DNA of 64,000 nucleotides from Candidatus Hydrogenedentota bacterium (GTDB taxonomy: Bacteria > Hydrogenedentota > Hydrogenedentia > Hydrogenedentales > SLHB01), in the NCBI GenBank assembly GCA_029552745.1, contig JAKPDK010000152.1, positions 124,001 through 188,000 of the forward strand, written 5' to 3'. Shown in pieces: positions 1 to 64,000 of the stretch. The notes below the pieces were generated by a model that worked only from the letters and a program-made list of their open reading frames with translations, was not told the origin of the DNA and ran no database searches. The position numbers and the translations under genes are program-made. How positions within the stretch are numbered: position 1 is the stretch's first letter; the number at the start of each line of letters is the position of its first letter.

Positions 1-1
1 G

Positions 2-217
2 ACCCACTTCTTAATCCTTCAAACGCCGGACCCTGACGTATTCTTGCTGGCGTTAGAAGATTTGCCCTATGGTCACTTGGCAAGTCACCGTGATTACAAC
101 GATTTGCTGGTTGAGTTACGAATTAATCGCGAGGTGGTTCCTGAGCCAGCGTCCATGAGCCTGTTAGCTTTGGGTGTTGCAGGTCTACTTCTCAGAAGGT
201 TTAAGCGAGTTCGCTGA
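2..217 (+). CDS. PEP-CTERM sorted protein, C-terminal part (DUF4114-like)
   Basis: Only the last 71 residues lie in the window; the 5' end is cut off. The tail reads VPEPASMSLLALGVAG then LLLRRFKRVR: a Pro-Glu-Pro motif, one hydrophobic helix and a basic end, the standard exosortase/PEP-CTERM sorting signal. Upstream of it is a stretch with ALEDLPYGHLASHRDYNDLLVEL, recalling the ED-DYND calcium-type motif at the end of DUF4114 domains. The mature protein is expected to be exported, cleaved by an exosortase and placed at the cell surface or in extracellular matrix. The sorting signal is clear; the DUF4114 assignment is by eye and the protein's job is unknown. Confidence 0.85.
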   Translation, partial: THFLILQTPDPDVFLLALEDLPYGHLASHRDYNDLLVELRINREVVPEPASMSLLALGVAGLLLRRFKRVR

Positions 218-245
218 AGCATTTTATACTCTTAGGAGATTACAT

Positions 246-271
246 TGTGCGGCGTCTCTCGGCGCCGCACA
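246..271. terminator. hairpin between convergent genes
   Basis: Perfect 9-bp inverted repeat (TGTGCGGCG / CGCCGCACA) with an 8-nt loop, 28 bases after the PEP-CTERM stop and 32 bases before the end of the aldolase gene on the other strand. The T tract after it is short (TGCATTTT), so this is a likely but not textbook factor-independent terminator, possibly serving both directions. Confidence 0.6.
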
Positions 272-303
272 TGCATTTTGGGGGTAGCCTAAACCTAAGA
301 GAT

Positions 304-1200
304 TTACAGTAGACCAAGTTCATCAAGCTGACGTTTGAATTCTTTTTTTTCTGTAGTGGTCAATTCCCTTTGGGGAGGTCGCACGCTTCCAGCTTCAAAA
401 CCGCGCAATCGTAACCCCTCTTTGTAATAAGCAACCATTGCGCCGTAATGAAACACCCGAGTGGCCCTTGTCAATAGCTTCTGATGTTGTAGGGCTTTTT
501 TGAAATCACCTTTTTTGACGGCGTTGAAAATTGAGAGGAAAACCTCCGGAATGACATTTGCCGTGCTTGAAACCGACCCGCGGGCTCCGCCCATGAGTGC
601 ATGAAATGTAAACTCGTCGCACCCGTTAATGACGACAAAATCATCTCGCGTTTCTATAATCATCTGGTTTTGTGCTTGTAAAACGCCCCCGCTGTCTTTG
701 ATGCCCACAATGTTCTCTATCTCGTTTGCCAGCTTTGCCACTAGAGCGGGAGACAACACATTCTTGGCACAACTTGGGAGGTTGTACAAGAGGACAGGGA
801 AACCAGGGACGGCCTCGGCAACCGCTTTATAGTAATTCCAAAGGGCATTTTCGTCATAGGAATAAAAGCCGGGTGCAACCACCCCTGCGGCATAAGCGCC
901 GATAGAGGCGGCATGTTCTGTAAGTTGACACGTGGATGACAAGTCTAGGCACCCGGTATGAGCGATTACCTTAATCCGTTCTCCAGCGGATTTGAGAATT
1001 GTCTCCAGCAACTTCTTGCGCTCTTCGAGGGTCATAAGTAAGCCTTCTCCGGTTGTACCGCAAAGAAAGACTCCATGCACCCCTTGTTGGGCGAGCCGCG
1101 ACGCGAGAGACACAGCGCGGTCGTAGTCTACCGTCTTTCCACCTTTGGTAAACGGTGTCAACATGGCAGGAATTACGCCTTCTAGCTCAAACTTTTTCAT
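304..1200 (-). CDS. DHDPS/N-acetylneuraminate lyase-family aldolase
   Basis: A 298-residue TIM-barrel class I aldolase. GTTGEG (48-53), Tyr139 in LLYNLPS and Schiff-base Lys168 in VGIKDSGG are all present. True dihydrodipicolinate synthases have an Arg shortly after the YNxP motif that binds the substrate carboxylate (E. coli Arg138). Here the sequence is YNLPSCAKN, with Cys in its place, so lysine biosynthesis is unlikely. A sialate lyase or 2-keto-3-deoxy sugar-acid aldolase role fits better. The ATG has AAGGAG nine bases upstream and a promoter at 1292-1320. It is probably monocistronic, because the next gene on the strand is 163 bases away. Family certain, substrate not known. Confidence 0.88.
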   Translation of the reverse strand: MKKFELEGVIPAMLTPFTKGGKTVDYDRAVSLASRLAQQGVHGVFLCGTTGEGLLMTLEERKKLLETILKSAGERIKVIAHTGCLDLSSTCQLTEHAASIGAYAAGVVAPGFYSYDENALWNYYKAVAEAVPGFPVLLYNLPSCAKNVLSPALVAKLANEIENIVGIKDSGGVLQAQNQMIIETRDDFVVINGCDEFTFHALMGGARGSVSSTANVIPEVFLSIFNAVKKGDFKKALQHQKLLTRATRVFHYGAMVAYYKEGLRLRGFEAGSVRPPQRELTTTEKKEFKRQLDELGLL

Positions 1201-1291
1201 TTGGTATAAACTCCTTAGATATTTCGTAAGAGATTCTGACGTTTTTTACAGCAATAGCAGCAACACCTGAAATAGAAATTCCCAAAAAACA

Positions 1292-1320
1292 AGTATATGC
1301 CGTTTGTTTGGGTTTTACAA
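1292..1320 (-). promoter_or_regulatory. sigma-70-type promoter for the aldolase gene
   Basis: On the minus strand TTGTAA (1320-1315) and TATACT (1297-1292) are separated by exactly 17 bases, about 90 bases before the aldolase ATG. The same TATACT -10 hexamer recurs at 7167-7172 and 42227-42232. Confidence 0.55.
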
Positions 1321-1363
1321 TTTTTCACGAGAAATATTTAAAATAAATGACCGTCATGAGACG

Positions 1364-2053
1364 TTATTGCGGGGAAGTGAAATAAAGGTCTCCAAAGAGT
1401 TCCGGTCGATGGAAGTTTAGTTCTTCAGCCAAAGGTTGCCACGAAGCCCAGTGGGGTTGGCTCACATGTTCCGCACACTTGTAGAAATTGCCTTTCCAGC
1501 AGCTTCCCTCAATCGGGCCCAGCTTGCCTACAAAGTGTTCCAAGATGGATAAAGGCAGTGAATACTGGATTGTCCAGATTGTGGGCTCAATAATTTCGCT
1601 ATCGTCTGGTGGCTCAAGAGAGTGATAAATCTCAATTTTTTCCGCTAATTCCTTGGGAACCGGTGTCGCTTTTGCTAACCCAGACGGCGTTCGTGTCGGA
1701 TCTTCGACGTATGAGATAAGCATCACGCCGGCGCAGTTTGTTTCGAAATTGAAATATCCCCTAGTCTTCTGGGGTTTGACAAAAAACTCGACGCACGAAT
1801 CCAAATACACGGGGTCCTGGTAGTTTCTATGCTGGGCTCGCACATAGCAGTCATGCACAAGAAAGGCTAGATGGAGGGCGTCGGCTGAATACAACATACG
1901 TACCATCGTTTTAGGCCTGTGAGGGCTGCTTGCGGCGTGGAAGTGGCAAATCTCCGTAATTTCCCCTTGGCCCCATTCTGACGAAAAAAACGGGCTGCCT
2001 AGTCTTGGAGGATTGACGCAAAACCGCACAGGATATTCTTTAGAAGTGACCAT
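1364..2053 (-). CDS. carbohydrate-binding family 9-like protein
   Basis: A 229-residue protein resembling the CBM9-like/DOMON-type beta-sandwich proteins often annotated as carbohydrate-binding family 9-like. Recognisable family features are the early LYSADALHLAFLVHD strand, a DSCVEFFV motif (about 85-92), and the C-terminal GNFYKCAEHVSQPHWASW then NFHRPELFGDLYF. No signal peptide is visible, so it may be cytoplasmic, or the family call may describe only the fold. It lies 27 bases downstream of the lipase-like gene on the same strand and is probably the last gene of the MarR-Aas-hydrolase transcription unit. No catalytic residues can be assigned. Confidence 0.65.
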   Translation of the reverse strand: MVTSKEYPVRFCVNPPRLGSPFFSSEWGQGEITEICHFHAASSPHRPKTMVRMLYSADALHLAFLVHDCYVRAQHRNYQDPVYLDSCVEFFVKPQKTRGYFNFETNCAGVMLISYVEDPTRTPSGLAKATPVPKELAEKIEIYHSLEPPDDSEIIEPTIWTIQYSLPLSILEHFVGKLGPIEGSCWKGNFYKCAEHVSQPHWASWQPLAEELNFHRPELFGDLYFTSPQ

Positions 2054-2080
2054 ATTTTTTTCTTTCGTAAATCATAGTGT

Positions 2081-3016
2081 CTATTTTTTAGAATCATTCT
2101 TTTTTAGGTTTTGTACGTATTTTAACCAGATGATGATTTCTTGTTTCACTTGCTTATCCTCGTAATCATAAAAAACATGGTGGTCCGAGCGCTGAAGAAC
2201 GAGCAGGTCTTTTTTAGCAGCCGGCAGCATGTCATAAACTAATTTTGCGTGTTCAAACGAAGCAGCCGCGTCTGCTACGCTGTGAATCATGAGAGTAGGG
2301 CAGTTGATGGACGAAATCGTTTCCTTCTGTTCAGCCTCTCTTCCAAGTTCGAAAAGCACAAGAAGGGCATTCGCGGGAACCCAATCGTAACTCAAGATTT
2401 TGTCTTTTGCCTCGCGACGGTTAACTTGCAGAAACAATTTCCCTTTGTAAAGCCAAGGGAAGATGGGGTGGAGGTAGCGAAACCATGTCTCTGGTGGAAA
2501 CAAATAATAAGGTTTTCGGGTGACGGCAAAAAAAGGTGCCGCTAGCACAAGGCCGTCGATGGATATTTTTGATGCGGCAATAAATGCCAACGTGGCTCCC
2601 ATAGAATGCCCAATCACATACACAGCTTCGTAATGAGCCTTTAGGCTTTGGATCTCTTCGAAGACCGCCTGTTTTAACGTGGATGCAGAAACAGTTTTGA
2701 GATCGTACGGCGAAGTTCCATGACCCGGGAGAAGCATGACGCGCACTCGGAACCCTTCTTCGGCAAGAAGATCGGGTAGATTGTCAAAGTTTTGCCCTGC
2801 CCCTAAAAAACCATGAACCATTAAAACTGCTGCTTTGGCGTCTTCAGGTCCAAGGGTATGGGGCTCGGCCCCTATCAGGACTTTTGTTGAGTCGTTTGGA
2901 ACACTATCTGGCCCAGAATAAACAATGGAGACTGGACTGAAAATCACGAGGTACGATAGAGTCGCGGATACCATGCAGACCATTTGTGAGACGATTCTTT
3001 TGTTTTTCCTGTCCAC
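2081..3016 (-). CDS. alpha/beta hydrolase, monoacylglycerol lipase/carboxylesterase type
   Basis: A 311-residue serine hydrolase with a charged N-terminus and a hydrophobic segment (about 10-33) that is either a signal peptide or an anchor, so the enzyme is probably periplasmic or membrane-attached. The triad is visible: oxyanion HGFLGAG (68-74), nucleophile Ser138 in GHSMG, Asp249 in SVADA, and His279 or His280 in RSDHH. The closest known type is the Est30/monoacylglycerol-lipase group acting on mono-acyl lipids. It follows the Aas fusion gene by only 30 bases on the same strand, which suggests a role in lipid turnover next to lysophospholipid re-acylation. Substrate inferred, not shown. Confidence 0.8.
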   Translation of the reverse strand: MDRKNKRIVSQMVCMVSATLSYLVIFSPVSIVYSGPDSVPNDSTKVLIGAEPHTLGPEDAKAAVLMVHGFLGAGQNFDNLPDLLAEEGFRVRVMLLPGHGTSPYDLKTVSASTLKQAVFEEIQSLKAHYEAVYVIGHSMGATLAFIAASKISIDGLVLAAPFFAVTRKPYYLFPPETWFRYLHPIFPWLYKGKLFLQVNRREAKDKILSYDWVPANALLVLFELGREAEQKETISSINCPTLMIHSVADAAASFEHAKLVYDMLPAAKKDLLVLQRSDHHVFYDYEDKQVKQEIIIWLKYVQNLKKNDSKK

Positions 3017-3046
3017 TCTATCCCGTTTCTGTTCGCACCTTATAGA

Positions 3047-6000
3047 TTAACCTGAACCCACATCGATCTTCTTAGCCAATTCTTTGACGGCACGTATATC
3101 GAGTTTTCCTGTACCCAGGACGGGGATTTGCTCCACGCGATAGAAAGACGAAGCCTTCGGAATCCACAAGTTCGGCAAGCCCGAAGAATCAAGACGTTTT
3201 AACAAGAGGTCTAGTTGTTCATCATTTAGTGTATGCAAGACTACCAGGCGTTCGCCTTTTGCACTGTCAGGCAATCCGACAACGGCTAGAGACAGATCGG
3301 TCAGTCCCAGTAATGCATGGAGTTTTTCTTCAATAGCCGTATGCGGGACCATTTCGCCAGCGATTTTACTGAAGCGAGCCAGACGGTCTGTAATACGGAT
3401 GAACCCGTCTTCGTCGATGCTGGCGATGTCTCCGGTATTGTACCAGCCGTCACGCAAGACTTCGGCAGTCTTCTCAGGCATATTCAAGTAACCTTTCATA
3501 ATGTTAGGGCCTTTCACTTCAAGGAGTCCTGGAGTATCTGGGGGAAAGATAGTGCCTGTGTCAGGGTCGACAATCCGCACACTAATACCAGGCAGGGGCA
3601 TTCCGATTGTCCCATGTTTGGTGCCCACTTGGTAAAAACCAGGTGCACGAAAATCCGGTATGTTTACTGAGACGATGGGGGAACACTCAGTGGTGCCATA
3701 GCCTTCTAGAGGTTCAAGGCCAAACTTTTCACGGAATGCTTCCCGGATGCGTGCGGGTAGTTTCTCCGCCCCGGTTATACAATACTTAACACTACTCAAT
3801 TCTTCCGGCAAGCAACGTCTAATGAAATTGAGCAGAAAAGTTGGAGCAGCTATAAGAAAGGTGCATTTATGTCGATAGATCAATTCCGCTATGGCTTTTG
3901 CCTCAAGAGGAGTTGGATGGTAGACCGCGGAGAACCCTCTCGACAAAGGAAGCCACAAAGTTCCCGTGAAACCAAACGAATGGAAGAAAGGAAGAAAACC
4001 GATAACCGATTCATTTGGTTCGTGAGGAAAAACTTGCAGAGCCGCCTCGATATTGCTGCTAATATTGAAGTGAGTTAAGGGAACTCCTTTAGGTTCACTT
4101 TCGCTGCCACTCGAAAAAATAATCGTCGCGAGGTCTTCCTGGGTGCGTCGTTTGCGAGACCCCGCTAGACGCTCCAGAATGCGAATAGGACATAGTCGGA
4201 CAAAAAAGAGTCCAGCTAAAACCAGAGCCTTGATTTTGTCTGCTTTCGTGATCGAATTCTTTACATCCTCCAAATAAATGGCTTCACCAGGCACCTGTAG
4301 GGGGAGACGTTCCAAAAACGCTTTCGCCGTGATGACTTGCTCGATACCGGATTTCTGTGCTGCAGAAGCCATACCGTCCGCAGATGCGGTGTAGTTTAGG
4401 TTCACCGGCACCTTGCCCATAAGCTGCAACGCTATGTTCGTCAAAGCCGCGCCCACGGTGGGGGGTAAGAGTACTCCAACAGTGTCTCCTGGCCAGGGTT
4501 TCTCGGAACGATTTTGTAAAATCTTTTTAAGTTTTAGTGAGAACATAATCGTCGCAACGAGAGTGCTGAAATAGGACAAGCCAGGCATGGTCGCATCGGC
4601 AACTGCTTTCCAAGAAGGATGACGTCTAGCCGTCTTCAAAAAACCGCGGTGAAGAAGAGGCTCGTCCAAACGACGTTGCATGAAAGCTTCCGTTCCGAGT
4701 TCACGAATGGCGCTCTTCACTTCAAAAGAAGAGGCATTGGAAGGTAAAGGTTTGCCATAACTGACTGCGACAGGATAAGGAATCCTTTTGGGCAATTTCC
4801 AAAAGAAACGCCCATCCGAAAAACTGAAAACACTTCCCCACAACCTATCCAAGTGTACTGGCACAATGGGGACGTCGATATCTTTCATAATTCGTTCAAA
4901 ACCCTTTTTGAACGGCAGCATTTGGCCTGTACGAGAGATTTGTCCTTCAGCAAAAACGCACACAAGTTCACCATTTCGTAGCGCCTCACTTGCGGTATGC
5001 AATGCCTTAAGAAGTTGTCTCGGACTATCCATGGGTGAGACGGGGATGGCTCGGGCGAGCTTGGCGATAGGCCGTATCCACCATATCGAATAGATTTCGG
5101 TTGACGTTAAAAAGCGCACGTGGCGATCAATCGAGGCAAGAATAAACAAGGCATCCACGAAAGAAGTGTGGTTAGCAACCAACAAAGCTCCTCCTTGCAA
5201 AGGCACGTGCTCTCGTCCCGTCACACGTACGCGATACAAGGTGTTCACTAATAACCACAGAAAAGAACGCAAAACAAAAATGGGGAAACGCAGAGAGAGA
5301 TAGAGACACGTGGCTAACGCCAGTATACCGACAAAAAGAAAAATGTGGTACGTTGTGAGGTTTAGATAGCCGGCTACCATGCATACGCCGCCACCAAGAA
5401 GAATACCCAGAGAGGTGCCTATGTTGAGGGTAGCCATCATCCCCCCTCGAATGTGGTTCGGAACTGCATATTGAAGATATGCCATTAAGGGGACATCAAA
5501 AAAACCGCCGAAGAAACCTATAGAAAAGAGCAAGCACGCTGTGGTCGGATAGGAAAAACCGGGCAAGGCTAACACGAGGGAACTGATCATCATTCCTGCT
5601 AGACCGATGGGAACAAGTCCTAACTCGATTTTCCCTCCGGACGCCCATCCCGCCACCAGACTACCTGTACCTATGCCGACTAAAATAGCAACACTGAGAA
5701 GGGACGTTTGGAAGTCGCTTACTTTGAGGGCGTCCAAGCCATGAGCAATTACGTTGACTTGAACGATGGCTCCGGCAAACCAAAAGAAAGTTGCCCCTAA
5801 GAATACGAGCCAGAGTATGGTTCCACTATAGTAAGTCTTGAAGTATTGTGTGAGTCCTGACCACGGATTCCATGTGATTTTTCGAGTGGGATTTGCCGGC
5901 AGAACGCGGGGGACTCCATGGGCAGAAATCAAACCGACTAACGACAACACAACGAGTGTCCCCGACACAATATGATGTTCGGCTGCGGTACCTTTCAGAT

Positions 6001-6532
6001 AGTCGGACAAAAATCCGGCTGTACTTTGTCCTGCGATGATCGCGACAAACGTTGTCATTCCAAGAAGGCCGTTCGCCCAAGAGAGCTGTTGTTCGGGTAG
6101 GAATTCGGGCAGAATGCCGTACTTGGCGGGACTGAAAAAGGCGCTCTGCGTGAACATCATAAGGAGCATGATGAAAATGAGATACGGGTCGCCTATCAAA
6201 AAAGCCACCCAGCCGGCAAGCATGACGAAAACTTCCCAGACTTTCGTCATAATGACGATCGTTCTCTTAGAAAATCGGTCTGATAGAGATCCTGCGAGGC
6301 CCGGAAAGACCAGAAAAGGAATCGCAAAGAGGATGGCGCCTAGCGAACTCAACTTCATGGTCAGGGCTTGAGCTGCGGGACCTTTCTGGTCAGGTGCATA
6401 GTGCGCCACCATGAAGAAAATGATAGCGAATCGATACAGGTTATCGTTGAAGGCACCTTGAAACTGAGTGACAATCAAAGCCCAAAAACCCAGTCGGTTA
6501 TAGCCGATATTTTTTGCGTTCGTTTTCGACAT
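3047..6532 (-). CDS. aas: fused lysophospholipid transporter/acyltransferase/acyl-ACP synthetase (LplT-Aas type)
   Basis: A 1161-residue three-part protein. Residues 1-425 are an MFS transporter domain like LplT, with about 12 hydrophobic segments and a GSLSDRFSKR loop at 81-90. Residues 430-620 are a PlsC-type 1-acyltransferase with HTSFVD (455-460) and FAEGQISR (528-535). Residues 650-1161 are an AMP-forming acyl ligase with IFSSGSESEPKG (805-816), GYGTTE (944-949), TGD (1033-1035) and a C-terminal GTGKLD lysine. In E. coli LplT flips lysophosphatidylethanolamine inward and separate Aas re-acylates it with acyl-ACP; here one polypeptide combines both. GGAG precedes the ATG. It follows MarR by 38 bases. 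All catalytic motifs look intact. Confidence 0.92.
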   Translation of the reverse strand: MSKTNAKNIGYNRLGFWALIVTQFQGAFNDNLYRFAIIFFMVAHYAPDQKGPAAQALTMKLSSLGAILFAIPFLVFPGLAGSLSDRFSKRTIVIMTKVWEVFVMLAGWVAFLIGDPYLIFIMLLMMFTQSAFFSPAKYGILPEFLPEQQLSWANGLLGMTTFVAIIAGQSTAGFLSDYLKGTAAEHHIVSGTLVVLSLVGLISAHGVPRVLPANPTRKITWNPWSGLTQYFKTYYSGTILWLVFLGATFFWFAGAIVQVNVIAHGLDALKVSDFQTSLLSVAILVGIGTGSLVAGWASGGKIELGLVPIGLAGMMISSLVLALPGFSYPTTACLLFSIGFFGGFFDVPLMAYLQYAVPNHIRGGMMATLNIGTSLGILLGGGVCMVAGYLNLTTYHIFLFVGILALATCLYLSLRFPIFVLRSFLWLLVNTLYRVRVTGREHVPLQGGALLVANHTSFVDALFILASIDRHVRFLTSTEIYSIWWIRPIAKLARAIPVSPMDSPRQLLKALHTASEALRNGELVCVFAEGQISRTGQMLPFKKGFERIMKDIDVPIVPVHLDRLWGSVFSFSDGRFFWKLPKRIPYPVAVSYGKPLPSNASSFEVKSAIRELGTEAFMQRRLDEPLLHRGFLKTARRHPSWKAVADATMPGLSYFSTLVATIMFSLKLKKILQNRSEKPWPGDTVGVLLPPTVGAALTNIALQLMGKVPVNLNYTASADGMASAAQKSGIEQVITAKAFLERLPLQVPGEAIYLEDVKNSITKADKIKALVLAGLFFVRLCPIRILERLAGSRKRRTQEDLATIIFSSGSESEPKGVPLTHFNISSNIEAALQVFPHEPNESVIGFLPFFHSFGFTGTLWLPLSRGFSAVYHPTPLEAKAIAELIYRHKCTFLIAAPTFLLNFIRRCLPEELSSVKYCITGAEKLPARIREAFREKFGLEPLEGYGTTECSPIVSVNIPDFRAPGFYQVGTKHGTIGMPLPGISVRIVDPDTGTIFPPDTPGLLEVKGPNIMKGYLNMPEKTAEVLRDGWYNTGDIASIDEDGFIRITDRLARFSKIAGEMVPHTAIEEKLHALLGLTDLSLAVVGLPDSAKGERLVVLHTLNDEQLDLLLKRLDSSGLPNLWIPKASSFYRVEQIPVLGTGKLDIRAVKELAKKIDVGSG

Positions 6533-6570
6533 CTAATTCTCCGTGCAAATCATTTACAGACGGGCACCGT

Positions 6571-7050
6571 TTATATATTCTTCTGGACTTCGCGAATGCG
6601 GTCCCGCACCGATTCCAACATCGAAATCATTGTGTGACACTGTTCTGCCGTTAAACCGCCAAGTACATTGTGAATCGCTTCAATATATAAAGGTTCCAGC
6701 CTATCCAGAAGCTCTTCTCCCTTGGAGGTGAGTGTAACAATATGGATTCGCCTGTTGCCGGTGACATTGCTGCGTGTGACAAGCTGTTTCGCCTCAAGTT
6801 TATCCAGCACGGAAGTAATACTCGCCCGGGTCACGACAAGGCGTTTCCCTAGGTCAGACTGAGTCAATTCACGGTCGCGGTAACGCAAAGCGATTAGAAC
6901 ATTGAACTGTGCCTCTGTGAGCCCGAACTTTCTGAAGAGTTCCGCACCAACGTTTGAGATAAGGATAGCCGTGCGTACGATGTTTAAGACGGTCTCGTGG
7001 TAGATGTCCTGAAAAGGTCTGTCCAGTCCCAGTTCCTGCTGCAGATTCAT
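6571..7050 (-). CDS. MarR-family transcriptional regulator
   Basis: A 159-residue winged-helix protein. The recognition region is LTQSDLGKRLVVTRASITSVLDKLE (about 63-87), followed by the wing NVTGNRRIHIVTLTSKGEELL; helices at both ends form the dimer interface. GGAGG lies directly before the ATG (GGAGGTTTTATG). It is the first gene of a minus-strand run with the Aas fusion, the hydrolase and the CBM9-like gene, and it is divergent from the universal stress protein gene across about 180 bases. MarR proteins usually repress their own operon and respond to small lipophilic or aromatic ligands; a fatty-acid-like signal would suit this operon, but that is inference. Confidence 0.88.
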   Translation of the reverse strand: MNLQQELGLDRPFQDIYHETVLNIVRTAILISNVGAELFRKFGLTEAQFNVLIALRYRDRELTQSDLGKRLVVTRASITSVLDKLEAKQLVTRSNVTGNRRIHIVTLTSKGEELLDRLEPLYIEAIHNVLGGLTAEQCHTMISMLESVRDRIREVQKNI

Positions 7051-7143
7051 AAAACCTCCATTTCGTTTTCTTAAGTGTGCAAATACTTACTGTTAGAAGT
7101 CAATCTTGAGCCCCAAACGGATTCTTTAGTGGTTCATTTCTTG

Positions 7144-7172
7144 CTGACAGTTAATAATGATAATGGTATACT
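7144..7172 (+). promoter_or_regulatory. promoter for universal stress protein gene
   Basis: CTGACA (7144-7149), 17-base spacer, TATACT (7167-7172). The predicted transcript start near 7179 lies inside the long upstream open frame, so translation should begin at the ATG at 7231 and not at the earlier in-frame start at 7075. Confidence 0.6.
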
Positions 7173-7230
7173 GAGCAAAAAGATACACAGGTGTAGGTGG
7201 TATCTGTGGACAACACGAAAGGGTCGGCGG

Positions 7231-8139
7231 ATGTTTCGGGGTTCGCCCATTCTACTTCCAACAGATTTTTCTGACTATTCGTATCATGCGGCAAAATATG
7301 CTGTAGCCTTTGCCAAGAAATATGGTAACTCTATTCATCTGCTCCATGTGATAGAAACGAGAAAAGGTTATCCCTACAGTAAGAAGGTCGAACACGAGGA
7401 CCTGAGTCAGTTGGAGCTAACGGCTCGGGATAAACTTGACGAGTTCAAGCGTGCTATTGAAATTCCAGGTCTTTGCTTGACGTGTCATGTTGCGAAAGGC
7501 AAAGCCTGGACCAAAATTACGGAGCACGCACAAAAAGAAAACTGCAGTCTCGTTGTGATCGCCGCGCATGGACGGGCTGGGCTCGACCGTTTCGTGTTCG
7601 GAAGCGTTGCAGAACGGGTTGTTCGGTACGCTTCTACTCCGTGTTTAGTAGTAAAACATCCCGAACAAGAATGCGTTAGCGACTCCTATGAGTTTTCGAT
7701 TAAGCGCGTCATGCTTCCTACGGATTTTTCTGCCGAGGTGGAAAAAGCTTTACCCTACGCGATCTCTATGTGTCGGGAGTTTCATGCCCTGTTGCTTCTT
7801 TTGCATGTCATGGAGATGCCAGTGGTTATGCCGGAGTTTATGCCGGACACCGGTGCAATGTTGGGTGCGGATACCCATGAATACGCCGAAGACCTTTTGA
7901 ATCGCGTTCGCAATGCCATTACAGAGATTAGCGTGGAGACCAGTTTGCGAACCGGCGTACCTTACCGAGAAATCTGTGCAGCTGTTCAGGAAATGAACGT
8001 TGACCTAATCCTTATTCCGGCACATCGTACTCCCGGTTTGGTCCACGCAATATTTGGCAGTGTGGCAGAAAAAGTAGTCCGACGTGCTCCATGTCCCGTA
8101 CTCACGCTACCACTGCCAAAAGAAGAGCAGAAATCATAA
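7231..8139 (+). CDS. tandem universal stress protein (two UspA domains)
   Basis: A 302-residue protein made of two UspA folds. Domain 1 (about 3-150) starts SPILLPTDFS and ends with the ATP-binding pattern AAHGRAGLDRFVFGSVAERV. Domain 2 (about 160-300) starts RVMLPTDFS and ends PAHRTPGLVHAIFGSVAEKV. Both keep the G-x2-G-x9-G-S/T pattern approximately, so nucleotide binding is plausible. An upstream frame extends to 7075, but homology starts after 7231 and the promoter lies at 7144-7172. Tandem Usp proteins are general stress or dormancy proteins in the cytoplasm. The gene is divergent from marR; no strong terminator follows it. Confidence 0.9.
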   Translation: MFRGSPILLPTDFSDYSYHAAKYAVAFAKKYGNSIHLLHVIETRKGYPYSKKVEHEDLSQLELTARDKLDEFKRAIEIPGLCLTCHVAKGKAWTKITEHAQKENCSLVVIAAHGRAGLDRFVFGSVAERVVRYASTPCLVVKHPEQECVSDSYEFSIKRVMLPTDFSAEVEKALPYAISMCREFHALLLLLHVMEMPVVMPEFMPDTGAMLGADTHEYAEDLLNRVRNAITEISVETSLRTGVPYREICAAVQEMNVDLILIPAHRTPGLVHAIFGSVAEKVVRRAPCPVLTLPLPKEEQKS

Positions 8140-8207
8140 GCTCGAATAAGCGGTTTTCCTAGGTTTTTGGAATATTGATATTGCGGTCTCTAGCAAAGAT
8201 CGACCCA

Positions 8208-8251
8208 CGTGCAAAACAACGCTGCACTGCGTATTCCCTTCGTGCAAAACA
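8208..8251 (+). repeat. 11-base direct repeat in intergenic spacer
   Basis: CGTGCAAAACA occurs at 8208-8218 and again at 8241-8251, 33 bases apart start to start, in the 218-base gene-free stretch between the stress protein stop and the tRNA. Nothing else was recognised in this stretch. It could be a protein-binding direct repeat or chance. Confidence 0.4.
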
Positions 8252-8357
8252 CAAATCTTATGAGAGTTTTTTTAGGATATCTTCAGAGAGGATAGGTAAA
8301 AAAGCACGCAATTTTAGTTCCAGAAATGCGATAGATAGCTTGTGAAAAGAGTAATAA

Positions 8358-8436
<79 letters not shown>

Positions 8437-8446
8437 ACCTGAATAA

Positions 8447-8788
8447 CTAATGGGAATCCGCAAGGTCTATCAGCCTTCGGACGTCCCGCTCTATTTCGTC
8501 GATTAAATTTACGATTTCCGTGCGAATTTCTAGTTGATCAACACGACGCCTGCCTGTTTTCAACAACTTACGAACACCTTCGCTTGTAAGACCTTCTTGC
8601 CACAGGAGACGTCGGATTTCTAGAATAAGCTCCACATCTTTCGCTGTGTAGTACCGACGTCCCGCGCGATCTCTTTTGGGCTTGATGTGCTCGAATCGCT
8701 CTTCCCACTGACGCAATACGTACTGCGGAACGTCCGTGATTTTGCTTACTTCGGAGATTCTATATCTTTTCTCTTGTGACAAAATCAT
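8447..8788 (-). CDS. MerR-family helix-turn-helix regulator
   Basis: A 113-residue protein with an N-terminal MerR DNA-binding domain: YRISEVSKITDVPQYVLRQWE (about 9-29), then a wing with RRYYTAKDVELI (44-55). The remainder is a short helix without the Cys residues typical of metal-sensing MerR proteins. It resembles the small MerR genes found near ihfA/pheT in many bacteria. AGGA precedes the ATG. It sits 29 bases downstream of the sodium:solute symporter and 10 bases upstream of tRNA-Pro, all on the minus strand. Target and effector unknown. Confidence 0.85.
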   Translation of the reverse strand: MILSQEKRYRISEVSKITDVPQYVLRQWEERFEHIKPKRDRAGRRYYTAKDVELILEIRRLLWQEGLTSEGVRKLLKTGRRRVDQLEIRTEIVNLIDEIERDVRRLIDLADSH

Positions 8789-8817
8789 TTTATATTATCC
8801 TGTCTATGTCTTGCAAC

Positions 8818-10440
8818 CTATTCTACTGGGGTACCGTCTTGTGTCCAAATGGTCAAATTGGTCAAAGGTCCCTTATGTTGAGACCACGCCGATAACACAT
8901 AGGCAACCACAAACATAATGAGATTGCCCATCATTCCGGCATAGTAGGTGTCCATAGGTTTTGCAAACCACTGCGCCACTCCAGAAGGAAGACCTAGGGC
9001 AACAAGGCCGTCTGCGGTGATCCACTTCAATTCGATGGCGGACATCCATGCGGAAAAGATCAGCATGGCGACAATGCCGGTTGCGACAGCGCGACCGTTG
9101 CCTCGTTTGGTGAGAAAGCCTAATCCGTACAAGCCCAACAAGCCACCGGCTGCAAGAGAAGCCAGTTTTGTCGAAGTGTCGTTTAACGTTTTGCTATCGG
9201 CTGCCATTAAGATGGCGGCACCGATAATCATGATGACGGCACTTGCCAAGGCAATAGTCTTTGCCACAATCACGTAATGACGATCATCTCGGCCTGGGGC
9301 GATATGCCTTCGATAAATGTCCACAATGCTCACCGCTGACACAGCGTTGATGCTCGAAGAAAGAGAAGACATGGCCGCTGCTAATACTCCCGCGATGACC
9401 AAACCCGAAAATCCCGATGGCAAGACTTGGACGACGAAGTGGGGCAGGATCTGATCAGCTTTCATGGCACCTGTCAACATGTCATGCGCTTGGGGATCTG
9501 GAAAGAGTTTGTAATAGACATATAGAGATGTTCCAAGAAACATGAAAAAACCCCACGTGGGGACACTGCACAACACACAGACCCAAATGGCTTTGCGGGC
9601 TTCTTTTGCGCTCCTTGTTGCGCAGAACTTTTGAATTACGTTCTGATTGCTACTGTATTCCGTTAACCAGTTGTTCATGCCGATGAGAAACATCATAAGA
9701 AGTGTTTTTTCGTTAAGGGAGAATCCCCACCGCGCTGGCTCCAGTTTGCCTGTCGCTTGATTTAGGTCACCGATCATAAACTTCCCATCAGCTGCCGCCT
9801 CCCGAATAATTCGGAAAAGGCCTCCATCGATCTTGTAAATAATCGTAAGAAGACAGACCAAGCCAGCACCCCATAAAAGGAAAGACTGAATAAAATCAGT
9901 CCACACAACTGCCTCAATTCCTCCCATAACCGTGTAAAAAGACGTCACGACGCCACCGATAAGAATGCACTGAAAAGAGGGCATACCTGTCATCTCATGC
10001 ACAAGCAAGGAAACAAGATAAAGGATCATGCTTAACCGCAGTAGTTGCCCGAAAATAAACGCGGTTGCTGCATACGCACGAATCCCCGGTCCAAACCGCA
10101 TCTCTAAATACTCAAATGCTGAAGTGATCTTGCCGCGGCGGTAGAAGGGTAGAAAAACGTGCGAAGCGATATAGACTGCCACAGGCAACATAAGACAAAT
10201 CATGTAGCGAAGATAAGCTGTCTTGTATGCGTCAGCCGGATATGCCATGAACGTGATCGAACTGATCGAGGTAGCAAACATCGTAATCCCGATAAGCCAA
10301 CCGGAGTAAGAGCGGTTTCCGACAAAATAGCCTTCGGTTGTTTTACCTTTTCGTGATACGATGGGACCGATCATCGCCATCGCTACGAAATAAATAACCA
10401 GAATTGTCCAGTCGAGTTTGGTGAAATTGGCAGAATTCAT
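8818..10440 (-). CDS. sodium:solute symporter (SSS family)
   Basis: A 540-residue inner-membrane protein with about 13-14 hydrophobic segments. It begins DWTILVIYFVAMAMIG, followed by KTTEGYFVGNRSYSGW and then SISSITFMAYPADAY, the usual SSS pattern around TM1-TM2 and the sodium-site region. Also typical is the FEYLEMRFGPGIRAYAA loop and the AAMSSLSSSINAVSAV helix (about 359-374). GGAG lies eight bases before the ATG. SSS members carry sugars, sialic acid, amino acids or vitamins with sodium; sequence alone does not fix the substrate. A sugar acid or sialate would fit the aldolase elsewhere in the window. Confidence 0.9.
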   Translation of the reverse strand: MNSANFTKLDWTILVIYFVAMAMIGPIVSRKGKTTEGYFVGNRSYSGWLIGITMFATSISSITFMAYPADAYKTAYLRYMICLMLPVAVYIASHVFLPFYRRGKITSAFEYLEMRFGPGIRAYAATAFIFGQLLRLSMILYLVSLLVHEMTGMPSFQCILIGGVVTSFYTVMGGIEAVVWTDFIQSFLLWGAGLVCLLTIIYKIDGGLFRIIREAAADGKFMIGDLNQATGKLEPARWGFSLNEKTLLMMFLIGMNNWLTEYSSNQNVIQKFCATRSAKEARKAIWVCVLCSVPTWGFFMFLGTSLYVYYKLFPDPQAHDMLTGAMKADQILPHFVVQVLPSGFSGLVIAGVLAAAMSSLSSSINAVSAVSIVDIYRRHIAPGRDDRHYVIVAKTIALASAVIMIIGAAILMAADSKTLNDTSTKLASLAAGGLLGLYGLGFLTKRGNGRAVATGIVAMLIFSAWMSAIELKWITADGLVALGLPSGVAQWFAKPMDTYYAGMMGNLIMFVVAYVLSAWSQHKGPLTNLTIWTQDGTPVE

Positions 10441-10558
10441 TGTACTTCTCCGAATTCCAGTTACAAAACGAGAATGGCAAGAAATAGAACTCTACCAATT
10501 TTGGAAATGACCTTCAAACTGCTTGTGGAGACTCGGTGGATCCTTCCAATGGCTGCAT

Positions 10559-11413
10559 TCAGTACTTTTTCCGGGAAATGGACAGGTATTGTGTAGCCAA
10601 GACAAGGTAGTAACATCCTGCTACGAGCAAAATGATGCAAGGGCCAGTTGGCAAATCCAGCACGTAACTGGTCACGATACCGCCTGAAGTGAAGAGCATG
10701 GAAAACACGCTCGCAACAACCATCATGTGGGTCATACGCCTTGTGAATTGAGCTGCTAATGCGGCAGGAAGAGCAAGTAACGCCACCACGAGAACAATGC
10801 CCACAATAGATACAAGCAACACCACCGTCAATGCGGAAAGTAGCAACAAAACGAGGTGATATCTTTCGGTCGGTATACCTCGGGCGCGAGCGAATTCCTC
10901 GTCGAAACATACGGCGACCAGTTTTGGATAAAACATTACAGTCAGGAAAAGCACCAAGGCATCTAATAAGGCGATCAAATACAGGTCTTGCTTAGAAATG
11001 AGAAGAATGTCTCCAAACAAATAGCTCATGGGATCCACGTAACCTGGCGTGCGGGCGATAAAAAGAAGACCTACCGCCATACCGGTCGCCCACACCGCAC
11101 TGATTGCCGTGTCTTCCCGTTCTTTGGCATAAGAACTCACCCACGAAAGAATCAAGGCCGACAATATTCCCGCAAAAAGGGCGCCGTATAAGGGGTGAAA
11201 CCACGAAAAGCCGAAGACAGAACGGGCGTACAGCGCAAACCCGATCCCACCGAGAACCGAGTGGGAGAGGGCGCCTGTCACCGAAGTGATTCGTTTTGCC
11301 ACCGTGAAGCTTCCTACAATACCCAGAGAAATGCCAGCTAATAGACCTGCAAGCACGGCATACCGAATCAGCGTAATGTCTGGGTCAAAAAGAACAGCGA
11401 GCACACCAGACAA
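10559..11413 (-). CDS. znuB: zinc/manganese-type ABC importer permease (ZnuB family), system 1
   Basis: A 284-residue ABC-3 family permease with 8 or 9 membrane helices. The family motif TGALSHSVLGGIGFALY is near residue 50, and the coupling region reads RARGIPTERYHLVLLLL. Start is TTG with TAGGAG seven bases upstream. It is the last gene of the operon RHH regulator - binding protein - ATPase - permease, 10 bases after the ATPase stop. The complex would bring zinc (or another first-row metal) from periplasm to cytoplasm. Metal specificity is inferred from the binding protein. Confidence 0.88.
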   Translation of the reverse strand: MSGVLAVLFDPDITLIRYAVLAGLLAGISLGIVGSFTVAKRITSVTGALSHSVLGGIGFALYARSVFGFSWFHPLYGALFAGILSALILSWVSSYAKEREDTAISAVWATGMAVGLLFIARTPGYVDPMSYLFGDILLISKQDLYLIALLDALVLFLTVMFYPKLVAVCFDEEFARARGIPTERYHLVLLLLSALTVVLLVSIVGIVLVVALLALPAALAAQFTRRMTHMMVVASVFSMLFTSGGIVTSYVLDLPTGPCIILLVAGCYYLVLATQYLSISRKKY

Positions 11414-11423
11414 GGTATATCTC

Positions 11424-12200
11424 CTAACGTCTATGCATAGGGTCGTGTTTTACCAACTTTATATCGTTGCCATACATCTCCCGAAGCACCTGCTCCGATA
11501 GTTCCCCTGTCGAGTGAGAAAGAACGCGGCGATTTACACACAAGACAGAAGTTGTAAGACCAGACACAAAGGCAAGGTCGTGAGTAACAAGCACCAATGT
11601 GACGTGCTGTTTCATTCTTTCAAGTATCTCTTGAAAATGTACTTCGCTTGCTGCATCCACGTTGCTCGTGGGCTCATCTAACAGAAGAAGCTCCGGCTCG
11701 CACGCCAACGCACGCGCCAATAATACGCGTTGCCGTTGGCCCCCAGAAAGCGAACCGAAAGGAACTTGCATCTTTTCCAAAAGTCCCACTTGTTCGAGTG
11801 CATACTTTGCCGTTTCTTTATCTGCTTTGGAATATCCTATTTTAAGTGCATTCCCCAAACGACCCGTAAGCACAATATCAATGACCGTCATCGGAAAGCG
11901 GGGATCATAGTGTATATACTGAGGAGAATATCCCACTCGTGTGACGTTTGTCGGCGGACTCGAACCCAAAAGATTAATCTCACCTTGCTGGGGCTGTATG
12001 AGGCCCAAAGCCAACTTGAGAATAGTTGTTTTCCCGCCACCGTTCGGTCCGACAATACACGTCATGTCCCCTTTGCGAATTGTGAAACTGACATTTTCTA
12101 AAACAGGGGCTATTCCATAGGAAAACGAAACATTCCGAAATTCGAGAACCACCGGTTGCATGTTTTGAGAACAATCAGGACTGGCCACAACATTTTTCAT
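11424..12200 (-). CDS. znuC: metal ABC importer ATPase (ZnuC family), system 1
   Basis: A 258-residue ABC ATPase. Walker A is GPNGGGKTT (about 52-60), the ABC signature is LSGGQRQRV, Walker B is LLLLDEPTS and the switch His is in LVLVTHD. The RVGYSPQY Q-loop with VIDIVLTGR is typical of metal-importing ATPases of this family. The ATG overlaps the stop of the binding-protein gene by four bases (ATGA), so translation is coupled. It energises the 10559-11413 permease. Confidence 0.92.
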   Translation of the reverse strand: MKNVVASPDCSQNMQPVVLEFRNVSFSYGIAPVLENVSFTIRKGDMTCIVGPNGGGKTTILKLALGLIQPQQGEINLLGSSPPTNVTRVGYSPQYIHYDPRFPMTVIDIVLTGRLGNALKIGYSKADKETAKYALEQVGLLEKMQVPFGSLSGGQRQRVLLARALACEPELLLLDEPTSNVDAASEVHFQEILERMKQHVTLVLVTHDLAFVSGLTTSVLCVNRRVLSHSTGELSEQVLREMYGNDIKLVKHDPMHRR

Positions 12201-13096
12201 GGCGATAGGTACTCGGTTAAGCTTTTTGCAAAATGGCGCAAATTTAACAAGATGTCTTTTTCCATGGGGTTGAACGAAATAAGCTTCGCGCCGACTGCCT
12301 GCGCCACTTTTTCAGCCGTGCTGGTTTCGAACTGTGGTTGGACAAAAATAACCCGGGCTTTGTCTTTTTGAGCTTTTTGAATCACTCCCACTAGATATTT
12401 CGCTGAAGGCGGCTTCCCCGACGCCTGAATGGTTTCCTGACGCAAACCGTAGGTCTCAGCGAACCACCCTAAATCAGGGTGGTAGATATAAAATGCTTTA
12501 CCTTTGTGAAGAGCCAATTGTTGTGAAATCTCTTGGTGGCATTGCTCTATGTCTTCAAGAAGACGACGGGCGTTTGCCTGATATATATCTCGGTGCATAG
12601 GGTCCATTTCACAAAGAGCAGAAAGGGAGTTTTGAGAAATTTTCACAAGAAGAGGAGGTGCCAACCAGATGTGCGGGTCCTCACTACATGAATGTTCACG
12701 ATCATGGTCATGGTCATGGTCATGGCTGTGGTCCGCTTCATAGACTCCTTCGGCCATATCGTAAAAGACCAGTTGTTGATTTGCTCCGCTCAGTTTTTCC
12801 CGAAGGCGTTCCTCAAAAGGCATACCAATGGTGAAATAAGCGCGCGCCCGGGTCAAATCGAGCATTTTCTGAGGGGTAACCGTAAAAGTGTGTGGGTCTT
12901 GACTTGCCGGGACCAGCGCCTCAACTTTCACGTAAGGAGCACCTATGCGTTCTAATATATATGTTTGTGGGACAATACTGACAAATACGAGAAGAGAGCC
13001 GCTATCGGACGCAGCGTAAACTTCTGTTATAGAAAAGAAAGCTAAAGAAATTAGAAAAAACATTCTCAGAAAGGCTCGGATATTTTTCGATGGCAT
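12197..13096 (-). CDS. znuA: zinc-type periplasmic binding protein (ZnuA family), system 1
   Basis: A 299-residue cluster A-I metal-binding protein with a signal peptide (about 5-29). Canonical ZnuA ligands are visible: His in SQDPHTFTVTP (about 69), His in DPHIWLAPP (about 142) and His in YHPDLGWFA (about 206). A His/Asp-rich loop DHSHDHDHDHDREHS (about 122-136) precedes the second ligand; such loops in ZnuA gather zinc. Start taken as ATG at 13096, whose A follows the TG of the upstream stop (TGATG); a GTG three bases earlier is also possible. Three His ligands plus the loop point to Zn(II) over Mn(II). Confidence 0.9.
   Translation of the reverse strand: MPSKNIRAFLRMFFLISLAFFSITEVYAASDSGSLLVFVSIVPQTYILERIGAPYVKVEALVPASQDPHTFTVTPQKMLDLTRARAYFTIGMPFEERLREKLSGANQQLVFYDMAEGVYEADHSHDHDHDHDREHSCSEDPHIWLAPPLLVKISQNSLSALCEMDPMHRDIYQANARRLLEDIEQCHQEISQQLALHKGKAFYIYHPDLGWFAETYGLRQETIQASGKPPSAKYLVGVIQKAQKDKARVIFVQPQFETSTAEKVAQAVGAKLISFNPMEKDILLNLRHFAKSLTEYLSP
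12701..12725 (-). repeat. hexanucleotide tandem repeat encoding the His/Asp loop
   Basis: The unit ATGGTC (plus strand) is repeated three times plus a partial copy, encoding alternating Asp and His in the metal-gathering loop of the binding protein. Whole-codon units mean slippage would change loop length without breaking the frame. Confidence 0.7.
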
Positions 13097-13395
13097 CACA
13101 GAATCTTTCTCGATGTGTAACGCTTCGGTCTCGGCGCTCTTTCAGACTCACAAACCAAATGAACAGCCTCGCACTCGTCACATTTTTCCAAAACATGATG
13201 TGCAGAGAACTCATCCCAATGACGCCGCTGGTCTGGCGTCAGATATCCCGTCCCTGAACATAGAGGACACACGTTATTCATAGCTGACAAGATAGCGGCA
13301 CGGATAAATTCGGAACGGTTGGGCATCGCCTCAAGGGCTTTCATGAGGGAAGCATCCACTTTGAACGTAATAATTTCTTGTTTTTTTCGTGGCAC
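13096..13395 (-). CDS. ribbon-helix-helix regulator with Cys/His metal site
   Basis: A 99-residue protein. Residues 7-40 are a ribbon-helix-helix DNA-binding unit: ITFKVDASLMKALEAM, then PNRSEFIRAAILSAM. The rest is a small zinc-ribbon-like part with C43-x2-C46-SGTGYLT, H59, H66, H67, C72-x2-C75, H79 and C82. This looks like a metal-sensing repressor, distinct from NikR because it lacks the ACT-like domain. GTG start with GGAG eight bases upstream. It is the first gene of the zinc-type importer operon and overlaps znuA, so it most likely controls this operon. Function as the zinc sensor is inference from architecture and position. Confidence 0.75.
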   Translation of the reverse strand: MPRKKQEIITFKVDASLMKALEAMPNRSEFIRAAILSAMNNVCPLCSGTGYLTPDQRRHWDEFSAHHVLEKCDECEAVHLVCESERAPRPKRYTSRKIL

Positions 13396-13431
13396 GGCGA
13401 AATCTCCTATTCTGACCTGGAAACATTATTG

Positions 13432-13442
13432 TTACTTCGTAA
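13432..13442. promoter_or_regulatory. short inverted repeat before the RHH-znu operon
   Basis: TTAC-TTC-GTAA, an 11-base inverted repeat 37 bases upstream of the GTG start of the ribbon-helix-helix regulator gene. It is short and could be chance, but its place is where an autoregulatory operator would lie. Confidence 0.3.
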
Positions 13443-13486
13443 TACGAGAGTCAAATAGAAGACTCAAACAGAAAAGCTAAAAGCGC

Positions 13487-14089
13487 TCAACAGGTCTTTT
13501 CTGCGAGGAAAAGGTACCCCGGATGTCCTTCATGCAAACGCTGAATCTCTAAACCTGAAGCTTTCGAGATGTTGGCCATACATTCTTTGGTGGGTAGAGC
13601 ATGGTCTTTTACTGTACTGCCAACCGCCTTGTGAAAAGCATCTATTTCCTCTTTGCTCTTCGAATGGAAAATCAGAACTCTCCCGGCTGGCGTCATGACC
13701 CGTGCAAATTCGGATAAGACCAAAGCGGGGTCCTCAAAATGTGGGAACGTGTTATAACAAAACAACCATTGGAAATACCCGTCGGGAAAAGGTAAATGAA
13801 GAGCGTCGGCTTGCAGTAGAGTTATCCGTGGGGAAAGTCTGTTCCGTGCAAATAGTAACATACGTAAAGAAATATCTATGGCGAAAATTCGGGTGTCTTT
13901 TCGGGTGTTTTGAAGGAGAGGCTCCCACAGGATTCCTGTGCCGCAGCCCACGTCGAGGATATGCTTCACGCCGCCAAGATCCAAAGAGTTTATTACTTCT
14001 TTTGCACGGGTCACGGAAATAAGGGGGATATTTTCTTCCCACGCGGAAGCCTTCTCATCGAAAAATTTCTGAACGTCTTTACTACTCAT
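13487..14089 (-). CDS. class I SAM-dependent methyltransferase
   Basis: A 200-residue UbiE-like methyltransferase. Motif I is LDVGCGTGILWEPLL (about 45-59), then the acidic AIDISLRML loop, DALHLPFPDGYFQWLFCYNTFPHF and FARVMTPAGRVLIFHSK. Its ATG overlaps the stop of the second metal permease gene by four bases (ATGA), so it is translationally coupled to the NikR-linked importer. It ends 92 bases before the next operon's regulator. Substrate unknown; because of the coupling a role linked to metal handling (a metal chelator or metal-dependent cofactor) is possible but unproven. Confidence 0.82.
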   Translation of the reverse strand: MSSKDVQKFFDEKASAWEENIPLISVTRAKEVINSLDLGGVKHILDVGCGTGILWEPLLQNTRKDTRIFAIDISLRMLLFARNRLSPRITLLQADALHLPFPDGYFQWLFCYNTFPHFEDPALVLSEFARVMTPAGRVLIFHSKSKEEIDAFHKAVGSTVKDHALPTKECMANISKASGLEIQRLHEGHPGYLFLAEKTC

Positions 14090-14949
14090 TTTAATTCTTT
14101 AGAGTCTCCATTATGTGGAGGCAAGATTTCTCTCACCGGGTCAAGGTCGGATATAGTTTTTCGTTTCGGCGATATAAACAACGCGACAGCAAAGATAACA
14201 GTCGAGACAATGACAATACTGGCACCGGCCGGAAGGTCCAAAAAGTACGAAACGAAAAGACCAACCCAAGTGGACAAGACTCCGAATAGGGCGCTCAAAA
14301 TAAACAGATATTTGATACGGTAAGTGAGCTGAAATGCCGCAGCGGCAGGGTTAACTACAAGACTGTAAATCAGCAATCCACCCACAATCCGAAGTGAAAC
14401 CGCAATAATAATGGCGCTCCAAACAAACAGAAGATATAACACAAAAACTGCAGGGATGCCCACCGCAACCGCTATGCTTCGATGACAGAGGACAGCCACT
14501 ATCTCTTTATAAAATAGGGCGACAATGACCAGCGTTCCCAATGTGACGAACGAGAGCAACAATAGGTCTTTAGAATTCGCAGTCAATATACCGCCCCAAA
14601 AAAGGCTTAGTGCCTCTCCACGGGAGCCGGGCATTAGCCCAAGAAACAAGAAAGCCAGGCCGATCGTAAGTGAAAAAATGATGCCGGCAGCGGTGTCCGG
14701 ACTCAGTTCCCCTTTGTCTGCTAGGGGCCCAATGGCAAATGCCGCCGCGATACTAAAAACGGAGGCGCTTATCACAGGATCGATTTTTAGCCATATCCCC
14801 AGGATTGCTCCGGCAAAACCTGCATGAGCGATACACACACCCAAAAATGAAAGGTGCGTGGTTACAAGGAAAACCCCCGCTATGCCACAGGAGATTCCCG
14901 CAAATAGCCCAGCTAGGGCTGCATTTAGCAAAAAAGAATGAGAGAACAC
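14086..14949 (-). CDS. metal ABC importer permease (ABC-3 family), system 2
   Basis: A 287-residue membrane protein with 8 or 9 hydrophobic segments and the family motif THLSFLGVCIAHAGFAGAIL near residue 30. GTG start; no strong ribosome site seen. It follows the ATPase gene by 31 bases and overlaps the methyltransferase gene by four. It belongs to the same family as the permease at 10559-11413 but is clearly diverged, so the two systems are probably not a recent duplication. Confidence 0.87.
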   Translation of the reverse strand: MFSHSFLLNAALAGLFAGISCGIAGVFLVTTHLSFLGVCIAHAGFAGAILGIWLKIDPVISASVFSIAAAFAIGPLADKGELSPDTAAGIIFSLTIGLAFLFLGLMPGSRGEALSLFWGGILTANSKDLLLLSFVTLGTLVIVALFYKEIVAVLCHRSIAVAVGIPAVFVLYLLFVWSAIIIAVSLRIVGGLLIYSLVVNPAAAAFQLTYRIKYLFILSALFGVLSTWVGLFVSYFLDLPAGASIVIVSTVIFAVALFISPKRKTISDLDPVREILPPHNGDSKELK

Positions 14950-14980
14950 GGCGTATCTACTTCAAACGTATATCCATTAG

Positions 14981-15712
14981 CTAAAGTTCTTGAACTACTA
15001 TTTTTGGAAGCAGCTCTTCGGGCCGACCATCTCCGCATATTTCACCTTTTTGTATAAAAAGAATACGGTCACATCGGTCCGGCAAATACTTCAAATCGTG
15101 AGTCACATAGAGAGTTGTCGCGCGTGTTTCGCCGTGAATACGTTCGATAAGCTTCACGATCTCACTTTTCGCGCGAACATCAAGAGAGTTGGTTGGCTCA
15201 TCGAATAATAGCAGTGCAGGTTCTTGCACCAAGACACGCGCAATGGCGCTGCGCTGAAACTCTCCGCCTGAAATGGAGCCCAGGGGTCTATCGGCGAGAT
15301 GGGAAATACCAACCCATGCCAGTGCCTGCCGTGCCTTCTGCCAGTCTTCGGGTCGGATTCTTCGGAACAGTCCTCTTTTGCCGAAACATCCGGATACGAC
15401 CGTCTCTAATACCGTGACAGGCAGACGGGGATCAAAATGAGGTGCTTGTGCAACGAAACCGACATTACGGCGCAGCTTGTAGCCGTTTAAAAAAGAAGGA
15501 GATTTCCCTAACACGCTCACCTGCCCACTTGCGGGCTGCACCGTGCCGTTAACTACCTGCAAAAGGGTAGTTTTGCCCGCACCATTGGCCCCTATAATGA
15601 CAATAAATTCCCCGCAGCGTGCGCGCAAATTGACATGGTTTAACACGACCCTGTGGCCACGAACGACGGTCACATTATGTAGCTCTATGCAAGGATCACT
15701 GGCGCAGGTCAT
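14981..15712 (-). CDS. metal ABC importer ATPase, system 2
   Basis: A 243-residue ABC ATPase. It has Walker A GANGAGKTT, signature ISGGEFQRS, Walker B LLLFDEPTN and switch His in LYVTHD. The Q-loop region reads VGFVAQAPHFDPRLPVTVLE, typical for the Znu/Mnt importer family. Start chosen at ATG 15712, which overlaps the binding-protein gene by 17 bases; an in-frame TTG at 15724 is also possible and neither has a clear ribosome site. Works with the permease at 14086-14949. Confidence 0.9.
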   Translation of the reverse strand: MTCASDPCIELHNVTVVRGHRVVLNHVNLRARCGEFIVIIGANGAGKTTLLQVVNGTVQPASGQVSVLGKSPSFLNGYKLRRNVGFVAQAPHFDPRLPVTVLETVVSGCFGKRGLFRRIRPEDWQKARQALAWVGISHLADRPLGSISGGEFQRSAIARVLVQEPALLLFDEPTNSLDVRAKSEIVKLIERIHGETRATTLYVTHDLKYLPDRCDRILFIQKGEICGDGRPEELLPKIVVQEL

Positions 15713-16562
15713 TAGAATATCCAAGTGCTTTTAAGATCAAGTTGAGATTGTGAGTGATCATTTTCTCCCAGGTTTCGGTGCCTTCCAATCCCTCGGGAAA
15801 ATTAGTAAGCACCACTAAAGGCACGTCCAGCATGCGAGACAACATCTCTCCGGTCTGAGGGTCGCCGCTTTGAAGGTTGTCTATTACCGCTCGGACTTTC
15901 GATTTTCTCGCAGCTTCCACCACCTTGGCAACCGAAGCAGCACTGCGATCCTCCGCACGTTCGAACGTCACGACAACAGGAAATCCTAACCATTTCACAA
16001 AGGGCTCCTGCATGGTCTGGCACACAACATAATCTTGACTTAGAGGGTACTTGAGCAGTTGCGTCTTCAGCTTCTGAGCATAAGCAATAATTTCCTCACT
16101 TCGCTGCGCCGCGCGCGCTGAGTACTTCTGCGCGTTTTGGGGATCAAGTTCGGACAAAATCTTCGCAATCTCTTTTAGCGCAGACGTCTGAACCTCGGGT
16201 ATTATCCAGTTTCCCTGAATCTCAATAAGCCGTACACGTTCAGCAGAAACAACTCCCGCGGAAAGCAAAGGCGCTACGTTGGGTAGATCGCGTTGCCAAA
16301 CATGAATCAAGAGAGCAGAGCATTTCTCCAGCTTTTCGAGGTCACTGGGTTTCAAGTCGGTATGTCCTGGACACATGGGGGCAGGTATTAACAAGGTCGG
16401 CTTCACTGCATGATCGGTCAGATCTTCAACCACCGTCCTAATCCAAGAAGTGCCTACAACAAGTCGAGAGAGACTGCCATCAGAAGGTGCCGCGAATGTA
16501 GAGGGCAAAAACGAAAGAAAAACAAATATACCCCCACGTAACATCGTACGGATTTTTGTCAT
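15696..16562 (-). CDS. atypical metal-binding protein of the ZnuA/TroA superfamily, system 2
   Basis: A 288-residue exported protein with a signal peptide (about 1-24). ATG at 16562 is chosen because GGAG lies eight bases upstream; an ATG at 16589 has no such site. It keeps the general TroA layout (PSDLEKLEKC, a long backbone helix around 125-170, and C-terminal VPLVVLTNFPEGLEG). However, the usual ligands are changed. The first site is M63-C64-P-G-H67. The second HIWLDP-like site is GNWIIPEV and the third HPAFGYF-like site is CQTMQEPF. Fewer His and more soft ligands, together with the NikR gene before it, suggest nickel or another metal, not zinc. Ligand assignment is by eye. Confidence 0.75.
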   Translation of the reverse strand: MTKIRTMLRGGIFVFLSFLPSTFAAPSDGSLSRLVVGTSWIRTVVEDLTDHAVKPTLLIPAPMCPGHTDLKPSDLEKLEKCSALLIHVWQRDLPNVAPLLSAGVVSAERVRLIEIQGNWIIPEVQTSALKEIAKILSELDPQNAQKYSARAAQRSEEIIAYAQKLKTQLLKYPLSQDYVVCQTMQEPFVKWLGFPVVVTFERAEDRSAASVAKVVEAARKSKVRAVIDNLQSGDPQTGEMLSRMLDVPLVVLTNFPEGLEGTETWEKMITHNLNLILKALGYSNDLRQ

Positions 16563-16590
16563 GTAACTGTCTCCTCGAAAGAGGCACATA

Positions 16591-17007
16591 TCATAGTAAC
16601 TTTTTGCCCGTTGAACTCATGGATACTGTCGCGTGTAGAACACCTTTTTGCTGACGTAATGTATCAGCCATCTCTTCAATGTGACTAGGCTTTCCCTTTA
16701 CCATGATCATTTCGGCGCAAAGGCGCGGGTCGAGGTGAACATGGGTTGTGGCGAGCACTAGCTTATGGTGGTGGTGTTGCAAGGAAGTTAACTTTTCCGA
16801 AAGTCGTCGAGCCTCATGGTTGTACAAAAGGGTAATCGTGCCGACGGCCTCTTCGTCTTGTTTCCACTCCTCCTCTACGAGATGTTGGCGGATTAAGTCT
16901 CGTATGAACTCAGATCGATTTTGGTAGCCCTTATTACGTTTAAGGCTTAGAAACCGTTTCAAAAGGCCCTCTTCAATCGTAAAACTGATGCGCACCAGCT
17001 GACTCAT
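16591..17007 (-). CDS. nikR: nickel-responsive regulator NikR
   Basis: A 138-residue NikR with an N-terminal ribbon-helix-helix (VRISFTIEEGLLKRFLSL, then NRSEFIRDLIRQHL) and a C-terminal ACT-like metal domain. The square-planar nickel ligands of E. coli NikR (His76, His87, His89, Cys95) match the run H78-H81, H89, H91 and C97 here. SD AAGGAG precedes the ATG. In other bacteria NikR represses nickel uptake when nickel is plentiful. Here it leads an operon with a Tro/Znu-type importer in place of NikABCDE or an ECF system. An inverted repeat just upstream is a candidate operator. Confidence 0.9.
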   Translation of the reverse strand: MSQLVRISFTIEEGLLKRFLSLKRNKGYQNRSEFIRDLIRQHLVEEEWKQDEEAVGTITLLYNHEARRLSEKLTSLQHHHHKLVLATTHVHLDPRLCAEMIMVKGKPSHIEEMADTLRQQKGVLHATVSMSSTGKKLL

Positions 17008-17015
17008 GGTAGACG

Positions 17016-17050
17016 CTCCTTGACCAGAAAATTTACTTTATAGTCAAGGA
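17016..17050. promoter_or_regulatory. 8-bp inverted repeat, candidate NikR operator
   Basis: TCCTTGAC (17016-17023) and its exact complement GTCAAGGA (17043-17050) flank a 19-base AT-rich spacer. On the minus strand the upstream arm lies just before a -10-like TATAAA, and the downstream arm contains the AAGGA of the nikR ribosome site. A bound protein could therefore block both promoter and translation start. Long-spaced inverted repeats are the known form of NikR sites (GTATGA-N16-TCATAC in E. coli); the half-site here is different. Confidence 0.5.
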
Positions 17051-17096
17051 CTTAGCATATCAAAAAGCCGGAACACGGCGACAAGATTATCAAAGA

Positions 17097-18056
17097 TCAA
17101 CCAAGACCGTAGTGCCCTACTTGACGAGGGATTCCGTAATTATGGGCCTTGTCGTCTATGATGGGGAATCGGGTTGGGTACTTGATAAATTCCACATGGC
17201 CGTCCATAAAGAGAACGTTGCAGCCACCCGGGAGATGGTTAAACACAATTCCACCCGCCGTCATTGTGTCGGCAAAACTCCCGTATACGTCGAACATGAC
17301 GACAATGTTGCTTTGTCCCTTTGCAGTTGCAGCGGGATTGTTAATGTCTGTGATAGCGAAGCGCTCAATGCCCTCGCGTAATCGCATCACTCGGTTTGTA
17401 CCGGCAAATCCCGTTCCGAGAATCGCCGTCCATGGCAGCTTGGTGGACAATGTAATGTCGTTATCCCAATTCTTTATATTTACTGCCATCGTCACAGGGT
17501 TCACGCCCACAATGGTCCCCGGGGCTATATTGTTCAAGACAGGTTGCGTGCCGGTACCATTCCAAACTCCGTAAAATTCAGACACGTTCGTCAAAGCAAA
17601 GCCGTGGTACCAGTACGAACGTCCAATAGCCGCAGCAAGAAAATAACGCATCGAAAGTCTGTCTTGAGCGGTCGTGGCAGCGGCGATGTGTTCCTCGATG
17701 GTCCCGTTGGGCAATCTGTCAGCAACCATCGCCCCGGAGCCATCAGCATCCGTGTCAGAAGGGCAATGCGCAACCGCAAGGTCCGTAAGATATTCGGGAT
17801 AAATCGCATTGGGGTCTGCTGCGGCAAATACCGGTACCCCTCCGGGGTTCGCAAATGGGGCTAGTGGAGGGTAATTCCCACGATTTTCGCCCGAGTACAT
17901 GGCGTAAATCAGCCCAAACTGTTTTAAATTGTTTTGACAACTCGCGCTGCGAGCTGCTTCTCTAGCCCGCACTAAGGCTGGAAGTAAGATGGCGGCAAGA
18001 ATAGCGATAATCGCTATCACGACAAGAAGTTCGATGAGCGTAAACCCACGGCGCAT
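17097..18056 (-). CDS. type II secretion-like pseudopilin, DUF1559/H-X9-DG type
   Basis: A 319-residue protein that starts [20 protein letters not shown], a class III prepilin leader with cleavage after Gly and N-methylated Phe, followed by the hydrophobic assembly helix. The C-terminus carries [17 protein letters not shown], the H-X9-DG motif of this family, which is greatly expanded in planctomycetes, Lentisphaerae and related phyla. It is expected in the periplasm as part of a pseudopilus or minor pilin complex. No other secretion genes lie beside it. Monocistronic by spacing. Confidence 0.92.
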
Positions 18057-18153
18057 AGCAAGAATCTCCTTTCTTTCTGCAGTAATACGTTTGGAAAAAT
18101 TGTAATACTGCCCGAAGAAAAAGTCAAACCATTTCTTGAACGTGGCCGTGAGA

Positions 18154-18567
18154 CTAAATGTGGTACATTGGGAAACGCGAAGTTCTTTCGAGTATCAAAC
18201 TCAGCGTATAACTGGAGAGCAAGTTTTCTATGTCCCGTGACAATTCATTCCAAATAAGCGTCATATCTGGTTCCGTGGAATCTTCGGCAGGTAGGGGATT
18301 GAGAATGGGACCGTCAATGGCTGTGACGATGTCCTTTAATGAAATCTGTGATGCCGACGCTGCTAGTGTGTAACCTCCTTGGGCTCCGCGCACGCTGCGA
18401 ACCAACCCCGCTCTTTTTAACTGCAACAAAATATGGACGAGATATTTTTCGGGAATGTTGCGGCGCTCGGCTATTTGTTGGGCAGTCAGAGGCTCGCCCG
18501 TTTTTTCGAAACATGCCAGTTCCACCATGGCGCGGCAGGCATATTCGCAACGTGATGAAATGTTCAT
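18154..18567 (-). CDS. Rrf2-family transcriptional regulator without cluster cysteines
   Basis: A 137-residue Rrf2 protein: [15 protein letters not shown] at the start, helix-turn-helix [29 protein letters not shown] and wing [11 protein letters not shown] (about 60-70). The three Cys that hold the [2Fe-2S] cluster in IscR/NsrR-type members should lie around 90-110; here that stretch ([16 protein letters not shown]) has none. It is therefore probably a cluster-free type such as CymR, possibly partner- or ligand-controlled. It is divergent from fadN, 202 bases apart, and may regulate it. Confidence 0.87.
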
Positions 18568-18674
18568 AATTCTTGGGTGACCTTCTTTTTCTGGTGGTCA
18601 AAAACGCACTAGCAGAATAGAGGGTTGATAAGCTGTTATGCAAACTTATTCGCGACTTTTCAAAAGATTGACCG

Positions 18675-18701
18675 TTGACAAGGATATAAGTAGGATAGAT
18701 T
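18675..18701 (+). promoter_or_regulatory. possible fadN promoter
   Basis: A perfect TTGACA (18675-18680) is followed after 15 bases by TAGATT (18696-18701), about 70 bases before the fadN start. The -35 is perfect but the spacer is short and the -10 weak. Confidence 0.4.
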
Positions 18702-18769
18702 TGTTTCATGAGCGTAGGCGTACGTTCAATTTCTTTAACAAGTAATATTCAGAAAAAAGGATTGGTTTT

Positions 18770-21169
18770 ATGATAAAGATTCAAAAAGTTGCAGTTTTGG
18801 GTTCAGGGATAATGGGAAGCGGTATCGCCGCGCATCTTGCGAACTGTGGCATTCCTAGTCTGATGCTCGATATGGTGCCTTCTGAGGCAACGGCTGCGGC
18901 TAAAGAAAATGCAGTCGCACGCAACGCACTCGTGGCAAAGAATAAGGCAGCCCTTCTAAAGGCAAAGCCCTCTCCATTATTTAAGAAATCTAACACAGAC
19001 CTCATCGAAATAGGCAACTTTGAGGATGATTTCGAAAAGATTGCCGAGTGCGACTGGATAATTGAAGCGGTAAAAGAAGACCTCGCAGTCAAACAGAGCA
19101 TACTTCAAAAAGTCGATCGTTATCGCAGTCCACATTCCGTTGTAAGTACGAACACCAGCGGTGTGCCCCTTTGGCAGATTTGTGAGAAGAGTTCCCCGGA
19201 ATTGCGTCAGCACTTTCTAGGAACCCACTTTTTCAACCCCCCGCGTTACATGAAGCTTGTCGAACTCATTCCTGGGCCTGGAACCTCACCAGAGATCATG
19301 GCTGCTATGTCTGCTTTTTTAGAAAATGCTTTGGGTAAAGGCGTGGTTTTTGCCAAGGACACACCCAATTTTATCGCGAACCGTATCCTCACATTTTACT
19401 GCCAGTACATAATCAGAACGTTTACAAACTATGGATTAACCGTTGAGGACGTCGATGCCCTCACGGGTCCTCTTATTGGACACGCTTCCTCTGCCACTTT
19501 TCGTACGCTGGACTTAGTGGGCATTGATACATTCGTCTCCGTAATGGGGAATGTCTATCAAAACTGTCTGAATGATGAAAGACGGGAGCTTTTTGTTCCA
19601 ACAAGTTGGATGAAACAAATGCTCGACCAAAAACTTTTTGGTGAAAAGACTGGCGCGGGTTTCTATCGCAAATCCGGTGAACGTGATTCGCAGGGTAAGT
19701 CTATTATTCTTTCATTAGACATCAATACGATGAACTATGTTCCCCAAAGAAAGAAGGATTTCCCCTGCATGACAAAAGCCAAAGAAGCGAAGACGTTAGA
19801 AGAAAGGCTTCAGGCATTATATTTCGGCGATGATGAAGGCTCCCGATTCCTCTGGGATGTTTTTTCTCGTACGGCCGACTATGCAGGAAGAAGAATTCCT
19901 GAAATTGCAGACGATATCGTCAACGTGGATAACGCAGTCAAATGGGGGTTTTCTTGGTCTCATGGCCTTTTTGAGACTTGGGATATACTAGGAGTTCGCC
20001 GTGTCTGTGAACGAATGGAAAAAGATGGTATAGAACCACCGCCCATTGCACAAGAAGTCCTCTCTTCAGGTTGTGATTCGTTTTACAAAAGAGAGAAAAC
20101 CAAAAGCCTTTTTTTTGATATGCGTCAAAAGACGTATGCGCAGGTCCCCAAAAATCCCAAAATACTTCAGTTGGAGTCTCAAAAAAGAGCGGAAAAAGTT
20201 GTTAAGGAGAACTCGTCCTGTAGCTTGATCGATCTCGGTGACCGAATCCTTTGTGCCGAGTTTCATAGTAAGATGAATACGGTTGATAAGGATGTTTTGG
20301 CTTTATTAAAGGAAGCCACGGATTGGATCAATGAGGAGAAATATGACGGTTTGGTAATAGCAAATCAGGGTGATCATTTCTCCGCCGGTGCCAATCTGAA
20401 TTGGATTTTGGGCGAAATTATGGAGAAGAACTGGAAGAAACTCGAACAGGCCGTCCAGGATTTTCAAGATACCAATATGGCTCTGCGATTTTGCCGCGGT
20501 CCGGTCGTTGCAGCGCCCCACCATTACACATTTGGGGGCGGAATCGAAATCACCCAGCATGCCGCCCGTGCGGTTTTTGCGGCAGAGACGTATGGAGGAT
20601 TGGTCGAGGTAGGCGTGGGCGTTATCCCCGGAGCAGGGGGAACGAAGGAAATGCTACGCCGCGCTTTAATGTTTGCACCTGATAGCGTTCCGGATGTGGA
20701 CCCTTTCCCATACGTGAGGCGTGCTTTTGAAACGATAGCAATGGCCAAAGTCAGCACAAGTGGTGTGGAACTGATCGATTTGGGATATTTAACAGAAAAT
20801 GATGTGTTATGTCTAAACTTCGACCAACAAGTCTACAAAGCAAAACAAGTCTGCCTGGGAATGGTCATCGCCGAGTACGTTCCACCGCGCCCGGCGGTAC
20901 TAAGAGCGCTGGGAGAATCTGCCGCCGCGGCATTTCGATCTGCCGTTTACCAATTCAGATTAGGTGGTTACGCCTCGGAACACGACGTCCTGATTGCAGA
21001 GCATCTAGCCCGTGTACTCACTGGTGGTGAGCGACCCGAGGGATCGCTGATGTCGGAGCAGGATGTTTTGGATCTAGAACGAGAAGCGTTCTGTTCTCTA
21101 TGCGGAACAGAAAAAACGGTCGCCAGAATTCAACACATGTTAAAAACCGGTAAACCCTTAAGAAACTAG
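18770..21169 (+). CDS. fadN: 3-hydroxyacyl-CoA dehydrogenase/enoyl-CoA hydratase fusion (FadN type)
   Basis: A 799-residue bifunctional beta-oxidation enzyme with the dehydrogenase part first, the order of Bacillus FadN and the reverse of E. coli FadB. The NAD site GSGIMGSGIAAHL is at 11-23 and the dehydrogenase motif HFFNPPRYMKLVELI is near 150. The hydratase part (about 465-690) has FSAGANLNWI and a GGGIEITQHA oxyanion segment, and ends VGVGVIPGAGGTKEML with the catalytic Glu/Gly region. Cytoplasmic. ATG with AAGGA upstream. The thiolase gene follows after 32 bases. Confidence 0.93.
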   Translation: MIKIQKVAVLGSGIMGSGIAAHLANCGIPSLMLDMVPSEATAAAKENAVARNALVAKNKAALLKAKPSPLFKKSNTDLIEIGNFEDDFEKIAECDWIIEAVKEDLAVKQSILQKVDRYRSPHSVVSTNTSGVPLWQICEKSSPELRQHFLGTHFFNPPRYMKLVELIPGPGTSPEIMAAMSAFLENALGKGVVFAKDTPNFIANRILTFYCQYIIRTFTNYGLTVEDVDALTGPLIGHASSATFRTLDLVGIDTFVSVMGNVYQNCLNDERRELFVPTSWMKQMLDQKLFGEKTGAGFYRKSGERDSQGKSIILSLDINTMNYVPQRKKDFPCMTKAKEAKTLEERLQALYFGDDEGSRFLWDVFSRTADYAGRRIPEIADDIVNVDNAVKWGFSWSHGLFETWDILGVRRVCERMEKDGIEPPPIAQEVLSSGCDSFYKREKTKSLFFDMRQKTYAQVPKNPKILQLESQKRAEKVVKENSSCSLIDLGDRILCAEFHSKMNTVDKDVLALLKEATDWINEEKYDGLVIANQGDHFSAGANLNWILGEIMEKNWKKLEQAVQDFQDTNMALRFCRGPVVAAPHHYTFGGGIEITQHAARAVFAAETYGGLVEVGVGVIPGAGGTKEMLRRALMFAPDSVPDVDPFPYVRRAFETIAMAKVSTSGVELIDLGYLTENDVLCLNFDQQVYKAKQVCLGMVIAEYVPPRPAVLRALGESAAAAFRSAVYQFRLGGYASEHDVLIAEHLARVLTGGERPEGSLMSEQDVLDLEREAFCSLCGTEKTVARIQHMLKTGKPLRN

Positions 21170-21201
21170 TCTGTCTCAAAGAAAAACGAAAGGGAGCCTC
21201 C

Positions 21202-22359
21202 ATGGATGATGTTTTTATCGTTTCTGCCTGTCGAACTGCGGTGGGGAAAGCAAAAAAAGGCACATTAAGATACACGCGCCCCGATGATATGGCTGCTGCG
21301 GTGATTTCAGAAGCGGTAGCTCGCTCAACTGTGCCTCCGGAACGTATTGGTGAAGTGATCATGGGGTGTGCTTTTCCAGAAGCCGCTCAGGGTATGAACA
21401 TCGCACGGATTGCTGGAATGGCGGCTGGGCTACCAGACACCGTGAGCGCTATGACCATTAACCGATTTTGTGCGTCGGGCATAGAAGCTATTGCACTTGC
21501 GGCTGCTCGAATTCAGACTGGCATGTATGATGTGGCTGTTGCGGGTGGCGTAGAATCGATGAGTCTTGTTCCGATGGGAGGCTGTCGGTTTTCTCCTAAT
21601 CCTAGACTCACAAAAGAAAAGCCACAAGTGTATACCGCCATGGGCAACTGCGGCGATAATGTAGCTCGCACCTTTAACATAACCCGTGAAAGCATGGATG
21701 AATGGGCCTATGAGAGTCACCAGCGGGCAGTCAAGGCAATTCAGCAAGGTGCTTTTAAGGACCAAATTGTTCCGCTGGACGTGACTTTGGATGGTCGAGT
21801 CGTTCGTTTCGATACCGATGAGGGCCCTCGACCCGATACAAGCATCGAGGCATTGTCAAAACTTCCGCCAGCGTTTGCTGCATCTCCGAAACTGGGATTC
21901 TGCACTGCCGGCAATTCGAGCCAGACCAGCGACGGTGCTGCCGCGGTTTGTCTCATGAGCGCCAAAGCCGTAAAAGAGATCGGTGTACAACCTTTAGCGC
22001 TGTTCCGGTCTTACCGTGTGGCTGCCGGCGACCCAAGTCTTTTGGGCCCCGCACAGTTGGTGGCGATTCCCGCCGCTTGTGAGGCTGCGGGAATTTCCGT
22101 CGAAGAACTTGACTTGATAGAAAACAACGAAGCCTTTGCTTCCCAATGTTTGTATGTGATGAGAGAAATGCATTTTGATCCCAAGAAAGTCAATGTGAAC
22201 GGAGGGGCCATAGCGTTGGGACATCCGCTCGGATGCACCGGTGCCAAACTTTCTGTCCAGATGGTTTATGAATTAAATGCCCGGCAAGCGCGGTATGGCC
22301 TGGTCACTCTTTGTGTAGGGGGAGGTATGGGCGTCGCGGGAGTCTTTGAAAGACCCTAA
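21202..22359 (+). CDS. fadA: acetyl-CoA acyltransferase (3-ketoacyl-CoA thiolase)
   Basis: A 385-residue thiolase. Catalytic residues are acyl-accepting Cys90 (NRFCASG), His341 (ALGHPLGCTG) and Cys371 (LCVGGGMG). It performs the last step of beta-oxidation, releasing acetyl-CoA from 3-ketoacyl-CoA formed by FadN. GGGAG is placed well before the ATG. The gene is the second of the fadN-fadA pair and converges with cydB, 34 bases apart, with no clear hairpin between. Confidence 0.94.
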   Translation: MDDVFIVSACRTAVGKAKKGTLRYTRPDDMAAAVISEAVARSTVPPERIGEVIMGCAFPEAAQGMNIARIAGMAAGLPDTVSAMTINRFCASGIEAIALAAARIQTGMYDVAVAGGVESMSLVPMGGCRFSPNPRLTKEKPQVYTAMGNCGDNVARTFNITRESMDEWAYESHQRAVKAIQQGAFKDQIVPLDVTLDGRVVRFDTDEGPRPDTSIEALSKLPPAFAASPKLGFCTAGNSSQTSDGAAAVCLMSAKAVKEIGVQPLALFRSYRVAAGDPSLLGPAQLVAIPAACEAAGISVEELDLIENNEAFASQCLYVMREMHFDPKKVNVNGGAIALGHPLGCTGAKLSVQMVYELNARQARYGLVTLCVGGGMGVAGVFERP

Positions 22360-22393
22360 ACTCACTTGGTTCAGTCCCTGGCCGAAAAAGACC

Positions 22394-23410
22394 TCAATAG
22401 CCGAATTTTCCAATTTCAACTTTGCCCCGAAACGTCCAGTAAACAACCGAGGTATACGCTAGTACAAACGGCATACCCAATGCCGCGATGATTGCCATGA
22501 TGCCGAGTGTTTTTGGGGAAGAGGCGGCGTTGTAAATAGTCAGGTTCCATTCCGGATTCAGGCTGGAAACCAAGAGATTGGGGAAAAGAGCGGCGCCGAA
22601 AAGGAAATTAAGCGCAGCAATTGTACATGCAGAGGAGATAAACGCATAGAAAGGTTTATGCATGAAAAGGGCACGGGGGATATTGGTGATTGCCAGCACA
22701 TTCAAAACAACAATAAGCCATCCTACCGGATACTTATTCAAGTTCGCTGTAGCATGGGGTATTTTTACCAGAGTGAAAATAGTCGTAAGCACATAAAGAA
22801 CAAGGAAAACACCGAAACTGTGCCATGCCCACATGTAGATGCGGTCTCGCAAGGCTCCGTCGGTTTTCAGCAAGAGATAATTGGCTCCATGCATAGCGAA
22901 CAATGACACCGTTAAAAGGCCAACAAGCAACGAGTAAGGCCTCAACAAGTCAAGTAAAGTACCTTGAAACTCCTTGTCCGCACCTATGGGTAAACCCAGC
23001 ATAGCGTTTCCGACGGCAACCCCAAACAAAAGTGTGGCGACGGCACTGGAAAGCCAAAATGCCACGTCCCACAAGCTGCGCCATGTCGGAGAATCTATTT
23101 TGCTTCGAAATTCTAAGGAAACCGCTCTAAAAATAAGTGCAAACAACAAGATAATAAATGGGGTGTAAAATGCAGAGAATGTTGTGGCGTAACATTCAGG
23201 AAATGCAGCGAAAAGTGCCCCGCCGAATGTGACAAGCCAGACCTCGTTTCCGTCCCAAAGAGGTCCTATGGAATTGAGCATTACTCTTCGTTCTTTATCT
23301 TCGCGCGCCACGAGATGGAGTATCCCCACCCCCAAGTCAAAACCGTCCAAAATCGCATATCCCGTTAGTAAGACTCCCAAAAGGGCAAACCAAAGCTCAT
23401 TAAGTCCCAT
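22394..23410 (-). CDS. cydB: cytochrome bd quinol oxidase subunit II
   Basis: A 338-residue membrane protein with 8-9 helices. It starts LNELWFALLGVLLTGYAILDGFDLGVG, a hallmark of CydB, followed by RRVMLNSIGPLWDGNEVWLV. ATG 23410 was preferred to an in-frame TTG at 23428 because GAGGGG lies ten bases before it. Together with CydA it reduces oxygen to water with very high affinity and oxidises membrane quinol. It lies 24 bases behind cydA. No CydX-sized frame was recognised after it. Confidence 0.95.
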   Translation of the reverse strand: MGLNELWFALLGVLLTGYAILDGFDLGVGILHLVAREDKERRVMLNSIGPLWDGNEVWLVTFGGALFAAFPECYATTFSAFYTPFIILLFALIFRAVSLEFRSKIDSPTWRSLWDVAFWLSSAVATLLFGVAVGNAMLGLPIGADKEFQGTLLDLLRPYSLLVGLLTVSLFAMHGANYLLLKTDGALRDRIYMWAWHSFGVFLVLYVLTTIFTLVKIPHATANLNKYPVGWLIVVLNVLAITNIPRALFMHKPFYAFISSACTIAALNFLFGAALFPNLLVSSLNPEWNLTIYNAASSPKTLGIMAIIAALGMPFVLAYTSVVYWTFRGKVEIGKFGY

Positions 23411-23434
23411 AACGTTCAAACCCCTCAACCAGTT

Positions 23435-24886
23435 TTAATTATTGTTGTCGTTTCCGTTGCCATTCGTAGCCGTTAATGAAGCTCCTTCGTGACGCGTCAA
23501 TGCCGAAGCTACGTCAAGAAGACTGGACGACTGTGCCTCCGTACTATCCTTCGCTAGAAAGACTTCAGGTCCCCTTTTAATCTTTTTGTCGAGGATATAA
23601 AGCCAAAGGGCAAATAGGACAGCGTAAATAATACCGAACACAATAATGGAGCCCAAAACCTGCTGCGCGGATACAGCCGGGGAAGCGGCATCCGCTGTGC
23701 GCAACAAATTGTAGACGATCCAAGGTTGCCGCCCTAATTCAGCTGCCGCCCAACCAAATTCGTTTGCGATAAAGGGGGCAGGAACCGAAAAAACAAGCAC
23801 CCAAAGTAACCAGCGCGTATCAAAGAGTTTTCCTCGCCACCAAAGGAAAGCGGAAAGTCCCGTAATACCGATAAAGTAAACCCCAAGCGCCAGCATGACA
23901 TGATATGTTTGGAAAGAGAGCCAAACAGGTGGCCAATCTTCTTCCGGAAATTGGTCTAACCCTGGCACGGGCTTAACGAAACTTTCATGAACCAGAAAAC
24001 TCAACAAACCGGGAATGGCGAGACCAAAATAGACCTTGCGCTCTTTTTCACTGGGCCAACCCCACAAATACAGAGGGGCGCCGCCTTCACTGGTGTGAAA
24101 ATGTCCCTCAAATGCCGCCAACTTTGCAGGTTGAGTGGCAGCAACGTTCCTGGCTTGAAAATGCCCCGAGATAGGAGCAATCAAGGACATAACTAGGCCA
24201 ACTGACAATGCTACTTGGAACATCTTCTTTGCCATGGTCACGTGTCGTTGCTTAAGGAGATAATAGGAAGAAATACTGAGCACGAAAAAAGCCCCTAAGA
24301 TACCGCAACCAATCCAAACGTGTACGAGACGGTGCACGGAAGAAGGATTGAAAACCACCGCCCAAAAGTCTGTAATTTCCGCACGAACACCGCTGCCGGT
24401 GTCCACAAGATGGAAACCAGCGGGAGTCTGTTGCCAGGAATTAGCTACGACGATCCAAATCGATGAGAAAAGGGCACCCAAGGCGACCATAACCGTCGAA
24501 AAGAAATGCATCTTGGGACCCACGCGGTCCCAACCGAATACTAAGATGGCCAGGAAGCCAGATTCTAAGAAGAATGCAAAAATACCTTCTGCAGCAAGAG
24601 CCGAACCAAAAACGTCACCCACAAAACGGGAATAAGTCGCCCAGTTTGTACCAAATTGAAATTCCATGACAATCCCGGAGGCGACGCCCATAGCAAAAAC
24701 TACCGCGAAAATACTTGTCCAAAAGCGTGCTATCGCCTCATATTCTTTATCCCCGGTCTTGAGATAGGCGCCCTCCATGATGACCATGATCCAGCCCAAA
24801 CCGATCGACAGGGGAGGAAATATGTAATGAAACATTACAGTTAAGGCAAATTGCAAGCGCGAAAGAGTGATTGCATCTAATTCCAT
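23435..24886 (-). CDS. cydA: cytochrome bd quinol oxidase subunit I
   Basis: A 483-residue membrane protein. The high-spin heme ligand His20 is in [15 protein letters not shown], the heme b558 His lies in [12 protein letters not shown], and the conserved [13 protein letters not shown] segment follows the short Q-loop. Length and loop correspond to the short Q-loop class. The C-terminus ends in an Asn/Gly-rich tail (NGNGNDNNN). Promoter elements are poor by eye; a 14-base palindrome lies just upstream. The enzyme lets the cell respire at low oxygen and would accept electrons that enter the quinone pool from fatty-acid oxidation. Confidence 0.95.
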
Positions 24887-24909
24887 TAGTGATACTCCCG
24901 CTTCTGAGC

Positions 24910-24923
24910 AAAGTTTAAACTTT
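24910..24923. promoter_or_regulatory. 14-base palindrome upstream of cydA
   Basis: AAAGTTTAAACTTT, a perfect palindrome 24-37 bases before the cydA start and downstream of a GATAAT -10-like element. Position fits an operator for oxygen or redox control, but the sequence is not an obvious Fnr, ArcA or Rex box. Confidence 0.4.
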
Positions 24924-24951
24924 TAACAATATTATCATATATCGCCCTATC

Positions 24952-25830
24952 TCACGCAACGTAGTTCACAAAAAATGGCTGAGTCCAGGCGCATTTTCCA
25001 CCGCATCCTAAACACTCAAAACGGACATACGTATAATCACAGTTTTCCGCGATGAGGAATGTCATTTCTGCAGCCTCTATTTCTGCCAGCTGACGTTGGT
25101 AGTCTCCATAAGCTACGATGCGGTCAGCATTCTCCGTCCGTATAGTTATTTCTAAGCCGGATACCTCGATAGATTGAATCCAGACCCCAGTGCTCGCATA
25201 GAAACGCCCGGCACGAAGTGCGGAAATTATGTCTTGAGTACAAGCCGTGTCTGACTGGACCATGTTCCATGCTTTACCGGCGAGTGACAACTTGTGCGTG
25301 TCGTCGTTAGCGAATCCCCACACCTTTATGCCGCGCCCTAAGAGTCTATCCCAACGATCTAATGCATAACCACTCCCTGGTAACACACAACATACGCCAT
25401 TAACAATTTCGATTCCTGAATAATTCCGGGTTTGTTCCAGAATCGCTTGGGGACAGTGGTTGAAATGCTCTTCCCAATTCGGATGGCAAAATATGGCAAG
25501 TCCTTGCGAAGCCAGTATGGCATTCACCGTTTTCTGCCTGTCAGTATCTGGAAGAGGCTGATTTTCGTTACCAATAGCCAGCAGGTGGGGACCTCGTTCG
25601 GTGACTTCTACTCGCGGAAGAAGAGTTAAAGAAGAGTTCGGAAGCTCTTTAGGGTGAGTAAAGTAGTCATGATCTGTGATGGCAATAAAATCATAACTTA
25701 AAGAAATGTATTTCTCAATAACTGTATGCGGTGAGCCTTCACCATCGCTGTTTATGGTATGAGTATGAAGATTGCCGCGTAGCCACGTGTGGACATTGGA
25801 AAGATAAGGGTTATCAATCTGGATAGGCAC
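24952..25830 (-). CDS. PHP-domain metallohydrolase (CehA/McbA-like)
   Basis: A 292-residue protein with the PHP metal-site motifs: HTHTINSDG (22-30), ITDHDYF (51-57), Glu in RVEVTERGPHLLAIG and His in IFCHPNW. Together these form the tri-metal phosphoesterase-type centre. GTG start without a clear ribosome site. Standalone PHP proteins of this kind hydrolyse phosphoesters or amides; the substrate is unknown. It is separate from the polymerase PHP domain at 46.1 kb. Neighbouring genes give no firm clue. Confidence 0.82.
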   Translation of the reverse strand: MPIQIDNPYLSNVHTWLRGNLHTHTINSDGEGSPHTVIEKYISLSYDFIAITDHDYFTHPKELPNSSLTLLPRVEVTERGPHLLAIGNENQPLPDTDRQKTVNAILASQGLAIFCHPNWEEHFNHCPQAILEQTRNYSGIEIVNGVCCVLPGSGYALDRWDRLLGRGIKVWGFANDDTHKLSLAGKAWNMVQSDTACTQDIISALRAGRFYASTGVWIQSIEVSGLEITIRTENADRIVAYGDYQRQLAEIEAAEMTFLIAENCDYTYVRFECLGCGGKCAWTQPFFVNYVA

Positions 25831-25949
25831 GACAATATCTCTGGAATGAAGGCGTTTCGAACGTACTGCTGAAATGTAACAAAAAAAGACTTATGAGTCA
25901 AAACTTACGACACGTGAAATGCGAAAGGTTTTGGATTCAATACAAGGAG

Positions 25950-26525
25950 TCAGATACGGACATCGAAGGTGGGTTTTGGGTTGTCTCTATAGACGGGGAT
26001 GAAATCATCACCTACCTTAATATCCGTACGGTTTTTGGAAGACGGTTCTTCGCCCCGCAAACGGGCTTCTGCTGTCGCGGCCGTCTCGTCAAGCCGATTG
26101 ACAAAATCCTGCGCGCGGGTGCGAGCTGTCGTCTCAATGTTCTTTCTTTGAAAGGCGATATCAGCTGGCCGAGCCTCAGGAGTCTGTCTATTGTCGCGTT
26201 CGTTCTGCCCGCGGCTTCTTTCAGTCGTGCGCGCCTCCTGCATGAGTTCTTCCAGGGAGGGCACCAGCTGACGGGCTTCTTGAACATTCTTTTTTACGGC
26301 ACGTACGGCCACGGCAGGAGGCGTTATCGTATTTTTGCCAAATCCGACTCGCAAGTCTTCAGCGGGTTTCTTAGAGAATAAAATGTCACCCGGAGTATTC
26401 TTTGTGCGCTTGTAATCGAGGCCACGAGTGTCCCGATCTGAAGCAAGTCCCTTCACCTCAGGACGCACATAGCTGTTCAGGTCGGGTTCACTGAATTGCC
26501 GTCCTATTCCAATCGCCGCACCCAT
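25950..26525 (-). CDS. uncharacterised polar protein, 191 aa
   Basis: No family was recognised. The protein is very rich in Arg, Glu, Asp, Thr and Ala, has no membrane segment and no Cys. It starts MGAAIGIGRQFSEPDL and ends VYRDNPKPTFDVRI; the middle (about 75-160) looks helical and possibly disordered. A good promoter (TTGATT-17-GATAAT at 26598-26570) and a GGAA ribosome site support it over the overlapping plus-strand frame at 25893-26381. The opening resembles small flagellar-accessory or scaffold proteins only in composition. Real gene likely, function unknown. Confidence 0.6.
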   Translation of the reverse strand: MGAAIGIGRQFSEPDLNSYVRPEVKGLASDRDTRGLDYKRTKNTPGDILFSKKPAEDLRVGFGKNTITPPAVAVRAVKKNVQEARQLVPSLEELMQEARTTERSRGQNERDNRQTPEARPADIAFQRKNIETTARTRAQDFVNRLDETAATAEARLRGEEPSSKNRTDIKVGDDFIPVYRDNPKPTFDVRI

Positions 26526-26569
26526 AGTTTATGTTTCCATCGATCTGATCTATGTTCTAACCCATATAA

Positions 26570-26598
26570 ATTATCTCATGCTATTCTACAAAAATCAA
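26570..26598 (-). promoter_or_regulatory. promoter of the 191-aa orphan gene
   Basis: Minus-strand TTGATT (26598-26593), 17-base spacer, GATAAT (26575-26570), giving a leader of about 40 bases. Confidence 0.55.
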
Positions 26599-26646
26599 GT
26601 CTATGAAAAGCGCGAAAGTGCCGAGAAACAGGTCATTGATTACGTC

Positions 26647-27876
26647 CTAGAAATTTTTCCCGTGTCGTGTCATCTGTCTAATCGCCCAGTCCAGCTCCGC
26701 CTGCTTTGTTGCGATTGTGTGTTCATGAGGAACTTGGGTTTCATGTCGAATCACCTTAGGACCAGCAAGCCGGTTATAGACTGCGTACACTCCCCCCGGT
26801 GGACACAAATCGTCTAGAAAACAGACCGTAAAATGTACGGGACAATCGATATACGGTGCGAAATTGCCGCAATCAATATAACGGGTTGCGTTCAAGACCC
26901 GATCATCAGCGCAAGATACTGTGCCGTCAACCATTCTTTTGAAATCGACAATCTGGGGCCAGCCGGGCGCTCGCTTTGCTAAGGGTCCCGCAAGGTCACA
27001 ATGCGTACAACAAGAACAAACCAATCCTCGCACGCAGTCGTTGAATGCACTTGCTGCAATGGCTTGCCCACCGCCTTGACTATGTCCAACAACGAATATG
27101 TTTTCACCGTCCCATTCATTAACATGAGGAACCAGAGAAACCACGGCGATTGCGCGGAGAAACATCTTAACAAAATACGACGATTCCCTGTCGTCACTTC
27201 CCCTTCTACGGTAATCCGCTAATTCTTCCCGCATGTCTTGATAAAACTTGTCATCTTTGTCATTGGGGATAGAATGTGGATTAACCGAAATCACCATAAA
27301 CCCTCTCTCCACCCATTCTAAGCCTGCAGAAAAAGAGAGTTTGTAAACACCTGCGCCGTGAAACAACACGACGGCAGGGAATGGGGGAGAGACATGAGGT
27401 TTGATAACCCACCCGTAGATGTTTCCCGCAATATCGGTTTGCATGGCGAACTTTTCGACTACTACGTTGGAAGAATGAGACAAGACTGGTTCGAGATAAA
27501 ATGAGTTCTTGTTTATTAATCGGGTTTTTTCTTTCCAGAAATCACAGAAGTCTTTTGGAGTGGACAGCGAAAACTCTATTCTTTCGGGGCTTACCCCTGC
27601 TACAGCGCGCTGTAGCGTCTGACTTTCGGGGTCCGTGACCCGGAGCTCATAGAACCCAGGGGCGTTTGGCAGCAATTTTAAACGTATGGGATTCTCTTCA
27701 CAGACAGCCACGCCTGTGTCAACTGTCTCGAAACCGTCTTTGACGAACTCATAGTGGAATCTGCAACCTGAGCTATTAGAACGAACGCAGAAATATGCGG
27801 GCTCTCCCTGTTGGTAGATGGCAGATGCGCGCTCAACACACACGACAAACTGCTTGGTGTCACGACATACATCCAT
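26647..27876 (-). CDS. acetyl-xylan-esterase-like (AXE1 family) hydrolase with N-terminal beta domain
   Basis: A 409-residue protein. Residues 1-100 look like an immunoglobulin-type beta-sandwich; residues 105-405 are an alpha/beta hydrolase of the AXE1/cephalosporin-C-deacetylase group. Nucleophile Ser266 is in GHSQGGG, the acid probably the Asp pair in CFLDDLCPP, and His in VPHEHT. The family motif VVLFHGAG is at 169-176. No signal peptide is visible, although the partner upstream is secreted. The ATG overlaps the end of the Asp-box gene by 17 bases, so the two are coupled. It probably removes acetyl groups from short acetylated sugars; substrate inferred. Confidence 0.8.
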   Translation of the reverse strand: MDVCRDTKQFVVCVERASAIYQQGEPAYFCVRSNSSGCRFHYEFVKDGFETVDTGVAVCEENPIRLKLLPNAPGFYELRVTDPESQTLQRAVAGVSPERIEFSLSTPKDFCDFWKEKTRLINKNSFYLEPVLSHSSNVVVEKFAMQTDIAGNIYGWVIKPHVSPPFPAVVLFHGAGVYKLSFSAGLEWVERGFMVISVNPHSIPNDKDDKFYQDMREELADYRRRGSDDRESSYFVKMFLRAIAVVSLVPHVNEWDGENIFVVGHSQGGGQAIAASAFNDCVRGLVCSCCTHCDLAGPLAKRAPGWPQIVDFKRMVDGTVSCADDRVLNATRYIDCGNFAPYIDCPVHFTVCFLDDLCPPGGVYAVYNRLAGPKVIRHETQVPHEHTIATKQAELDWAIRQMTRHGKNF

Positions 27877-29632
27877 GTCGACCTATGCCGTTTGTCATCA
27901 ATAAAGTCTCCCTGTTCCTCCGTACCCAAAACCCAGAAACGAAAATCACCAAAAAAACCGCACCTGAAACGGTACTTGACAAATACAGCGCGGGGACATC
28001 TGGTTCCAAGGGATTTGTACCGTGATTGTACTCGTCGAGATTAGCGATACCGTCATGATCTGGGTCTCCTAAGGGTCCATTTATTAGGTTACTTGTCCCA
28101 TTATCATTGGGGTCTAGGTTGTATCCAATTTCCCATCCGTCGGGCATACCGTCACCGTCGGAGTCAGCATTGTTCGGATCAGTGCCCGTGTCGGTTGGGT
28201 TGTTATACACACCCGTCAGCGTCTCAAACGAGTCAGGAATCCCATCCATGTCACTGTCCACCATCACGGCATAAGCGATATCAATGTCCGTTCCGACAGT
28301 GCCCTGAAGAGAGTCATCCGTGCGCCACACGGCAACCCAACGGCCGTGAAAATCTGTCCCCAATCGCGGATACCGGTCTAGACCGGCGTCAGTCGTGGCA
28401 TTCGAGTTAAGTGCCACAGGGGTTGTCCAACTTGTTCCAAAATCATAAGAGCGACTGACAAAAATATCTAGGTCATTGCCCACAAGGCCTCCCAAGGTAT
28501 CATAGGATGCCCAGACAGCGATCCACTGGCGGCCTCTGTCCGTTTTAAGACAAGGATAGCTGTCATCACCTGAATCAATGGATGCATTGATATTAAGGGG
28601 TTTGGGATTACCCCACGTTAAGGCATTGTCCCGGGAACGCGCATAAAGAATGTCGCCTTCGGTTCCTAAAGTTCCACCCAAAGAATCTGTCGAGCGCCAC
28701 GCGACAACCCAGTTTCCCTGGCCATCCGTGGCAACGGTAGGCAGGTAATCACCACCAGAATCACCCGCCGCGTTTGAGTTGACAGGCGCCACGGTGGACC
28801 ATGTCATGCCGTTATCCGACGACCTCACAAAAAGTATATCGCGGTCAGTACCGATTGTCTGATTCAGGGAGTCCGAAGATGACCATGCCACTACCCATAC
28901 TCCTGAACCGTCCGTCGCAATACAGGCTTCGCTGTCATTTCCGGAATCCGTGGCTGCATTCGCATGAACGGGACGAGGTTCTGACCAAGTACTCCCGTTA
29001 TCTGTCGAACGAGAAAAAAGGATGTCTTGATCAGTTCCGATCGTATTGCCGAGGGAGTCGTTCGAGTGCCATGTCACCACCCAAGTGCCGTGTTCATCTG
29101 TGGCGATTTGAGGTCGCACATCATTTCCGGTGTCGATGGCTGCAAAGCCATGCAACGGCTGGGTGGCGCTCCATGTATTACCATTGTCAGTAGACCGAAC
29201 AAATACTATATCGCTGTCCGTGCCAATCGTTCCCGAGAGCGTATCTTCCGATTGCCAGACAACGATCCACGTACCCTGCCGATCTGTAAGAATACGTGGG
29301 TACAAGTCTCCACGAGAGTCAGTGAATGCGTTGGAGTTGAGTAGTTGTGGATCAGACCATGAATTACAGTTGTCAACAGATTCCGAGATGAATATGTCAT
29401 AGTCTGTACCAATGTCCAATCCCAATGTGTTATCAGAGTACCAGACTGCAATCCATTTGCCGTTTCCATCCGTCCCAATATCCGGGTCCCAGTCAAAACC
29501 TGTGTCTGAAGAGGCATTTGTATTTAGTACTTGGATGGGAGAGAAACCTGACTGTGCTTCTGAACGAAGAAACGGAAAGGCGACCAAGGCAAAAAAATAG
29601 AAAAAAAAGAAAGTCATTTTACTCTTTCTCAT
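27860..29632 (-). CDS. secreted sialidase-like Asp-box protein with calcium repeats and C-terminal anchor
   Basis: A 590-residue exported protein. ATG 29632 has GGGGAG seven bases upstream; a signal peptide ends near SEAQ. The body is a beta-propeller with at least six Asp-box repeats of the form S-x-D-x-G-x-T-W, for example RSTDNGNTW, RSTDNGSTW and RSSDNGMTW, alternating with GTDxDI segments. Then come thrombospondin-3/EF-hand-like repeats (DSDMDGIPD, DSDGDGMPD, DPDHDGIAN), and finally one hydrophobic helix with a basic end (VRRNRE) that may be a sorting anchor. The Arg triad needed for sialidase catalysis was not identified, so glycan binding is as likely as cleavage. Confidence 0.85.
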   Translation of the reverse strand: MRKSKMTFFFFYFFALVAFPFLRSEAQSGFSPIQVLNTNASSDTGFDWDPDIGTDGNGKWIAVWYSDNTLGLDIGTDYDIFISESVDNCNSWSDPQLLNSNAFTDSRGDLYPRILTDRQGTWIVVWQSEDTLSGTIGTDSDIVFVRSTDNGNTWSATQPLHGFAAIDTGNDVRPQIATDEHGTWVVTWHSNDSLGNTIGTDQDILFSRSTDNGSTWSEPRPVHANAATDSGNDSEACIATDGSGVWVVAWSSSDSLNQTIGTDRDILFVRSSDNGMTWSTVAPVNSNAAGDSGGDYLPTVATDGQGNWVVAWRSTDSLGGTLGTEGDILYARSRDNALTWGNPKPLNINASIDSGDDSYPCLKTDRGRQWIAVWASYDTLGGLVGNDLDIFVSRSYDFGTSWTTPVALNSNATTDAGLDRYPRLGTDFHGRWVAVWRTDDSLQGTVGTDIDIAYAVMVDSDMDGIPDSFETLTGVYNNPTDTGTDPNNADSDGDGMPDGWEIGYNLDPNDNGTSNLINGPLGDPDHDGIANLDEYNHGTNPLEPDVPALYLSSTVSGAVFLVIFVSGFWVRRNRETLLMTNGIGRHGCMS

Positions 29633-29721
29633 TACAGTGCTCCCCGGAATATGGTTCACTTTGTTTCTTTTATTGTATGCAAGGCATAAACAATCAGTCT
29701 ATTAACTGGTCGGCAGCGCCT

Positions 29722-30666
29722 CTATTTCTTCCCCTCCGAGGTTCCCACCGGATTTCCTATTTCCGGACTACTTGGAGAAGAGACGGTATCGTCGATCGCT
29801 CCGGCAAAAATCCAACATCTGATGACGTGCAAGTCATTTTCTGAAAGCGCAGGACCGCCTTTAGGCATGCGCGGTAATAATTCGCCACGGACATAGCGCA
29901 CGATTGAACTTTCGTCCGGCTTGCCTGGCACAATTCCCGGGCCTGATTTCCTACCCGATAACTTCATCGAAGCAACTGACGTGAGGGAAATGCCACCTTT
30001 GGGAGAATCATTCCCATGACAATCCACACAAAACCTTTCAAACAATGGCTTGATGTCACGCTTGTAGCTCACTTCCTGTGCAGCCTTTGGATCGATTTCG
30101 CGTAGCGGGATAAGGGCGTCATTTGTGGGAGAAGTCCCTGGGGACTCTTGAATGATGTTTGGCGGATGAGTTTCTTTTTCCTGTTTGGCGATACTTGGGG
30201 TACCAACGCCATACTTATAGACCAGCATTCCCCCGAAATGGGCGGTGGTCGCTACCCAGCCACCAAGGGCAATACTTCCCAACATAGCCAATATCATGAT
30301 GATTACCCGGAAAAGTTTTATTTTGATAAACCCCAAGAGGATCAAGATCGTTATACCCAGCCCAAACATCCAAACTTTTTCCGCCATTTCTTCATGGCGA
30401 TGTAACGTTGCGGACACATCGGGAGCCACGTTGGACGGAACATGTTCTGCTGCCTGAAACCCAGCGCGCGCCGCTAAAAAACCACTCACTGTCAGCAGTG
30501 CGTAGCAGGCAAAAGCCATCCAGAGTAATGTATTCTTCTCCGTAGAGGATACCGCAGCAACATACAACAAGGGTATACCCAGAAGCGCAAGCACGATAGG
30601 AAAATGGACACTTGCTGCGTGGAGAAGTTGGGGTTTCATCAATTCTTGAAGCTCGAATGTTCCCAT
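29722..30666 (-). CDS. membrane protein DUF2231 fused to planctomycete-type cytochrome c (PSCyt1)
   Basis: A 314-residue protein. The N-terminal part (about 10-155) is a DUF2231-like four-helix membrane domain with HFPIVLALLG and several His that could bind heme b. The C-terminal part (about 200-295) is a PSCyt1 cytochrome c domain: heme motif CVDCH (213-217), GNDSPKGG, GPGIVPGKPDESSIV and RMPKGG with a possible Met ligand, then ENDLHVIRCWIFAGA. ATG 30666 is preferred to GTG 30675 (AAAGG eight bases before). It probably transfers electrons at the inner membrane; the partner is unknown. Confidence 0.85.
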   Translation of the reverse strand: MGTFELQELMKPQLLHAASVHFPIVLALLGIPLLYVAAVSSTEKNTLLWMAFACYALLTVSGFLAARAGFQAAEHVPSNVAPDVSATLHRHEEMAEKVWMFGLGITILILLGFIKIKLFRVIIMILAMLGSIALGGWVATTAHFGGMLVYKYGVGTPSIAKQEKETHPPNIIQESPGTSPTNDALIPLREIDPKAAQEVSYKRDIKPLFERFCVDCHGNDSPKGGISLTSVASMKLSGRKSGPGIVPGKPDESSIVRYVRGELLPRMPKGGPALSENDLHVIRCWIFAGAIDDTVSSPSSPEIGNPVGTSEGKK

Positions 30667-30892
30667 ATAAAGCACCTTTCTCGGCTAGCGCTGATGTTTG
30701 CGCCTTACCCGGTTGTTCTTACAACAAATTATCACGGACACAACAACGTTTCAATCTGCCTCTAGATTCATTTCGCCTGGTAAGAAATAGAATCGGGTAA
30801 AACCTACGAAAAACGGTAGAGTTGTAAATTACTGCGCGACAAGCGGCAAGGTGTATTATAGTAGTCGCTGATAGGCAGACAAACAGTAAACG

Positions 30893-32392
30893 TTGGGTGA
30901 TGTGATTCATGCGGAGAATACACGTCCTGTGACCAATACCGAGCTCCCAAAACATTTGGGTCGTTACGAAATAGTTCGCGAACTGGGCAAGGGCGCGATG
31001 GGAATCGTTTACGAGGGTGTTGACCCGAACATTGGCCGTCGGGTTGCCATCAAGACTGCTCGCCGTGACGTGCTTCAGGAAGAAAGCACGGCGAACGAAA
31101 TGATGGAACGGTTTCTGCGCGAAGCTCGCGCTGCTGGCGTTCTGAACCACCCGAACATCGTGACCGTCTATGATGCGGACGAAGAAAACGGCATTGCCTA
31201 CATTGCCATGGAATACATTTGTGGTTCGGAACTTCGCAAACTGTTACAGGGAGGGAAAAGATTTAGCCCCGAGGAAACTGTCGAACTCGTCGCGGCGCTT
31301 TGTCAGGCGTTAGACCATGCGCATGCCCACGGTATAGTACATCGTGACATAAAGCCCGCAAACATCATGGTGTTGGAAGACGGTTCCATCAAGGTCACAG
31401 ATTTTGGCATAGCTCGTATTAGCGGCTCTAACCTCACGAGGGATGGGTCTCTCATTGGAACACCGTATTACATGAGTCCAGAGCAGTTTATGGGACATAA
31501 AGTGGATGGCCGAGCCGACCTTTTTGCCGCTGGGGTCATTGCATATGAACTCTTAACCGGTGAGAAACCTTTTGGTGGGGAAACGCTGGGCGCTGTCATG
31601 CATAGCGTTCTAAAGACGGAGCCCATACCCCCTCGGGAACTCAATTTTTCCATTCCAGTGGCTCTCGAGCAAGTGGTTTTGAAGGCATTAAGTAAGGATC
31701 CCAATCGCAGATATCAGACCGGTAAATTTATGGCCGCTGCGCTGAAAGAAGCCTTGAAAGAGAACCCTGACTTACGTGTCCTAGATATCGATGTCCAGTC
31801 TAAGACATCTGCCACCAGTGATTCAGCTCCCACTCTAGTTCAAGCCACACCGGATGTGCAGTCAACGGTGACATTAGTTCCGCCGCCGAAAAGCCAGCGA
31901 TCTCCTGCGGCAGGCATAGAAACGATTTCTTCGGCTCACATACACTTGCAGAAAATGAAACAGTCCCGAAAGGTCTTTGTTCTTTTGAGTGTTGTGGTCG
32001 CTATCGTTTTCGTTATGTTCCTAGCCTGGTGGGCGAAGCAATTCGGGCTGAAACAAACTACAACGCCACCTTGCTGGAGCGCGGTAGAATTTGAAGTATT
32101 TGCCCATCGATTCGATAATACAGGAAATGAGCAAGTTGTCCCTGTTGAAACGCCCACGCGCGTAGAGATCTTTGGGACAACGAACGGTGCGGAAGAAAAA
32201 ATCACCGAGGGCATGGTGGGAAATGGAAATTTTCTAATAAGTTTCCCAAAAGGTAAGTGGCCTAGGCGGTTTCGCTACGTGGCTCACAATGATGGGTTTC
32301 AAGCGGTCGCTGAAGGTGAGTCCGTAGGGGAGCCGGAACACAATGGAGCTGTGTACCTGAAAATGCCGGTACATTTTTATTTGACTGAGTAA
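30893..32392 (+). CDS. membrane-anchored Ser/Thr protein kinase (PknB/Hanks type)
   Basis: A protein of about 499 residues (numbering from TTG 30893; GTG 30902 is an alternative and neither has a good ribosome site). The kinase domain spans 24-290: LGKGAMGIVY (31-40), VAIK Lys54, HRDIKPAN (150-157), DFG (170-172) and GTPYYMSPEQ (189-198), all intact. After a Pro/Ser/Thr-rich linker comes one membrane helix (361-380) and about 110 residues outside, without PASTA repeats. It would phosphorylate cytoplasmic proteins in response to something sensed in the periplasm. The secreted protein gene 74 bases downstream is a candidate partner. Confidence 0.92.
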   Translation: MGDVIHAENTRPVTNTELPKHLGRYEIVRELGKGAMGIVYEGVDPNIGRRVAIKTARRDVLQEESTANEMMERFLREARAAGVLNHPNIVTVYDADEENGIAYIAMEYICGSELRKLLQGGKRFSPEETVELVAALCQALDHAHAHGIVHRDIKPANIMVLEDGSIKVTDFGIARISGSNLTRDGSLIGTPYYMSPEQFMGHKVDGRADLFAAGVIAYELLTGEKPFGGETLGAVMHSVLKTEPIPPRELNFSIPVALEQVVLKALSKDPNRRYQTGKFMAAALKEALKENPDLRVLDIDVQSKTSATSDSAPTLVQATPDVQSTVTLVPPPKSQRSPAAGIETISSAHIHLQKMKQSRKVFVLLSVVVAIVFVMFLAWWAKQFGLKQTTTPPCWSAVEFEVFAHRFDNTGNEQVVPVETPTRVEIFGTTNGAEEKITEGMVGNGNFLISFPKGKWPRRFRYVAHNDGFQAVAEGESVGEPEHNGAVYLKMPVHFYLTE

Positions 32393-32420
32393 TTTACCTA
32401 GAGAAAATTCGTGTTATAAT
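32393..32420 (+). promoter_or_regulatory. promoter for the Trx-fold/TPR protein gene
   Basis: TTTACC (32393-32398), 16-base spacer, perfect TATAAT (32415-32420), starting just after the kinase stop. The downstream gene can therefore be transcribed independently of the kinase. Confidence 0.5.
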
Positions 32421-32465
32421 AATGCATTAAGCTAACCAACATGAGAATAAAGGGGGTTATGAACC

Positions 32466-34430
32466 ATGAAAAAGTTTCTGAAAAAATGGCTCGCGATTAT
32501 CCTGCTAGGAATTTGCTGTGGTCTGCCTCTTTTTGCCAACGCTCAACTTCAGCGCGGGGCAAAAGCACCGACGTTTAAAGCGCACGACATTCAAGGGCGG
32601 GAAGTCGACCTTGAAAAACTGCTAGGGAATGACTTGGTGATATTGTTTTTCTTTTCTCGAAACAGCGGTCAAGACCTGGCGGCAAAACTTAAAGAGATCC
32701 ATAGAACTCGGCAGGAAAAGTTACCCATTGTTGCAGTGGGGCTAAAAGAAGATGAAGACGCATTGAGGCAATTCGCCAACGAATTGCAGATTAGCTACTA
32801 CATTCTAAAAGACTCTCCCGAAGTGAGTGCGGATTCACGATATGGCCCATTTCGTGTCTTGCCTATGACTTTCTTCGTTATCAGCGACGGCACGGTTTTG
32901 AACGTAATCGAAGGAGGCGGGGGAGGACAAGCCGCCGTTATCGCCAAAGTTGCCGAGGCTGTATTGCAACGAGCACGAGCAGCAGCCGACAAAGACTCAC
33001 GTGTGGCCTACGCCCAGGAGGCCCATTCCGTTGCTCAGCAAGCGGTACAGTTAGGTCTGGACGAAAAGAACGCATACACACTTTCGGGATATGCACAAGC
33101 AGAAATGGGGAATTTTGAGGCTGCCCGTGAGGACTTCGAACGTGCCAACGATGTAGAAGGGTTAGCATTTCTTGCGTTGAAACAGGGCGAATATGAGAAA
33201 GCAATTGAACTTGCTGAAAAGGCCGGAGCGGATGCAGGCTACGCGCAAACAATTAAAGCGGAAGCCTACATAAGGCTGGGAAAGCAAGACGAAGCGTTGC
33301 AAATTTTGCAGGCGGCCGTCACCAAACCGGCTTCGGAGTGGCAGGTCTCTGAGGCATACACGCATCTGGGCAGGTTGAAACAGTTACGCGGCGAAGTGGA
33401 TGGTGCTTTGGCAGCCTACGACAACGCTCAAGTTTTAAACGCTTTGAATGTGAGCGCCTTGACAAATCAAAGTGAGACCTTGCGCCAACAAGGACAGTTG
33501 GAGAAGGCGGCACAGGTGTTGCAAACGGCAAAAGCTCGAAGAGTGGATGATTCATTAGCCAAGGTGATGTTGGAACAGATCTCTCGGGACCTGGAGGCTA
33601 CCCGTGATCTTAAAAAGCGAGAAGCACTTCAAAAGCAAGTTCAAGAACTTGTAGAGCGTTTCAAGAAACAGAAAGAATCAGCCGATGCAGCAACAACAGA
33701 TACGTGGACTTCCCGAGGGATAATTCTAGCATTTTTGCCAGGCAAGACAACCCCAGGAGCTTATGTAGAACGAGCGGGAATAGAGGTGGCGTTGGCGCGA
33801 GCAATTGAAGATAAACTAGCTGAGGAACCGCGGATTAAAATCGTCGACCGAGAAATGATAGAGTCTGTCTTGGACGAATTAAATTTGGGAAGCTCCGAAC
33901 TTACAGATCCAGCGACCCGTTTAAGACTCGGGAAATTATTCGCTGCGAATGTTTTGGCTTTCCTCGATTTTGCACCTGCCGGAAAAGACGTGGCTGCATT
34001 CGTACGCTTGGTGGACACCGAGACTACCACATTGAAAGCACAGGTCTCGGAGAAGGTTGCGTCGGACGCTGACATCCTTGCGCTCGCCGACGAAATGGCT
34101 GCTGAACTGGTTAGGCGTTTAGACGAGGGCTACCTTTTGCAGGGTTTGGTTGCTGATGTAAACGCTCAGGGGATTCTAATTAATCTAGGTTCCAACCAAG
34201 GCGTTGAAGTAGGGAAAGTATTCGCAGTACTGCAGGACGAAAACCCCATCAAGGTCGGTGGCAAGGTTTTGCCGCGGACGCCGATACCTATCGCATTGGT
34301 CGAAGTTATCTCTGTCGAGGACGAATTGTCCACGTGCCGAGTTGTTCCCAATTCCATGCGTGGTGATGTAAAACTTGTAAAGGAAATGAAGGTCAAAGAA
34401 ATGCCACGTAGTCAAAAATCGGCCAAATAG
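32466..34430 (+). CDS. secreted thioredoxin-fold/TPR/CsgG-like protein lacking redox cysteines
   Basis: A 654-residue exported protein (signal peptide 1-26, cleavage near ANA). Residues 28-165 are an AhpC/TlpA-type thioredoxin fold with cis-Pro133 in VLPMTFFV. The position where the active CxxC should lie reads FFFSRNSGQDL (62-72), so redox catalysis is lost. Residues 175-390 are TPR-like helical repeats (AYTLSGYAQAEMGNFEAA and similar), with a charged coiled-coil at 370-405. Residues about 415-545 resemble CsgG/FlgO-type domains (IKIVDREMIESVLDELNLG, then KLFAANVLAFLDFA). A C-terminal beta domain follows (VADVNAQGILINLGSNQGVEVG). It looks like a periplasmic scaffold; function unknown. Confidence 0.8.
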   Translation: MKKFLKKWLAIILLGICCGLPLFANAQLQRGAKAPTFKAHDIQGREVDLEKLLGNDLVILFFFSRNSGQDLAAKLKEIHRTRQEKLPIVAVGLKEDEDALRQFANELQISYYILKDSPEVSADSRYGPFRVLPMTFFVISDGTVLNVIEGGGGGQAAVIAKVAEAVLQRARAAADKDSRVAYAQEAHSVAQQAVQLGLDEKNAYTLSGYAQAEMGNFEAAREDFERANDVEGLAFLALKQGEYEKAIELAEKAGADAGYAQTIKAEAYIRLGKQDEALQILQAAVTKPASEWQVSEAYTHLGRLKQLRGEVDGALAAYDNAQVLNALNVSALTNQSETLRQQGQLEKAAQVLQTAKARRVDDSLAKVMLEQISRDLEATRDLKKREALQKQVQELVERFKKQKESADAATTDTWTSRGIILAFLPGKTTPGAYVERAGIEVALARAIEDKLAEEPRIKIVDREMIESVLDELNLGSSELTDPATRLRLGKLFAANVLAFLDFAPAGKDVAAFVRLVDTETTTLKAQVSEKVASDADILALADEMAAELVRRLDEGYLLQGLVADVNAQGILINLGSNQGVEVGKVFAVLQDENPIKVGGKVLPRTPIPIALVEVISVEDELSTCRVVPNSMRGDVKLVKEMKVKEMPRSQKSAK

Positions 34431-34442
34431 GGCTATATAGCC
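34431..34442. other. perfect 12-base palindrome between convergent genes
   Basis: GGCTATATAGCC begins immediately after the stop codon of the Trx-fold/TPR gene. The following GC-rich CGGG-ACAG-CCCG forms a second short hairpin. The stretch may act as a weak bidirectional terminator, but no T tract follows. Confidence 0.35.
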
Positions 34443-34465
34443 GACAACGCGCGCGGGACAGCCCG

Positions 34466-35806
34466 TTAGGGAACGTTTTGACTAGAAAGGTTCTGGACAA
34501 GTTTGACCAACTTAACAACGCCATCTTTTTCTTCGAGAAAACCTTCTTGTGTTGAAGCTCCTGGATAGCGTTCCAGGCGGGCACCGGATTGGATGGAATG
34601 TAAGGGGGTACCTTCCAAAACAGCTGTACCAGACACTTGATAGGTGTCGAGAGGCAATGACTTGATGAAAGCAAGTGTGTCAAACATCTGTTCGCGAGTT
34701 TCACCAGGCAGACCAATTGTGAACGTCCCGTGAACTGTTAAACCAAGGCGTTTCAATTCAAAGACAACTTCTCTTGCTTTTTCTAGATTGAGATTTTTGT
34801 TAACGATAGTGTCTATGACGGTCTGATTACCGCTCTCAAAACCGATTTTTACGCCGAAACACCCGCTGTCTCTCATTTCTTTCCATGTATCCAACGATAT
34901 CGTGTCTGCACGACACATCGCGGCCCATGGGACTTTGATGCGTCGCATAACATCGCATATCCCTAACACATGTTTATCGGTCAGATTAAACGTGTCGTCA
35001 TCAAAATAGACCGTTTTGAAATGATATCTGTCCACTAATTCACGAAGGTGGTTTTCGACATACTCTGGTCTATAAAAACGTACGCGCCTCTTCCCATGAC
35101 CGTCAGGGTCATTACCCGTCATCGTAGCCGGCCAAACGCAAAAAATACACTTATAAGGACACCCTCTCGATGTCCACATTTGAAGCTGAGGTTTTCTTTG
35201 ACCAAGAGGATTGCCATCCCAATAACGCTTGGCATACAAAGCATCCAAGAAAAACGGGGGAGCCGCGTTCATCTCTTCTGAAGACAAAAAATCGAAATCC
35301 ACTAGCCCTGTTTCGCCCTCCAGGACGCGTACACTACCCTTCTCGTATTCCCCTTTGATACACGCATGTACAGGCAAGCTTGATAATATTTCTTCACCTT
35401 TGGCAATCGTGATAGGACCAGTTATAACAATCTTGGATTGCGGAGCAATTTCATGGATCTGTCTTATGATCTCTTTATCATGCTCCCAACTGGGCGAGGA
35501 TGACTCAAGAAAAATAAAGTCAAATTTTTCGTACGCAACATACGTGAAAAACTTCTCGTACGACTCGCGCAACGCTATGCTGTCTCTGAAAAAAACCTCT
35601 GCGCCTGTCTTTTCGCGAACATAGGTCGCTGCGAATCCCTGAAAAAATGGGTAAGGCAAGTAATCGCCAAAGACATACCTTCCGGGAGAACTGAGGACTG
35701 TCTGAATAAAGGGCCACCGCGAACCCGCGCGCACGCCGGAAATCCACAGGCCTTCCGCACTTTTACCGATCCACCATGGTGGGTTACTAAATAGTACTTT
35801 TGTCAT
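34466..35806 (-). CDS. B12-binding-domain radical SAM protein
   Basis: A 446-residue protein. Residues 1-165 form a Rossmann-like cobalamin-binding-type domain (VLFSNPPWW, then FDFIFLESSSPSWEHD and KIVITGP), without an obvious DxHxxG base-off His. Residues 205-420 are a radical SAM barrel with C216-x3-C220-x2-C223 (CPYKCIFC), and GFESGNQTVID and TFTIGLPGETREQM as later SAM-site motifs. Enzymes of this kind methylate or rearrange unactivated carbons in lipids, tetrapyrroles or phosphonates. It lies 86 bases downstream of smc on the same strand, but this looks coincidental. Substrate unknown. Confidence 0.87.
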   Translation of the reverse strand: MTKVLFSNPPWWIGKSAEGLWISGVRAGSRWPFIQTVLSSPGRYVFGDYLPYPFFQGFAATYVREKTGAEVFFRDSIALRESYEKFFTYVAYEKFDFIFLESSSPSWEHDKEIIRQIHEIAPQSKIVITGPITIAKGEEILSSLPVHACIKGEYEKGSVRVLEGETGLVDFDFLSSEEMNAAPPFFLDALYAKRYWDGNPLGQRKPQLQMWTSRGCPYKCIFCVWPATMTGNDPDGHGKRRVRFYRPEYVENHLRELVDRYHFKTVYFDDDTFNLTDKHVLGICDVMRRIKVPWAAMCRADTISLDTWKEMRDSGCFGVKIGFESGNQTVIDTIVNKNLNLEKAREVVFELKRLGLTVHGTFTIGLPGETREQMFDTLAFIKSLPLDTYQVSGTAVLEGTPLHSIQSGARLERYPGASTQEGFLEEKDGVVKLVKLVQNLSSQNVP

Positions 35807-35892
35807 AGTAAAGTACAGTACCTCGCCTTATTTATCGACAAGAGCATGCCTGGACTTTAGTTTATCGGAATTCAAGCTTTCCTGAGATGGCG

Positions 35893-38800
35893 TTATGCTG
35901 CTGAACCTGCTTTACGGGTTTCCTCAAGTCGGGCGGAAATGATTTGGGATACACCCCGTTCTTGCATCGTGACACCGTACAGCACGTCAGCTCGGGACAT
36001 CGTCTGCTTGCTATGGGTGATAACTAAAAACTGAGTATTTTCAGCAAACTCTTCTAAAATCTGAAGAAAACGGCCTATATTCGCATCATCGAGGGGCGCG
36101 TCTACTTCATCAAGAATACAGAAAGGGGTAGGCTTCGCCTTGAGAACACTGCACAGCAAAGCAATAGCGGTTAAAGCGCTTTCACCACCCGATAGTAGTG
36201 ATATAGAAGTCGGTTTTTTCCCGGGTGGCCGCGCCTCAATTTCAATCCCGCTTTCCAAAGGATCATCCTCGTCCAAGAGATATAGTCGCGCCTGACCGCC
36301 ATTAAACAATCTGCGAAAGTAGTCGTTGAAAAGCACGGCAATTCGCTGAAATGTCTCCATAAACATTTCGCGAATCTTTTTGTCGCTTTTTGCAATGACT
36401 CCTAGTAGGGTCTCTTTTGCCTGACGGAGATCATCACATTGGGCTTTCAAAAATGCATACCGTTTCTCTAACGCCTCGTACTCTTCGATAGCCATAAGAT
36501 TCACATCGCCCATACGTTGCAAGCGTTGACGCAAATCGGCAATAACTTTTTCGCGGTCGCTGTCCTCAAAGTCGTCTTTGCCCACGGATTCTTCGGACAA
36601 AGTTGCTAAGGCGATACCGTATTCAGTCAATATTCTTTCGCAAGTGAACTGAAGCTTATCCTCGTCAGAGCGTACCTGAAGCTCCAGTTGATGAAATTCG
36701 TTTTGGGTAGTGCGAAGCTGTTCTCGGGCTTCCTTCAACGATTTCTCGATTATGTCGGTTTCGTCGAGCAGTTTTTGGCGCTGGCTTTCTAAGTCAACAA
36801 CTTTCCTGTGAGCCGCTTCTTTCTCAGAAGCGAACGAGACCAGGTTCTGCGTTTCTTGGCCAATAACCTGCTCGATTTGTCTTTGTTGGTCATGATACTC
36901 GACAAGGTTCGAGCCGCGTTTTTCGAATTCCTTCTCCAGGTCCGATTTCTCGAGCTCCAGTCGGGAGATCTCACGTTCCAATTCGCTACATCGATGGGAA
37001 AGAGCGGTCTCTGAAATCCGCAAATCTGCCAATTCCGCGGAGCATTTGTCAGCCTCTAGTCTAAACTGAGCTAAGATGTTCTGAGCTTCCGCAATGCGTT
37101 GCTCATAACTCTCCGTATCGTCTTCAAAAGCACCCGCATGTCCCAAAAGCACTTCCCTGCGATTTTGAAGTAAAACCTGTTGTTCAGCGAGCCCTGAAAG
37201 CTCCCGTTCTACCTGCTGTTGCGAACTCTCCTCAGATTGCAGTTGGGCGAGCAGACGCGTTTGACTTGTCCCGAGATCTATTATCTCCCTATCCAAACGT
37301 TTTTGAGCTTCAGTAGCCTCGCGAAACTCGTTCTGGATACCTTGTTTTGCCGAGACCAATTCCGTCAGACTCTGTTCCAGTTCTTTACTGTGTTTTTCAA
37401 TAAGCTGAATATCTTTTTCCAACTGGGTAATTTCCGCAGCCCTGCCCAAGACACCGCGTCCTTCGTGCTTCACCCTACCCCCTGTCACGGCGCCAGCGGG
37501 GGTAACCAATTCTCCTTCGAGCGTGACAAGTCGCGGGAAACGACGTTCCACACGGGCGATGACAAGAGCTACCTCCAAATCGTTTACGAGCAGTACATTG
37601 AAGAAAAGATATTCAACTGCCGCATGAATGTGCGGATCGTACTGAACAAAATCCAAAGCTTTTCCGATGACGCCGGTACGGGAAAGAAAAGGTTCGTAAT
37701 CCAAACTTTCGCTGCTTCGAATAATGTCTAATGGGAGAAACGTAACCCTGCCTGCTGCATGTTCTTTCAAGAATTGCACGGCACGTTTGGCGGTTTCGGA
37801 ATCTTCGACAATCACGTTATTAATATTGCCGCCCAACGCCGCTTCAATTGCCTTTTCATAAAGTTTATCGGTATTTACAAGGTCACCGGCAGGACCTATT
37901 ACCCCCTCCATACCGGGGATTTGGTCTGATTTAGCACGCATGATCGCTCGAACACCGATCGCAAAACCTTCATAGGAGTCCCTGAGCTCGCGCAATGATG
38001 CAAGCCTAGCTGCTAAGCTACTCTTCCGCTCCCGCAAAGACTGGATTTCCTGGTGGATTGCCCTTATTTGGTCTTCCAGGTTGAGTTCTCGGCGCTTCAA
38101 ATCACTCAGTTTTTCAGTAAGTTCCACCAGACACGACTGCTTTTCCTTTTTTTCTTTTTCCAGAACCTCCCATTTTTTATGCAATTCCGTACGCCGGTTT
38201 TCGTGTTCCACTTTTCGTCTTTGAAGGGCATCAAATTGACCTGCCAGCTCTTCAAGACGTTTCTGTAATGTTTCCAGCTCTGCTTGGATACGTGCTCGGT
38301 CATTTACGCGTTCCAGAGATGCTTGGCGAACCTTTTCTAGCCGACGTTCCGCCTCTGCGAGTTTTTCCGTCAAATTGTTTTGCTCGAGTGTCTTCACGCG
38401 GACCGAATCAACACAAGCAGCGTGCTCCCTGAAAATGGCTTCACGTGTTAAACGGACTTGCTCTAACGATTCTTGCAATCGTAATGAGCGTTCTTGCAGT
38501 TCCACCTGTTCTGTTTTGGCGCGTTCCTGTTGCTCCTGACAGAATACGATCTGCTGTTTTAAGAGGGCAATCCGATTCTCAATACGGTCTATTTCGGTCA
38601 AGATGCCGTGTACTTTTTCTCTCGCCGCAAGCAACTCTCGGTCTGCTTCCAATTTTGCCAGACCCAATTCCTCGTGACGTGCCTCCAGTGCGGTCACTTT
38701 TGTTGAGAGTTCCTCGAAACGTTCTTGAGCGTTCTTTAACTGGCTTCGTGCAACGGATAACGCGGCTTCCAACGCGCGATATTTTCCCCAAGCAGCGCGG

Positions 38801-39480
38801 ATTTCAAGTTGTCTCAGTTGTTCGTTCAGTTCTCTATACCGCATCGCAGCATGTACTTGACGTTTTAAAGAACGCATTTGGCGTTCCACTTCCGCCACAA
38901 TGTCACCCAACCGGGTGAGATTCTGTTCTGCGGACTCCAGCCGTTTTAAAGCAAGCCGTTTTCGCATTTTGTATTTCAAAATGCCTGCGGCCTCTTCAAA
39001 AATAAATCGGCGGTCCTCGGGTTTCTGGCTTAGGATAAGATCCATTTTGCCTTGACCGATAAGAGAATAGGCGTTAACACCTATCCCCGTGTCCAAAAAA
39101 AGGTCCTGAATGTCTCTTAGACGACAGGGAGTACGATTGATAAGATATTCACTTTCCCCAGAACGATAAAGACGCCGCGTGATTTGCACTTCGGCAAAGT
39201 CAACGGGCAACGACGAATCGGCATTGTCGAACACGACGGAAACTTCTGCCATTCCTGTTGCGGGACGTGTTTCGCTACCATTAAAAATCACATCTTGCAT
39301 GGTAGAGCCACGCAGCTCGCGGGTGCGTTGCTCACCCAGAACCCACCGGATGGCATCGAGGATGTTGCTCTTACCACTACCGTTCGGTCCGACTATTGCC
39401 GTTATTCCAGGTTCAAGCTGAATGACGGTTCGGTCGGCAAACGACTTAAATCCTATTATTTCTAACTGCTTAAAATACAT
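35893..39480 (-). CDS. smc: chromosome segregation ATPase SMC
   Basis: A 1195-residue SMC of the usual length. Walker [10 protein letters not shown] is at 31-39, the hinge is around 510-650 with [23 protein letters not shown] and GALVTP-like TPAGAVTGG, and long coiled coils flank it. The C-terminal head has signature [15 protein letters not shown] and Walker [17 protein letters not shown]. It forms the condensin ring with ScpA and ScpB, which are not in this window. The gene lies 52 bases downstream of ymdB, in the same direction. Confidence 0.97.
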
Positions 39481-39531
39481 GACTTTGAATATCTTCTCGA
39501 ATTGGTATCCCCGCTGGGATAGCTGAGGCCC

Positions 39532-40311
39532 TCATTCCTTTAAGCTAATTCTCTTAATGTCTTTGGCTAAGCCCGACGCATCATCAGTCATAATAAGCAC
39601 CGCATTCAGAAGGACTCGCCCCTTGGCGACCTTAAATTCCACAGGCATGCCTGTCCGAAAACGGTGGATCACTAAATCAGATTCCACCCCGATAACCGAA
39701 TCCAAAGGCCCCGTCATCCCCACGTCCGTTATGTACGCCGTTCCTTTAGGTAGAACTCTTTCGTCTGCCGTTTGCACATGAGTATGGGTACCCACCACCG
39801 CAGAACATCGGCCATCAAGAAAGAATCCCATTGCCACCTTTTCCGAGGTCGCTTCGGCATGAAAATCAACCAAAATACCACAAACATCTTTTCCGATATG
39901 GTTCAAGACTCTGTCAGCTGCTTCAAAAGGACAATCCAACGGTTCCATAAAGGTACGCCCGAGCAGGTTGATAATGCCTAATTTTCTTCCATCAGACAGT
40001 TCGTACACGATAGCCCCTTTTCCGGGGGGATCTCCTGGATAATTGGCGGGTCTCACCACATTGGCAATCGTTTCCAAATCCTTTATAAGCTCTTTGCGGC
40101 GCCACACATGGTTACCCAAAGTGGCGACATGAACTCCTGTATCGAAAAGTTCTCGTAATGTGGCCGCCGTTGCTCCTAAACCTCCCGCAATATTCTCAGC
40201 GTTCGCAATGACCACATCCGGTTGATATTCGCACACCAGCGGGAACAGCCACTTTTTTATTGCTTGTCGTCCGGGCGCTCCTACGATATCACCGATAAAT
40301 AAGATTTGCAC
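39532..40311 (-). CDS. ymdB: YmdB-family metallophosphoesterase
   Basis: A protein of 259 residues if started at GTG 40311. This is preferred because homologues begin at the strand RVQILFIGDIVGAPGR; an earlier in-frame GTG at 40362 adds 17 unmatched residues. Metal ligands are in GDIVG, NAENIAGG, GNHVW, DFHAEAT and GTHTHVQT. In Bacillus, YmdB is a 2',3'-cyclic nucleotide phosphodiesterase affecting mRNA turnover, biofilm and motility decisions, and it is encoded just after rny. The same rny-ymdB order is kept here (81 bases apart), supporting a joint role in RNA decay. Confidence 0.93.
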   Translation of the reverse strand: MQILFIGDIVGAPGRQAIKKWLFPLVCEYQPDVVIANAENIAGGLGATAATLRELFDTGVHVATLGNHVWRRKELIKDLETIANVVRPANYPGDPPGKGAIVYELSDGRKLGIINLLGRTFMEPLDCPFEAADRVLNHIGKDVCGILVDFHAEATSEKVAMGFFLDGRCSAVVGTHTHVQTADERVLPKGTAYITDVGMTGPLDSVIGVESDLVIHRFRTGMPVEFKVAKGRVLLNAVLIMTDDASGLAKDIKRISLKE

Positions 40312-40392
40312 TCTGTAAAACCCAAACGTTGAAACACACTCGAACTCAAAGAAAGAAGTCACCTATTTGCTGATTAATGAAGCAACATGCCT

Positions 40393-41958
40393 TTATTTAG
40401 CTGTTTCCGACGCGCGTGTTTCGCGAATCACAGTGATCTTCACTTGACCAGGATAGGTCATTTCTTTTTCGACTTTCTTAGCCACTTCTCTGGCCAACAT
40501 TTGTGCTTCAGCATCACTCACCTTATTGGGATACACAACAACGCGCAATTCTCGGCCAGCCTGAAGAGCATAGGATTTTTCCACACCTGGAAAGGACTGC
40601 GCTATTTGTTCCAACTGTTCCAAACGTTTGATGTAAGTCTCTATGGTTTCTCTTCTTGCACCCGGACGCGCAGCTGACAAGGCATCGGCCGCCTGAACAA
40701 GGACGGCGATAACAGATTCTTGCTCCATTTCGTTGTGATGAGACCCGATTGCATTGGCAACAACATCCGATTCGCCATATCTCTTGGCAAAATCACGGCC
40801 GATTATCGCGTGCGAACCCTCAACTTCATGATTGAGAGCCTTTCCAATATCGTGAATCAACCCCGCTCGCTTGGCTTCCTGGATGGGTAACCCCAGCTCA
40901 GCAGCCATGAGTCCCGCCAGATGACAAACCTCTTTGGAGTGCTGCAACACGTTTTGACCATAAGAAGTGCGGTAATTCAGACGTCCCAATAATTTAACAA
41001 TTTCGGGATGAAGTCCATGAACATCAACTTCCAAACATGTTTGTTCCCCTATTTCCCGAATCGTCTTTGCCATCTCTTCTTCAACTCTGTTTACGACCTC
41101 CTCTATACGCGCGGGATGAATCCGGCCATCCTGAATTAGTCGCTCAAGAGCGATCCGTGCAGTCTCGCGACGTACAGGGTCAAAACCGGAAAGCACGACG
41201 GCTTCCGGGGTATCATCGATGATGATATTCACGCCCGTAGCGCTTTCCAGGGTTCGAATATTCCTACCCTCGCGTCCAATAATTCGACCTTTCATCTCGT
41301 CATTGGGAAGAGCCACAACGGATACTACCGATTCAGCCACATGGTCCGCCGCGCAACGCTGAATGGCTTGGGTAATAATCCATTTGGCTTTTTTGTCTGC
41401 ATTCTCAATTAACTCATCTTCAATACGTTTCAACCGGACCGCAGCATCGCGACGGACCTCTGCCTCGAGTTGGGCAAAAAGTTCCTTCTTAGCTTCCTCC
41501 GCCGGCATATTTGCAATAGCCTCGAGTCGCTTGGTCTGCTCAGCAATCAGTCCTTCAAGAACCCGTCCCCGCTCCGCAATTTCCTCCTTCCTCTTTTCTA
41601 GCGTCCGTTCCAAGGCCTTAAGCTCAGCCGCCTTGTGCTCCATGGACTCGATGCGCTTATCGAGAGACTCTTCTTTTGCCAGAATCCGCTTTTCAAGCGC
41701 GACCAGTTCTTTCCGCTGTTCTCGTGCCTCCCTTTCAGCTCTTTCGCGGACCTCGATCCGCATTTCTTTGATTTCAGTCTCGGCTTCCTTGATCTTTGCG
41801 TAGGCTTCCCGTTCTGCGTCCGAAATCAGCTGCTCCGCTTTCTTCTTCGCTTGACCCAACAAGCGTCTACCGAGAAGTTGGCCGCCGACTAACGCAAAAA
41901 CAATACCCAGCACTACGCCAAGACCCATCCACAGAATCACAAATGGATCAAAAGGCAT
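40393..41958 (-). CDS. rny: ribonuclease Y
   Basis: A 521-residue endoribonuclease. One N-terminal membrane helix ([20 protein letters not shown]), a long charged coiled coil (about 30-200), a KH domain with [13 protein letters not shown], and an HD domain with [12 protein letters not shown] and [19 protein letters not shown] giving the His-Asp metal site. ATG 41958 is chosen because AGGAG lies six bases upstream; the earlier ATG at 41973 would place that site inside the gene. It starts mRNA decay at the inner membrane. A 260-base structured leader with its own strong promoter lies in front, which may control it. Confidence 0.96.
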
Positions 41959-41974
41959 AGTATTCTCCTTCATA

Positions 41975-41989
41975 CCATAAGAGTTATGG
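41975..41989 (-). promoter_or_regulatory. hairpin just before the rny ribosome site
   Basis: On the minus strand CCATAA-CTC-TTATGG forms a perfect 6-bp stem, ending five bases before AAGGAG (41970-41965). It shares two bases with the outer stem of the upstream RNA structure, so the two pairings may compete. Confidence 0.5.
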
Positions 41990-42220
41990 AACGCCCCTCA
42001 AGGAATGAGGCCGAAACCTCTTTGGAGATGATGGTGTAAGTCTAGAAATCCCTATGAATTACGGACAAAAAGGCTCCGCCGATTCTTTCTGCTCAAGAAG
42101 AGCATCTGAAAGGTGCTGTTCATCATATGGAAAACCACCTGAATGGGAAAAGTCTAGACAATCCATCATACCAACCATTGGTCAGTACCCTTTCTTAAGG
42201 GTGCGTCCTCGTTGCTAACA
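41988..42220 (-). ncRNA. structured RNA: 6S-like RNA or long rny leader
   Basis: This covers most of the 319-base stretch without a protein gene before rny. From a predicted start near 42220 the minus-strand transcript can fold end to end. An outer stem pairs 42208-42197 (GGACGCACCCTT) with 41999-41988 (GAGGGGCGTTCC) with two bulges. An inner stem pairs 42169-42163 (ATGATGG) with 42034-42028 (CCATCAT). Next is 42159-42153 (GTCTAGA) with 42046-42040 (TCTAGAC), and small hairpins such as TGCTC-TTCTT-GAGCA lie at the tip. Ends that pair with each other and a strong promoter are features of 6S RNA, which in several phyla lies before rny. RNase-gene leaders that control their own decay are the alternative. 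No Rfam search was possible. Confidence 0.5.
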
Positions 42221-42226
42221 AAATTC

Positions 42227-42255
42227 AGTATAGGAATATTGAACACTAAAGTCAA
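42227..42255 (-). promoter_or_regulatory. strong sigma-70-type promoter for the rny leader/ncRNA
   Basis: TTGACT (42255-42250), exactly 17 bases, TATACT (42232-42227): one of the best promoters seen in the window. It points toward rny, with the transcript start expected at about 42220, some 260 bases before the rny ATG. Confidence 0.7.
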
Positions 42256-42277
42256 CTTAAAAAAGGAGAAGACGAGA

Positions 42278-43678
42278 TTACGTTGTCCACTCGGCAACAG
42301 GTTCAGGAAGCACTCGGGGAATCTTCTCCAAACAATAGCCAAACCCTGAGCCTTTCAAAGTTGATAAATCAAGACACCCTTCTCTTCTTGAGTAAAGCCC
42401 GGGGTGAACGGTGGCTTCGGGGAGCGATGCATCAGGATAAAACTGCATGCCGTTTGTCTCAACCCCCATAATAGTTCCCGCATGTCTCGCTAGTTGCACA
42501 TGAGGGATCTGGGCAAGCATCGGATTGGTTAAGTCTTGCACCATCAAGGTCATACCATGCGCTTTTGCCCAAGAAAGCGTTAACAAGGCACCGGTTTGGG
42601 TCTTACATGTCTTCAAAGCGACCCCAGACCACCCTAATTCACGGCCTAATTTAACCAGTCTCCAATCGTGTGCACTTTCATCCATAAAGAGGGGTTTTCT
42701 GGCCGAAACGCTATGAACGTCAATCAAATTATTCTCTAAGTCATAAGGGAATGGTTGTTCCACATACAAAAGCATGCCGTAGATTCTGGGGTGCTCCTTC
42801 AAAAGTCTATCCAAAATCTCATTTACATAAGCAGGGTCTCGCACGGTACAATTGAAGTCTGCAGAGAGCCAATGGCAGTCATTTTCGATGGCAATATTTC
42901 CCACTTGGACGATTCTGGCATAATCCCAAGCAGCATCATTGCCACGCAGTTTAATTTTGAGACATTTTAAGCCATCTCTTTTGATCCAGTCTGTCAAGAC
43001 GACGGGATAACCATCCTTTGGGTCATCTGGGGAGGCCTCCTTGTGTGTTAATTTGTCCATACCTCCAACCAGGTGCCATGCAACTAATTTGTCCGGAGGG
43101 GACACAAAGTAATCTGCCGGATAACGGCCTTCAAACCGATTCTTTCTGCCTTTTGAATCGGTCAGGTAATACGCCAAATCAAAGTTTAGGTATTCAGACG
43201 AATATGTCTCATAAACGGGGACACCATGTGAATTTCCAAAGGCGTCATGGAGCGCTATGTCAAAGGGACTGCAAGAAACCAAAGCGGCAAGCCAAGGCAT
43301 GTGCGTTTCTGGCGTTCCATCATTTTCCTCTTTTAGAAGCTCTGGTAATACATCCGTTTGAAAAGCTTGTCCAATTTCAATAGGGTGTCCCCAGTATGGG
43401 AACGTAGACCAAGCTCTAGTTAACTTCTTTGTAAAACTGGTAACTTTTGCATATCGAGTTTCATAAGGGATTTCACTTGGCCAAATCCATTGGATGCTTA
43501 GCGGCGTTTCTCCCCAGCCGACGGCATATTTGCCATTTTTGCTCTCAATTGTCATTTTTACTCGCGCACAAGTTACTGTCGTAACCGTTTCGGGTCCGAA
43601 TTTCAGCGGAATACGGGTCTTAATGGGGAGAAAATATAAGGAAGCGGCGATGACGCGGATGTCGGTATTCTTAGTCAC
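42278..43678 (-). CDS. enolase-superfamily enzyme (mandelate racemase/muconate-lactonising type)
   Basis: A 466-residue enolase-superfamily protein. The KxK pair is K241/K243 (CLKIKLRG), metal ligands Asp274 (SADFNC), Glu307 (YVEQPFP) and Asp333 (FMDES), and the opposite base Lys356 or Lys359 (LKTCKTQTG). Having Lys on both sides points to the MLE/dipeptide-epimerase/OSBS side of the superfamily, but longer than usual (about 360-400), with an extended region near 155-225. GTG start with AAAGGA upstream. Likely acid-sugar dehydratase, racemase or epimerase; substrate not predictable. The rny RNA promoter begins 23 bases after its stop codon. Confidence 0.82.
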   Translation of the reverse strand: MTKNTDIRVIAASLYFLPIKTRIPLKFGPETVTTVTCARVKMTIESKNGKYAVGWGETPLSIQWIWPSEIPYETRYAKVTSFTKKLTRAWSTFPYWGHPIEIGQAFQTDVLPELLKEENDGTPETHMPWLAALVSCSPFDIALHDAFGNSHGVPVYETYSSEYLNFDLAYYLTDSKGRKNRFEGRYPADYFVSPPDKLVAWHLVGGMDKLTHKEASPDDPKDGYPVVLTDWIKRDGLKCLKIKLRGNDAAWDYARIVQVGNIAIENDCHWLSADFNCTVRDPAYVNEILDRLLKEHPRIYGMLLYVEQPFPYDLENNLIDVHSVSARKPLFMDESAHDWRLVKLGRELGWSGVALKTCKTQTGALLTLSWAKAHGMTLMVQDLTNPMLAQIPHVQLARHAGTIMGVETNGMQFYPDASLPEATVHPGLYSRREGCLDLSTLKGSGFGYCLEKIPRVLPEPVAEWTT

Positions 43679-43933
43679 GTTATGTATTCCTTTCCTATCA
43701 TGAAGGGTGCGTCAACTTCATACACCAAGAATTATGCTAGACCGCGCGCGCATTTGTAAGCGTGTAGAAGTTACAAAATCGTAGCAAAAATACGTCAAAG
43801 AGACAATACGGTGCCTACCTGAGCGAGAAATTGCTTCTCCATGGGCTATTGAGTGTGGTATAGATTTTGCTCACGGACATTACACTGTACGTATCTTTCA
43901 GGGGACATCTGAAAACATGTGAAAGGGAAAATT

Positions 43934-45511
43934 ATGAAACGATTGTTAACTTTTGTGTCTGTTTTCGCGTTTGTTGGCGCTGCGTTTGCGGAATTGCAGA
44001 CGGTTCAAGTAGGCGGCGAGCTGCGGATTCGCGCTAACTATTACATGAACACGTTTACGAGCCCGGATGCGGTGCGTCTTCGTTGGCCGGCCTTGGCAGG
44101 TTTCAATACGCTGTCGGCGCGTCCTATTGGGTCGTTTGATGGTATCGGGAACGGGATTGGTATTCTGAGCCCGTCTGCCTGGGACAGCGAAGGCAACGAT
44201 CTGGACTATGTCGAGCAGCGCACGCGTTTGAACGTGAAGGCGGACTTCACGAACGAAGTGAGTGCGTTTATTGAGCTTGACAGTTACGACATTTGGGGCG
44301 AAGACTTTCGTTCGAACTGGATCACGGGTGCGGATGTGCGCTCGACCAGTGTTGATGACGTAGAAGTCTACCAGGCCTACATTGAGGCGAACGAGATGTG
44401 GGGCTTGCCGCTTCGTGCTCGTATCGGTCGTCAAGAGCTCAGCTTCGGGAGCCAGTGGCTGGTCGGCGTAAACGACGCCTCTCAAGGTGTTTGGGGTCTT
44501 TCGTTTGACGCGTTGCGTCTGACTTATGCAACCGACGTATTCAGCGTGGATGCATGGGCGGCGGAATTGGCAGAAGCCGGCGTTACGGAAGAAGACGGCG
44601 ATGTCTGGTTCTATGGCGTTTACGGTAGCTACAAAGGTCTGGAGAACATCGGGATTGATGCCTACTGGATGTGGGTGCGTGATGCTCGCAGCCTGAACGA
44701 CACCAATTTCATTTGGTTCGTAGAGGGGCTGGAAGACTGGTTTGGCGTCGATGACTACGATGTGACCAACATTCACACGGTCGGCCTCCGCGGAGCTGGT
44801 ACGATTGGTGCGTTTGACTTTGAAGCCGAAGCGGCATATCAATGGGGTGATGCCGGTCAGGTTGGGTTCCTGTTCAAGCCGTTCTTGTACGGTGATGACG
44901 GAGCCGATTATGACAGCTGGGCATTGAACCTTGAGCTGGGTTACACGTTTGACATGGCATGGCAGCCCCGGGTGTTTTTGGGGTTTGCCTACCTTGGTGG
45001 CGAAGACAACCGCGATATCAACTGGTTTGAGTGGTGGTGGCCGTTTGACAGGCCGGAAGCCAGCGTGAGCTTCAACCGTCTGTTCTCCAACTGGGAGTAC
45101 AGCGATATTCTTGACTCGACAGAGTTGTCTAACGTCATGATCTATCGAGGCGGTGTGAGCGCATCTCCAACGGAAGCGGTAGATTTAAAACTCTTGGTGA
45201 GCTATTTCGAGGCACTGGACACATTTGATTCTCCCGTTTACTTTGATTTGGGCCGGTTCCGCATTCCGATAGCTCCAGCTCTCAGCTTCTGGACTGACAG
45301 TAACGACAGTAGTCTGGGTTGGGAGGTCGAATTAATGGCCAACTATCGCTACAGTGAAGACCTGTCATTTGAGGCAGGTTGGGCGCACCTGTTCACGGGT
45401 GACGGTTTGGCGGATGGCAATTTCAACAGCTTTAACGGCTTGTTGTTTAACGGTGGCAGTGACTCCGACGATGCGGATTATCTTTATCTAGAGACGCGCC
45501 TTTCATTCTAG
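43934..45511 (+). CDS. outer-membrane beta-barrel porin (alginate-export-like)
   Basis: A 525-residue exported protein. Signal peptide MKRLLTFVSVFAFVGAAFA, then alternating aromatic/polar strands throughout, ending LYLETRLSF with the terminal Phe needed for BAM insertion. The N-terminal QVGGELRIRANYYMN and RTRLNVKADFTNEVSAFIELD strands resemble alginate-export/porin family proteins. ATG 43934 has AAGGG six bases upstream; GTG 43919 is less likely. Codon use is more G/C-ending and more uniform than in neighbours (GGC, CTG, GAC, AAC), as in highly expressed genes. A strong terminator follows. It probably lets carbohydrates or oligosaccharides through the outer membrane. Confidence 0.85.
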   Translation: MKRLLTFVSVFAFVGAAFAELQTVQVGGELRIRANYYMNTFTSPDAVRLRWPALAGFNTLSARPIGSFDGIGNGIGILSPSAWDSEGNDLDYVEQRTRLNVKADFTNEVSAFIELDSYDIWGEDFRSNWITGADVRSTSVDDVEVYQAYIEANEMWGLPLRARIGRQELSFGSQWLVGVNDASQGVWGLSFDALRLTYATDVFSVDAWAAELAEAGVTEEDGDVWFYGVYGSYKGLENIGIDAYWMWVRDARSLNDTNFIWFVEGLEDWFGVDDYDVTNIHTVGLRGAGTIGAFDFEAEAAYQWGDAGQVGFLFKPFLYGDDGADYDSWALNLELGYTFDMAWQPRVFLGFAYLGGEDNRDINWFEWWWPFDRPEASVSFNRLFSNWEYSDILDSTELSNVMIYRGGVSASPTEAVDLKLLVSYFEALDTFDSPVYFDLGRFRIPIAPALSFWTDSNDSSLGWEVELMANYRYSEDLSFEAGWAHLFTGDGLADGNFNSFNGLLFNGGSDSDDADYLYLETRLSF

Positions 45512-45531
45512 CAGGACAGATATAATTTACT

Positions 45532-45572
45532 TATGGCTCCTTGTCTCTTTTCAAGGAACCATAAACTTTTTT
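45532..45572 (+). terminator. factor-independent terminator after the porin gene
   Basis: ATGG-CT-CCTTG and CAAGG-AA-CCAT pair with a two-base internal mismatch around a short loop, followed by CTTTTTTAT. Starts 22 bases after the porin stop. Confidence 0.8.
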
Positions 45573-45647
45573 ATGATTTTCCCTTCAGTTAGGATCCTCG
45601 CTGGTGATACTGTGTTTCTTATCCTGATTATTTGGAGCATTTAGAAA

Positions 45648-46124
45648 ATGCCTGTTACAAACATGGAATATGAGATCGGCAAAAAGTTGCTTTCAAGGTC
45701 GGAATCGTTATGCATCGCGGAGTCCTGTTCCGGAGGGCTAATTGCGCATCGTATTACGAACGTCCCGGGGGCTTCCGCTTATTTTTTGGGAAGTGTCGTA
45801 GCCTATAGTAACATGGCAAAAATACGTCTTTTGGGCGTGCAGGAATCCGTACTAGCTGCCCATGGCGCGGTAAGTGAGCAGGTTGTGCGCCAGATGGCGG
45901 AGGGCGTCATTGCCTTATTTGGCGCCCACTGGTCCATTGCTGTAACAGGTATCGCAGGCCCCGGAGGGGGCTCTCCAATTAAACCTGTGGGCATGGTGTA
46001 TTTGTGTGTGGCGAATCATGAAAAGAGTATCGTGGAGTGCCAGACTTTCCGAGGGTCTCGGGAAGAAATTAAGGCTCAAACAGCAGAACGCGCATTGACA
46101 CTATTGTGGGAGAGACTAGCGTGA
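45648..46124 (+). CDS. pncC: CinA-type nicotinamide-nucleotide amidohydrolase (PncC)
   Basis: A 158-residue standalone CinA C-terminal domain. Motifs are AESCSGGLIAHRITNVPGAS (about 22-41), VVAYSNMAKIRLLGV and ITGIAGPGGGSPIKPVGMVY. It hydrolyses nicotinamide mononucleotide to nicotinate mononucleotide in NAD salvage. Its stop overlaps the GTG start of dnaE by four bases, so the two are translated in a coupled way. A GGAG lies ten bases before the ATG. Confidence 0.93.
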   Translation: MPVTNMEYEIGKKLLSRSESLCIAESCSGGLIAHRITNVPGASAYFLGSVVAYSNMAKIRLLGVQESVLAAHGAVSEQVVRQMAEGVIALFGAHWSIAVTGIAGPGGGSPIKPVGMVYLCVANHEKSIVECQTFRGSREEIKAQTAERALTLLWERLA

Positions 46125-49100
46125 AACCAGGATTTGTTCACCTTCACTTACACTCGGAATACAGTGTTCTTGATGGCGCAGGAAAAATTCATGATATTTT
46201 GGAAAAATGCAAAGAGTTCGGCATGAAAGCTTGTGCCATAACGGATCATGGCAGTCTCTTTGGTGCGTTGGATTTCTATTTGGAAGCAGAAAAAGCGGGT
46301 ATCAAGCCCATCATCGGCGCGGAACTGTATGTTGCCAAAACTAGTCGTTTTGATACGAGTGCACGCACTGCTTCGGCTTCCCACGACCATTTTTTGTTAC
46401 TTTGTGAAAATGAGATTGGATATCGCAATCTGTGCCGGCTGAGCTCCCTGGGGTATCTTGAAGGGCATCATTACCGTCCCCGTGTCGATTTGGAACTTCT
46501 CGCTAAATATCGGGAAGGTCTCATAGCCGCCAGCGGCTGTCTTGCAGGCAAGATACCGAGGGCTATCCGTGCCAATGATATGGATGCGGCAAGAAAAGCT
46601 GTGGAAGAATTCATCGAGATTTATGGCAAAGACAACTTCTTAATTGAACTGATGGATCATGGACTGCCGGAACAGGACCAAGTGAACCCGTTGTTGGCTG
46701 AACTCGCGGATGAATATGGATTGCTTCTGATTGCAACGAATAATTGCCACTATGTCAATAAGGAGGATGCTGAAGCCCAAGAGGCGCTGTTGGCTATACA
46801 AACAAACACGACTCTTTACGATGAAAAACGATTTCGATTCGGCGGCGGTCCCGAATACTATTTTAAGAGTCAAGAAGAAATGTATGAGCGCTTTAAGCAA
46901 TGGCCTCAGGCGGTTTCGAATACGGAAAAGGTGGCAGCCCGGTGTAATGTAAAGATCCCGTTAAATCAGGGACTCATACCTGAATATACCCCACCCGCAG
47001 GTTTCACGAAATCTGAATATTTGAAACAGCTGGTACAGCTGGGACTTGAAGAGAGATATAACGGTGCACCCAGCTCAACTCATTTGGAGCGAGCCAAATA
47101 CGAGTTAGAAGTAATTGAGAAAATGGGTTTTGTGGACTATTTTCTTGTCGTGTGGGACCTCGTAAACTTCGCTCGTAGCAGGGGAATTCCCGTAGGACCG
47201 GGGAGAGGGTCCGGAGCGGGGAGTTTGGTTGCTTACGCACTTCATATCACAAATATCGATCCTATCCGCTACAACCTTCTTTTTGAGAGATTTCTGAATC
47301 CGGAGCGCATTTCCATGCCGGATTTTGATCTTGATTTTTGTTACAACCGCCGCGGTGAGGTTATCGACTACGTTCGCGAAAAATATGGTAGAGAAAACGT
47401 CAGTCAAATCATCACGTTTGGAAGAATGTTAGCGAAACAGGTGGTTCGCAACGTAGGTAGGGTCCTGGGCATGCCTTACTCGGAAGTGGACCGGATCGCA
47501 AAACTAATTCCGGACGAATTAAAGATTACCTTAAACGAGGCTGTAGCACGTGAACCAGAATTGGCAAGAATGATAGAAGAAGATCCCCAGGTAAGGAAAC
47601 TCTGGGACTTGGCTCTTCGTTTAGAGGGGGTGGTGGGAACCTGCGGTACCCATGCCGCTGGCGTGATCATCTGCGACAAACCTCTCATCGACCATGTGCC
47701 ACTTTTTAAGGCGGCGGGCAGCGATGTTGTGGCTACGCAATTCGAAATGAAGTACGCCGAAAAAGTCGGCTTGCTTAAAATGGATTTGCTTGGTCTTCGG
47801 ACATTGACGGTCATCAACGATGCCGTCCGCTTTGTCAAAGAAAACCGTGGGATCAGTATAGACATTGACAATCTTGCTCCGGATGATCCCAAAACGTACC
47901 AACTACTCCGGTCGGGTAGAACCACTGGGGTCTTCCAGTTAGAAAGTGCCGGCATGCGCGACTTGGCGAAACGAATAGGTCTGGAAAGCTTGGAAGAAAT
48001 CTGTGCACTGGTTGCCTTGTATAGGCCGGGACCCATGGCAAAAAAGGACGAGTATATTGAGAACAAACACCATCCCGAGCGCATTCGTTATGACCACCCT
48101 TTGCTAGAGCCAATACTGAAAGAAACCTACGGGATTGCCCTCTATCAAGAACAGGTCATGCAAATTGTTCAAGCCCTGGCTGGTTTTACGCTGGGGCAAG
48201 CCGACATCTTACGGCGTGCCATGGGTAAGAAAGACGCCAAGCTTATGGCACAGCAACAAGAAGGCTTTATTGAGGGATGCAAGAAACGGGGTATTGATAC
48301 TTCATTGGCAAAAGACTTGTTTCTCAAGATAGAAGATTTTGCTAACTACGGATTTAACAAGTCTCATAGCATGGCATATGCCTATGTTGCCTACCAAACG
48401 GCTTATTTGAAAGCCAACTACCCGGTCGAGTTTATGGCGGCGTTACTAACCAGCGAGTCGGGAAATTTGGATAAAATAGCCCAATACGTGGAGGAATGTC
48501 GCCGGATGGGCATCGATGTCCTGCCGCCCGACGTCAACAGCAGTGGCGCTGGATTCACGGTCGAAGGTGAAAACATTCGTTTTGGGATGGGGGCAATAAA
48601 AAACGTCGGTCAGAATGCCGTAGAAGCCATCGTCACAGAACGAGAACAAAACGGCCCATTCAAAGACATCTTTGATTTCTGCCGACGCATTGATTCACGG
48701 GTGGTGAACCACCGAGTGCTTGAGAGTCTCAATAAGGCGGGGGCTTTTGCGAGTACCGGTTGGAATCGTCACGAAGTGGAGAGCGTCTTGGAGACGGCAA
48801 TCAGCGAGGGACAAATCAGTCAAAAAGAGCGTGAAATAGGTCAAACGTCTCTGTTCGAAATCCTTGTGGATAACACCGGTCAATCAGCAACGGTGCACGA
48901 GCGTCCGAATCTACCTGAATGGTCGGAAAGTCAGCTCTTAAACTACGAAAAAGAAATGTTAGGATTGTATGTGAGCAGCCATCCTCTTGCGCGCTACGCC
49001 GACCTTCTAGAACGATTCTCAACGTTGCGGCTCAGTGAGTTGCCTGATTTACCCGATGGGGAGGAAGTTACTCTCGGTGGGCTGGTCGCCAATGTAAAGC

Positions 49101-49588
49101 ACCATACAACAGCACGAGGTGCGAAAATGGCATTTGTGACCATCGAAACACTGGAAGGGCCCTGCGAGCTGACCATATTTCCGGAATTATTTGAGAAACG
49201 TGCAGGACTACTTGTAGAAGATATGGCGGTGATGGTGGATGCACGAGTAAACGTTAGGAATCAACAGCCCGGATTAATTGCGTCTGATATTTTTCCTTTG
49301 GATGAGGCGGAAAAGACATTAAGTCAAGAAGCCCATATACGATTGAATACCGTAGGACTGGAGGAATCCACCGTTCAACGTCTAGCAGAAATTCTGGGCT
49401 CCTTTCCCGGAAAGTGTGATGTCTACCTGCACTGTATCACAGCCGAGCGGGACGAAGTTGTAGTCAAAGCTACCAACGTTTGTCGTGTGGCGCCGCAGCC
49501 TGAGATGAAAAAAGAAGTGGAAAACTTGCTTGGCGATAATTGCCTGTGGTTTTCAGCAAACAACAGACTTGTTCTTTTTGAGAATTAG
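46121..49588 (+). CDS. dnaE: DNA polymerase III alpha subunit
   Basis: A 1155-residue replicative polymerase of the DnaE1 type. An N-terminal PHP domain (FVHLHLHSEYS, ITDHGSLFGA), catalytic core with GPGRGSGAGSLVAYAL and the aspartates of MPDFDLDFCYNRRGEVIDYV, then AMGKKD and SHSMAYAYVAYQTAYLKANYPVEFMAALL, a helix-hairpin-helix region, and an OB fold near the C-terminus (VTLGGLVANVKHHTTARGAKMAFVTIE). GTG 46121 is chosen: GGGAGAG sits six bases before it and it overlaps the pncC stop; the in-frame GTG at 46106 lies inside pncC. All polymerase motifs are intact. Confidence 0.97.
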   Translation: MKPGFVHLHLHSEYSVLDGAGKIHDILEKCKEFGMKACAITDHGSLFGALDFYLEAEKAGIKPIIGAELYVAKTSRFDTSARTASASHDHFLLLCENEIGYRNLCRLSSLGYLEGHHYRPRVDLELLAKYREGLIAASGCLAGKIPRAIRANDMDAARKAVEEFIEIYGKDNFLIELMDHGLPEQDQVNPLLAELADEYGLLLIATNNCHYVNKEDAEAQEALLAIQTNTTLYDEKRFRFGGGPEYYFKSQEEMYERFKQWPQAVSNTEKVAARCNVKIPLNQGLIPEYTPPAGFTKSEYLKQLVQLGLEERYNGAPSSTHLERAKYELEVIEKMGFVDYFLVVWDLVNFARSRGIPVGPGRGSGAGSLVAYALHITNIDPIRYNLLFERFLNPERISMPDFDLDFCYNRRGEVIDYVREKYGRENVSQIITFGRMLAKQVVRNVGRVLGMPYSEVDRIAKLIPDELKITLNEAVAREPELARMIEEDPQVRKLWDLALRLEGVVGTCGTHAAGVIICDKPLIDHVPLFKAAGSDVVATQFEMKYAEKVGLLKMDLLGLRTLTVINDAVRFVKENRGISIDIDNLAPDDPKTYQLLRSGRTTGVFQLESAGMRDLAKRIGLESLEEICALVALYRPGPMAKKDEYIENKHHPERIRYDHPLLEPILKETYGIALYQEQVMQIVQALAGFTLGQADILRRAMGKKDAKLMAQQQEGFIEGCKKRGIDTSLAKDLFLKIEDFANYGFNKSHSMAYAYVAYQTAYLKANYPVEFMAALLTSESGNLDKIAQYVEECRRMGIDVLPPDVNSSGAGFTVEGENIRFGMGAIKNVGQNAVEAIVTEREQNGPFKDIFDFCRRIDSRVVNHRVLESLNKAGAFASTGWNRHEVESVLETAISEGQISQKEREIGQTSLFEILVDNTGQSATVHERPNLPEWSESQLLNYEKEMLGLYVSSHPLARYADLLERFSTLRLSELPDLPDGEEVTLGGLVANVKHHTTARGAKMAFVTIETLEGPCELTIFPELFEKRAGLLVEDMAVMVDARVNVRNQQPGLIASDIFPLDEAEKTLSQEAHIRLNTVGLEESTVQRLAEILGSFPGKCDVYLHCITAERDEVVVKATNVCRVAPQPEMKKEVENLLGDNCLWFSANNRLVLFEN

Positions 49589-49667
49589 GCGGTTTTGAGA
49601 CACTATGAATAATTAAGAGTGTAAAGTAGAATAAAAACAGACGGTTTTGCTCAAAGGGAGAGCCACA

Positions 49668-50927
49668 ATGTCGGAGAATCATTCAGACGAATCTCGGAAG
49701 TTTCTGGCGATTCACGGAGGTACGCCGGTGCGTACCACTCCGATAAAGACAGCCGGCAAACGTTTTGATGAGACGGAACTGAGAGAGTTAAAAGAAGCTC
49801 TAGACCAACAAACGCTGTTTTATTGGCACGGGGAAAAAGTGCGCACGTTTCAACGACAGTTTGCCCATCTCTATGGAGTAAAGTACTGTCACATGGTCAC
49901 CAGCGGTACGGCGGCGCTTCATGTGGCGTGTGGGGCGCTGGGAATTGGGCCGGGTGATGAGGTCATCACTTCACCAATTACAGATCAGGGGACTGTAATA
50001 GCCATCCTGGCACAAGGGGGCATACCTGTTTTTGCAGACGTAGATCCCCACACCTACAACATAACGCCAGATTCAATCGCCGCGTGTGTTACGAATCGAA
50101 CAAAAGCGGTGATTGTGGTGCATTTGGCTGGTAACCCTGCCGATATGGATGGGATACTCCTCGTGGCTAGGAAACACGAACTAGCCGTGATCGAGGATTG
50201 TGCTCAAAGCTACTTGTGCTGGTATAAAGGAAGACTTGCGGGCACTCTGGGGGATATTAGTTGTTTCTCACTAAACGATTTTAAGCACATTAGCGCGGGA
50301 GACGGGGGAATGATTGTTACGAACAATGAGTCCCTGAGTAAACGTGCCGGGCTTTTCCTTGATAAAGGATATTCTCGCGACGGCACGGGAAGACGTCCCG
50401 AGTTTCTTGCATTCAATTATAGACCCAACGAATTGACAGGCGCCGTTGCTATCGCTCAATTGAGAAAACTTCCGCAGATTTGCGCCCATCGCAATATGTT
50501 GGGCGACCGTCTCACAAGTCAAATCAAAGGCATTCCAGGCGTGTATCCTCATCGCGTTCTGGACGATTGTAAAAGCTCCTATTGGTTTTACTTGGGAAGA
50601 ATAAACCCGAAGATGTTAAAAGTGGAGCGCGACGAATTTGTAAAGGCAGTGGCTGCTGAAGGTGTACCGATCACTCCGGGATACATCGGCAGAATGGTAT
50701 ATGAATATCCTGTATTGATGAATCACCACGCCTTTGAAAACTGCAAATTCCCTTGGGACGAAAAATACGGACGTGCCGTTCAGTACAGACAAGGACTATG
50801 CCCCATAGCGGAAGAAGTGGAAGCAACTTCTTGGAGGTGTCCCATCTCGGAGTTTATGAGCCTCCGGGATATTGATGACATTGCCGCCGCCGTAAAAAAG
50901 GTAGCGGAATACTATGCCAAGAATTAG
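49668..50927 (+). CDS. DegT/DnrJ/EryC1/StrS-family PLP aminotransferase
   Basis: A 419-residue fold-type I PLP enzyme of the sugar-aminotransferase family. The nucleotide-sugar-binding TSGTAALHVACGALGIGPGDEV motif is near residue 80, VIEDCAQSYLCWYKGRLAGTLGD gives the PLP Asp, and catalytic Lys is in FSLNDFKHISAGDGG. ATG 49668 has AAGGGAG upstream; the TTG at 49647 is unlikely. These enzymes put an amino group on keto-sugars for polysaccharides or flagellin glycans. It lies 127 bases before the fliW-csrA-glycosyltransferase operon, so a role in the same glycan is plausible. The upstream spacer has no clear terminator for dnaE. Confidence 0.9.
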   Translation: MSENHSDESRKFLAIHGGTPVRTTPIKTAGKRFDETELRELKEALDQQTLFYWHGEKVRTFQRQFAHLYGVKYCHMVTSGTAALHVACGALGIGPGDEVITSPITDQGTVIAILAQGGIPVFADVDPHTYNITPDSIAACVTNRTKAVIVVHLAGNPADMDGILLVARKHELAVIEDCAQSYLCWYKGRLAGTLGDISCFSLNDFKHISAGDGGMIVTNNESLSKRAGLFLDKGYSRDGTGRRPEFLAFNYRPNELTGAVAIAQLRKLPQICAHRNMLGDRLTSQIKGIPGVYPHRVLDDCKSSYWFYLGRINPKMLKVERDEFVKAVAAEGVPITPGYIGRMVYEYPVLMNHHAFENCKFPWDEKYGRAVQYRQGLCPIAEEVEATSWRCPISEFMSLRDIDDIAAAVKKVAEYYAKN

Positions 50928-51053
50928 GCGACATCGCATGAATTACAACGCGATATGGTTCTGTTGCTAAACTTAGTTGTTTTCGTGCATACTGCTGTCG
51001 TGGGACCCTTAAGGTAGTGTGCATACAAAAATAAACTTTGGATATTACATTCT

Positions 51054-51524
51054 ATGTTGCTGGAGACATCAAGGTTTGGCGCCCTGGAAGTCGACCCCAA
51101 TACTGTTATTATTTTCACACAACCGATTCTAGGCTTCCAGGAGTATCGCAGATTTATTCTTCTACCGGGACCAAGCTCGTTCCTCAAATGGCTGCAATCC
51201 ACCGATTCAGGAGACCTTGCCTTCATTCTTCTAGATCCCAAAAGTGTTGTCCCGGACTATCAAGTGAATTTGGGGGAGCAAGAGCTCGCGGAACTTGCAG
51301 CGACGCGCGTGGAAGACCTTGACATTTATACCTTGGTGGTGGTCCCGCAGGATCCGAGTCGGATTCGCACGAATCTAAAAGCGCCTATACTGTTGAACAT
51401 GAAGCATCGTCTGGGAAAACAGACGATTCTGGATAATAGTGACTATCCCATCCAATATTACTTGTCCAAGTCGGCGGAACGGGTTGCGTCCAAGGGGGTG
51501 CCCAATGCTCGTACTGACGCGTAA
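51054..51524 (+). CDS. fliW: flagellar assembly factor FliW
   Basis: A 156-residue FliW: an early [27 protein letters not shown] strand region and the later [28 protein letters not shown] are diagnostic. FliW binds CsrA and flagellin alternately, releasing CsrA when flagellin is used up, which ties flagellin translation to secretion. The gene overlaps csrA by 20 bases. No flagellin gene is in the window. Confidence 0.93.
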
Positions 51525-51738
51525 AGAAGAAGAGAGCATCATGATCGGCGATGACATCGAGGTCAAGGTGCTCAATTTGAGGGAAAACCAAGTCAAAATA
51601 GGCATCATCGCGCCGAAATCAATACCGGTGCACCGGCGCGAAGTATATCTCGCCATTCGGTCAGAAAATGCTCAGGCTGCCGAGTTAGCTTCAGACAAGA
51701 GTATAGCTGAGTTGATCAACCCACCGGAGAAAAAATAA
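51505..51738 (+). CDS. csrA: carbon storage/translation regulator CsrA
   Basis: A 77-residue CsrA. It starts [20 protein letters not shown], keeps RNA-binding Arg44 and Glu46 (VHRREVY), and has an extended C-terminal helix as in FliW-regulated CsrA proteins. ATG 51505 has AGGGGG upstream and lies within the end of fliW, so the two are coupled. The protein binds GGA motifs near ribosome sites and usually blocks flagellin translation. Two bases separate it from the next gene. Confidence 0.96.
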
Positions 51739-51740
51739 GT

Positions 51741-52358
51741 ATGGACATCATCATCGACGGTGCCAAGAATTTTCAACCAAAAGAAGAACCGAAAGATGCC
51801 CTCTCGCTCCTCATAGAAATAATCGACTTTCTTCGAGAAAGGGGGAGAGGCGTACTCTCGGTACGTCTCGATGGAAACAAAATGGCACCGGATGAACTTG
51901 TTTCCTGTTTGAAAGAAAAACCTCTCGCCGATATACAGCAGGTGGAAGTAGAATCCGCTGAAATGAGCAAACTGATACAAGATGCATTGCATGAACTTGA
52001 AGAGGCTACCGCCCAATTGCCTGACTTATGCCACCAATTGGCAGAACTTTTTCAAAGCGAAAGCCCGCAACACGCCTATGATCCTTTCCAAAAACTGGCA
52101 GAAATATGGGGCGTGGTTAAGACGCGTCAAATCCAAATTGCCCAGGCACTTTCTCTGGATTTGGAGAGCGCCGAAGTGCAAGGAACTCGATTCTACGAAC
52201 ATCATCAAGCCCTCAATCAGGTCCTGGAAGAAGCCGCCCAAGCCCTTGAGTCAGGCGATTGTATATTGCTTGGCGACCTGTTGGAATATGAGCTGGCGCC
52301 TCGGGCGGAGGTAGAGCGCGCAATTGTCCATTGGCTCAAATCACGGAGTGAAGCATAG
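51741..52358 (+). CDS. uncharacterised csrA-linked protein, 205 aa
   Basis: No family firmly recognised. Residues 1-75 look alpha/beta (MDIIIDGAKNF, then LLIEIIDFLRERGRGVLSVRLDG); residues 75-205 are helical, acidic and probably coiled, with a motif ALESGDCILLGDLLEYELAP near the C-terminus. No signal peptide or membrane segment. It starts two bases after csrA and is followed after nine bases by the methyltransferase/TPR gene, so it is clearly inside the fliW-csrA-glycosylation operon. Position suggests a partner in flagellin modification or a chaperone-like role. Function unknown. Confidence 0.75.
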   Translation: MDIIIDGAKNFQPKEEPKDALSLLIEIIDFLRERGRGVLSVRLDGNKMAPDELVSCLKEKPLADIQQVEVESAEMSKLIQDALHELEEATAQLPDLCHQLAELFQSESPQHAYDPFQKLAEIWGVVKTRQIQIAQALSLDLESAEVQGTRFYEHHQALNQVLEEAAQALESGDCILLGDLLEYELAPRAEVERAIVHWLKSRSEA

Positions 52359-52367
52359 TCGGGCAAC

Positions 52368-53726
52368 ATGATTTCATCGCGCGATTTTCAAAACCCACAG
52401 GACGCGCGCTATGACGTAGGGGGGTATTTCCGCTCGCCCAGACTTGAACTTGTCCCTCATATTCCGCAGGAGGCGCGACGCCTCTTGGATGTGGGCTGCG
52501 CCGCAGGGGAGTTCGGCAAGACTTTAAAAAGTATTCGTGATATTGAAGTCATCGGGGTAGAGCTAGACCCGCAAGCGGCGGAAATGGCACAGCGTCATTT
52601 GGATGAGGTTATCACAGGGAACATCGAAACTCTGACGCTGCCTTTTCCGGACGGGTACTTTGACTGCATAACGTGCGCCGATGTATTGGAACACTTGGTG
52701 GATCCGTGGAACACGCTACTAAAACTGAAACGGCTTCTTGCCCCTGAGGGCACCTTCGTAATCAGCCTTCCAAACGTATCTTTCTTTGAGATCCTATTCG
52801 CCTGTGTCCAAGGTTTCTGGACATACACGGATCACGGCATTCTCGATCGCACTCATCTCCGCTTTTTTACGCCCCTTGAAGCCCAACGGATGATGGAAAA
52901 CGCCGAGCTGGAAGTTGTCACCATTGAGCCTCTCTGTGGGGTCTCCGAAGATAAATTGCCGCGAGATTCCGAAGGCTTTGTTGCGTTATGGGGCATTCGA
53001 CTCGGACCACTGGACGACCGCCAATACTTGACACTCCGCACGTTTCAGACCCTCGTGATTGCACGCACGCTGCCTTTAGAACCTTTCAATGCCGCATGTC
53101 AGGCATTTGAAAAGGGCGACTTTATGAGAGCCTATCGACTTGCTCACCTCGCTAAAAAAGAACCTGTGGAACGCCGAAAAATGTTGCTGGAGGAGACTGC
53201 AAACCGACTGGGATATCTGATTCTACCAGAAGAAATCTACCGGGAATATGTCGAATGTAACCCCAAAAATTCAGACGCCCTTGCTGAACTTGCCATATGC
53301 CTCATCATGTCCAACCAAACAGGGCAAGCCAAACCATGGGTACAAAAAGCACGCGCCCTTGACCCCGAAAATTCCCTTGCTGTCGGTGCCACGGGGTTGG
53401 CGGCGTTGGCTTTAGCGCAATATGACACCGCCTTTCGTCTGCTTGCCGATGCGTTGGAACGTGGGAGGCTAGTTCCCGCCTTAGTGGATGCCTTCTTAGA
53501 TGTGGCTGAAAGGCTGGGGAGATTCTCTGACGCCCAGGAACTTCTTGAAAGACGGGGCATCAAATTATTCCAGCACATAGCCGTGCTCAGACGCTACGCG
53601 GAATTGTTGGAACGCCATGGTGAGCATGATCGTGCCGTAGAATATGCAAAACGGGCTGCTGCAATTTCGTCGTACCCTGAAGACGCTCAGCGGGTCCTTG
53701 CGAAGCTTCACGAGAATACGCCATGA
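52368..53726 (+). CDS. SAM methyltransferase with TPR repeats
   Basis: A 452-residue protein. Residues 30-180 are a class I methyltransferase with RRLLDVGCAAGEFGKTL (motif I), VIGVELDPQAAEMA and DCITCADVLEHLVDPW; residues about 230-445 are TPR-like repeats (NPKNSDALAELAICLIMSN, DPENSLAVGATGLAALALAQYDTA). It overlaps the next gene by four bases. Methyltransferase-TPR fusions are common in bacterial glycosylation loci, where they methylate sugars of surface glycans or bind the glycosylated protein. Target inferred from the neighbours. Confidence 0.85.
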   Translation: MISSRDFQNPQDARYDVGGYFRSPRLELVPHIPQEARRLLDVGCAAGEFGKTLKSIRDIEVIGVELDPQAAEMAQRHLDEVITGNIETLTLPFPDGYFDCITCADVLEHLVDPWNTLLKLKRLLAPEGTFVISLPNVSFFEILFACVQGFWTYTDHGILDRTHLRFFTPLEAQRMMENAELEVVTIEPLCGVSEDKLPRDSEGFVALWGIRLGPLDDRQYLTLRTFQTLVIARTLPLEPFNAACQAFEKGDFMRAYRLAHLAKKEPVERRKMLLEETANRLGYLILPEEIYREYVECNPKNSDALAELAICLIMSNQTGQAKPWVQKARALDPENSLAVGATGLAALALAQYDTAFRLLADALERGRLVPALVDAFLDVAERLGRFSDAQELLERRGIKLFQHIAVLRRYAELLERHGEHDRAVEYAKRAAAISSYPEDAQRVLAKLHENTP

Positions 53727-55498
53727 AACTTGCAAAGGAGTGGTTAAAAGATTTATCGACCGTTTCGCCCGAGCCCGAAATACTGTTGGAACGAGGACGC
53801 AAGGGTTTTTTAACCGCTAAAGTACAAAATCTGTATCTTCACAGCCGATACGACCCAAACGAAGAAGCTCAACGGCTCATAGATTCGGCGGTATTGGATA
53901 ATTACCGCCCAGTTCTCGTCATCGGCTTAGGACTAGGGTATCATGTGTTGGAGCTTCTACAACGTGGATTTCAGGTGGCGGTAGTAGAACCTAGTCCGTT
54001 TCTAGCGAAAGTCGCTCTGGAATCCACCCTCAAAGATGCGGATTTTGAACTGGGGTTAGGAGACGCAGAATCGATTGGCTCGTCTCTTTCATTTCAACGC
54101 TTTGTTTCCGAAATCCCCCAGGTATTTGTCCATCCGCCCACCGAACGTTTATATCCAGAGTTTGTTTCGGGAATCGAAAAACAAGTTATTGCAAATGGTG
54201 TTGCAAAAGCACGTCTCAGTATTGCGGTTATAGGTCCCATGTACGGGGGTTCTCTTCCCATAGCAGGCTATTTGGAACGAGCGTTCCGAAAACTAGGGCA
54301 CCGCACTCTGTATATAGACAACAGCGTAACTTGGAAACTTCATCAAGCCCTCACTGCCAGTATCGTTTCCCGCCGTGCTGGAAAACAACTTACAGACCAT
54401 TTGGTGCATCTTCTAGGCGAATGGAACTATGTCAGAATTATGGAATTTGCACCTGATATATGCATTGTGGTCGCTCAAGCCCCAGTGCCCCCGGTTTTTC
54501 CAGCAAGACTTCGTCAACACGGCATATTGAGTGCATTTTGGTTTATCGAAAATTGGCGGCATTTGGATTACTGGCAGTCTATTGCACCTTTATATGATTT
54601 CTTTTTCCACATACAACCCGGCATCTTCGAAAAAAGACTTGAGGAAATCGGGTGCCGGAATCATGCCTTTGTTCAAACAGCCTGTGACCCGGAAATTCAT
54701 CGTCCTGTTATCCTAAGCGAAGAAGAGCGAAATCACTATACATGTGATATTAGTTTTGCGGGGGCGGGATATCCCAATAGAAAACAATTTTTCAGCGGAC
54801 TTACGGATTATGATTTCAAGATTTGGGGAATCAACTGGGATACGCCCGAGCTACAAAGCTGTGTCCAAAAACCTCAGACCTGGTTCGACTCGGACAAGTT
54901 CGCCAAAATTGTGGCGGGATCGAAGATCAATTTGAACCTCCATTCTAGTACAACGTGTGACGGCATTGATCCCGAAGCAGATGCTATTAACCCCAGGGTG
55001 TTTGAGATTGCGGCATGTGGAGGGTTCCAGCTTTGCGACCCGTGCAAAGGTATCGAAAACCTATTTGATTCTTCGACAGAATTGCCTATCTATCACAATT
55101 TACGAGAGCTCCGCGAATACATTGATTATTTTTTGGCGCATCCGCAAGAACGAACTGTGTTTGCCGAACGGGCTCGCACCCGTATTCTAAAAGAACATAC
55201 CTATGTGCATCGCGCTCAACAAATGCTCGATCTTTTTATGGAGCGCCACGGGAAAGCCCTTTTGAAAAAGGGCATAAAAATACAGCGTACTGTCGGTGAA
55301 ATGATTAACCGAGTAGGCAGAGATTCTGAATTGGCGGCCTATCTGAAACAGCTGCCGCAAGACTTACTTTTTACTTATGAAAACATCATGCAGCAGTTAA
55401 GATCGGACAATTGCCAATTGTCTTTTCCTGAAGCAGTATTCACATACCTTCGAGATCTTCGAACAACAGCAGAACGATTACTAGAAGAACCCCGGTGA
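53723..55498 (+). CDS. CgeB-like glycosyltransferase with Maf-like N-terminal domain
   Basis: A 591-residue protein. The N-terminal part has VQNLYLHSRYDPNEEAQRLI (35-54) and VLVIGLGLGYHVLELL (64-79) with VVEPSPFLAKVAL, a pattern like the N-terminus of flagellin-modifying Maf (DUF115) proteins. The rest resembles CgeB/GT-B enzymes: the C-terminal half contains INLNLHSSTTCDG, INPRVFEIAACGGFQLCD and EHTYVHRAQQMLDLF, the sugar-nucleotide-side motifs. It overlaps both neighbours by four bases. The domain pairing and csrA operon point to flagellin glycosylation. The Maf match is by eye. Confidence 0.82.
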   Translation: MKLAKEWLKDLSTVSPEPEILLERGRKGFLTAKVQNLYLHSRYDPNEEAQRLIDSAVLDNYRPVLVIGLGLGYHVLELLQRGFQVAVVEPSPFLAKVALESTLKDADFELGLGDAESIGSSLSFQRFVSEIPQVFVHPPTERLYPEFVSGIEKQVIANGVAKARLSIAVIGPMYGGSLPIAGYLERAFRKLGHRTLYIDNSVTWKLHQALTASIVSRRAGKQLTDHLVHLLGEWNYVRIMEFAPDICIVVAQAPVPPVFPARLRQHGILSAFWFIENWRHLDYWQSIAPLYDFFFHIQPGIFEKRLEEIGCRNHAFVQTACDPEIHRPVILSEEERNHYTCDISFAGAGYPNRKQFFSGLTDYDFKIWGINWDTPELQSCVQKPQTWFDSDKFAKIVAGSKINLNLHSSTTCDGIDPEADAINPRVFEIAACGGFQLCDPCKGIENLFDSSTELPIYHNLRELREYIDYFLAHPQERTVFAERARTRILKEHTYVHRAQQMLDLFMERHGKALLKKGIKIQRTVGEMINRVGRDSELAAYLKQLPQDLLFTYENIMQQLRSDNCQLSFPEAVFTYLRDLRTTAERLLEEPR

Positions 55499-57234
55499 CA
55501 CAAGAAATGCGACGCATACTGGTTGTCCAAACAACCCGAATGGGAGATATGCTGCAGACGTCGCCTTTGATTCGTTTATTGCGACGAGCACATCCAAAAT
55601 CTCACATTACCGTAATGATACGCAAAATGAGCCGTTCCGTAGCGGAATGCATACCTGGCATCGATGAAATCTTCATCTACGATGAAGATGAAATATTTAA
55701 GAACTTGCGCTCCAGTGATTCCGAGAGACTCCTTCGGGCTTATGAAATGGTGGTCGACTATGTTAAACGGATTCAGGGAGGGAAATACGACGTTGCCTAC
55801 AATTGTGCGCAAAGTATAGGGTCCGCTCTTTTACTGAAAATGGCGCAAGTGCCTATCGTGATTGGTGCGCATTACTCTGCTGACTGGCAATTTATCCTTC
55901 GAGGTCGTTGGACGAATTATTTGTTTACGAGTCTGCGCCACCGAATGTACAGCGACTTCAATTTATGTGACGTCTTTCGAAACCTGGCATACGATGATTC
56001 CGGAATAGAACAAAATCTTGTGTCTCAAGAGATCGACCCACTGTCTTTTGAAATCCATGAACAACACCGGCAGGAAGCACGGGAGCTTCTTCATAAAAAT
56101 GGGATAGCGGACTCTGCATTCCTCGTGGCGTTTCAACTCGGCGCCAGCGAAGTACAAAAACGCTGGCCTGTTCACCGTTTCGCGGGTCTCGCAAGATTAT
56201 TGCGGGAAAAATACGATCCCGCCATCGTATTACTGGGAGTGAAAGATGAAGCAGTATTGGGTCAGGAGTTTGACCAGTTCTATAACCTTTCCACGGTGAA
56301 GCTTTTTGGCCAAACTACGATCCCTGTATTGGCTGCCGTTTTGGAACGTGCGAATGTCCTGGTGACCAATGACACCGGTACGATGCACATCGCTGCCGCG
56401 GTTAAATGTCCTACAGTAGTTGTTTCTGTCGGAACGGTTCATTTTCGTGAAACAGGTCCATACGGGGAGGGACACTGTGCTATCGAATGCGCACAGCAAT
56501 TAAAGACTGGTGTTTTTCACTCATCTGAGGGAGTAATCGGAGAGGAGGATAGAGGAGTCATCAAGCCTGAGCAAGTGCTAAAAGCGGTCGAAGTAGCTAT
56601 AAATCATACTGGACAACAGGGGACAATACCGGACGAAGAGGGTCTATCAAATGTCGTAATTCATCGCTCCGCATTTGCTCCTGACGGATGTCTAGAATGG
56701 TATCCTGTAATCCTTCGCCCAATTGAAGAAACAGACTTGCTGCGGATGGCGTATCGCGCCATGTGGTTGGATTTTTTGAGACGGAGGGAAGGTGATCAAG
56801 ACCGCGAGATTCAAGAAATCAACAGTATAAAGAGGATGCTGGCACACTACCTTCCAGCCCACGAAGAAATCTTAGATAATGTTGTTACTAAACAGAACTC
56901 TGCTTTTCGCGAACTGGAGGAGATGGCGCGCGAAGGGATGTCTTTAACAGAAGACCTTCTGCATCTCTTACAAGCCAACCGATTCTTGGATAGTCAACCG
57001 ATCGTGAAAAAACTCAGCCAATTAGATGAACGAATCCGGTTACACGGTGAACTGAATTCGTGGGTCAAACCATTGAGCGCTTCAGCAGCTTTCGAACGTG
57101 GCAGTCTTGAGGGTTCCAATCCAGTGCTTTTGGCCCAAACTACATGGCACATTTATGAAGATTTGCTGGTGCGTGCGCATTTAATGCAAATCAAACTTCG
57201 CACTATCAAGAATTGCATTCAGCCCCAAGCATAG
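55495..57234 (+). CDS. glycosyltransferase family 9 (heptosyltransferase-like) with helical extension
   Basis: A 579-residue protein. Residues 1-370 form a GT9 enzyme: ILVVQTTRMGDMLQTSPLIRLL, LGASEVQKRWPVHRFAGLARLL and VTNDTGTMHIAAAVKCPTVVV are the classic heptosyltransferase motifs. The last 200 residues are a helical extension not typical of GT9 (HYLPAHEEILDNVV, VLLAQTTWHIYEDLLVRAHLM). GTG start, overlapping the previous stop by four bases. As last gene of the csrA-linked operon it probably adds a sugar to the flagellar glycan, not to lipopolysaccharide. Confidence 0.87.
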   Translation: MTQEMRRILVVQTTRMGDMLQTSPLIRLLRRAHPKSHITVMIRKMSRSVAECIPGIDEIFIYDEDEIFKNLRSSDSERLLRAYEMVVDYVKRIQGGKYDVAYNCAQSIGSALLLKMAQVPIVIGAHYSADWQFILRGRWTNYLFTSLRHRMYSDFNLCDVFRNLAYDDSGIEQNLVSQEIDPLSFEIHEQHRQEARELLHKNGIADSAFLVAFQLGASEVQKRWPVHRFAGLARLLREKYDPAIVLLGVKDEAVLGQEFDQFYNLSTVKLFGQTTIPVLAAVLERANVLVTNDTGTMHIAAAVKCPTVVVSVGTVHFRETGPYGEGHCAIECAQQLKTGVFHSSEGVIGEEDRGVIKPEQVLKAVEVAINHTGQQGTIPDEEGLSNVVIHRSAFAPDGCLEWYPVILRPIEETDLLRMAYRAMWLDFLRRREGDQDREIQEINSIKRMLAHYLPAHEEILDNVVTKQNSAFRELEEMAREGMSLTEDLLHLLQANRFLDSQPIVKKLSQLDERIRLHGELNSWVKPLSASAAFERGSLEGSNPVLLAQTTWHIYEDLLVRAHLMQIKLRTIKNCIQPQA

Positions 57235-57255
57235 GCTTCAGATGAAAAAGACCGC

Positions 57256-57290
57256 GAATGTCAGAAGGCGACATTTTCTAACTTTTTCGA
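57256..57290 (+). terminator. weak terminator after the glycosylation operon
   Basis: AATGTC-AGAAGGC-GACATT stem-loop (57257-57275) followed by a broken T-rich run TTTCTAACTTTTT, 23 bases after the last stop. The rest of this 249-base gap holds a TTGACT at 57302-57307 with a poor -10 (TGTAAC) that may drive the next gene. Confidence 0.45.
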
Positions 57291-57483
57291 TTTTTATAGT
57301 TTTGACTTACGCGTCAGGTTCTTTGTAACATCTTGGCCAACCTGACATCTAATCCACATTGTGTTCAGCCTAATTTAAGTTTTACTTCGAAAAGGGCAGT
57401 TGTATAGAATTACACGGTTAGAAATCAAAATTTCCCACTGGACTTTTCGGACATTGCCGTTGGTGTATAGTGAGGTTGCAAAA

Positions 57484-59721
57484 ATGCCTGAAAAAATGAT
57501 CGATGATGTTACTCTTCAAACTCTCCCCGGAGATGCTATCCGCCAAATTATGTGGCGTTTCTCCGATAGGTTTGATATTCAAATGTTGGTGCAGTCGACG
57601 CGCGCCGTAGCGCGAGGCCCCGTGGCACGGTTAGTTGCGGAGGGCGCCCGTTCTACTCATGATTGGACAGACCAAAAGGCGGCTTTGTTCAAACATTTCG
57701 ACGAAGCGGGCATCACTGGCGCATTTTTAGACCCCGAGTGCGGGGGAATGATTGAAGGACCTAAAAACCTTCTTTTTGCTTTAATCGCATTCGAGTTAGC
57801 CTGGGTGGACGCCGGGGCAGCCACAGCGAGTCTGGCAGGCAACTTGGCATTCGCTCCTATTCATGAACGTGGGACCCCCGAACAACGTCTACATTACATG
57901 CAGCGAATGGTGCCCCCGGCTCCTGGGGAAAACCGCAAACCATTGCGGGGCGCTTTCGGGTTGACAGAACCCATCCCTTACGTTGGTGTTGACACAGGTG
58001 CCTTGGGGGGAAAAGTCCGTATCGCTGAGTGGCCTGACGGCGGCGAACCTATTTTACACGTGGAGAAACGAGGTAGGTTCATTACCAACATGGATTTGGC
58101 GAACTTTGTGACCGCGGCGGTCGATTCCGACGATCCTCGGATTAAAGGCAGTTGTATGGTGATCCTGGAAGAGACAGACCCCGGTATTTTTGACCGCGGC
58201 GCGCCCACCCGTAAACTTGTGCACCAGCTGTCTTCTACCCGGGACCCAATTTTCAGTCTCAAGGTGCCTGCAAGCCGTATTATCGGGGGTTACAAGATTA
58301 AGGATGGAGTGATTATTCCCAACTACAGTCATGGAGACATTATTGAAGCCGTATTCCGCCGAACACGGATAACCGTCGGGGCAATGACGGCAGCCAAACT
58401 TTTGTCGGCGGTGGAACCCGTAATTAGATATCAACGGGGAAGGTTTCGTGGCACTCCTACCGTTCAGCCGGGGTCTTCGCGATATGAGCTCGGGTTGCAA
58501 CTAAAAGAAGATACCCTGCATCGCTTGGTTGACATTTGGGCATCTGGGGAGGCGGCCGCATCGCTGGTGTTTGCCGCGGCTCGCTTGTTCGATGAGATAG
58601 ATCCGTTGGAACGTGAAAAAGACCGAATCCTCGAACAACAGGGGGTGTCAGGCGCTTGGGCACAAATGAAAGTTTTTCGTAATCTACGTCCCAAAGCCAT
58701 GGAGTACGTGGAACTCTGTGCACAAAAGCCAGAACATCGGGATACATCAAGATTCAAGGAGTTGGAGCAGGACCCCCTCGTCCGATACATGGTATTGGAT
58801 GCGGTTGGAAATGTTTTATGCCCCGCCTCCAAACTTTGGAATACGGGGCATGGCGCAAACATGATGCGGGAAGCTTTGAGCCTTATGGGCGGGTATGGGA
58901 TCACTGAGGATTGTCCGGGGTTTCTTGCATTCAAATGGATGGATGCCCAGCTCGAAGCCACCTATGAGGGTCCCGAGGCCGTCCAACGCCGCCAATTGAG
59001 CATCACAATGACCATGGACATTTTTCTGGCGCAATTTCGAAACTGGATCAAAGAAATGCGTCAGATCGCTTCACGGCGTCCGGGCACCGGTGCTTGTACA
59101 CTGGCAACAGCGATGGAAATGTGGCTTTGGACATTGGAACATCTGCAAAATGCGACGGACGCAAATGGTAATAAACTTTATCATAGTCCTCGTCAAGGAG
59201 TGACTTTTGCGCTTGCAGATGCCTTGTGCTGGTTACTGGCGTCTCGCTATCAGATCCGAGATGTCTTAGAACTAGAGGAAAAAGGTCGTAATAATCCTAT
59301 GGTTGCGGAAGGACTTGATGGGACGTTGGCTTTCTTAACCGACCTATGCCACGTTCAATCGGCGCGGGCCAGCGGTGAAGTGGGGCGGATTTGTGCCGAA
59401 CTGGTGCACGGTTATAATCGTCATCCTTCATGGGATGGAGAATCTTGCCATCCTTATACCCCAACAGAACTTGATGCTCTCGAAAGCGTCGCCCCTGGTA
59501 TTGCCGGAGGAGTAGCCGGACACGCCGACATCATGAGTACCGAAGGTGACCCACATCCATGCAAAGCCGGACCCTGTGTACGCTTTGAGGGTCTTGAAAC
59601 ATTCACGCGCATGAGACTCAAACTTGATGGTTGTCTGACAGGAGCCCGTCTAGCAAAAGACAGGGCTGCGCAAGCATTGACCAAAGTAATGATTCCCGAG
59701 GCGCTCGATTACCCGCAGTGA
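57484..59721 (+). CDS. large acyl-CoA dehydrogenase-family protein
   Basis: A 745-residue member of the acyl-CoA dehydrogenase family, much longer than the usual 380-400 and closer to FadE-type enzymes. FAD/substrate motif GAFGLTEPIPYVGVDTG starts near residue 156; the C-terminal flavin segment LEATYEGPEAVQRRQLS and GHGANMMREALSLMGGYGITEDCPGF are clear. ATG 57484 has GAGG eight bases upstream; an upstream frame to 57400 is not conserved in character. It starts a run with an ETF-quinone oxidoreductase and ETF subunits, so it probably oxidises acyl-CoA and passes electrons along that chain. Chain-length preference unknown. Confidence 0.88.
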   Translation: MPEKMIDDVTLQTLPGDAIRQIMWRFSDRFDIQMLVQSTRAVARGPVARLVAEGARSTHDWTDQKAALFKHFDEAGITGAFLDPECGGMIEGPKNLLFALIAFELAWVDAGAATASLAGNLAFAPIHERGTPEQRLHYMQRMVPPAPGENRKPLRGAFGLTEPIPYVGVDTGALGGKVRIAEWPDGGEPILHVEKRGRFITNMDLANFVTAAVDSDDPRIKGSCMVILEETDPGIFDRGAPTRKLVHQLSSTRDPIFSLKVPASRIIGGYKIKDGVIIPNYSHGDIIEAVFRRTRITVGAMTAAKLLSAVEPVIRYQRGRFRGTPTVQPGSSRYELGLQLKEDTLHRLVDIWASGEAAASLVFAAARLFDEIDPLEREKDRILEQQGVSGAWAQMKVFRNLRPKAMEYVELCAQKPEHRDTSRFKELEQDPLVRYMVLDAVGNVLCPASKLWNTGHGANMMREALSLMGGYGITEDCPGFLAFKWMDAQLEATYEGPEAVQRRQLSITMTMDIFLAQFRNWIKEMRQIASRRPGTGACTLATAMEMWLWTLEHLQNATDANGNKLYHSPRQGVTFALADALCWLLASRYQIRDVLELEEKGRNNPMVAEGLDGTLAFLTDLCHVQSARASGEVGRICAELVHGYNRHPSWDGESCHPYTPTELDALESVAPGIAGGVAGHADIMSTEGDPHPCKAGPCVRFEGLETFTRMRLKLDGCLTGARLAKDRAAQALTKVMIPEALDYPQ

Positions 59722-59781
59722 GCATGAAGCACGTCCTCGTAATTTTTTGGCAGACAGTATTACTGAGGCAGACTAAAAATC

Positions 59782-61641
59782 ATGACGAATGAAACCTTAT
59801 CAGTAGATAGGCAGGAAATAGCAGTTGACATTGCTTGTGTCGGATTTGGTCCGGCAACAGCCGGCTTTCTGACCACGTTGTCTCAGACGCTGATGAATTC
59901 TGACGGCTCCCCCGCGATCGAAAGTAGAGTGATGCCGGGCGCGCCGCTTCAAGTGGTGTGCTACGAACGGGCCGACGATGTAGGATTCGCGGTGTCTGGG
60001 GTAGTTACCCGTGCCCGCGCGATACGCACTACGTTTCCAGCCCTTAATCTACAGGATATACCTCTTGCGACGGCTGTTTCCCGAGAGGAACTCGTCTATC
60101 TGCTCGATCCCATTGGCGCCAGTCGCCGCCCCTGGTACATGAGATTTGCCGATAAAACAATCCGGGCATTACGCCGTATCCTGCCGTATGAAAAAGAAGC
60201 GTTGCGTCTGCCCTATATTCCACCTTTTCTGAGAAAAGACGATGGTTTGCTCCTATCCCTGGGACAGTTCCATCAATGGGTTGCATCTCAGCTTCTTGCA
60301 AGTGGTCTGGTGCAGATTTGGCCAGGAACTCCTGTAGCGGAACCTTTGATAGAAGGAGATAGCGTTAAGGGAGTCCGATTAGCAGACCAGGGAGTGACGA
60401 AAGACGGGACACCCACGGAATCTTTTATGCCAGGTATGGATATCCTGGCAGATTTGGTTGTCGTTGGCGATGGACCGGTAGGTCCCGTAGGAAGGAAGTT
60501 GGAGGAAAAATTCGGCGGAAGCAAGCCGAGCCATCTGAACGAGTGGGCAGTAGGAATGAAAATGGTAGTGGACCTTCCCGAGAACTGCACGTTACCGGAA
60601 GGGACAGTTATCCACACCTTTGGCTTTCCAGAGCCAGAAATTTTTGGGTTCCTGTATGTTTACCGTGATCGAGTCGCCTCATTAGGTATTTTTGTGCCAT
60701 CCTGGTTTCAAAATCCCGTTCGTTCTGCCTACCGGTACTTACAACATTGGATGTTGCATCCGTACTTATGGCAACACCTCGAAGGCGGCACATTGCGATC
60801 CTGGGGAGCAAAGTCCCTCAAAGAGTCTGGTAAGCTCGGCGAACCGGAACTCATCGGCAATGGTTTTGCGCGGATCGGTGAAGGCTCGGGAAGCACAAAT
60901 GTGCTAACAGGTTCCGGCGTGGATGAGGCTTGGCTTACCGGAGCATTGCTCGCACAAGCCGTGATTCAACTAGCCAAGAATGGTCAAACATTTTCCAAGG
61001 AGAATCTGGAAAAGACATACTTGAAGTTGCGGCGGGGCTCTTGGTTGGAAACGGAAGCTACCATAGCCCAACATGCGCGCAATGGTTTCCATTGGGGCTT
61101 TTTCTCAGGCCTGTTAGGAATGAGCCTCGCGGGTTTCACGCACGGGATGCTTCACTTCCCACGACGTAAAAAGAATCATCGCATGCCGAGCCTAGAAGAG
61201 TTTTTCAAGAACCGTATTGCGCCAGAGGAAATCGCCCAGATTCGAAAAGAATGTTACGCCAAAGGAAAATCGTTACACGATGCGCTGATGACTAAAGCCG
61301 GTTGGCCTGAAATCCCGTTCGACAACAAACTGCTCGTTTCCCATCAAGATGCATTATTGTTAGGTGGAAAAGTTCAAGCACCCGATAGTTACGCCGACCA
61401 TGTTCTTTTTCTCTATCCTGAATTGTGTGACGCATGCGGTGTGAAACTGTGCGCCGAAATGTGTTCCGGACAAGCAATCACGCCCAATCCTAACGGTGGC
61501 AGGCCAAATTTTGACCGTGAAAAATGCGTCCACTGTGGGGCATGTCTTTGGAATTGTACTCAAGCGCAACCGACGGACCCTGATAAGACAGCAGTCGAAT
61601 TCCGGGCTGGCGCCGGTGGACTTCATTCTGCAGAGAATTAA
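59782..61641 (+). CDS. ETF-quinone oxidoreductase-like flavoprotein with 4Fe-4S domain
   Basis: A 619-residue FAD enzyme. The N-terminal Rossmann motif is VGFGPATAGFL; the second FAD segment reads GSGSTNVLTGSGVDEAWLTGALLAQ. The middle has a GxGPVGPVGRKL stretch, and the C-terminus ends in a ferredoxin-like domain with eight Cys: CDACGVKLCAEMC and CVHCGACLWNC. Layout fits FixC/ETF-QO proteins that take electrons from ETF and reduce quinone at the membrane surface. It lies 60 bases after the dehydrogenase and 22 before etfB. Long relative to human or proteobacterial ETF-QO (about 550). Confidence 0.85.
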   Translation: MTNETLSVDRQEIAVDIACVGFGPATAGFLTTLSQTLMNSDGSPAIESRVMPGAPLQVVCYERADDVGFAVSGVVTRARAIRTTFPALNLQDIPLATAVSREELVYLLDPIGASRRPWYMRFADKTIRALRRILPYEKEALRLPYIPPFLRKDDGLLLSLGQFHQWVASQLLASGLVQIWPGTPVAEPLIEGDSVKGVRLADQGVTKDGTPTESFMPGMDILADLVVVGDGPVGPVGRKLEEKFGGSKPSHLNEWAVGMKMVVDLPENCTLPEGTVIHTFGFPEPEIFGFLYVYRDRVASLGIFVPSWFQNPVRSAYRYLQHWMLHPYLWQHLEGGTLRSWGAKSLKESGKLGEPELIGNGFARIGEGSGSTNVLTGSGVDEAWLTGALLAQAVIQLAKNGQTFSKENLEKTYLKLRRGSWLETEATIAQHARNGFHWGFFSGLLGMSLAGFTHGMLHFPRRKKNHRMPSLEEFFKNRIAPEEIAQIRKECYAKGKSLHDALMTKAGWPEIPFDNKLLVSHQDALLLGGKVQAPDSYADHVLFLYPELCDACGVKLCAEMCSGQAITPNPNGGRPNFDREKCVHCGACLWNCTQAQPTDPDKTAVEFRAGAGGLHSAEN

Positions 61642-61663
61642 ATAACTAGGAGGAAAATTTTCC

Positions 61664-62473
61664 ATGAGCGAAGGGTATCACATTGTTGTTTGCGCGGGTA
61701 TCGTGCCTGACCCGCTTCAAACACTACAGCCTGTCCAGACGCCAACAGGCTGGGGGTTGAAAAATGAAATGATGCTTCCCGCTGTCCTTGATCCCTGGGC
61801 AGCTCACGCACTTTATGAAGCGGCGCATCTCGCTAAAAAAACTCCAGGAAGCAAAGTGTATCTGGTTTCCCTCGCACCAAAAGCCAAACTGCAACAGGTA
61901 ATGATGACAGTCGCCCAGAAGGCGGCTTTCGAACTTGTCCCAGTCGACGGTCCTGCATCGGGTTTTACCGAAGCTTTTGAGGTGGCTTCCGCCTTATATG
62001 AGGCGATAATGGGAATCGCTGGGCTAGACCGAAATAAGCTGTTGCTATTTGGAGGATGGGAGTCGGCTTCCCGTGGTGCCGGTTCGACTCTTCAGATCTT
62101 GGGAGAAATGCTGCAGATTCATGATCAATTTCAGGGCGTGGATGAGTGCACAGTAAACCCGGATGGCTCGTTGCAGATATTGGAGCGCGTTGAGGGAGGT
62201 AACCACCAGGTTTCTGTTTGCAAAGGGCCGCCCGTCGTTCTAGGCTGGGCAACAGGTAACTTGCCGGAACCTCCCAACAATCCTCAAATCGGTATGTCAA
62301 ACATGCGAACGATCATGCCGGCATTGCAAAAAGCAAAAACCGCCAAAATAGGTGCCGATGGCGTTTTCTTTGGTTCTGTGGAATTGCCGAAGCAGTTGCG
62401 ACAAACCCGTGTTGTGAAGGATGCACAAGTGGACGAGATCGCCCGCGAAATACTCGAGTGGATTCGTAAATAA
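61664..62473 (+). CDS. etfB: electron transfer flavoprotein beta subunit, divergent
   Basis: A 269-residue ETF beta-type Rossmann protein: HIVVCAGIVPDPLQTLQPVQT, then LDPWAAHALYEAAHLAKKTPGSKVYLVSLAPK and LLFGGWESASRGAGSTLQILGEML, which correspond to the AMP-binding and nucleotide loops, and ending QIGMSNMRTIMPALQKAK as in ETF beta. AGGAGG precedes the ATG. It pairs with the following alpha subunit, 13 bases away, to carry electrons from the acyl-CoA dehydrogenase to the quinone oxidoreductase. Confidence 0.85.
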   Translation: MSEGYHIVVCAGIVPDPLQTLQPVQTPTGWGLKNEMMLPAVLDPWAAHALYEAAHLAKKTPGSKVYLVSLAPKAKLQQVMMTVAQKAAFELVPVDGPASGFTEAFEVASALYEAIMGIAGLDRNKLLLFGGWESASRGAGSTLQILGEMLQIHDQFQGVDECTVNPDGSLQILERVEGGNHQVSVCKGPPVVLGWATGNLPEPPNNPQIGMSNMRTIMPALQKAKTAKIGADGVFFGSVELPKQLRQTRVVKDAQVDEIAREILEWIRK

Positions 62474-62486
62474 GGAAGGTCATCTT

Positions 62487-63530
62487 ATGGAAACTATATT
62501 GGTTGTCTTAAACGTGGATGAAAATGGAAACCTTTCTAAACATGCCTTGGAAACCGTTTCCGCGGGGGTAAAACTTTCAAAAGGGTTATCGAGTCCGTTC
62601 ACAGTGGGCATTGTAGGCCCGAAACCCGAGCTTGCGGCAGAATTGATCGGCGGCTGCGGCGCGACGCATTTCTTAGGAGTCTCAGCGGAGGCGTTTCAGA
62701 TTCCCCGTTACGTTACAGACAGCGTTTTAATTGAAAACCTAGCAAATAAAAGTCAAGCCACGCTCATTTTGGCGCCGGGTTCCAGCAGATGGAACCGCGT
62801 GCTGCCCGGAGTAGCCCATCGCCTCGGTGGCAGAGCAGATTTACACGTAGGAGAATTAAAGGTCGCAGAAGGAAAACTCTCCATTACGAAATGGTATTAC
62901 CGTCAACGAATGGAGGCTGTCCTACAACGCGCTCACAGGCCGTGGTGTCTGGGGTTGGACTCCGGAGCCGATGCCCCGTGGCAAGGGGAAAGAGGACAGG
63001 TGTCTGTGGAAATCCTGGATATTCCTATAAATCCCGCGGAAATCCGTACACAAGTTCAGGGCGCAAAGTCGCCGTCAACTAGTGAGCAGACGATACGTCC
63101 CGATGCTGAACTACTGTTTGTTGCCGGAGCCGGTTGGACGAAGAAACAGGCGGACGGTCAGGCACACCCCGACAGGGCAGCCGAGTTGATTCTCCGTTTC
63201 CTACAACTTTCTGGGGCATCTCTGGGGGGCAGCAAGTCTCTGGTGGACCTCAGTTCCGAAGGTCAGTCGGTGTTGCCGTTCATGACCCACTTGAACCAGG
63301 TTGGTCAAACAGGTGCCACTCCAAGACACCCGAAAGGACTAGCAACTTGCTGTCATGGGGAGGAACCTCACGTGGTAGGATGGCGGTTCATCAACGAGCG
63401 GCGGGCTGTGAACCTCGACCCGAACTGCGGATGGGCACATGGCAAGGCTGATGTGCTTTATGTTGCAGACGCCTTCCAAGTAATGGAACGCCTGAACGCA
63501 CTTCTCGAACAAGAAAAACAAAGCAAGTAG
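62487..63530 (+). CDS. etfA: electron transfer flavoprotein alpha subunit, divergent
   Basis: A 347-residue ETF alpha-type protein. The N-terminal half has ILVVLNVDENGNLSKHALETV and ATLILAPGSSRWNRVLPGVAHRLGGRADLHV. The C-terminal FAD domain has LNQVGQTGATPRHPKGL and RRAVNLDPNCGWAHGKADVLYVADAFQVMERL. The usual GISGAIQH flavin motif is replaced by ATCCHGEEPHVVGW, so flavin binding is altered or the protein belongs to a separate branch. ATG 62487 has AAGGAAGG upstream. A longer frame to 62421 overlaps etfB and is rejected. Confidence 0.83.
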   Translation: METILVVLNVDENGNLSKHALETVSAGVKLSKGLSSPFTVGIVGPKPELAAELIGGCGATHFLGVSAEAFQIPRYVTDSVLIENLANKSQATLILAPGSSRWNRVLPGVAHRLGGRADLHVGELKVAEGKLSITKWYYRQRMEAVLQRAHRPWCLGLDSGADAPWQGERGQVSVEILDIPINPAEIRTQVQGAKSPSTSEQTIRPDAELLFVAGAGWTKKQADGQAHPDRAAELILRFLQLSGASLGGSKSLVDLSSEGQSVLPFMTHLNQVGQTGATPRHPKGLATCCHGEEPHVVGWRFINERRAVNLDPNCGWAHGKADVLYVADAFQVMERLNALLEQEKQSK

Positions 63531-63534
63531 GTTG

Positions 63535-63585
63535 GCCGAGGTTGGGAGTGTGGGCAATCTCCCGTTCGAGAAAAAAGATCTCGGC
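63535..63585 (+). other. nested inverted repeats after etfA
   Basis: An outer pair GCCGAG/CTCGGC (63535-63540, 63580-63585) encloses an inner hairpin GGGAG/CTCCC (63544-63548, 63559-63563). No T tract follows directly. It could end the ETF transcript or act in the leader of the next gene. Confidence 0.4.
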
Positions 63586-63629
63586 TGTGCTATTCTCTCG
63601 TTTCTAGGTAATATGAGGAGATGTTCCCT

Positions 63630-64000
63630 ATGTTTGAAAAGCTGGATATTTGTCCTCCTGATCCTATTCTTGGTTTGACAGAAGCCTTCAAAAAGGATCC
63701 CAATCCCAAGAAGATCAATCTGGGCGTGGGGGAGTATAAGGACGCGTTTGGAAAAACCCCCGTTCTTGAGACCGTGAAAAAAGCAGAAAGAATTCTTACC
63801 GACGAGGAAACGGATAAATTGTATTTGCCTATCGATGGCCATGCCGGATACAAAAGACATGTGCAACTCTTGGTTTTCGGCGAAGCCCATCCTGTCATTC
63901 AATCTCAACGTGCCGTCACAGTTCAGACCCCAGGTGGAACAGGCGCCTTACGCGTCGGTGCTGACTTTTTATCAAAAGTCAACCCCTCTGTAACCGTTTG
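63630..64000 (+). CDS. aspartate/aromatic aminotransferase, N-terminal part
   Basis: Only the first 123 residues are present; the gene runs off the window. MFEKLDICPPDPILGLTEAF, then KINLGVGEYKDAFGKTPVLETV and GYKRHVQLLVFGE and TPGGTGALRVGADFL are the typical start of class I aminotransferases of the AspC/TyrB group, which move amino groups between aspartate or aromatic amino acids and 2-oxoglutarate with PLP. ATG 63630 has AGGAG nine bases upstream; an in-frame ATG at 63621 is less well placed. Catalytic Lys lies beyond the window. Confidence 0.9.
   Translation, partial: MFEKLDICPPDPILGLTEAFKKDPNPKKINLGVGEYKDAFGKTPVLETVKKAERILTDEETDKLYLPIDGHAGYKRHVQLLVFGEAHPVIQSQRAVTVQTPGGTGALRVGADFLSKVNPSVTV

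Follow-up and report, generated by a model that had tools for sequence, protein, structure and literature searches.

A conserved end-paired RNA in front of the ribonuclease Y gene in Candidatus Hydrogenedentota

Introduction

In a genome of Candidatus Hydrogenedentota, the DNA just upstream of rny, the gene for ribonuclease Y (RNase Y), appears to encode a strongly promoted RNA whose two ends pair with each other. This raises the question of whether it is a separate RNA, for example 6S RNA, or a leader through which the rny message is controlled. To our knowledge, the setting of the amount of the main mRNA-decay enzyme is understood in only a few model species. Here, we have analyzed this locus in a window of 64,000 nucleotides (the whole stretch of DNA examined) and compared it with related genomes. 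All 68 genomes sampled from the phylum belong to one order.

Organization of the locus and fold of the leader

The nearest relatives by protein search were Candidatus Hydrogenedentota. Between rny and an enolase/racemase-like gene (42278-43678) lies a minus-strand gap of 304 nt (41974-42277). The listed rny open reading frame covers 40393-41973; comparison with related rny genes showed that the conserved start codon is the ATG at 41958 and not the one at 41973. The gene order rny - TIGR00282 metallophosphoesterase - smc was observed at 35893-41973 on the minus strand. The features of the region are as follows:

42250..42255, minus strand: -35 element TTGACT, supported by a promoter at the same distance in relatives
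42227..42232, minus strand: -10 element TATACT after a 17-nt spacer, with the predicted RNA start at about 42220
41959..42221, minus strand: predicted rny 5' leader RNA of about 263 nt, on the basis of fold, promoter position and arm covariation
42145..42208, minus strand: 5' arm of the rod (GGACGC, CCCUUAAG, GGGU, GACC, UUGG, AUGAUGG, GUCUAGA, UCCC), from the pair list and the antidiagonal signal
42053..42144, minus strand: central part, predicted to be more branched, from the alignments of relatives
41989..42052, minus strand: 3' arm of the rod (GGGA, UCUAGAC, CCAUCAU, CCAA, GGUU, GCCU, CUUGAGGG, GCGUUC), from the pair list and the antidiagonal signal
41975..41989, minus strand: predicted hairpin CCAUAA-CUC-UUAUGG just 5' of the rny Shine-Dalgarno sequence
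41965..41970, minus strand: rny Shine-Dalgarno sequence AAGGAG, read from the sequence
40393..41958, minus strand: rny, ribonuclease Y (TIGR03319, 716.6 bits; cutoff 454.35)

The RNA from 42222 to 41985 folds at -80.7 kcal/mol, compared with -62.6 +/- 4.5 kcal/mol for dinucleotide shuffles (z = -4.0), and none of 200 such shuffles folded as well. Its closing stem has two parts, GGACGC (42208-42203) with GCGUUC (41994-41989) and CCCUUAAG (42201-42194) with CUUGAGGG (42002-41995). Two inner stems pair AUGAUGG (42169-42163) with CCAUCAU (42034-42028) and GUCUAGA (42159-42153) with UCUAGAC (42046-42040). Several of these elements had been proposed in an earlier note on this DNA. The TTGACT-17-TATACT promoter that it placed before rny is indeed present, matching the sigma-70 consensus at 10 of 12 positions (0.6 sites of at least 9/12 are expected by chance per 601 nt). 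Both inner long-range stems were located exactly, and the hairpin at the rny ribosome site was found a few bases before AAGGAG. The two ends also pair as had been suggested, whereas the outer coordinates proposed for them were a few bases off, because the closing stem is formed by the two segment pairs given above.

The rod makes up most of the leader; its end here is some 30 nt from the start codon, and in all members the distance is about 30-45 nt. The central part is branched and differs between species, and the end-paired rod around it was confirmed. In relatives, the hairpin adjacent to the Shine-Dalgarno sequence is mostly of the form CCCC..GGGG and varies in sequence. Predicted pairing stops at most 3 nt from the Shine-Dalgarno match in 83% of 47 RNAs, which is a statistically weak signal with a mean fold z of only -1.2.

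Distribution of the promoter and the leader in related genomes

A promoter scoring at least 10/12 and lying 275-355 nt before the rny start codon was identified in 46 of the 55 relatives with enough upstream sequence. The chance rate in this band, estimated from shuffled sequence, was 0.9% of loci, and among genomes of other phyla such a promoter occurred in 2 of 20. In each of six loci fetched later, the promoter was in place and scored 11 or 12 of 12. The nine exceptions consisted of five members of family f4 and four of genus g24. In the former (L061, L065, L089, L091 and L098), a promoter was observed 424-513 nt before rny, a position that would lengthen the RNA by 100-200 nt. In the latter (L095-L097 and L102), the nearby promoter has only a clear TATAAT, and the same folded core is kept.

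At the level of DNA similarity, a search of 60 relatives with the leader yielded chance matches only, and no similarity was detectable in other genera; rny itself was found in nearly all of these relatives. The best DNA match to the leader (L002) falls inside an apparent coding gene and was rejected. The gene upstream of the leader varies among genomes, and the leader stays with rny. For this sample of one order, nearly all examinable Hydrogenedentota appear to begin the rny mRNA with the same kind of end-paired RNA.

Covariation between the two arms

Considering that alignment is unreliable at such divergence, an alignment-free arm-swap test was used, in which duplexes between the 5' arm (first 80 nt) and the 3' arm (-105 to -20, counted from rny) were scored by energy for 43 RNAs. 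Duplex energy was -50.7 kcal/mol for own arms and -39.3 kcal/mol for arms swapped between species. The cognate-arm advantage was about 11.2 kcal/mol, with z = -13.3 by permutation after removal of row and column effects, a value that should not be taken as an exact probability because the species are not fully independent. It should be noted that the test is conservative, since the non-cognate pairs include close relatives. With the same geometry, control regions gave z = +2.0 and -0.8 (rny coding sequence) and z = -0.6 (upstream of the promoter). When the arms were scanned in sliding windows, the signal formed a single antidiagonal running from +10..+34 with about -30..-64 through +60..+84 with about -80..-104 (z to -6.9), which is the mark of one long imperfect rod.

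Equivalent helix places are occupied in different genera by CUGGCCA/UGGCCAG, UUGCGUGGA/UCCACGCGG, UCCACGAGGAA/UUCCUCGUGGG and CCGGC/GCCGG; that is, the letters of the closing helix vary freely and the pairing is kept. For the loci fetched later, all six 5' arms ranked the cognate 3' arm at 0.13 or better, whereas cognate preference was less marked from the side of the 3' arm (rank 0.20 to 0.67). The consensus for genus g24 taken by itself contained 61 pairs, 13 of which showed two-sided change. The closing stem of its four members is GAAAAGGU/ACCUUUUC, and mid-leader hairpins followed by U runs were also observed in them.

When arm alignments were joined end to end, RNAalifold returned consensus folds no stronger than those obtained when the 3' arms were redistributed over the species, since the letters of the closing helix are kept inside each subgroup but do not align from one subgroup to another. 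Therefore, no R-scape-style per-pair statistics are claimed for the phylum. Full-length structural alignment of the leaders with a Sankoff-type aligner was uninformative. By the arm-swap test, covariation was found in the rny upstream regions of relatives, and the rod structure is conserved by compensatory change and is under selection as RNA. Its conservation across the phylum argues that the leader structure is not due to chance: the shape was kept while the letters changed. More generally, swapping arms between species can expose conserved RNA structure where alignment fails.

A conserved sequence block inside the rod

Most families share a block inside the rod, approximately GGCAAGGA-N-UU...CGGAUG...CGCC-loop-GGCG-GUUNNNAUAU. 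On the basis of alignments, the version in the window is CCCAUUCAGGUGGUUUUCCAUAU, located in the central part (42053..42144) or at its border. A sequence model of this block (R1) was searched over the 68 genomes, and its 16 best places were all upstream of rny. The model picked up leaders outside its seed (for example, in G066, G061, G011, G021 and G003) and missed many true leaders, that of the source genome among them. No significant unlinked copy was observed in the 68 genomes (best E = 0.025, close to what chance would give across this many genomes), which is weak evidence for the absence of such copies because the model uses sequence only and carries about 27 bits.

Known RNA families, coding capacity and attenuation

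An Rfam search of the window locus, down to E 10, gave nothing but one chance lncRNA match, and no match was obtained for the leaders of 40 relatives. The 6S identity considered in the earlier note found no support. The leader does resemble 6S RNA (RF00013) in having a rod of about 200 nt with paired ends and a strong promoter; its central part, however, is more branched, and neither RF00013 nor RF01685 matched at the leader locus or in the 40 relatives at any threshold tried. Moreover, like most of the genomes searched, the source genome has a genuine 6S gene elsewhere (G000:C23:46170-46351; RF00013, 56.4 bits), and among the 41 phylum genomes with RF00013 matches (36 over the cut-off), none of these matches was at rny. 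An identification of the leader as 6S RNA, or as a further 6S RNA of this genome, is therefore extremely improbable. The 6S gene is on the same contig, outside the window, about 78 kb before the window start.

The possibility of a new RNA class, also raised in the earlier note, fared better: the covariation and the negative Rfam results strongly support a structured RNA that is conserved, linked to rny and had not been described before. A long leader on the gene of a decay RNase is of a known kind, and the phylum-wide end-paired rod found there matches no Rfam family. Among open-access papers on Hydrogenedentes and noncoding RNA, nothing relevant was found (subscription papers were outside the search).

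Coding capacity was also considered. An ATG about 10 nt after AAGG is present in nine relatives (L038, L040, L042, L045, L047, L051, L052, L057 and L079), and several of the resulting peptides share R..GG, as might be expected if a leader peptide or small protein gene controlled rny. However, many members have no such ATG, and in nine close pairs the substitutions were spread evenly over the three positions and most pairs contained frame-breaking gaps, on which grounds the leader was rejected as coding sequence. In the same pairs, rny displayed a strong third-position bias, whereas the leader had no codon periodicity; in divergent pairs with a long rny overlap, the leader changed more slowly than the third codon positions of rny. 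Control of rny by an encoded peptide thus seems very improbable, and a very short peptide may be present in the nine relatives with the ATG.

A riboswitch or attenuator was not supported either. Under strict criteria, intrinsic terminators between the leader and rny were found in 1 of 47 relatives, against 1.2 expected, that is, none beyond chance. Access to the Shine-Dalgarno sequence was unchanged by the own leader: the probability of its being unpaired was 0.29 for the own leader, against 0.31 for a foreign and 0.27 for a shuffled leader, giving no sign of sequestration controlled by the rod. In L086 and L094 (f10), a mid-leader GC hairpin (AACCGCC...GGCGGUUUUUUU) resembles an intrinsic terminator and may permit attenuation in this genus.

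Possible functions of the leader

Several RNase genes in other bacteria have comparable leaders. In Bacillus subtilis, RNase Y autoregulates via cleavage of the 164-nt rny 5' UTR and the early coding region, with the strongest cuts in an AU-rich first 50 nt that has a single stem-loop (PMC10303841). The same gene, a long leader, an own sigma-A promoter and a strong structured ribosome site are common to both cases, whereas the Hydrogenedentota leader, known from sequence alone, is about 100 nt longer and consists mostly of an end-paired rod conserved across the phylum. We know of no such rod in the B. subtilis rny leader. Feedback control of RNase E has been described for Escherichia coli rne, which autoregulates through a 361-nt 5' UTR, and for cyanobacterial rne, whose leaders of 458-622 nt leave abundant fragments of 200-500 nt (PMC10989929). 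These systems share with the present one a very long leader before the gene of a main decay endonuclease, acting in cis in E. coli, where a bound stem-loop expedites cleavage elsewhere; they differ in enzyme and lineage, and there is no sequence or Rfam match.

The window likewise appears to hold a long same-strand leader with a promoter of its own, continuous with the RNase gene. We lean towards the view that this RNA is a structured 5' leader of the rny mRNA that lets RNase Y activity set the rny mRNA level. A role as RNase Y sensor, the third possibility in the earlier note, is plausible by precedent. In the proposed mechanism, transcription from a strong sigma-70-type promoter would yield the leader (about 263 nt); the greater part of it would fold into the end-closed rod, and the small hairpin would then precede the Shine-Dalgarno sequence. 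Free RNase Y could attach to or cleave single-stranded stretches of the leader, or a site immediately 5' of the hairpin. Cleavage would remove the rny message, so that synthesis would fall when the enzyme is in excess, and the cleaved rod, about 200-230 nt long, may persist in stable form. Action in cis is the most economical explanation because of the linkage to rny, the lack of a terminator, the end of the rod 30-45 nt upstream and the precedents among RNase leaders. Counting against this view, folding predicted no change in Shine-Dalgarno access due to the rod. Selection has probably acted for a long time on the control of rny through its own 5' end.

That the rod is self-contained would fit an independent RNA equally well; this feature, together with the nearly perfect promoter, keeps a released, trans-acting RNA under consideration. 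Such a rod-shaped RNA might be an RNase Y cofactor, a decoy or a polymerase-binding RNA, with rny expressed by read-through or after processing. The strong, almost invariant promoter would fit this idea, as would the closure of the rod on itself before the rny ribosome site without shaping its access, and cyanobacterial rne provides known examples of stable 5'-UTR fragments (PMC10989929). However, no terminator follows the RNA, the distance from the rod to the rny start is always about 30-45 nt, and none of 68 genomes yielded a significant copy away from rny, although the search relied on a short, weak model that overlooked many true leaders. A separate RNA acting in trans therefore appears rather unlikely. 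We are similarly tentative about a new class of rod RNA that would be released from the rny leader and act both on RNase Y (as decoy, sensor or cofactor) and on its own message; if the RNA is released in this way, RNase Y would carry its own regulatory RNA in the whole phylum.

mRNA is commonly stabilised by end-paired rods and by 5' structures, and the rod and hairpin might do no more than shield the 5' end of the rny mRNA against 5'-dependent decay or insulate it, with no feedback. The freedom of the closing-helix sequence to vary while pairing is kept agrees with such a passive role. However, protection alone would not call for a rod of about 200 nt together with a phylum-wide block (AAGGA ... 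CGCC/GGCG-GUUNNNAUAU), and we consider a passive leader quite unlikely.

Whichever way it acts, the leader, an element missing from Rfam, offers a defined RNA for testing RNase Y recognition. The source genome also encodes an RNase E/G family protein, and RNase Y may therefore not be its sole decay endonuclease.
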